Shown in pieces: positions 1-23,890 of a stretch of 23,890 bases of DNA. Location of the stretch: the NCBI RefSeq assembly GCF_028618695.1, contig NZ_JAQIVI010000366.1, positions 1 to 23,890 on the forward strand. Reading direction: 5' to 3'. The stretch is from Natrinema soli. GTDB lineage: Archaea; Halobacteriota; Halobacteria; Halobacteriales; Natrialbaceae. The notes under the pieces are model-generated. The model was not told the DNA's origin. It did not search any database and saw nothing but the letters and a program-made list of their open reading frames with translations. The position numbers and the translations under genes were made by a program. How positions within the stretch are numbered: position 1 is the stretch's first letter; each line of letters starts with the position of its first letter.

Positions 1-1
1 C

Positions 2-85
2 GTCGTCGAGGAGGCGCTCGAGTGGCTCGGCGAAAACGAAGACGGAGAGAACGGTGGCCTCGATCCGGACGACGCGCCGTTCTGA
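2..85 (+). CDS. C-terminal end of an unidentified acidic protein
   Basis: An open frame runs from the window edge to a TGA and encodes 27 residues ending in DPDDAPF. The composition is rich in Glu, Asp and Gly with GC-rich third positions, typical of haloarchaeal coding sequence. The frame is open from the first complete codon, so this is the tail of a gene that starts outside the window. Nothing in these residues identifies a family. The gene converges on the thioredoxin-like gene, whose stop lies about 43 bases downstream. Confidence 0.6.
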   Translation, partial: VVEEALEWLGENEDGENGGLDPDDAPF

Positions 86-127
86 TCGGTGAGAAAAACG
101 GTCGCGTTCGGAGTTCAGTGATTCGGT

Positions 128-514
128 TCAGGCCGCGTCGGACTCGAGTGCGGTCTCGATCTCCTCTGCGAGCCAGACCGCCGGCGGCACATCCTCCTCT
201 TCGACGAACCGCGTAATTTCCTCGCCCTCGTCGTTCTCGACCACGATCGTCGGAATGTACTCGATATCGTACTCGTCGACGCCGGGCCCCTGCTTGTCCT
301 GATCGAGGCTGAACTCCTCGATCCGCTCGTCGGGGATCTCGGCGGCCTCGAGCGCCGCGCCGAAGTCGGGCAGCAGGGCGCGACAGTCCTTGCACCAGTC
401 GCCGGCCCAGATCTTGTACACCAGTTCGTCGCCGTGCGCTGCGAGCGTGTCGACCGCGTCCTCGTAGGACGCCGCGTCCCACGTGGGGTTCGGCCGCATG
501 GTCTCGAGACTCAT
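128..514 (-). CDS. Thioredoxin-like thiol-disulfide protein
   Basis: Encodes 128 residues, the size of a single thioredoxin fold. The active site is WCKDC (Trp40, Cys41, Cys44), preceded by beta strand VYKIWAGD, and the cis-proline segment YIPT lies near residue 88. These support a cytoplasmic thiol-disulfide oxidoreductase, with substrates unknown. The frame stays open upstream to 667, but that extension runs through a repeat element and has shadow-like composition. I therefore start at the ATG at 514, which has a TATA-like box 27 nt upstream. A second in-frame ATG at 499 is possible. The acidic character is typical of halophiles. No signal peptide is visible. The gene is divergent from the cysteine synthase across a 330-bp gap. 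Confidence 0.8.
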   Translation of the reverse strand: MSLETMRPNPTWDAASYEDAVDTLAAHGDELVYKIWAGDWCKDCRALLPDFGAALEAAEIPDERIEEFSLDQDKQGPGVDEYDIEYIPTIVVENDEGEEITRFVEEEDVPPAVWLAEEIETALESDAA

Positions 515-537
515 ACGCACGCCTTGCGTCTCGGACG

Positions 538-544
538 GCTTAAC
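538..544 (-). promoter_or_regulatory. TATA-like box of the thioredoxin-like gene
   Basis: On the minus strand GTTAAGC is centred 27 nt before the ATG at 514, the spacing expected for a leaderless haloarchaeal transcript. It supports the chosen start. Confidence 0.45.
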
Positions 545-606
545 CGCGGTGTTTCTGGCAGTGACTTCGCTCGAACGTCCGTCCGCCGGTTCTCGTACCC
601 GATCGA

Positions 607-729
607 CCACCCACCGCTGGGTGGGACTGAAAGGGGCTGACGGGGTCGGGGAAGACGGGCGACGCAAGCACTGTCCGAACGGAGTGAGGACAGCGCGCAG
701 CGAGCCCCTCGACCCCGTCAGGGGCTTTC
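607..729 (+). repeat. Structured interspersed repeat, copy A
   Basis: This copy is nearly identical to the reverse complement of 4003-4126, except in two arms. The visible order is a hairpin CCACCC/GGGTGG (607-624), the conserved string GACTGAAAGGGGCT, a variable 5' arm at 639-650 (GACGGGGTCGGG), and a conserved block containing hairpin CTGTCC/GGACAG (671-676 with 688-693). It ends with a variable 3' arm at 710-719 (CGACCCCGTC) and AGGGGCTTTC. The two variable arms pair with each other, and they do so in copy B too, with different sequence. It lies between two divergent genes and upstream of the cysteine synthase promoter. Candidate structured RNA or mobile repeat; no function can be assigned. 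Frames through it give Cys/Arg-rich peptides that I regard as spurious. Confidence 0.8.
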
Positions 730-814
730 TGGGTAGTTGCGGGTCTGAAACGCGCGTCGTGGGAGGAACCGCGACCGACGACTAGCCGGCACGTCCTGCC
801 TGAGTCCAGTACGG

Positions 815-820
815 GTTTAC
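815..820 (+). promoter_or_regulatory. TATA-like box of cysteine synthase gene
   Basis: GTTTAC sits about 27 nt before the ATG at 845, consistent with a leaderless transcript. Confidence 0.45.
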
Positions 821-844
821 GTCTCGATTCCCTACGAGAGTCCA

Positions 845-1828
845 ATGAAAGGGAGTATCCTGGACACCATCGGTTCGCCGCTCGTCCAGGTCGATTCGCC
901 GGAGGGTGTGACGGTCGCCGCGAAGATCGAATCGTTCAACCCCGGCGGCTCGGCCAAGGACCGGCCGGCCCGCGAGATGATTCGGGCGGCCGAGCGCGAC
1001 GGCCTGATCGAACCTGGCGACTCGCTCGTGGAACCGACCAGCGGCAACACCGGCATCGGCCTCGCTCTCGTCGCCGCCGCCCGCGGCTACGATCTGACGA
1101 TCGTCATGCCGTCGGACAAGTCGAAGGAACGCCGGCGGATCATGGCCGCCTACGGGGCCGACCTCGAGTTAGTCGACGGCGACATGGCCGACGCCCGCTC
1201 TCGTGCCGACGAACTCGAGGCGACGGGCGCGATTCAACTCGGCCAGTTCGAGAACCCGGCCAACCCCGACGCGCACTACAAGACGACCGGCGAGGAGATC
1301 ATCGAGCAGGTCGGCGACCGCGAGATCGACGCCTTCGTGGCCGGCGTCGGCACCGGCGGCACGATCTCGGGAACCGGCCGCCGGCTCCGCGAGGAGTTCC
1401 CCGAGATGGATATCGTCGCCGTCGAGCCGGACAGAAACGCCGTCCTCTCGACCGGCGAGGCCGGCACCGACGAGTTCCAGGGAATGGGTCCCGGGTTCAT
1501 CAGCACCAATCTCGATCTCGATCTGCTCGACCGCGTCGAGACCGTCAAACTCGAGGACGCCGAGGACGAGTGCCGCCGTCTCGCACGCGAGGAAGGCGTC
1601 CTCGTGGGCCAGTCCAGCGGCGCGACGAGTCTCGTCTCCCAGCGCGTCGCTCGAGAGATCGCCGATCCCAGCGTCGACTGTCCCGAGGTGCCGACCGCGT
1701 TCGACGACGGCGGCGAGCCGGCTTCGCCCGAGACCGACGGCGGTCGAGCGGCCGAGGACTGTCCGCTGGTCGTCACCGTCTTCTGGGACAGCGGCGAGCG
1801 CTACCTCTCGACCGGCCTCTTCGACTGA
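845..1828 (+). CDS. cysK: PLP-dependent cysteine synthase (CysK/CysM family)
   Basis: Encodes 327 residues. The family makes L-cysteine from O-acetylserine (or O-phosphoserine in some archaea) and sulfide, using PLP in the cytoplasm. Visible motifs are the PLP lysine loop PGGSAKDR (Lys38), the substrate loop PTSGNTG (64-70) and the phosphate-binding loop GTGGT (169-173). Further on are GMGPGF (213-218), VGQSSGA with the ring-nitrogen serine (254-260), and the C-terminal signature DSGERYLST (315-323). An acidic, Gly-rich insert at about 275-305 interrupts the usual C-terminal region and is probably a surface loop. The start is supported by the upstream TATA-like box. Whether the acyl donor is O-acetyl- or O-phosphoserine cannot be read from sequence. 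It is transcribed alone, divergent from the thioredoxin-like gene. Confidence 0.9.
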   Translation: MKGSILDTIGSPLVQVDSPEGVTVAAKIESFNPGGSAKDRPAREMIRAAERDGLIEPGDSLVEPTSGNTGIGLALVAAARGYDLTIVMPSDKSKERRRIMAAYGADLELVDGDMADARSRADELEATGAIQLGQFENPANPDAHYKTTGEEIIEQVGDREIDAFVAGVGTGGTISGTGRRLREEFPEMDIVAVEPDRNAVLSTGEAGTDEFQGMGPGFISTNLDLDLLDRVETVKLEDAEDECRRLAREEGVLVGQSSGATSLVSQRVAREIADPSVDCPEVPTAFDDGGEPASPETDGGRAAEDCPLVVTVFWDSGERYLSTGLFD

Positions 1829-1897
1829 GCGGGGAGCGGGCGAGACGCTCGAGGAATCGCATCTAACGAAAAGAGTCCTTTCACCTAGCCGAACCGC

Positions 1898-1903
1898 CTT
1901 TAC
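1898..1903 (+). promoter_or_regulatory. TATA-like box of the lipoprotein gene
   Basis: CTTTAC is centred about 27 nt before the ATG at 1927. Confidence 0.4.
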
Positions 1904-1926
1904 CCCCCGTTCGTACGGTAGTTACG

Positions 1927-2697
1927 ATGACACGTCCCTCCAGACGGACATTATTAGGTAGCACTGCGACGCTGATCGGTCTCTCGGCGGGCTGTATTGC
2001 CGACGGCTCCGAGAGCCCGTCCGACGACGATGACGATCGGAGCGACGCCGATGAGGGCTCGCCGGCTCCTGACGGTAACGAGAGCGACCCCGAGTCGGTC
2101 GGCGAGGACGGAGAGATCGAGGATCTCCCGGACGGTGTGGCCGATTACCGGACGCTACCCTACCAGTACGGTTCGTCGTCGGCGGAGTCCGACGTGGGGC
2201 TCCTCCGGGACGCCGACGACGCCGCGAACTGGCTCGAGGAGCGATTCCCGTCCGACACGGAGCCGCTCGACGAGTTCGTCGACGAGACCGATTTCGAGAC
2301 GTCGATCCTCGTGTCGCTCGAGTCCAACGCGCCCACTCCGTGTTACGAGATGGTCCTCGAGTCCATCGATATCGTCGAGAGCGACGGTGAGGAGGACACC
2401 GGGACCGACGGCGACGACGAAAGCGACGAGGGAGGTGACGATGACGGTACCGACGAACTCGTCCTCGAGGCGGCGGTCCGAGACACGTCGGCCGAGGACG
2501 ATGTCTGTGTCCAGTCGATCGCGACCGTCGGCCGTCTGGTTCGGGTAACCTTCGAGTCGGAGCCGCTGACGACCATCTCGGCGACCATCGTCGGTCACGA
2601 CGGCAGTACCACGACCGTCTCGATGGCCAGCGACAGTGCGTCCGCGTCCGAGAGCACGAGTACTGATTCGGAATCAGGCCGCGGTAGCGATAGCTAA
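1927..2697 (+). CDS. Tat-exported haloarchaeal lipoprotein, function unknown
   Basis: Encodes 256 residues. The N-terminus has a twin-arginine motif (SRRTLLG, Arg6-Arg7), a short hydrophobic stretch and a lipobox ending LSAGC (Cys23). The protein is therefore probably exported folded by Tat and lipid-anchored outside the cell membrane. Residues 24-70 form a disordered Asp/Ser/Glu linker, followed by a more ordered region of about 90-230. That region is interrupted by a second acidic run near 155-175 (EEDTGTDGDD) and the protein ends in a Ser-rich tail. Two cysteines in the ordered part (PTPCYEM and DDVCVQ) could form a disulfide. I recognise no catalytic motif. A T-rich stretch follows the stop. 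Confidence 0.75.
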   Translation: MTRPSRRTLLGSTATLIGLSAGCIADGSESPSDDDDDRSDADEGSPAPDGNESDPESVGEDGEIEDLPDGVADYRTLPYQYGSSSAESDVGLLRDADDAANWLEERFPSDTEPLDEFVDETDFETSILVSLESNAPTPCYEMVLESIDIVESDGEEDTGTDGDDESDEGGDDDGTDELVLEAAVRDTSAEDDVCVQSIATVGRLVRVTFESEPLTTISATIVGHDGSTTTVSMASDSASASESTSTDSESGRGSDS

Positions 2698-2722
2698 CCC
2701 GCCAACAGTAGTGAGTGATACA

Positions 2723-2737
2723 GTTTCTTTATTTATA
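2723..2737 (+). terminator. T-rich terminator candidate after the lipoprotein
   Basis: TTTCTTTATTTAT begins about 26 bases past the stop. Archaeal termination commonly occurs at such T-rich tracts without a hairpin. It is also the entry into a markedly AT-rich intergenic stretch. Confidence 0.4.
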
Positions 2738-2923
2738 ACTGGGTGAGAAATAAAAATACGGGTTTAGTAACCACAGATGCGAACTTACCGCTGTAACTTC
2801 TGTCTGATGGCAATATAATTGTGAGAATCGTGCTAGATACAGAGCGCATATGTTTCGACTATTGGATTCTGGAGACCACGGTGACTATGGGTGTGGAGGA
2901 GTCCGTGCCCGCCTGAGTGTGAA

Positions 2924-3109
2924 CTACTGTGAATCCACAGATCGTTCGAGAGTTTTGAGACCAAGATAGACGACTGCTCCTACGAAAAGACCCTCTATAG
3001 CTGCGTTCACCACGACAGATTTGATGAAAGTTAGCTGTATTAATTGAGTGACTGCTGTACCAAGAGCCGCAAAAATGCCGGCGGCAAACGCAAATTTGAG
3101 CCTAACCAT
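2924..3109 (-). CDS. Small two-helix membrane protein
   Basis: Encodes 61 residues from the ATG at 3109. The frame extends upstream to 3163, but that extension is Asn/His/Tyr-rich and lies upstream of an AT-rich promoter-like sequence (TATTTATGG on the plus strand, 3127-3136) about 22-25 nt before the ATG at 3109. I therefore prefer the shorter form. Two hydrophobic stretches, FAFAAGIFAALGTAV and VNAAIEGLFVGAVVYLGL, suggest two transmembrane helices joined by a short loop, with a basic N-terminus and a charged tail. No family is recognised. Codon use is more AT-rich than in neighbours, fitting the surrounding low-GC patch. It could be spurious, but the hydrophobic pattern argues for a real protein. 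Confidence 0.5.
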   Translation of the reverse strand: MVRLKFAFAAGIFAALGTAVTQLIQLTFIKSVVVNAAIEGLFVGAVVYLGLKTLERSVDSQ

Positions 3110-3280
3110 ATTATTGTTAGAAAATACATATTTATGGCTGTTTCGGTGGTAGATAGAACTCATTATATTTCCCGTACTGAATACCCCCTCTGTACTGGGT
3201 GGAATTTTTCATGGATATCTCTGCATAAACAATCTGTGCTACTATCTACTGGTGACGGCTCGTGGCAATTCGAGAAACGC

Positions 3281-3895
3281 TTACGGAGAGTATTCGGCTT
3301 CGGTCAGACGGACGACGAGGGTGTCCTCGACGTCCCTGAGATCGTACTCGGGGAGTTCGCCACCGGTCCGGCGCACGTACAGCGGTTCGACGAGCCGATG
3401 GGTCGGCTCGGCGGCCCTCGCTCGATCGGCTTCGCTCGAGTCGTCCGCATCGTCGTCTCCCTGACGTTTGTCCCCGTTGGCAGCGTCGCTCGTCCCGGTC
3501 GAGTCGGGACCCGAACTCGCGTCCGTTGCGTCGTCGGCAGTCGCGTCGGCTCCCGCGTCGATCCGCTCGAGGCCGTAGATCTTGCAGAACTCGGCCGTTT
3601 CCGCCGACTCGATCTCGCCGTTTCGGAGCCGTTCGGCCAGCGGTCGCGAGAGCCACTCCGCGTCGCTGATACTGGGCTCCTGGACGAGTGCCTCGTCGAC
3701 GAACCGCGTGAGATACCAGTTGAGATCGTTCAACAGTGAGACGGCAGCGCCGACGCTGACCGTCCGGACGGCGAGCGAGTTCTCGAACGGCCGCTCGAGG
3801 TCGTACGTCGCGAGGGCCTCGCGGGACGTCTCTCGGGAAAGCAGTTCGTACTGGAGATTGCTCCCGGCCTCGCCGACGAGACAGACGCGGGTCAC
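3281..3895 (-). CDS. Haloarchaea-specific conserved protein (DUF5804-like)
   Basis: Encodes 204 residues with a GTG start at 3895, and ATTACA lies about 26 nt upstream. The N-terminal part (1-112) has features such as YELLSRETSREAL, NSLAVRTVSVG and LLNDLNWYLTRFVDEAL. The C-terminal part (166-204) reads LVEPLYVRRTGGE and EYDLRDVEDTLVVRL. Together they look like one compact domain I associate, from memory, with the haloarchaeal family DUF5804. The two halves are separated by about 50 residues of Asp/Ala/Ser-rich low complexity (about 114-165), probably a disordered insertion. No catalytic motif, membrane segment or signal peptide is seen and the function is unknown. It lies upstream of the AT-rich patch and downstream of repeat copy B. 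Confidence 0.7.
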   Translation of the reverse strand: MTRVCLVGEAGSNLQYELLSRETSREALATYDLERPFENSLAVRTVSVGAAVSLLNDLNWYLTRFVDEALVQEPSISDAEWLSRPLAERLRNGEIESAETAEFCKIYGLERIDAGADATADDATDASSGPDSTGTSDAANGDKRQGDDDADDSSEADRARAAEPTHRLVEPLYVRRTGGELPEYDLRDVEDTLVVRLTEAEYSP

Positions 3896-4002
3896 TATAT
3901 TGTGGTGGGTGCGACGGTGTAATGTCGGTTTCGGCTTCTAGACGAGTTTCTCGGAACGTTCCACATTCGAAACGCGGATTCCGTTGCGACGACAGCGATG
4001 AT

Positions 4003-4126
4003 GAAAGCCCCTGGCTCTCTCGAGTCGAGGGGCTCGCTGCGCGCTGTCCTCACTCCGTTCGGACAGTGCTTGCGTCGCCCGTCTTCCTCGAGAGAGCCAG
4101 CCCCTTTCAGTCCCACCCGGCGGTGG
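4003..4126 (-). repeat. Structured interspersed repeat, copy B (inverted)
   Basis: Read on the minus strand it matches copy A (607-729) over the hairpin CCACC/GGTGG, GACTGAAAGGGGCT, the central block with CTGTCC/GGACAG, and AGGGGCTTTC. The variable arms differ completely from copy A. They are GGCTCTCTCGAG and CTCGAGAGAGCC (4087-4098 and 4013-4024), which pair over 12 bp without mismatch. It lies between the 3' end of thiI and the next minus-strand gene, so it could be transcribed as part of the thiI 3' region or independently. The opposite orientation to copy A is compatible with a dispersed element. Confidence 0.8.
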
Positions 4127-4173
4127 CCAGCTGAGTCAGCTTCGATCAGCGGGAAGATGGTGAGTCGCAATCG

Positions 4174-5352
4174 TTAGGGCTCGACCAGTTCCGCGTTCGC
4201 CGCCGCGTCCTCGGCGCGCTCGAGCAGGTCGTCCGGTTCCGCGGCGAGCAGCGGCTCGAGGCGGGCGTTGGTTTCGACCTGATCTGGAGTGACTCGGTTG
4301 CAGCCGGCGTCCATGGTCGAGTCCGTATAGGTACCGATCTCGCGGGCCTGGGCGACGATGTACTGTTTGTCGCGGGTGAGGAGGGGACGGTGGATCGGGA
4401 GTCTGGTAGCGCGGCTGGTGACGCCGAGGTTTCGAACGGTCTGGCTGGACTTCTGGCCGGCGGCCTCGCCGGTGACGATACCGTCCGCGTCGACGCGCTC
4501 GGCCAGCGTCTCGGCGGCGCGGTAGAAGAAGCGCCGGAGGGAGAGCATTCGACCCTGCTCCATCTCGCTGACGAGGAGATCGACGGTCTCGCCGCCGGGA
4601 ATCTCGTAGACCTGCATGTCGAAGTTCGGCGCGTATTCGGAGAGGATTCGAACCGTCTCGAGCGCGCGCGCCTCGTGGTCGATCCCGCCGTAGTCGCCGA
4701 GATCGACGTAAGCCGGGATAACGGGACTGCCGCGTTTCATCATCTCGTAGGCCGCGACCGGCGAGTCGATCCCGCCGCTGACCAGCGCGATGACCGGCTC
4801 CTGCGAGCCGAGCGGGAGGCCGCCGGGGCCGTCGACGTACTCGAGGTAGATGAACGCCACGTCCTCGCGCACTTCGACGCCGAACGTGAGATCGGGATCG
4901 TCGAGGTCGACTTCGGGCTCGAACTCGTCCGCGACGGTCTCCCAGATAGCGGTGCCGGCCTCGCGGGCCAACTCCTCGCTATCGTAGGGGAGCGTCTTGT
5001 CCGACCGGCGCGCGTCGACCGCGAACGTCCCGCCGTCGTAGTGCTCGCGAGCGGTCTCCTCCAGCGCCTCGAGGATCCGTTCCTTCTCGGTGCTGACGGT
5101 CAGGGCGGGACTCGCGGAGACGACGCCGAAGGTGTCCGCTGCGGCCGCGGTCGCCGCCTCGACGGCGTCTTCGCTCGTGTGAATCAGCGGCCGGTTCCAC
5201 CGGCGCTCGACCTCGCCGGGAATCGATCGGTCGGCGAGGAGGGCCTCGAGATTCTCCGCGAGGAGCCCCTCCATGTACCGCTTGACCCTGTTGCTCTTGG
5301 TGTTGACGTCCCCGTGACGGACGAGGACGGTATCGGCTCCCGGCGGGTGCAT
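4174..5352 (-). CDS. thiI: tRNA 4-thiouridine synthetase ThiI (no rhodanese domain)
   Basis: Encodes 392 residues. ThiI adenylates U8 of tRNA for sulfur transfer to give 4-thiouridine, and in some organisms also supports thiazole synthesis. The order is an N-terminal ferredoxin-like/THUMP region (about 1-175) and a PP-loop ATPase domain beginning with the signature VSGGIDSPVA (191-200). This is followed by GDYGG, GEAAGQKSSQT and Cys351 in DAGCNR. The length stops where bacterial ThiI adds a rhodanese domain, as is usual for archaeal forms, so sulfur must come from another donor. The ATG at 5352 has TTATAG 26 nt upstream. The gene is a single unit, with repeat copy B immediately downstream. 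Confidence 0.93.
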   Translation of the reverse strand: MHPPGADTVLVRHGDVNTKSNRVKRYMEGLLAENLEALLADRSIPGEVERRWNRPLIHTSEDAVEAATAAAADTFGVVSASPALTVSTEKERILEALEETAREHYDGGTFAVDARRSDKTLPYDSEELAREAGTAIWETVADEFEPEVDLDDPDLTFGVEVREDVAFIYLEYVDGPGGLPLGSQEPVIALVSGGIDSPVAAYEMMKRGSPVIPAYVDLGDYGGIDHEARALETVRILSEYAPNFDMQVYEIPGGETVDLLVSEMEQGRMLSLRRFFYRAAETLAERVDADGIVTGEAAGQKSSQTVRNLGVTSRATRLPIHRPLLTRDKQYIVAQAREIGTYTDSTMDAGCNRVTPDQVETNARLEPLLAAEPDDLLERAEDAAANAELVEP

Positions 5353-5374
5353 GGACTGTGCTAGTCGGCCGCGG

Positions 5375-5381
5375 CTATAAG
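5375..5381 (-). promoter_or_regulatory. TATA box of thiI
   Basis: CTTATAG on the minus strand is centred 26 nt before the ATG at 5352, a strong leaderless-type promoter. Confidence 0.5.
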
Positions 5382-5470
5382 GGGGTTACGAGGAGAGTAT
5401 CGGTCTCGAGCGGACGCGAATCCCTCGGAGACGATCGATTCCTCGGCTTCAGAAGAGCGACACCTCGGCT

Positions 5471-6730
5471 TCAGATAACCGATTCCTCGACCGTCGGACT
5501 CAGGCTACCCGTGTAGGAGTAGATTCCGGCGACGAGAACGACCCCGGCCAGCAGCGGAACGATTGCGCTGAGCGCGTACAGCACGTCGTAGCCGACCGCC
5601 TTCGCGAAGGGCAGGGAGATCAGCGGGCCGAGTCCCCCGCCGACGTCCCCGAAGATGTTGTTGGTCCCCATCGCTCGACCCATCCGCTCCTCCGGCGTGA
5701 GATCTGCGAGGAGGGCGGTCAACGGCCCGCCGACGCCGCCCTGTCCCGCGCCGATCAGCGCGCAGGCGACAATGACGGCCCCGAGCGAGGGCGCGACCGT
5801 GAGCACGACGAAGCCGGCGCAACTGGTCGCGAGGAAGGCGAGTAGGACGGGTATGCGAGCGCCGACGGCGTCGCTGATCTTCCCGCCCGAAATGGTGAAA
5901 ACCGCCCCCGAGAGGGCGGAGACAGCCATCAGCAGCCCGGACGTGCCCTGTTCGCCGTAGTCGATGCCGTAGCCCGCGAACTCGAGCGAGAGCGTCAGCG
6001 ACTCGACCTCGAGGTAGAGGACGAGCGTCGAGAAGAGGACGCCGATGTACGCGAAGTAGAGCCCGAAGTTGACCAGCCCGACGGTGAGCGCGGGCAGGGT
6101 CGTCTCGAAGTCCCAGGGACTGATCGACGAGTCGGCCGACTCGACGTGAGTCTCTGGGACGATGAAGAAGGCGATAACGCTCGCGAGGCCGGCGAAAGAG
6201 GCCGCGAGGACGAACGCCGCGACGTTGCTGTAGACCTCGCTGACGATACCGCCCAGCACCATCCCGGCGGGGAAGCCGAAGGTGATCCCGGCCCGGACGA
6301 TCCCCATGCTCGTTCCCCGCGAACTGGCCTCGCTGACGTCCGCCGTGATAGTGTACGCCGTCGCGAATACGAGCGCGCTGCCGATCCCCCACGTGACTCG
6401 CGCGACGACGAACCAGAGTTCCGGCACCGCGGATTCGATCGCGATCACGTAGCCGAACGTCGCGAGTCCCTCGATCGCCAGTCCGGCGACGAACGGTTTC
6501 CGAGTCCCGATCCGGTCGACGAGCACGCCCGCGGGCCCGTTCGCGACCAGCCGGGTCCAGCGGTTCGCCGAGAGGATGACGCCGACCATGAACGCCGAAA
6601 TTCCCAGCACCTCGCCCAAGTTCGGCAGGATCGGAAAGACGACGCCGCCGCCGAAGCCGACGAAGAAGGTGCTCGCGACGACGGCGTAGACGACGGAGCG
6701 GGAGGTCGATTTCGAACTCGAGTCGGACAC
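5471..6730 (-). CDS. Major facilitator superfamily transporter (drug-exporter type)
   Basis: Encodes 419 residues with about 12 hydrophobic segments. The loop 2-3 motif of the family is clear, GVLVDRIGTRK at about 68-78, and VARVTWGIGSAL with GTSMGIVRAG fits transmembrane segments 4 and 5 of proton-coupled antiporters. A hydrophilic loop near 195-205 separates the two six-helix halves. The second half repeats the pattern with GGKISDAVGARIP. The substrate cannot be predicted; multidrug or sugar efflux is possible. The start is a GTG at 6730, and ATGs within the first helix would truncate it. GTTACG lies about 27 nt upstream. It is on the same strand as metK, with its own promoter. Confidence 0.85.
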   Translation of the reverse strand: MSDSSSKSTSRSVVYAVVASTFFVGFGGGVVFPILPNLGEVLGISAFMVGVILSANRWTRLVANGPAGVLVDRIGTRKPFVAGLAIEGLATFGYVIAIESAVPELWFVVARVTWGIGSALVFATAYTITADVSEASSRGTSMGIVRAGITFGFPAGMVLGGIVSEVYSNVAAFVLAASFAGLASVIAFFIVPETHVESADSSISPWDFETTLPALTVGLVNFGLYFAYIGVLFSTLVLYLEVESLTLSLEFAGYGIDYGEQGTSGLLMAVSALSGAVFTISGGKISDAVGARIPVLLAFLATSCAGFVVLTVAPSLGAVIVACALIGAGQGGVGGPLTALLADLTPEERMGRAMGTNNIFGDVGGGLGPLISLPFAKAVGYDVLYALSAIVPLLAGVVLVAGIYSYTGSLSPTVEESVI

Positions 6731-6860
6731 GGGCGGTCACTACGTGTTTCGATTCGTAACGCCGTACGATAGGCCCGTTCTTGACTATTCCGACGGCACA
6801 CGTGTGATGCCGGTTCCGATCGCCGATTCCGGTCGCCAATCCCTCCGGAATTCCGGTTCG

Positions 6861-6871
6861 AGAAAGAAACG
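6861..6871 (-). terminator. T-rich terminator candidate after metK
   Basis: The minus strand reads GTTTCTTTCTC starting about 11 bases after the metK stop, a plausible pyrimidine-rich archaeal terminator. Confidence 0.3.
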
Positions 6872-6881
6872 CAGCGGCCGA

Positions 6882-8087
6882 TTAGAACGTCGAGAGTTCG
6901 CCCTCGATCACGCTGCGGGTGATCTCGGTCACGTCCGCGAGTTCCCGGTCGACGATCGCTTCGACGTCGGCCTCGACGTCCGAGACCGCGACGCCGTCGT
7001 CGGTGACGACGTGCACGTCGGCGACGTGTGGCTGGTCGATCGGGCGGCCGATCTGGGAGAGGAGGCGCACGCGCAGGTCGCGGATGCCGTCGACCTCGCC
7101 CACGACCTCCTCGGCGATCTGCGTCGAGAGCAGGTTGTAGATCTTCCCGATGTGGTTGACCGGGTTCTTGCCGCTGGTGGCCTCCATCGACATCGAGCGA
7201 TTGGGCGTGATGAGCCCGTTCGCGCGGTTGCCCCGGCCCACGGAGCCGTCGTCGCCCTGCTCGGCGGAGGTGCCGGTGACGGTGAGGTAGATCGAGCCCT
7301 CCTCGTAGTCGTCGGCCGTATTGACGTGGACGTTGACCGCGCGGTCCGTGTGCTCGCGCGCGACGCCGTCGACGAACTCTCGGACTGACTCGACCGCCTC
7401 GACGTAGCCGTCGAGATTCGGAATGTACTCGTCGACCATCGCCGCGGCGACGGTGACGTCGATCTGCTCACCCTCGCGCTTGCCCATGATCTTCACGTCC
7501 GGACCGAGCGCCGGATTCTCTGCGGCGTACTCGCCGTTCAGTCGTCGCTCGGCCTCGAGGACGATCTCCTCCGTCTCGGTTAGCGGCGCGTGGCCGACGC
7601 CGAAACTCGTGTCGTTGGCCATCGGGACGCTCACTTCGTCTTCGCCGAAGACCTCCTGCAGATCGCCGCTGCCCTCGCCGAGTTTCACGTCGACGACGAC
7701 GTCCTCGCCGACGGTCAGCTGGGGGATGTTCTCCTCGAGGTACTCGCGGGCGGCCCGCAGCGCGATCGTCTCGGCGGGGATCGTCTGGCCCTCGTAGTGT
7801 TTGGTCGCGCGACCGACGATCAGCAGGTAGATGGGGTCGACGACTTCGCCGCCGCCGAAGGCGGGTGCCGCCTCGCCGGCGACGAGTTGCGTTTCGTCGG
7901 TGTTGAAGTGCAGTACCTCGCCGACGCGGTCTAGGTACTCGCGTGCGAGTGCCCCCGCGACGCTCTCGGCGATCCCGTCGCAGATGGAGTCGGGGTGACC
8001 GATTCCCTTCCGTTCGACGATTTCGACTTCCTGGTCCTCGACCGCTTGCCGCTCGATAGACTCGATCCGGATGTTCCGCTCACTCAT
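6882..8087 (-). CDS. metK: Archaeal-type S-adenosylmethionine synthetase
   Basis: Encodes 401 residues. The enzyme makes S-adenosylmethionine from methionine and ATP, with release of phosphate and pyrophosphate. It matches the archaeal MAT family rather than bacterial MetK. Motifs are [12 protein letters not shown] (28-38), [61 protein letters not shown] and [14 protein letters not shown]. The reading frame remains open far upstream through two neighbouring genes, but [14 protein letters not shown] at 8087 is the natural N-terminus. A TATA box (GTTATAC) lies about 27 nt before it. This is an essential housekeeping enzyme, and about 92 bases separate it from the CYTH gene on the same strand. 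Confidence 0.95.
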
Positions 8088-8112
8088 TGGCGGGAGTTGA
8101 CGGAGCGAGTTC

Positions 8113-8119
8113 GTATAAC
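8113..8119 (-). promoter_or_regulatory. TATA box of metK
   Basis: GTTATAC on the minus strand, about 27-30 nt before the metK ATG at 8087. Confidence 0.5.
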
Positions 8120-8179
8120 TTGCGGAAACAGATACGGGACAGAAAATGCTTGCAGGTAATGCGGCTGTCAACTGCCAGT

Positions 8180-8725
8180 CTATTCGGACTCGAGCAGTAG
8201 GCCGAGATACGAGGTTCTGAGCTGGTCGTCGGGATCGAGACCCAGCCGCTCGAGCACGTCGTATGCGCCCTCGCGAGCCGCCTCGAGTTCGGTCTCCCCG
8301 TCGATGTCGGTCTCGACCTCGACGTACTCGCCGACGTCGTCGACCGAATCGAGGGTGACCGTGTAGCCCTCGAGCGCGAATCGCTCTCGGTCTTTGCGAA
8401 CGGTCGCGGCGGGTTCGAAGCCGAGGTTCGCTAGAATCGCGTCCATCGTCTCGCGGTCCGCGACGCTCGTCTCGACCTCTTCGCGGGTCTTGGATTCGTC
8501 GTCGACGAGCGGCCCCTTGTAGGTGATGCGGGTTTCGTCGGGCGCGTCCTCGGGTCGTTCCGAGCGAATACGCAACGCCTCGTCGGTCTCGGCGAACTCG
8601 CGATGGGGCGCGTCGTAGTAGGTGTCGACCTGGACGACGGCACCGCGAGGCGTCGCCTCGAGCGCCTCGAGACGGTCGCGGACGGCCTCGAGATCGGCGG
8701 GGACCTTCACTTCGACCTCGTACAT
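8180..8725 (-). CDS. CYTH-domain protein (class IV adenylate cyclase / CyaB-like)
   Basis: Encodes 181 residues. The N-terminal EVEVK is the ExExK signature of the CYTH (CyaB-thiamine triphosphatase) superfamily, which binds triphosphate substrates and divalent metals in a beta tunnel. Supporting tunnel residues are DTYYD (about 34-38), LRIRSE, RITYKGP, VRKDRERF, TLDSVDDVGEYVEVE and a C-terminal YLGLLLE. The family includes CyaB adenylate cyclases and triphosphatases. The sequence best fits the archaeal CyaB-like branch, whose physiological reaction is unsettled. The start ATG at 8725 has TACTTAC about 27 nt upstream. It is divergently transcribed from the FKBP gene over only 88 bases, so the two promoters lie back to back. 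Confidence 0.85.
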   Translation of the reverse strand: MYEVEVKVPADLEAVRDRLEALEATPRGAVVQVDTYYDAPHREFAETDEALRIRSERPEDAPDETRITYKGPLVDDESKTREEVETSVADRETMDAILANLGFEPAATVRKDRERFALEGYTVTLDSVDDVGEYVEVETDIDGETELEAAREGAYDVLERLGLDPDDQLRTSYLGLLLESE

Positions 8726-8813
8726 GGGCGGGGGGACGGACGGCGGTCGTAAGTATCGGTCGCTCTCGCCCGAAAACGTCGTACTTAAATGTGGACGGCC
8801 GGACGTACAACGT
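8726..8813. promoter_or_regulatory. Back-to-back promoter region (CYTH gene and FKBP)
   Basis: The minus-strand box TACTTAC (8749-8755) serves the CYTH gene, and the plus-strand box ACTTAAATG (8783-8791) lies 27 nt before the FKBP ATG. The two boxes are about 30 bp apart, so binding of general factors at one could affect the other. Confidence 0.45.
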
Positions 8814-9791
8814 ATGACTGAGGATCAAGAGGCCGAGCTCGAGGAGCAGGCCGATGACGTCGATGAAGAAGTAGCCGAGGAAGCCGCCGACGAAGCCGAG
8901 GGGCTTCAGGAGGGCGACTTCGTCGAACTCGAGTACACCGCGTACACCGTCGAAGACGAACAGCTGGTCGACACGACCGACCCCGAGGTCGCCGAGGAAG
9001 AAGGCGTCGACCAGGAGGGCCAGGAGTTCAAGCCGCGAACGATCGTGCTGGGCGAGGGCCACATCTTCGAGGCCGTCGAACAGGGGATCATCGGCTCCGA
9101 ACCCGGCGAGTCCGGCACCGTGACCGTTCCCGCCGAGGACGCCTTCGGCGAGTACGACCCGGACGACGTCCAGACCGTCAGCGCCGAGAAGATCGACGAG
9201 GACGACCGCTACCCCGGAGCGAACGTCCAGATTGACGGTGAGCAGGGCTACATCAGCACGATCATCGGCGGTCGCGCCCGCGTCGACTTCAACCACCCGC
9301 TGGCCGGTGACGACGTCGAGTACGAGTACACCGTCAGCGAGGAGGTCGACGACCGCGAACAGCAGGCCGCCGGCCTGTTCGAGATGTACCTCGGGATGGA
9401 GCCCGAACTCTGGATCGACACGGACGAAGTCGAGGAAGAGGTCCCCGTCGAACCCGACGACGATGCCGACGAGGACGACGAGCCCGCGGAACCCGAGTTC
9501 GAGACCGAAACCGTCGAGAAGGAGACGCTCTACCTCGAGGCCACGCCCCAGATGACGATGAACCAGCAGTGGATGATGGGCAAACAGCAGATCGGCCAGG
9601 ACGTCATCGACAAGGTCGGCGTCGACCGCGTCATCGTCCAGGAAGTCATCGACGGCATGGGCGGCATGGGCATGGGCGGGATGATGGGCGGCATGGGCGG
9701 TATGGGCGGCGGCGACATCGAGGAAGCCCTCGAGGACGCCGACGTCGATGCCGACGAAATCGTCGAAGAGCTCGAAGGCGCGGAAGAGTAA
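8814..9791 (+). CDS. Long FKBP-type peptidyl-prolyl isomerase with Met/Gly-rich tail
   Basis: Encodes 325 residues. FKBP prolyl isomerases of the archaeal/SlyD type assist protein folding in the cytoplasm. The order is an acidic leader (1-30), the FKBP first half (GDFVELEYTAYTVEDEQLVDTT, about 34-55; GEGHIFEAVEQGI, 80-92), the insert-in-flap chaperone domain (about 110-155), and the FKBP return RVDFNHPLAG (156-165). An acidic linker follows (205-232) and then an extra C-terminal region (about 237-282). The final part is a run of Gly and Met, with eight Met between about 282 and 297, followed by an acidic helix. The extra C-terminal domain fits the long archaeal FKBPs. The upstream frame is open, but the ATG at 8814 is fixed by its TATA box. 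A T-run follows at 9859. Confidence 0.88.
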   Translation: MTEDQEAELEEQADDVDEEVAEEAADEAEGLQEGDFVELEYTAYTVEDEQLVDTTDPEVAEEEGVDQEGQEFKPRTIVLGEGHIFEAVEQGIIGSEPGESGTVTVPAEDAFGEYDPDDVQTVSAEKIDEDDRYPGANVQIDGEQGYISTIIGGRARVDFNHPLAGDDVEYEYTVSEEVDDREQQAAGLFEMYLGMEPELWIDTDEVEEEVPVEPDDDADEDDEPAEPEFETETVEKETLYLEATPQMTMNQQWMMGKQQIGQDVIDKVGVDRVIVQEVIDGMGGMGMGGMMGGMGGMGGGDIEEALEDADVDADEIVEELEGAEE

Positions 9792-9856
9792 CACCACCCT
9801 GCGATCGCCGGCCGTTTCGCAGTTCACTGACGACGACCACGGACGTGCGCGTCTCG

Positions 9857-9864
9857 CCTTTTTC
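9857..9864 (+). terminator. T-run after the FKBP gene
   Basis: CCTTTTTC lies about 66 bases after the stop and before the next gene on the same strand. Weak evidence. Confidence 0.25.
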
Positions 9865-9895
9865 GCTCGCGGGAACGTAGACTCGATCGGCCACG

Positions 9896-10891
9896 ATGGA
9901 CGATGCGACGAGTGACGACCGCGCGGGATCGAAATCGGGCACCGGCGTCGGGCAGCCGATACAATGGGTATTGCTCACCGGTAATCGATTCGTGATCGCG
10001 GCCACCCTCGCGGCCGGGTTCGGGGCGGTTTATCTGGTGCTTTCGATCAGCGGCTTCGCACCGCTGATGGACATGCAGCCGTTGTTCTACGCCTTCAGCG
10101 GACTGATATCGGGGAACTTTACGTTGATAACCGTCGTCGTCTCGATCAATCAGCTGGTGCTCTCGCGAGAACTCCGAACCCCGGGGCAACTCGAGTCGCA
10201 GATCGAGCGGACGACCGACTTCCGCGAGGAGGTCGAAACGGTCACGAACCGAACCGCGCCGGCCGAACCGGCCGGGTTTCTCCGGCTCGTCGCCGAGAGC
10301 ACGCGTCGAGACGCCCAGCGGCTCGGCGGGCTGTCCGTCGGCTCGGTGCCGGCGGACGCCCGGGACGAAATCGACGAGATCACGACGGAGATTACGGACG
10401 AGTTCGACCGAATCGACGCCCACATCGAGGCGTCCGCGGACGGTATCTTCGACACGCTCTCGATGACGCTCGAGACGAATTTCGCACACGAGATACAGCG
10501 GCTCGAGTCGGTCCAGCGAACGCACGGGGACGACGTCCCTGCAGTGGTGGACGACGCGATCGGCGACGTTCGCGATCGGTTGCGGGAGATGGATATCGCC
10601 CGCCAGTACTTCAAATCGATGTACCTGCAGGTCGAACTCTCCCGACTCTCGCGATACTTACTCTACGCGGGCGTCCCCGCCGTCGGCACCGCCATCGCCG
10701 CGCTGTTCGTCCTGACCGCGGCGGCGGGTCCGCCCTTCGGAGAACCGGTCCGCGCGGTCCTCTTTCCGTTGGCCGTGGCAGTGGGCGTCTTCCCCCTCGC
10801 GTTGCTGTTCGCGTACATCCTGCGAACGGCGACGGTCACCGAGCGGACCGCCGCGATCACGCCGTTTACGACGCCCGAGCAAGAGCCGTGA
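9896..10891 (+). CDS. Haloarchaeal membrane protein, four helices with central coiled domain
   Basis: Encodes 331 residues. Two hydrophobic segments near the N-terminus (about 31-55 and 64-90) and two near the C-terminus (about 256-278 and 285-310) flank a soluble region (90-250). That region is rich in Glu, Arg and Asp and is predicted to be mostly helical (IDEITTEITDEFDRI and similar). The layout suggests a membrane-anchored cytoplasmic helical domain. I recognise no enzymatic motif and cannot name a family. The ATG at 9896 begins a plausible hydrophilic N-terminus, and no clear TATA box is seen. It converges on the KaiC-like gene, with 24 bases between the stops. Confidence 0.65.
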   Translation: MDDATSDDRAGSKSGTGVGQPIQWVLLTGNRFVIAATLAAGFGAVYLVLSISGFAPLMDMQPLFYAFSGLISGNFTLITVVVSINQLVLSRELRTPGQLESQIERTTDFREEVETVTNRTAPAEPAGFLRLVAESTRRDAQRLGGLSVGSVPADARDEIDEITTEITDEFDRIDAHIEASADGIFDTLSMTLETNFAHEIQRLESVQRTHGDDVPAVVDDAIGDVRDRLREMDIARQYFKSMYLQVELSRLSRYLLYAGVPAVGTAIAALFVLTAAAGPPFGEPVRAVLFPLAVAVGVFPLALLFAYILRTATVTERTAAITPFTTPEQEP

Positions 10892-10915
10892 CCGGCACGG
10901 GAAACGACGGGTGCC

Positions 10916-11542
10916 TCACGCGATGTCGCGGCTCGTGTCGATCGCGACCTCCTCCGTCAACTCGAGTTTGATCGCCTCGGTCGGCTGGCTGCCGCCGCGG
11001 AACTTGGGGATCGTCAGGTGGTTCTCGAGTTCGGTGCCGGCGATCATGGTCCGGAGATCGAAGACGGCGTCGACGGCGTGGACTGTCCGCGATCGGTTCG
11101 CCGGTTCGTCGTCTCCTTTGAGACAGTGCAAGACGGCGATGCTCCCGGTCTCGAGCATCGTGGCTTTGAGTTCGTTGAGAAACGCGACGTACTCCTCGGT
11201 GTCGCGTCGCTCCAAGACGTCCATCGTGTCGATGATGAGGTTGGCACCGTCCGGCAGCGCACCGACCAGTCGCGTCGCCTCCTCGATCGGGGTGTCGCTG
11301 GTAACGTGTCTGACGGTCGGGCTGCCGACGGACGACGGGGAGGACTCGATGGCGTGGCGGACGGCGTCGTCGGAGCGTTCGGTCGAGAGGTAGAGGGTTC
11401 CGCGTGCGGCCGTGAGTTCGTAGAGGAGGAGTTCGGACTGGCTGGCCGGCTCGGCGGTGTACGCGACGAGACATCCCGGCGGGAGTCCGCCGTCGAGCTT
11501 TCGATCGAGCACGTCGATTCCGGTATCTAGCCGACCGACCAT
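10916..11542 (-). CDS. RecA/KaiC-superfamily protein with a lost P-loop
   Basis: Encodes 208 residues. The N-terminus reads LDTGIDVLDRKLDGGLPPGCLVAYTA, the usual entry to RAD55/KaiC-type ATPases, where the Walker A loop normally follows. Here the loop reads AEPASQSE (30-37) with no Gly-Lys-Thr/Ser, so ordinary nucleotide binding is unlikely. The Walker B-like strand LIIDTMD (102-108) and the rest of the core fold (RGTLYLSTE, GSIAVLHCLKG) are kept. Haloarchaea have several such non-catalytic relatives, often called HTR-like or RAD55-type regulatory proteins. A regulatory or scaffold role is inference. The ATG at 11542 has GTTATAC about 30 nt upstream and a perfect short palindrome between box and start. 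It is divergent from pyrBI. Confidence 0.7.
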   Translation of the reverse strand: MVGRLDTGIDVLDRKLDGGLPPGCLVAYTAEPASQSELLLYELTAARGTLYLSTERSDDAVRHAIESSPSSVGSPTVRHVTSDTPIEEATRLVGALPDGANLIIDTMDVLERRDTEEYVAFLNELKATMLETGSIAVLHCLKGDDEPANRSRTVHAVDAVFDLRTMIAGTELENHLTIPKFRGGSQPTEAIKLELTEEVAIDTSRDIA

Positions 11543-11544
11543 TC

Positions 11545-11558
11545 AATTGTGACCAATT
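11545..11558. promoter_or_regulatory. Palindrome between TATA box and start of KaiC-like gene
   Basis: AATTG-TGAC-CAATT is a perfect 5-bp inverted repeat with a 4-nt centre, lying 3 to 16 bases upstream of the ATG at 11542. Its place downstream of the TATA box is suitable for a repressor operator. In this GC-rich context an AT-rich palindrome stands out. Confidence 0.35.
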
Positions 11559-11570
11559 ACTGTAGTGTCT

Positions 11571-11577
11571 GTATAAC
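11571..11577 (-). promoter_or_regulatory. TATA box of the KaiC-like gene
   Basis: GTTATAC on the minus strand, about 30 nt before the ATG at 11542. The rest of the divergent region up to pyrB (11747) shows no equally clear box. Confidence 0.45.
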
Positions 11578-11746
11578 TCTTTGCCCTCAGGGACACGTCC
11601 GCTCGAGATTCCGTCAGTGTCGCAGGTCGTGCCCGGATCGGCCCGCGGAGAACTGACGCGGCAGCGGCGACCCGACGAGAACCGACGCGATGGGGACGGC
11701 ATGGAATGGGGAGATTCAAGGGGACTGCCACAGCCTACACGAACGA

Positions 11747-12691
11747 ATGCGCCACGATCACCTCATCACGAGCAAACAACTCTCACGGGCGGACATCGAG
11801 ACCGTTCTCGACTACGCGGCCGAGATCGACGCCGACCCGTCGGCCGTCGCGGACCGTCACGCGGGGACGTTGCTCGGCCTGCTCTTCTTCGAGCCGAGCA
11901 CGCGAACGAAGATGAGCTTCGAGACCGCGATGAAGCGACTCGGCGGCGACGTCGTCGACATGGGCTCGGTCGAGTCCTCGAGCGTGACGAAGGGAGAGAC
12001 CCTCGCCGACACCGTCCGCGTCATCGAGGGGTACGCCGACGCGCTCGTCCTGCGCCATCCCAAGCAGGGATCGGCGACGATGGCGAGCGAGTTCGTCGAC
12101 GTCCCGCTGGTGAACGCGGGCGACGGCGCGGGTCACCACCCGACCCAGACGCTACTCGATCTCTACACGATCCGGGAGAACGCCGGGCTCGACGACCTGA
12201 CCATCGGCATCATGGGCGATCTGAAGTACGGTCGGACCGTCCACTCGCTGGCCTACGCGCTGACGAACTTCGATACCCGCCAGCACTTCATCAGCCCCGA
12301 GAGCCTGCAACTGCCCCGCGAGGTCGTCTACGACCTCCACCAGCAACAGGACGGGACCGGAATTCGAGAGCACGACGCCCTCGAGGAGGTCCTGCCCTCG
12401 CTGGACGTCCTCTACGTCACGCGGATCCAGCGCGAGCGCTTCCCCGACGAGAACGAGTACCAGAAGGTCGCCGGCGAGTACCAGATCGACGCCGAGACGC
12501 TCGAGGCCGCGAGCGACGATCTGACGGTGATGCATCCGCTGCCCCGGGTCGACGAGATCGAACCCGAGATCGACGGGACCGATCACGCGGCGTACTTCGA
12601 ACAGGCGCACAACGGCGTGCCGGTTCGGATGGCGCTGCTGGACCTCCTGTTGAGCGACGATAACGGGATCTGGGGTGATGGCGATGAGTGA
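11747..12691 (+). CDS. pyrB: Aspartate carbamoyltransferase catalytic subunit
   Basis: Encodes 314 residues. It catalyses carbamoyl phosphate plus aspartate to N-carbamoylaspartate, the committed step of pyrimidine synthesis. Visible residues are the carbamoyl phosphate loop [13 protein letters not shown] (STRT at 51-54), SSSVTKGET with the mobile lysine loop (77-85), VLRHPKQGS (101-109) and [14 protein letters not shown] (126-138). [12 protein letters not shown] (156-167) and the aspartate-binding [10 protein letters not shown] (262-271) follow. The frame is open upstream to 11690, but the ATG at 11747 gives [12 protein letters not shown], matching usual PyrB N-termini. The stop overlaps the start of pyrI, so the two are translated as an operon and should form the ATCase holoenzyme. 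Confidence 0.95.
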
Positions 12692-13172
12692 CGAACACGA
12701 CCACCACGACGGCAACGACGATCACGAACTGCGGGTCAGCAAGATCCGCGACGGAACCGTTATCGATCACGTACACGGGGGGCAGGCGCTGAACGTCCTC
12801 GCCATCCTCGGTATCGACGGCACCAACGGCGAGGAGGTCTCCGTCGGGATGAACGTCCCCTCGGATCGCCTCGCGCGCAAGGACATCGTCAAGGTGGAAG
12901 GTCGCGAACTGAGTCAGGACGAAGTCGACGTCCTCTCGCTGATCGCACCCGACGCGACGATCAACATCGTCCGGGGCTTCGACGTCGTGGAGAAACACCG
13001 CGTCGAACGACCCGACGTCGTCGAGGGCGTGCTCTCCTGTCCGAACGCCGGCTGTATCACGACCGGCGGCGAGCCCGTCACCTCGCGGTTTTCGGTGCTC
13101 GAGGACGGCGTGCGCTGTTCGTACTGCGAGACGATCGTTCGCGACGAGATCGCATCGTTGATCGACACCTGA
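12684..13172 (+). CDS. pyrI: Aspartate carbamoyltransferase regulatory subunit
   Basis: Encodes 162 residues. PyrI binds nucleotide effectors (CTP, ATP) and couples catalytic trimers. The N-terminal allosteric domain contains [15 protein letters not shown] (16-30), LNVLAILGI and [17 protein letters not shown]. The C-terminal zinc domain has the four cysteines Cys119, Cys124, Cys145 and Cys148 in CPNAGC and CSYC. The first 14 residues are His/Asp-rich. The ATG at 12684 overlaps the last codons of pyrB and has GGGGTG 6-11 bases upstream as a possible ribosome site. In-frame GTG (12675) and ATG (12678) are alternatives. Translational coupling with pyrB is likely. Confidence 0.95.
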
Positions 13173-13418
13173 GACGGTCTGGTGCACCGATGTACCGGAG
13201 CAACCGCAGGGCGGTTCGCGGTTCTCCGGAACTGACTGACAACAGTCCGTCTGAGACGGGCCCTAACGGGTTTCCGGCGCGACTGCGACCGTCCTGCGGG
13301 CGCGACGAGATCGACGTGCACCGGTCCGTCTAAGCGACGTGGCGCTCGGCGTCGATTCTCTGGACGGGACAACCATCCAGAATATCTAAGTATTTGCCCC
13401 CCGTATTACTTCATGTAC

Positions 13419-13532
13419 ATGTCACGTACCGTCAAAGTCGTACTCGCCCTGTTCGTCATCGCCGTCCTCTACAAGGTCGCCTTCAGCGGCTCGTCGGACG
13501 TCGAAGTCGACTACGAACCGACCGAAGCATAG
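13419..13532 (+). CDS. Single-helix micro-membrane protein
   Basis: Encodes 37 residues, MSRTVKVVLALFVIAVLYKV followed by AFSGSSDVEVDYEPTEA. A short basic N-terminus, one hydrophobic helix (about 6-23) and an acidic tail suggest a single-pass membrane protein with the tail on one face. Codon use is fully haloarchaeal with GC-rich third positions. The AT-rich sequence CTAAGTATTT (13386-13395) is about 27 nt before the start and is the only such motif in the gap. An ATG two codons earlier (13413) is also possible. It is too short for most gene finders. I know of similar small proteins in haloarchaea only as hypothetical proteins. It is 45 bases upstream of the TIM-barrel-like gene, which has its own box. 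Confidence 0.6.
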   Translation: MSRTVKVVLALFVIAVLYKVAFSGSSDVEVDYEPTEA

Positions 13533-13577
13533 ATCCGATTCCGAACGGCTTACGGGGATGGCGGCGTACTCGAAGGT

Positions 13578-14423
13578 ATGTACGGCGTCGTCACCCGTAA
13601 CGCCGAAGAAGTACGGTGGCCGGAGTTCGACCGCGGCTTCTACGAGGTCAAAGACGTGACCGGCCGGTCCGCCGAACCGATCGCCGACGGGGTGAACATG
13701 GTTTCCTGTTTCGGTGACAACGCCGCCGCCGACGCCGATCCGTCGCTGCTCCCCGTCGACGACATGGGCCGACCCGCCGACCGGGAGCGAGCGTACTTCG
13801 ACTGGGCCTACATCTGCCCGTCCCGCGAGGACTACCGGGAGGGCCTGTTCGAGATCATCGACGACTGCGTCGCCGAAAACGAGGACGTCCGCCTCGACGA
13901 CATCGGCTTCCCCCGCGCGGAGTACTGTCACTGCGGCGTCTGCGAGCAGGAGTTCGAGGCGAGCGAGTACGACGATCGCGTGGAGTGGCGGGCCAGCGTC
14001 ATCACCGACTTCGTCGCGGAAGCGGTCGAGCACATTCCCGGGACGGTCTACATGACGCTCTACCCCGATCCCTATCCCGGCCACCTCCTCGAGCGCGCCG
14101 GCATCGACCTCGCGGCCATCGAGGAGTACGTCGACGAGTTCGTCGTCCCGCTGTACGACACGGCCTACGGAACGACCTACTGGCTCGAGACCATCGCGAA
14201 GGGGTTCGAGAGCGCGCTCGAGACCCCGTTTAATATCGAGTTGTACGCGGTAAACGTCGATGTCGACAACCTGATCCACGCGACCGAAGTCGCCGAGGAG
14301 TACGCAGACGGGGTCTTCTTCGGCTACGAGGCGAGCAACGGACGAGCGGCCCTGCGGCGGATGCAGGCCGACGAGCGCGAGGGAGTGACCCACGGCGAAC
14401 CGGGCGCCGGATCGGAGTCCTGA
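13578..14423 (+). CDS. TIM-barrel-like (glycoside hydrolase-like) conserved protein
   Basis: Encodes 281 residues. The overall pattern of alternating short strands and helices, with strand ends DDIGFPRAEYCHCGVC (107-122), TVYMTLYPDPYPGHL, DEFVVPLYDT and GVFFGYEAS, resembles the TIM barrels of glycoside hydrolase-like proteins. A Cys-x-Cys-x-x-Cys (117, 119, 122) after a conserved strand is found in several such families. The three cysteines could bind metal. No catalytic pair can be assigned with confidence, so an enzymatic role is unproven. No signal peptide is seen, so the protein is cytoplasmic. The ATG at 13578 has CTTACG about 27 nt upstream. Confidence 0.6.
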   Translation: MYGVVTRNAEEVRWPEFDRGFYEVKDVTGRSAEPIADGVNMVSCFGDNAAADADPSLLPVDDMGRPADRERAYFDWAYICPSREDYREGLFEIIDDCVAENEDVRLDDIGFPRAEYCHCGVCEQEFEASEYDDRVEWRASVITDFVAEAVEHIPGTVYMTLYPDPYPGHLLERAGIDLAAIEEYVDEFVVPLYDTAYGTTYWLETIAKGFESALETPFNIELYAVNVDVDNLIHATEVAEEYADGVFFGYEASNGRAALRRMQADEREGVTHGEPGAGSES

Positions 14424-14619
14424 CCGCGGTCGGCGTCCGCCGTCGGTCCCAAGTGACTATTACTTCCCTCCTTCGGTCGGTATCGGTGTGAAACTCGCCC
14501 AACAACGCGTTCTCGAAACGGCTCGTCGGCATCGGATCCGTCCCCCACGTATTCAGTTTACTCGCGTTCGCCCGGATTACGAGCGGTTACGTCGTGTTCC
14601 GGACGGAACCGACGCGGCC

Positions 14620-14626
14620 CTTTATC
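14620..14626 (+). promoter_or_regulatory. TATA-like box of the Gln-rich protein gene
   Basis: CTTTATC lies about 45 nt before the GTG at 14668. A start of transcription near 14648 would leave a short leader containing GAGG at 14654-14657, a possible ribosome site. Confidence 0.35.
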
Positions 14627-14667
14627 TGCGTCTCGGCCGCGCTCAGTCGTGACCGAGGATCACGGCG

Positions 14668-16134
14668 GTGACCGCGATGACCGCGGATCCTCAGGCGACT
14701 ACTATGCGACAGAACCAATCCCAGCAGTCGGCGGACACACGGCAGACGGCAGAATCGACGATGGATCAGGGCCAGCAGGCGATGGAGCAGCTGATCGAAC
14801 TCCAGCGAAACATGGCCCGCACGACGCTCAGTGCGCTCGAGTGGCAAGAGACCGCCCAGCAACAGGGCCTCGAGATGACGCGATCGATGCTGCAGAACAC
14901 GCCCGGCCAGCAGTTCACGGAGTCGATGATGCAGCACTATCTGCAGGGAATGGAGGCAGTGATACCCGAGATGGAGCGGGTCATGGAACAGGGCTTCGAG
15001 GCCGCTTCCCAACCCCAGATGAATCAGCGAGAGCAAATGGGGGGCCAGTGGGAGCAGACGGGCGGACAGTTCACTGACCGCGGACGACAGGATCAACAGG
15101 AGAGCGCTCGGCACGGGACGCGCGGCCGGATGGAATCCCAGCCATCCCAGGCTCGAGGGAGCCACCCCTCGTCCCAGGGAATGCAGCGCCAGTCGACCGG
15201 AAGCCAGCAGATGGGGCAGTCGACGAGCGCGCAGGGAGCGACGGATCGGCAGGGAATTGATCAGCAAGCCGAAACGCTGACGGATCAACACCAGGGGATG
15301 CAGCCGGGTCAACAACAAGGAATGCAACCGGGCCAACAGCACGGAATGCAGCCGAATCAGCAAGGGATGGGGGGAGATCAACAAGAGACGAGCGGCCACT
15401 CTCAGCCCCACCGCTCGCAACAGTCGCAGAATCCCAACCAATACACTCAAACCGGCGAGTGGATCTCGCCGGAGGAGTACGGCGGTGAATCGGCCGGTGC
15501 GACCGGCTACCAGCAGCAGCCGATGACGACCGAACCGAGCCACTCGAGGCAGTCCGAGTTTCAGCAATTCGGCGGTCAGCCCCAGATGGGCGAAACAGAT
15601 CGGTCGCAGCGGGCCACCGAGCGGGCACACTCGTCGGGGCAGTTCGAGCAGGGGAACCAGCAGGACAGTCAGACACAGGGGCCACGCCAACGGCCTGAAA
15701 CGCAGCAACACCGGGGGACTGAAACGCGGCAGGGACAGGAGCGAGCCCAACACGGTGGCCCGACCCAACGCAGCGAACAGGGGCTACCCGACCGGGAACG
15801 GGGACAGTCGGCACAGCAACGACAGTCACCGATGCAGACCAGCCAGGGCCGCTTGCGAGAGCAGTACTCACAGCGGATCGATCCCGATCGGCGGGGACAG
15901 GGCGAACAGCACCCCTCGACGGATCGGGGTCAGCAAGGACAGTCGGCCCAGCGCGGACACCCGTCTCCGCGCAGTTCCGAAGCGGACGCGATCCGCGAGC
16001 GCGATCGCGGCGAAACGAACGTGACCGACGAGACCGATGAGACGACCGAAACGGATCGCTCGTCGGACCGATCCGCGCGATCGGCCGCACCCGAGAGGGA
16101 CGCCGACGAGAAGCACGGTATCGATGAAGAGTAG
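14668..16134 (+). CDS. Gln-rich prion-like protein with phasin-like helical N-terminus
   Basis: Encodes 488 residues from a GTG; an ATG at 14677 is an alternative. Residues about 30-115 form an amphipathic helical region (QAMEQLIELQRNMARTTLSA; MMQHYLQGMEAVIPEMERVM). It resembles phasin-type or other surface-coating helical proteins, but similarity is only in pattern. The remaining 370 residues are disordered and dominated by Gln, Gly, Ser, Arg, Met and His. They include a tandem 8-residue repeat, an isolated ordered-looking motif GEWISPEEYG and an acidic/Arg tail. The frame is uninterrupted for almost 1.5 kb despite this composition. The balance of Arg to Asp/Glu is unlike the acidic neighbouring proteins. 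No cysteine, signal peptide or membrane helix is seen. Function is unknown; condensate or granule association is speculation. Confidence 0.75.
   Translation: MTAMTADPQATTMRQNQSQQSADTRQTAESTMDQGQQAMEQLIELQRNMARTTLSALEWQETAQQQGLEMTRSMLQNTPGQQFTESMMQHYLQGMEAVIPEMERVMEQGFEAASQPQMNQREQMGGQWEQTGGQFTDRGRQDQQESARHGTRGRMESQPSQARGSHPSSQGMQRQSTGSQQMGQSTSAQGATDRQGIDQQAETLTDQHQGMQPGQQQGMQPGQQHGMQPNQQGMGGDQQETSGHSQPHRSQQSQNPNQYTQTGEWISPEEYGGESAGATGYQQQPMTTEPSHSRQSEFQQFGGQPQMGETDRSQRATERAHSSGQFEQGNQQDSQTQGPRQRPETQQHRGTETRQGQERAQHGGPTQRSEQGLPDRERGQSAQQRQSPMQTSQGRLREQYSQRIDPDRRGQGEQHPSTDRGQQGQSAQRGHPSPRSSEADAIRERDRGETNVTDETDETTETDRSSDRSARSAAPERDADEKHGIDEE
15295..15369 (+). repeat. Three 24-bp coding repeats (GMQPGQQx)
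   Basis: Residues about 210-234 of the Gln-rich protein read GMQPGQQQ, GMQPGQQH and GMQPNQQ. The DNA copies differ at synonymous positions (CAG/CAA, GGT/GGC), so the peptide repeat is being kept while the DNA drifts. Confidence 0.7.
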
Positions 16135-16229
16135 CGAGGGAACCGAACCCGGCCCCTTCGGTGACATGCGGCCCGAGGCGTTTCTCGAGGTGAATCGGGG
16201 TCCACGAACTCAGCGTCAGTCACGGGACG

Positions 16230-16235
16230 AAAAAA
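16230..16235 (-). terminator. T6 tract downstream of PRC-barrel gene
   Basis: Six consecutive T on the minus strand, about 55 bases after the stop at 16290. Plausible terminator. Confidence 0.3.
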
Positions 16236-16289
16236 CGAAACTCGTGGTGCGGCCGGGACGGCCGATCCGACGGAATCAGAGGAACGGTA

Positions 16290-16715
16290 TTACCGGGTGT
16301 TGTCGTCGCCGAGGAGGTCGTCATCGTCGTCCCGTATCACGCCCTCGTCGTCGCTGCCGCTGATATCGTTTTCGTCCCGATCGATGCCGCGATCGTCCCT
16401 CGTTCCGGTGCCGGTTCCGGTCGTTCCGGCTCCGGTATCCATATCGCCGGTCCCGCCGGTCGTGTTGGCGCCGGAGAGGTCTCGCTCGAGGCGGATTTCG
16501 TCGTCGGTCACGCGACCGATCGCCTCCTCCTGCAGCGGGTACGTATCTTCACCGCTATCGCCCCAACCGAGCGTCGCCTTGATCGAGTCTGTGATTCCGG
16601 GATCCGGTTCGACGTGAGCTGTACCGTGCTGGACATCGGCGACCATTCCGACTTCGTCGCCGTCCGCGTTGACGACGGACTTGCCGACGTCATCGTCGGT
16701 AATCTGGGGGGACAT
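16290..16715 (-). CDS. PRC-barrel domain protein with Gly/Thr-rich acidic tail
   Basis: Encodes 141 residues. Residues 1-80 form a PRC-barrel-like domain: ITDDDVGKSVVNADGDEVGMVADVQ, then TAHVEPDP and EAIGRVTDDEIRLE. These domains occur in photosynthetic reaction centre H subunits, RimM and many small archaeal proteins of unknown role. Residues about 83-107 are a Gly-Thr low-complexity run (GGTGDMDTGAGTTGTGTGT), followed by a strongly acidic end. The frame is open upstream to 17321 inside the crotonase gene in antisense, but the natural N-terminus is MSPQITDDDVG at 16715. The TATA-like signal is weak (TCTATCC about 20 nt upstream). It lies downstream of the crotonase on the same strand and converges on the Gln-rich gene. 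Confidence 0.75.
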   Translation of the reverse strand: MSPQITDDDVGKSVVNADGDEVGMVADVQHGTAHVEPDPGITDSIKATLGWGDSGEDTYPLQEEAIGRVTDDEIRLERDLSGANTTGGTGDMDTGAGTTGTGTGTRDDRGIDRDENDISGSDDEGVIRDDDDDLLGDDNTR

Positions 16716-16828
16716 TGCGTTTCGACGAAGGATAGAGTCGCGCAAGGTCGTGGTGCTTGCGGACGCTTGCGACCGGACGCGTTTCGGATTGCGAGACGGA
16801 TGGTCGGACGAACGCGAGTCCGGTTCGA

Positions 16829-17593
16829 TTACTCGAACTCCGGTTTCCGATCCTCGAGGAAGGCGGTCACGCCCTCCTCGTGAGCGGCCGACGTGCGGGC
16901 CTGGGCCTGCAGCAGGTTCTCGTAATCCAGCGCGTCGTCCCACAACCGACCCAGGTTCTCGTGCATCGCCTGTTTCATCATGCCGATCGTGGCCGTGGGT
17001 CCGTTCGCGAGGCCGTCGACCGTCTCTGCGACCCGATCGTCGAGTTCCGCGGCGGGGACCGCCTCGTTGACCAGCTCGAGGTCGGCCGCGCGTTCGGCGT
17101 CGAAGAACTCGCCGGTGAAGGCGAGTCGCTTCGCGGCTCGGAGGCCCACGATGTGCGGGAGCATGACGGTCCCGCCGGTGTCGGGGATCAGGCCGACCCT
17201 GACGAACGCACACGAGAACGTCGCGTCGGTGGCAGCGTAGGCGATGTCCGCGAGCGCGACGATCGAGAGCCCCGCACCGACGGCGTCGCCGTTGACTTTC
17301 GCGACGATCGGGACCGGACACTCGAGCATCGCCTCGACGACGCGGCCGAAGGTCTCGGTGACCTCCTCGTAGGCGTCCGCGGACGATTCGGGCGTCTCAG
17401 CCAACGACTCGAGGTCGCCGCCGGCGCTGAAAGCGTCGCCCGCGCCGGTGATGACGATCGCGTCCTCGGTCTCCGGAGTAGCCCCTTCGATCGCGTCGGC
17501 CAGTTCGTCCGCGGTCTCCGTCGTGAGCGCGTTGAGCGCGTCCGGGCGGTCGAACGTCAGTCGCAACACGCCGTCGTCGCTGTCGATTTTCAT
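16829..17593 (-). CDS. Enoyl-CoA hydratase/isomerase family protein (PaaG-like)
   Basis: Encodes 254 residues, the size of a single crotonase fold. The oxyanion-hole segments are AFSAGGDLE (54-62) and NGDAVGAGLS (101-110). In classical enoyl-CoA hydratase two glutamates activate water. Here the second position reads FVRVGLIPDTGGT, with Val where QPE normally has Glu. Asp138 falls in the IPDTGG position that carries catalysis in PaaG-type isomerases. The protein is therefore more likely an isomerase or another crotonase than a simple hydratase. Acyl-CoA substrate unknown; the reaction is cytoplasmic. The ATG at 17593 has ACTTATCC about 25 nt upstream. Confidence 0.85.
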   Translation of the reverse strand: MKIDSDDGVLRLTFDRPDALNALTTETADELADAIEGATPETEDAIVITGAGDAFSAGGDLESLAETPESSADAYEEVTETFGRVVEAMLECPVPIVAKVNGDAVGAGLSIVALADIAYAATDATFSCAFVRVGLIPDTGGTVMLPHIVGLRAAKRLAFTGEFFDAERAADLELVNEAVPAAELDDRVAETVDGLANGPTATIGMMKQAMHENLGRLWDDALDYENLLQAQARTSAAHEEGVTAFLEDRKPEFE

Positions 17594-17613
17594 GTCGTAC
17601 GTATCGCGTGTGA

Positions 17614-17621
17614 GGATAAGT
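17614..17621 (-). promoter_or_regulatory. TATA box of the crotonase gene
   Basis: ACTTATCC on the minus strand, about 25 nt before the ATG at 17593. Confidence 0.4.
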
Positions 17622-17719
17622 AATGGTAGGTGGTCTCCGCACGAGTCACCGTCAGTGCTGTACGCGCCTCGAGATGCGTATTCAACTCGTGGGGGACTCT
17701 CCGTCGGTCGACAGCCGAT

Positions 17720-17724
17720 AAAAA
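17720..17724 (-). terminator. T5 tract after the HTH_10 regulator
   Basis: TTTTTATCGG on the minus strand, about 45 bases after the stop of the regulator gene and before the crotonase promoter. Confidence 0.3.
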
Positions 17725-17768
17725 CATCGAGTCGGGCGTCGGACGGGATCGCCTGGAGACGAGCGCGT

Positions 17769-18437
17769 TTAGTTCGTCGGAATCGGCGGTGCGGCGGTGT
17801 CCTCTTCGGTCACGTTGAGTTCGGACGTGACGAGCGCGCGGTAGGCTCGGCGCAGGCGCTCGGAGAGCGCCTGATGGGAGATGCCCAGTTCCTCGGACAG
17901 TTCCTGCATCGAGACCTCGCGGGGGATCTCGAAGTAGCCGTGATCGATCGCCGCGACCAGCGTCTCGTACTGGCGGGTCGTCAGGCCACACTGGGAGTGC
18001 GTCTCCTCGGCCAGATCGAACAGCCGGACGATCGTCGGGGTCACGTCGTTGTCGTCGAGACGGTCGTACAGTGAACTGACGCTCTCGCGGTCGACTACGC
18101 GGACGCTGAGCAGCCACGTGCCGTTGGACGCCGAGGCGCTCAGTACCGTCCCGCCCTCCTCGAGGACGATTTCGAAGGGGTCGACCGTGTCGGGTTCGAA
18201 CTCGATGTCGTAGAGCCAGCGGTCCTCGTCGCTGCTGATCTGGGAGTACGTCCCGATGGCGCCCGCCTCGTCGAGTGCGTCCTCGACCTCCGACTGTGCC
18301 GGGCCGGAGAGCCAGAGGCCGTGGCCGCTCGAGGCGATCACTCGCTCCATCTCGCACGTGAGTGAGGGAACGGCCTCGAACAGCTCGCCGGTTCCGGTTC
18401 CGTCCGCCGGAATCTCGATGTCTGCGATAGATGTCAT
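17769..18437 (-). CDS. Bat-like transcriptional regulator with HTH_10 domain
   Basis: Encodes 222 residues. The C-terminal segment (about 152-203) starts LTTRQYETLVAAIDHGYFEIPREVS and continues with MQELSEELGISHQALSERLRRAY. This is the HTH_10 domain of bacterioopsin-activator (Bat) type regulators. The N-terminal 150 residues fit the GAF/HTH-associated sensory region found in many haloarchaeal members, including FDLAEETHSQCGLT. The frame is open to 18485, but MTSIADIEI at 18437 is the conventional start. AT-rich TTATGG (18470-18476) is a candidate TATA box giving a short leader. A perfect 19-bp palindrome lies 65-83 bases upstream. The regulon is unknown; the signal may be recognised by the N-terminal domain. 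Confidence 0.87.
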   Translation of the reverse strand: MTSIADIEIPADGTGTGELFEAVPSLTCEMERVIASSGHGLWLSGPAQSEVEDALDEAGAIGTYSQISSDEDRWLYDIEFEPDTVDPFEIVLEEGGTVLSASASNGTWLLSVRVVDRESVSSLYDRLDDNDVTPTIVRLFDLAEETHSQCGLTTRQYETLVAAIDHGYFEIPREVSMQELSEELGISHQALSERLRRAYRALVTSELNVTEEDTAAPPIPTN

Positions 18438-18501
18438 GAGTTTCACCCGTAAATAGCACGAGGACGTCCATAACCCCACTTCCAAAGCACTTAGAGGAGG
18501 T

Positions 18502-18520
18502 TAGAGTGACTATCACTCTA
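18502..18520. promoter_or_regulatory. Perfect palindrome upstream of the HTH_10 regulator
   Basis: TAGAGTGA-CTA-TCACTCTA, 8-bp arms around a 3-nt centre, lies 65-83 bases before the regulator ATG and next to TATATG. Its size and symmetry fit a dimeric regulator site. Autoregulation by the adjacent regulator is the simplest guess. Confidence 0.45.
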
Positions 18521-18579
18521 TATGATTGGTTCGAGAGATGAGGATCGCAACAGCGTCGCAGAGACGGCGAATTAGTACG

Positions 18580-18880
18580 TCAGGTCGTTCCGATCAGCAG
18601 TGAGACGGTGACCGCGATCGCGACCAGTGCGAGCGCGATCGGAACACCGCATCGACCTCGCTCGCGATTACCGAGACGCGGATTTGCGTCACCGTGATTC
18701 GTGGCGTGTACACGACCATCCGCCGAACTCGTCGATCGTCCGGCCCAACAGCAGAACCACGGCAGAACGATCCCGGCCGCGGGCAGAACGATCCCGGTGG
18801 CGATGAGTTTGCGCGCGAGCGGTGACGACGAAAAACGGTGTGGCAACGAACGTCTGGGTCAGGACGACGCTACCCTGACT
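18580..18880 (-). pseudogene. Frameshifted remnant of a molybdate/sulfate-type ABC permease
   Basis: No single frame is coherent, but successive pieces in three minus-strand frames match the C-terminal third of ModB/WtpB/CysT-type permeases in the right order. They are VVLTQTFVATPFFVVTARA (18868 to 18812), RTIDEFGG (about 18743 to 18720), MVVYTPRITVTQI (18719 to 18681) and PIALALVAIAVTVSLLIGTT followed by a stop (18642 to 18580). The EFG segment corresponds to the conserved EAA-loop neighbourhood of these permeases. A near-duplication of GGCAGAACGATCCCGG (18763-18797) disrupts the middle. No ATPase or binding-protein gene is nearby. The family assignment is from motif resemblance only. Confidence 0.5.
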
Positions 18881-19007
18881 GCCCGCGGCGAGCACCGCTC
18901 GACGGTTTCTCGGAGCCGATCCGAGCTGATCGTCGTGGCTGGGTAGACGCCTCGTTCGATCGCCCGCGCTGTTGGCACGTCGCTGTTCGGACCGACGAGT
19001 CGCTTCG

Positions 19008-19253
19008 TCAGAACAGTTCGACGCGGATCCGGTCGGCCGCGAGATCGTCAGCGACGGCTTCGGCGTCGGACTCGAGATGACTGGTCGCGTGACCGATTCG
19101 CTCGAACGCAAGCCCCTCACGTGATGGTGTTAGCGGACAGAGTCGATCGAGCGGACGGTGTGCATCGTCTTCTACGTCGGTCGCTTGGAACGCAGCGACG
19201 ATCCTCCGGGCGAGCGAAACTGTTTCGCTCGCCGAGTCCGTCGGTGCAACCGC
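19008..19253 (-). pseudogene. Orphan C-terminal coding fragment without a start
   Basis: Between stops this minus-strand frame encodes 81 codons with no ATG or GTG. It ends in a stretch with typical haloarchaeal codon and amino acid use, HLESDAEAVADDLAADRI followed by RVELF and TGA. An upstream piece, SASETVSLARRIVAAFQATD, is also coding-like. A separate frame starting at an ATG at 19350 (MNERSLGAFL) could supply the original N-terminus after a frameshift. I cannot name the family. Interpretation as a decayed gene rests on composition alone. Confidence 0.35.
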
Positions 19254-19378
19254 TTAATTCGGAGCTAAGGATTCGAGCTGCCAGCGCGCTGATTCCGCTC
19301 GTATCCGCTCGAGAGCCCGTCAGGAACGCTCCAAGCGATCGTTCGTTCATTTCAACGGGTTCGAATTGAATTACCTCG

Positions 19379-19388
19379 ATTATACGTA
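19379..19388. promoter_or_regulatory. AT-rich promoter core upstream of the beta-helix gene
   Basis: ATTATACGTA lies 27-36 nt before the GTG at 19415. Its near-symmetry means it could also drive minus-strand transcription toward the decayed region (about 33 nt before the ATG at 19350). Confidence 0.35.
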
Positions 19389-19414
19389 ATAGTCCCCGTT
19401 TCCGAACGAGAGTC

Positions 19415-20926
19415 GTGACTTCAAACGACTCACGAACCCTGCGGTTCGGTCGGCGATCGTATCTGAAAGGCTGTGTCGTCGGACTCGGTTCGACGCTCTC
19501 AGTTGCCGGGGTGGCGGGTGCAGCACAGAGTGGGGAACAGAACGAACAGCAGTACGGGACCGTCGTCGACGTGGTCGAGGCTGGCGCTGACAACGAGGGC
19601 AACGAGTCCGTCACGCCGGTCTTGCGCGAACACGTCGACGACGATACGCTCCTCAAATTCCCGGCTGGGCGGTACTACATGGACGAGCAACTGCGGCTCA
19701 CCGGGTTCGAAAACGTCGGGTTCGTCGGCGAGGACGCGACGCTGGTCCCGGCGACCTACCACGAGTTCGACGGCCCGCAGTATCGCCTGTTCCGGATGGG
19801 AACGAGCGACTCTCCCGGACGGGAGCTCCGCTTCGAGGGATTCGACATCGACCAGACGGCGTCGGACACGGGGATCCGCGTCCTCGAGGCTCAGATCGAG
19901 GACGGCCTCGTCGTGCGGAACGTCTTCATCCGCGGCGTCCACGACAGCGGGACGTGGGGGCCGGGGCTGTTCAACATCACCAACCCCGACGGACGCGGTC
20001 TCGTCGAGCGCTTCTGTGCGGTCGACGGCGGCGCTCACGTCGACGACACGCCGAACGCGGGGAACATGTGGCGCGGACCGACCGGCATCGGGGTCGACCA
20101 CAATCACCGCGGAACGCTCGTGTTCGACGGCTGCGTGCTCGGCGGCTTTCCGGACAACGGACTGTACGCCTCGAGCGAAACCGGTCGAATCGACGTCGAC
20201 GGCGGCCGGTACCAAAACAGCGGGACCGCCTCGATCCGCCTCGGCGGCGCGACGGGCACGATCAAGGACGCGACCATCGTCGTCGACGAGAATCCACACG
20301 ACTCGAGCGGCCAGCACGCGATTCGGCTCGATCACGGGGACCAGTTCACACTCGAGGGCGTCAGTATCGACATCCCCCAGCCGAACGGCGACGCGATCAG
20401 GATCATGAACAGCGTCGGCACCACCTCGATCGCGGGCTCGGAGATTTCCGTCGCCGATGGATCGAACAACGCGATTCTGGTCGACCCCGAGGCGGGAGCG
20501 ACGGCGGTCCAAGACGTCGACATCGAGATCAACGGGAGCGCAAACGCGGTTCAGATCCGCGGGCAGGACGCCGGAGCGGTCGACTTGGAAGACGTTCGCA
20601 TCACCGGCGACGCGGACGGATCGACGATGCGCCACGCGATCCTCTGTGAGCGAAACGGCTGTCGGTTCGACGGGCTCTCAGTCGAACAGCTCGGCTCCAA
20701 CAAACGCCGCGGCCTCGATCTTCGGGGCGACGACGCCACCGTCGTCAACTCCGAGTTCAAGACGACGCACACGCCGATCGTTGTCAACGGTGCGGACGAC
20801 GTGACGATCGAGAACTGTTATGCCGACTCCGTAGAGGATGTTAGCTCTCTGACTATCATCGACGACTCCGGTTCCGTCTCCCGCGCGAACAACGAGTTCC
20901 CCGACGGGGTGCGAGATAATCGGTAA
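19415..20926 (+). CDS. Tat-secreted right-handed beta-helix protein
   Basis: Encodes 503 residues with a GTG start. The N-terminus has a twin-arginine motif (GRRSYLKG), a hydrophobic stretch and an AGAA cleavage-type end near residue 37, so it should be exported folded by Tat. Residues about 80-500 show repeated rungs of 20-25 residues with alternating Val/Ile and Gly/Asn/Asp, such as VGFVGEDATLVP, LRFEGFDID, IDVDGGRYQNSG, VTIENCYADS. This is the pattern of pectate-lyase/parallel beta-helix proteins. Homologues include polysaccharide lyases and surface proteins. No catalytic residues can be assigned. The two cysteines in ILCERNGCRF could be a disulfide. Likely a cell-surface or secreted polysaccharide-acting or binding protein. 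Confidence 0.75.
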   Translation: MTSNDSRTLRFGRRSYLKGCVVGLGSTLSVAGVAGAAQSGEQNEQQYGTVVDVVEAGADNEGNESVTPVLREHVDDDTLLKFPAGRYYMDEQLRLTGFENVGFVGEDATLVPATYHEFDGPQYRLFRMGTSDSPGRELRFEGFDIDQTASDTGIRVLEAQIEDGLVVRNVFIRGVHDSGTWGPGLFNITNPDGRGLVERFCAVDGGAHVDDTPNAGNMWRGPTGIGVDHNHRGTLVFDGCVLGGFPDNGLYASSETGRIDVDGGRYQNSGTASIRLGGATGTIKDATIVVDENPHDSSGQHAIRLDHGDQFTLEGVSIDIPQPNGDAIRIMNSVGTTSIAGSEISVADGSNNAILVDPEAGATAVQDVDIEINGSANAVQIRGQDAGAVDLEDVRITGDADGSTMRHAILCERNGCRFDGLSVEQLGSNKRRGLDLRGDDATVVNSEFKTTHTPIVVNGADDVTIENCYADSVEDVSSLTIIDDSGSVSRANNEFPDGVRDNR

Positions 20927-21080
20927 GGCAGCGGGATCGGCGTCGAATCAGACACGGGGCGATTCGATCCGTTTCAGTCTTGAGTGCTCGGAGAGTTTTC
21001 GCTCCGACGCTGGCTGAGATCCGTCTCCGTGTCGATTCGGGATCGGTTTTGCCGCTTGCGAATTTGCTCGCGGCGAGAAG

Positions 21081-21101
21081 CGGGCCGGGCGCGATTTGAA
21101 C
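21081..21101 (-). repeat. tRNA-Lys 3'-end copy 1
   Basis: Exact 21-nt match to the T-loop, 3' T-stem strand, 3' acceptor strand and discriminator base of the intact tRNA-Lys at 21521-21541. The matching AAG just outside is also kept. The 5' three quarters of a tRNA are absent. Confidence 0.85.
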
Positions 21102-21203
21102 GACGTGAAGACGGTCGCTCGCTCCGCTCGCGCTGCGCTGCGACTTCTCTACTTCAAATCGCTCTGTCCGTTTCGCTCCTCACGAAATTGTTCGTCGCAA
21201 AAG

Positions 21204-21224
21204 CGGGCCGGGCGCGATTTGAAC
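21204..21224 (-). repeat. tRNA-Lys 3'-end copy 2
   Basis: Exact 21-nt match to the same tRNA-Lys 3' segment, 123 bp from copy 1, in the same orientation. Confidence 0.85.
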
Positions 21225-21400
21225 CTGCCCGAGAACCTGCTCACTCCGTTCGCAGGACCTCGGTCTGCTTCAGATTCCGACCGCAGGAGGAATCTGAACA
21301 CACGGTCGGACGTGCTCACTCCGTTGCGCGCGACCTCCCTGCGTTCAAATCCCGCCGGTTCCGTTGCTATCGGCTCACGGAATTGTTCGCCGACAGAAAG

Positions 21401-21421
21401 CGGGCCGGGCGCGATTTGAAC
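21401..21421 (-). repeat. tRNA-Lys 3'-end copy 3
   Basis: Exact 21-nt match, 197 bp from copy 2 and 120 bp from the intact tRNA. The 197-bp unit before it contains an extra nested pair CTTCAGATTC/GAATCTGAAC, suggesting two fused sub-units. Confidence 0.85.
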
Positions 21422-21520
21422 ACACGGTCACACGATCGCTCGCTCCGCTCGCGCTGCGTGTTCCCTGCGATTCAAATCGCGGTCGCCGCTTTGCTCGTCA
21501 CGAATTGTTCCTCGCAGAAG

Positions 21521-21594
21521 CGGGCCGGGCGCGATTTGAACACGCGACCGTCTGATTAAGAGTCAGACGCTCTGCCGGACTGAGCTACCGGCCC
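21521..21594 (-). tRNA. tRNA-Lys, anticodon CTT
   Basis: On the minus strand, 74 nt fold into a full cloverleaf. The acceptor is GGGCCGG with CCGGCCC, the D-arm is GCTC...GAGC, and the anticodon stem TCTGA/TCAGA encloses loop CTCTTAA (anticodon CTT). The T-arm is GCGTG-TTCAAAT-CGCGC and the discriminator is G. CCA is not encoded. No intron is present. This is the intact member of the array that lies immediately 3' of it. Confidence 0.95.
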
Positions 21595-21619
21595 TGTACC
21601 TGCGACTTTCCCTCGGTCG

Positions 21620-21629
21620 TTCAAATACG
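21620..21629 (-). promoter_or_regulatory. TATA-like box of tRNA-Lys
   Basis: The minus strand reads CGTATTTGA about 26-35 nt before the tRNA 5' end at 21594, the expected place for an archaeal tRNA promoter. Confidence 0.4.
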
Positions 21630-21729
21630 TTTCCCTTGGCGGGCAGCGTGGCAGTGATCCACGGGCGTGACAGTCATCGCCCTCGAGTTGTTCCATCCGA
21701 ACCGTCACTTTGTGCCACTCTTCGGGAGC

Positions 21730-21736
21730 GTTAAGT
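21730..21736 (+). promoter_or_regulatory. TATA-like box of the DHH-family gene
   Basis: GTTAAGT is centred about 28 nt before the ATG at 21762. It supports that ATG over the earlier in-frame start at 21735, which overlaps the box. Confidence 0.45.
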
Positions 21737-21761
21737 GCGGCCGGTCCGACCACTCGGGCAT

Positions 21762-23222
21762 ATGAGTACGGGGGTTACGATTTCGTCGATCTCTGACTAC
21801 GCTATCTTGGGATGTGGGAGCGTGGGCTACGCCGTCGCGGAGGAACTCGTCGAACAGGGGAAGGACGTCTTCATCGTCGATCAGGACGAGAGCCGCGTCG
21901 AATCGCTCCGCGACCAGGACCTGGACGCCCGGACGGCCGACATCCGCGAATCCGGCGTCGCCGACCTCGTGGCCGACCGCGATGTCGTCCTCATCCTCGC
22001 CTCGGACGTCGAGTCCAACAAGCGCGCCGTCGAACACATCCGCGAGAGCGACGGCGACCAGTTCATCGTCGCCCGCGCGAGCGATCCCGTCTCCGGCGAC
22101 GAACTCTCCGAACTCGGGGCCGACATCGTCATCAACCCCTCCACGGTCATCGCCGAATCCGCCCTGCGCGCCCTCGAGTCGGGCGAGCTCGAGTACAATG
22201 CGGGGAAGCTCGCCGATATCGTCGAGCAGACGGCGACGCGGCTGGCGATCGTCACCCAGGACAGCCCGGATCCGGACTCGATCGCCAGCGCGGCGGCGCT
22301 GCAAGCGATCGCCGAGCATCTCGGCATCGAATCCGACATCATCTATCTCGGGGACGTCGGCCACCAGGAGAACCGAGCGTTCGTCAATCTGCTCGGGATC
22401 GACCTCGTCCAGTGGGACGAGATCGAGGACCACTCGATCTACGACACCGTGTCCCTGGTCGATCACGCGACCTCGGGCGAGATGGACCTCCCGATCGACA
22501 TCGTCATCGATCACCACGAATCCGAGACCGGGGACGGGGTCGAACCCGAGTTCGTCGACATCCGACCGAACATGTCCTCGACGTCGACGATCATGACGAA
22601 GTACATTCAGGAGTTCGACATGAACGTCTCCGAGGAGGTCGCCACGGCCCTGCTCTACGGCATCCGGGCGGAGACGCTGGATTTCAAACGCGACACGACT
22701 CCCGCCGATCTGACCGCCGCCGCCTACCTCTATCCGTTCGCCAACCACGACACGTTAGAGCAGGTCGAGTCGCCGTCGATGTCCCCCGAGACGCTGGACG
22801 TGCTCGCGGAGGCCATCACCAATCGCGACGTCCAGGGGAGTCACCTCGTCTCCAACGCGGGCTTCGTCCGCGACCGCGAGGCGCTCACGCAAGCCGCCAG
22901 CCACCTGCTCAATCTGGAGGGCGTCACCACGACCGCCGTCTTCGGGATCGCCGACGAGACGATCTTCCTCGCCGGTCGCTCGAAGGACATCCGCATCAAC
23001 ATCGGCAAAGTGCTCGACGACGCCTACGGCGAGATCGGCGAGACGGCCGGCCACTCCACGCAGGCCAGCGCGGAGATCCCGCTGGGGATCTTCACCGGAA
23101 TCGAGATCTCGGAGGACACGCGGGAGACGCTACTCGAGTTGACCGAGGAAGCGGTCAAGCGGACGCTGTTCGACGCGATGGGTGTCGAAGGAGGGAGCAG
23201 CGAGGGCTCGAACGGGAGCTGA
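21762..23222 (+). CDS. TrkA-N / DHH / DHHA1 phosphoesterase-like protein
   Basis: Encodes 486 residues. The N-terminal RCK/TrkA-N Rossmann domain has GCGSVG (17-22 region) and acid Asp40 in VFIVDQD, so NAD-type nucleotide binding is likely. It is followed by a DHH phosphoesterase domain with metal ligands in SPDPDSIAS (168-176), DH (234-235) and the DHH triad IDHHES (249-254). A C-terminal DHHA1 domain contains GRSKDIRINIG and GHSTQASAEIPLG. Relatives hydrolyse short oligonucleotides, cyclic dinucleotides or pyrophosphate-like substrates with Mn2+. The archaeal fusion suggests activity gated by a nucleotide or by K+ transport state. Candidate cyclic-di-AMP phosphodiesterase, unproven. The ATG at 21762 gives a leaderless transcript. 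Confidence 0.88.
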   Translation: MSTGVTISSISDYAILGCGSVGYAVAEELVEQGKDVFIVDQDESRVESLRDQDLDARTADIRESGVADLVADRDVVLILASDVESNKRAVEHIRESDGDQFIVARASDPVSGDELSELGADIVINPSTVIAESALRALESGELEYNAGKLADIVEQTATRLAIVTQDSPDPDSIASAAALQAIAEHLGIESDIIYLGDVGHQENRAFVNLLGIDLVQWDEIEDHSIYDTVSLVDHATSGEMDLPIDIVIDHHESETGDGVEPEFVDIRPNMSSTSTIMTKYIQEFDMNVSEEVATALLYGIRAETLDFKRDTTPADLTAAAYLYPFANHDTLEQVESPSMSPETLDVLAEAITNRDVQGSHLVSNAGFVRDREALTQAASHLLNLEGVTTTAVFGIADETIFLAGRSKDIRINIGKVLDDAYGEIGETAGHSTQASAEIPLGIFTGIEISEDTRETLLELTEEAVKRTLFDAMGVEGGSSEGSNGS

Positions 23223-23240
23223 GAGGACCGCAGAATCGAG

Positions 23241-23534
23241 TTACGCGACGAGTTCGTCTTCTTCTTCGTCGGGTTCGCGAACGCGTTCGACGACGTCGTT
23301 GATGAGAATGACGTCGCCGACGGAACGGACCCAGCGGTAGGGGACGATGATTCCCTGTCCGCTTCGGGCTTCGTCCGCGAACAGTTCGCTGTTCAGATTC
23401 GCGAGCGCGAGACCGGAGACGGCCTCGCCGTCGATGGTCAATCGGAGATCCTCGACTTCGCCGACGAAGACGCCGTTGTTCGAGTAAACCTCGCGGCCGA
23501 CGAGTGACGTGATTTCTTGGGGAGTGTCGTCCAT
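23241..23534 (-). CDS. Small PRC-barrel domain protein
   Basis: Encodes 97 residues from the ATG at 23534. It is a stand-alone PRC-barrel: EITSLVGREVYSNNGVFVGE, VEDLRLTIDGEAVSGLAL, GIIVPYRWVRSVGDVILIN and an acidic tail EEEDELVA. The domain occurs singly in many archaea with no proven function; RNA- or protein-binding roles are suggested for relatives such as RimM. Another ATG at 23546 would add four residues. The TTAAG box at 23558-23563 is 27 nt from 23534 but only 15 nt from 23546, so I prefer the shorter form. Convergent with the DHH-family gene, 18 bases between stops. Confidence 0.85.
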   Translation of the reverse strand: MDDTPQEITSLVGREVYSNNGVFVGEVEDLRLTIDGEAVSGLALANLNSELFADEARSGQGIIVPYRWVRSVGDVILINDVVERVREPDEEEDELVA

Positions 23535-23557
23535 GTCTGGGCTCATGCGCGGTGGAC

Positions 23558-23563
23558 TCTTAA
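23558..23563 (-). promoter_or_regulatory. TATA-like box that decides the PRC-barrel start
   Basis: GTTAAG on the minus strand is centred about 27 nt from the ATG at 23534, favouring that start in a leaderless transcript. Confidence 0.4.
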
Positions 23564-23632
23564 CTTTTAGTCAGACGCGATAATCCCCCGTGCATTTTCC
23601 GCACCGAAAGGAGAAGCGGAATGCGTGTAGAG

Positions 23633-23890
23633 TTACCCCAGAATCGAGTCGACGGCCGCGTGATCGGACAGTAGTCGTTGCATCCGGTCGACGGTGTCGG
23701 CGTCTCGAGTCCGGCCGCTGCGGACGATGTCCTCGGCACGTTCGACCGTCGTGAGGGTGTCCGTCTGCACCGCGAGGATCGGGACGCCCTTCTCGCTGGC
23801 CTGCCCGACGATCGCTCTCGAGGGCCGGTGGCCGCCGGTGAGGATGAGACAGCGGACGCCGGGGGCCTCGAGCGCGGCGGTGTGGATCTC
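23633..23890 (-). CDS. C-terminus of a DRTGG/phosphotransacetylase-like protein
   Basis: The last 85 codons of a gene that continues beyond the window. Features are the GVRCLILTGGHRPSRAIVGQ segment, ASEKGVPILAVQTDTLTTVE and the end AAVDSILG. These match the DRTGG-type domain found in the phosphotransacetylase family proteins of archaea, which often carry an N-terminal BioD-like P-loop domain. That N-terminal part is outside the window, so the full architecture cannot be seen. The enzymatic role of these archaeal proteins is uncertain; the DRTGG part is thought to be regulatory. Confidence 0.7.
   Translation of the reverse strand, partial: EIHTAALEAPGVRCLILTGGHRPSRAIVGQASEKGVPILAVQTDTLTTVERAEDIVRSGRTRDADTVDRMQRLLSDHAAVDSILG

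Follow-up and report, generated by a model that had tools for sequence, protein, structure and literature searches.

A 23,890-nt stretch of Natrinema soli DNA (contig NZ_JAQIVI010000366.1), referred to here as the window, carries two inverted copies, A and B, of a dispersed repeat family present in 226 of the 292 haloarchaeal genomes sampled. The hairpin by which the family is recognised has compensatory arms, and this compensation is real, both family-wide and between orthologous sites. We consider it probable that the family consists of MITEs moved by IS6-type transposition, that A and B are old and independent insertions, and that the hairpin module is kept by a fold of one strand, likely as RNA.

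Structure of copies A and B

No inverted repeat detected in the window is longer than the A/B pair, in which 611-713 matches 4024-4126 over 103 nt with 93% complementarity; the second longest spans 47 nt with 74%. The module runs from a conserved 5' box (HEAD) through a 12-bp stem whose sequence varies freely, conserved internal loops and short core stems to a closing box (TAIL), and measures 107 nt in A and 112 nt in B. In copy A, on the plus strand, HEAD (GGGACTGAAAGGGGC, 623..637) is followed by the left arm of the variable stem (TGACGGGGTCGG, 638..649), which pairs with the right arm (TCGACCCCGTCA, 709..720), and TAIL (GGGGCTTTC, 721..729) is associated with the AAAG/CTTT closing pairs (helix 1) and the GGG/GGG internal loop. 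The inner part (650..708), as delineated from the family alignment and its pair counts, holds a GAA/GA internal loop identified by eye in that alignment, a covarying dinucleotide pair, a short stem and the core GACGCAAGCAC ... GCGCAGCGAG. Copy B, on the minus strand, has the same HEAD (GGGACTGAAAGGGGC, 4100..4114) and TAIL (GGGGCTTTC, 4003..4011), with a left arm (TGGCTCTCTCGA, 4088..4099) pairing with a right arm (TCGAGAGAGCCA, 4012..4023) around an inner part (4024..4087) that is identical to that of A, save for 5 nt missing in A ahead of the right arm.

The first-pass annotation had described the copies as nearly identical outside their arms, and the arms as unrelated between copies yet complementary within each. 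Both descriptions hold, since the A arms form 11 Watson-Crick pairs and one G.U pair over 12 positions and the B arms form Watson-Crick pairs at 12 of 12. Further, the folding of each copy beats 200 of 200 dinucleotide shuffles (z of -4.83 for A and -5.64 for B). Ahead of HEAD in copy A lies a leader hairpin (CCACC..GGGTGG; 605..622, plus strand), in which no IS6-type end motif could be read. This hairpin is the left boundary common to A, B and their orthologs, and is found 5' of the ortholog loci of both. Neither an end motif nor a target duplication was recognisable at A or B by motif search and reading.

The annotation had also treated the copies as one inverted-pair unit, which did not stand. 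Genes occupy the interval between A and B, and in one related genome (G015) B is present (L185) while site A holds only a remnant (L164). A composite transposon bounded by A and B is rejected because in relatives one copy can occur without the other; thus, A and B are separate insertions. A role of the arms as guide sequences was likewise rejected, since none of the tested arm words of A and B recurs elsewhere in the window, except for one 10-mer at 22533.

Covariation across the family

Searches with HEAD gave 167 matches spread over 144 loci; the main class mostly spans 93-119 nt from HEAD to TAIL. Removal of 30 matches without TAIL and 39 outside the main length left 98 copies, 93 of them distinct. 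Among these 93, arm positions 1-11 pair within their own copy in 87-96% of cases, and exchanging arms among copies lowers this to 32-61%. In the family alignment, 93.4% of cells are paired (73.0% in shuffles) and double changes occur at 23 of 30 pairs, and the GAA/GA and GGG/GGG loops remain unpaired. Covariation in the family therefore exceeds chance, and the covariation proposed from the two window copies extends well beyond them. Two other elements noted as conserved proved to be local. In a set of 142 distinct copies, defined by arms pairing at 8 or more of 12 positions with G.U but not A.C counted as a pair, the hairpin CTGTCC/GGACAG occurs in 5 and the internal AGCCCCT in 7, and the fold switch suggested for the latter is unsupported.

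With regard to its wider distribution, the family is matched by 15 plasmid records and by no phage record, and a phage origin was rejected. Two bacterial records with the 17-base HEAD (L091 and L114) were taken as chance given their low scores of 17.4 and 15.2 bits, compared with 110.1 for B and 92.9 for A. The element has no match in Rfam at the gathering threshold; around A there are just three sub-threshold microRNA hits.

Orthologous sites

At one orthologous site the arms differ among species, yet 10-12 of 12 positions pair. Five of 12 arm pairs differ between the window and L154, every one compensated, and the single arm-pair difference between L189 and L191 is compensated as well. Loss of complementarity in other copies, which the annotation had named as the outcome that would count against it, was largely not seen, the exceptions being decayed, interrupted or deleted orthologous copies (L165, L152, L160, L196 and L200). 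Two of these, L200 and L196, carry scars such as GGGACTGAAAGGGGCTTTC, with one difference each, that resemble loss between GGGGC repeats. At L155 (site A) and L181 (site B), the whole inner part appears to have been swapped with that of another site. No transposon ends are recognisable at A, B and their orthologs, and the pairing of the module is often retained despite turnover of the arm letters.

Mobile form in other genomes

The features of an IS6-type MITE, namely IS6-type terminal inverted repeats and an 8-bp target duplication, are present in other genomes. The complete form consists of one module between two terminal inverted repeats (211-219 bp in total), and a two-module form of about 320-380 bp has its modules head to head between such repeats. 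Genome G260 contains five related, dispersed copies of about 377 bp, four of which are 93-99.7% identical and the fifth 77-81%. The terminal inverted repeats, with a GG tip and CTGTT, read GGTACTGTTTAGATTAG and variants in G260, G311 and MAG loci. Eighteen elements had both ends located by motif around a module. Comparison of their 8-bp flanks gave a best match of 8/8 in five and 7/8 in another five, while a displaced control reached 7 or 8 in none of the 18; a duplication of at least 7 is absent in eight, including three of the five G260 copies. Of the two possibilities raised in the annotation, mobile or regulatory RNAs, mobility is supported through these ends and duplications in other genomes.

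An IS6-type end motif lies 15-50 nt past TAIL in 14 of the 142 copies (7 of 131 without the loci that the motif itself had retrieved), and seven control windows placed downstream have none. In the remaining 128 copies no such motif was found after TAIL. Since most copies, including A and B, are without these ends, family membership is assigned through the hairpin module alone. Matches to the end pattern numbered 11 in G260, 11 in G106 and 20 in G311, and a reversed-pattern control gave none in all three. The module was present at six of 15 loci around such matches and lacking at nine, one of these being a decayed IS6, so similar ends also occur on other elements. In G106, a decayed 692-bp element with like ends has one open piece that matches 'IS6 family transposase' (NF033587) with an E-value of 8.4e-10; the match scores under the whole-protein cut-off, and the piece has no match in Pfam. 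Of 29 genomes in the genus to which the window belongs, 28 gave a hit to the IS6-type domain PF13610, 26 of them above the cut-off.

Strand asymmetry and retention of the module

Over 1859 pairs from 169 arm pairs, selected for at least 8 of 11 positions paired with both G.U and A.C counted, there are 1702 Watson-Crick, 66 G.U, 23 A.C and 68 other combinations. The G.U excess over A.C (p 6e-6, in a test unweighted by phylogeny) indicates that one strand is special, although it could also arise from strand-biased mutation, and in head-to-head pairs taken alone it is not significant (15 against 8, p 0.21). The excess is consistent with the folding of a single strand, the one on which the annotation had read the module.

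A rival explanation is template copying, in which the replicating polymerase changes template inside the hairpin and uses one arm to rewrite its partner (quasi-palindrome correction), mirroring each mutation, so that matched arms need no function and the elements are transposon debris. For an RNA stem the pairing is remarkably clean, and the apparent unit-wise swaps of inner parts suit copying. The modules also attract further perfect small hairpins: the long forms, 44 of 189 distinct HEAD-to-TAIL stretches, include 39 with one or more perfect hairpins of at least 6 bp, as a raw, uncontrolled count. However, copying predicts equal G.U and A.C, and it offers no reason for the GAA/GA and GGG/GGG loops to have remained unpaired across the aligned copies. 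We regard this explanation as rather unlikely.

Several candidate lines of evidence for an RNA were set aside. A self-standing small-RNA gene driven by a promoter of its own is argued against by the lack of a conserved AT-rich box in the 100 nt 5' of HEAD in 96 copies. Orientation relative to the downstream gene (tandem 47 against 19 before removal of related loci) lost its significance once these were removed (solo copies 26 of 41, p 0.12, after 28 of the 182 elements were discarded for homology; gene calls from a simple script). The plus strand folds with better energy, but mononucleotide shuffles differ between strands more than the real sequences do, and the difference is accounted for by composition. 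A Cas6-processed RNA, with HEAD mimicking the end of a CRISPR repeat, was considered on the strength of GTGGGACTGAAAG in HEAD, which is similar to the 3' portion of CRISPR repeats in haloarchaea. By hand tally, assuming the same 292 genomes, Cas6 (PF10040, which may miss some Cas6 forms) is found in 30, and the hairpin in 18 of these and in 208 of the 262 others; hairpin presence shows no dependence on PF10040 and the link is highly improbable.

RNA-level upkeep of the module is the preferred but unproven reading. A and B would be two old, independent insertions of haloarchaea-wide non-autonomous transposons (MITEs), mobilised in trans by an IS6-type transposase, and would formerly have carried IS6-type ends. 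The module would be retained since folding of one strand, taken from HEAD to TAIL, is required, most likely in RNA form within intergenic or untranslated transcripts. Its conserved loops and flanks may be recognised, with the stem needing only to pair, whatever its letters.

Relation to known repeats

IS6 elements generate 8-bp target duplications, and the two catalogued MITEs of the IS6 family have lengths of 227 and 336 bp (PMC7986276); ISfinder names IS6-family MITEs MITEHarch3 and MITEBth2 (PMC6807381). These resemble the present family in having IS6-type ends and no transposase, with lengths near its 211-219 and 321-377 bp. The comparison is by description rather than sequence, and the accessible parts of these two sources do not mention a covarying hairpin module. 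MITEHarch3, which to judge from its name alone is haloarchaeal, may itself belong to the present family. IS6-type MITEs are thus already known, and the strictly kept covarying hairpin is the unusual part. The MITEs, PATEs and SMRs of Haloquadratum walsbyi are similarly transposase-free haloarchaeal repeats, often nested in one another, and its MITEs have only terminal bases in common with the mobilising transposon (PMC3119063). In contrast, PATEs have neither terminal inverted repeats nor target duplications, the latter being missing from SMRs too, and a long covarying hairpin is not described for these repeats in the portions of that source available (PMC3119063). A PATE or IS200/IS605 derivative is ruled out because mobile copies have terminal inverted repeats and a target duplication.

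These comparisons bear on the possibility that the hairpin is a DNA signal, recognised as single-stranded or cruciform DNA by a transposase, recombinase or replication protein. By analogy with REP/BIME, IS200/IS605 ends and integron attC, such a signal might keep its fold while its letters vary. The strand polarity, the irregular rod-like hairpin, the GGGGC-associated scars and 18 close head-to-head pairs with HEADs 26-35 bp apart (among the 167 HEAD matches at 144 loci) are consistent with it. The inverted ends and 8-bp target duplications of the mobile form nevertheless argue against it, as IS605-type elements and PATEs have neither (PMC3119063). Bacterial REP/BIME are, like the family, dispersed intergenic imperfect palindromes that at times form inverted pairs, but REPs are just 20-40 bp (PMC3733652). 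The modules in the window are far longer and elsewhere lie inside an IS6-type MITE; REP/BIME membership is excluded by the main-class HEAD-to-TAIL distance. A DNA signal is judged unlikely. In the open-licence literature, as far as its texts were accessible, no description was found of a covarying, one-strand-biased hairpin that outlasts its transposon ends.

Implications

A more specific reading, which we hold to be possible though not probable, is a mobile structured RNA present throughout the haloarchaea, whereby an IS6-type MITE spreads an RNA module of fixed recognition loops and an arbitrary paired stem, and the host keeps a functional intergenic RNA after the ends decay. Orthologous sites with exchanged yet matched arms make the choice between RNA and copying directly testable. 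If the module is kept by template copying only, the family would be an unusually clean natural record of palindrome self-maintenance. If it is kept as RNA, it would represent a very widespread, transposon-spread family of haloarchaeal structured RNAs for which the Rfam search gave no match.

The inverted repeat pair in the window

In a repeat search of the whole window, the longest inverted repeat joined positions 611-713 with 4024-4126 (103 nt, 93%), and the second-longest reached only 47 nt (74%). Its two hairpin copies, A (607-729, plus strand) and B (4003-4126, minus strand), have a common layout, in which a HEAD box (GGGACTGAAAGGGGC) is followed by an arm, an inner part, a second arm and a TAIL box (GGGGCTTTC). 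The arm sequences described for both copies in the first-pass annotation were borne out, with 11 Watson-Crick pairs and one G.U pair in A and 12 of 12 pairs in B. Each copy outperformed 200 of 200 dinucleotide shuffles in folding, and neither matched Rfam; a tRNA-Lys gene (21520-21594) was the sole Rfam and tRNA-finder match within the window. Copy B adjoins a gene on the minus strand, that of thiI, encoding a DUF5804 protein of unknown function (3281-3895; PF19120, E 3.6e-53). Elsewhere in the window, a repeat with AGCGGGCCGGGCGCGATTTGAAC, which looks like a tRNA 3'-half fragment, occurs in four copies (21063-21541); the last copy overlaps the tRNA-Lys gene.

Distribution of the family

A BLAST search with copy A gave matches in 27 of 41 relatives, and an exact scan for GTGGGACTGAAAGGGGC retrieved at least 120 stretches (L031-L150). 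Among the matches listed in that scan, 118 were archaeal by title, all with haloarchaeal names bar one 'uncultured archaeon A07HN63', and two were bacterial (L091, L114), with scarcely any score in the covariance model. This model, built from 60 copies, gave family matches in 226 of the 292 haloarchaeal genomes surveyed and in 61 of 76 genera (E <= 1e-5); with scoring limited to 13 candidates per genome, the survey counts presence and not copy number. With 150 candidates scored (E <= 0.001), three genomes gave 13, 19 and 22 matches. Family matches were found in 15 plasmid records and in no phage record.

Probable mobile form

Genome G260 contains five related dispersed copies of an element of about 377 bp, four of them 93-99.7% identical and the fifth (L275) 77-81%. 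The element comprises a terminal inverted repeat, a minus-strand hairpin, 35 bp, a plus-strand hairpin and a second terminal inverted repeat, with ends GGTACTGTTTAGATTAG / CTAAACACTACT. A systematic count of the end motif over all collected loci yielded 18 distinct elements with the module between both ends. The best match between 8-bp flanks was 8/8 in five of the 18 (L282 = L275, L295 = L274, L134, L118 and L259 = L276), 7/8 in another five (L285, L142, L077, L109, L112) and below 7/8 in eight, including three G260 copies; in a control displaced by 18 bases, 6 was reached once and 7 or 8 never. Locus L035 also showed a 7/8 match, judged by eye. Elements with a single hairpin (L134, L112, L035) measured 211-219 bp. 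Among 142 copies, 14 had the end motif 15-50 nt past TAIL (7 of 131 once loci fetched by that motif were set aside); it was absent from seven control windows.

Of 15 loci around end-pattern hits, six contained the module and nine did not; thus, like ends also occur on other elements, chiefly in genome G106. One of these nine, a decayed 692-bp element of G106 with ends GGCACTGTTCAGATTAG / TCTAAACAGTGCC, includes an open piece with a match to NF033587, an IS6 transposase model (E 8.4e-10; 38.7 bits against a whole-protein cut-off of 125), and with none in Pfam. PF13610 was found in 28 of the 29 genomes of the window's genus, in 26 above cut-off. Insertion of IS6 elements creates 8-bp duplications, and their ends carry GG tips and cTGTt (PMC7986276). 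The ends and duplications suggest that an IS6-type transposase would move the element through its ends. After insertion the ends would decay; this is the inferred course at A and B, neither of which retains an IS6-type end motif.

Orthologous sites in the genus

Sites A and B were located in the 29 genus genomes by cysteine synthase and ThiI anchors, with counts made by eye. Site A is occupied in seven genomes, and L160 adds an internally deleted element; site B is occupied in ten. Six distinct arm sets were found at site B (window, L181, L184, L187, L189, L191), pairing at 10-12 of 12 positions, and one compensated pair separates L189 from L191. The window's left arm recurs in L185 and L186 (11/12 paired); left-arm insertions make the register unreadable in L182, L183 and L190 (4-5 of 12). 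At site A, 10-11 positions pair in the window, L151, L153, L154, L155 and L159; five pairs differ between the window and L154, and all five are compensated. L152 has an insertion (pairing 7) and L165 a decayed tail (pairing 2 in the register used). Some genomes have no element at the locus (e.g. L161, L166, L156), and scars such as GGGACTGAAAGGGGCTTTC occur in L200 and L196, with one difference each. The hairpin module would persist while its stem letters change in matched steps. Inner-part combinations common to different sites (L155 at site A, L181 at site B) suggest that inner parts are exchanged between sites as units.

Upstream of the cysteine synthase ortholog, L170 has another inverted pair, TATAGTAGCTGCTGAAACG ... 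TTTCAGCGGCTACTATAG, in the same intergenic region, which may accept several mobile repeats.

Covariation and structure

Filtering reduced 167 HEAD matches to 137 with TAIL, 98 of main length and 93 distinct copies. The complementarity of unlike arms within each copy, earlier read as covariation from A and B, holds family-wide: at arm positions 1-11, 87-96% of the 93 copies are paired, a share that drops to 32-61% when a left arm is combined with the right arm of another copy. In a 60-row alignment, 93.4% of cells are paired; shuffles gave 73.0 (sd 0.7) and a slid partner no more than 45.8. Double changes occur in 23 of 30 pairs. As read from the alignment, both module ends and the core GACGYAAGCAC ... 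GCRCAGCGAG are conserved. So are two loops: a GGG/GGG internal loop that separates AAAG/CTTT from the arm and, past the arm, a GAA/GA loop. The latter precedes a dinucleotide pair that covaries freely (columns 34-35 with 114-115).

Within 169 distinct arm pairs, G.U outnumbered A.C by 66 to 23 (p 6e-6, unweighted by phylogeny); solo copies gave 51 against 15, and head-to-head pairs a non-significant 15 against 8. Because G.U and A.C mirror each other on opposite strands, the HEAD-to-TAIL strand is special, through either fold selection or strand-biased mutation. Upkeep of the HEAD-to-TAIL fold as RNA is favoured, since loops and flanks hold the conserved letters, the long stem varies freely yet stays paired, and G.U is tolerated over A.C. 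Three tests did not help the RNA reading: no promoter-like box was found, orientation bias was not significant after de-duplication, and strands did not differ in folding beyond composition. The chief rival is mirror copying from arm to arm during replication; a hairpin acting as a DNA signal ranks second.

Long forms account for 44 of 189 distinct HEAD-to-TAIL stretches (L005, L182, L183, L137, L072, L090 and others). In a count made without a control, 39 of them contain 1-5 perfect mini-hairpins with stems of at least 6 bp, many of 8-11 bp. Their loops are often 3-nt and variable, e.g. CGAGAGAGC(nnn)GCTCTCTCG, and they are often paired in tandem, within the left arm or close to the apical loop, in unrelated genera. 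They are perhaps a second small repeat nested within the first.

Relation to known elements

IS6-type MITEs (non-autonomous miniature transposons) are already known (PMC7986276; PMC6807381); one of them is MITEHarch3 of ISfinder, haloarchaeal judging by its name. No description of the covarying module was found in the literature searched. The family is probably a variant of known IS6-type MITEs, with an apparently undescribed covarying module. Should MITEHarch3 prove to be the present element, ISfinder would already cover its transposon part, and novelty would be confined to the properties of the module.
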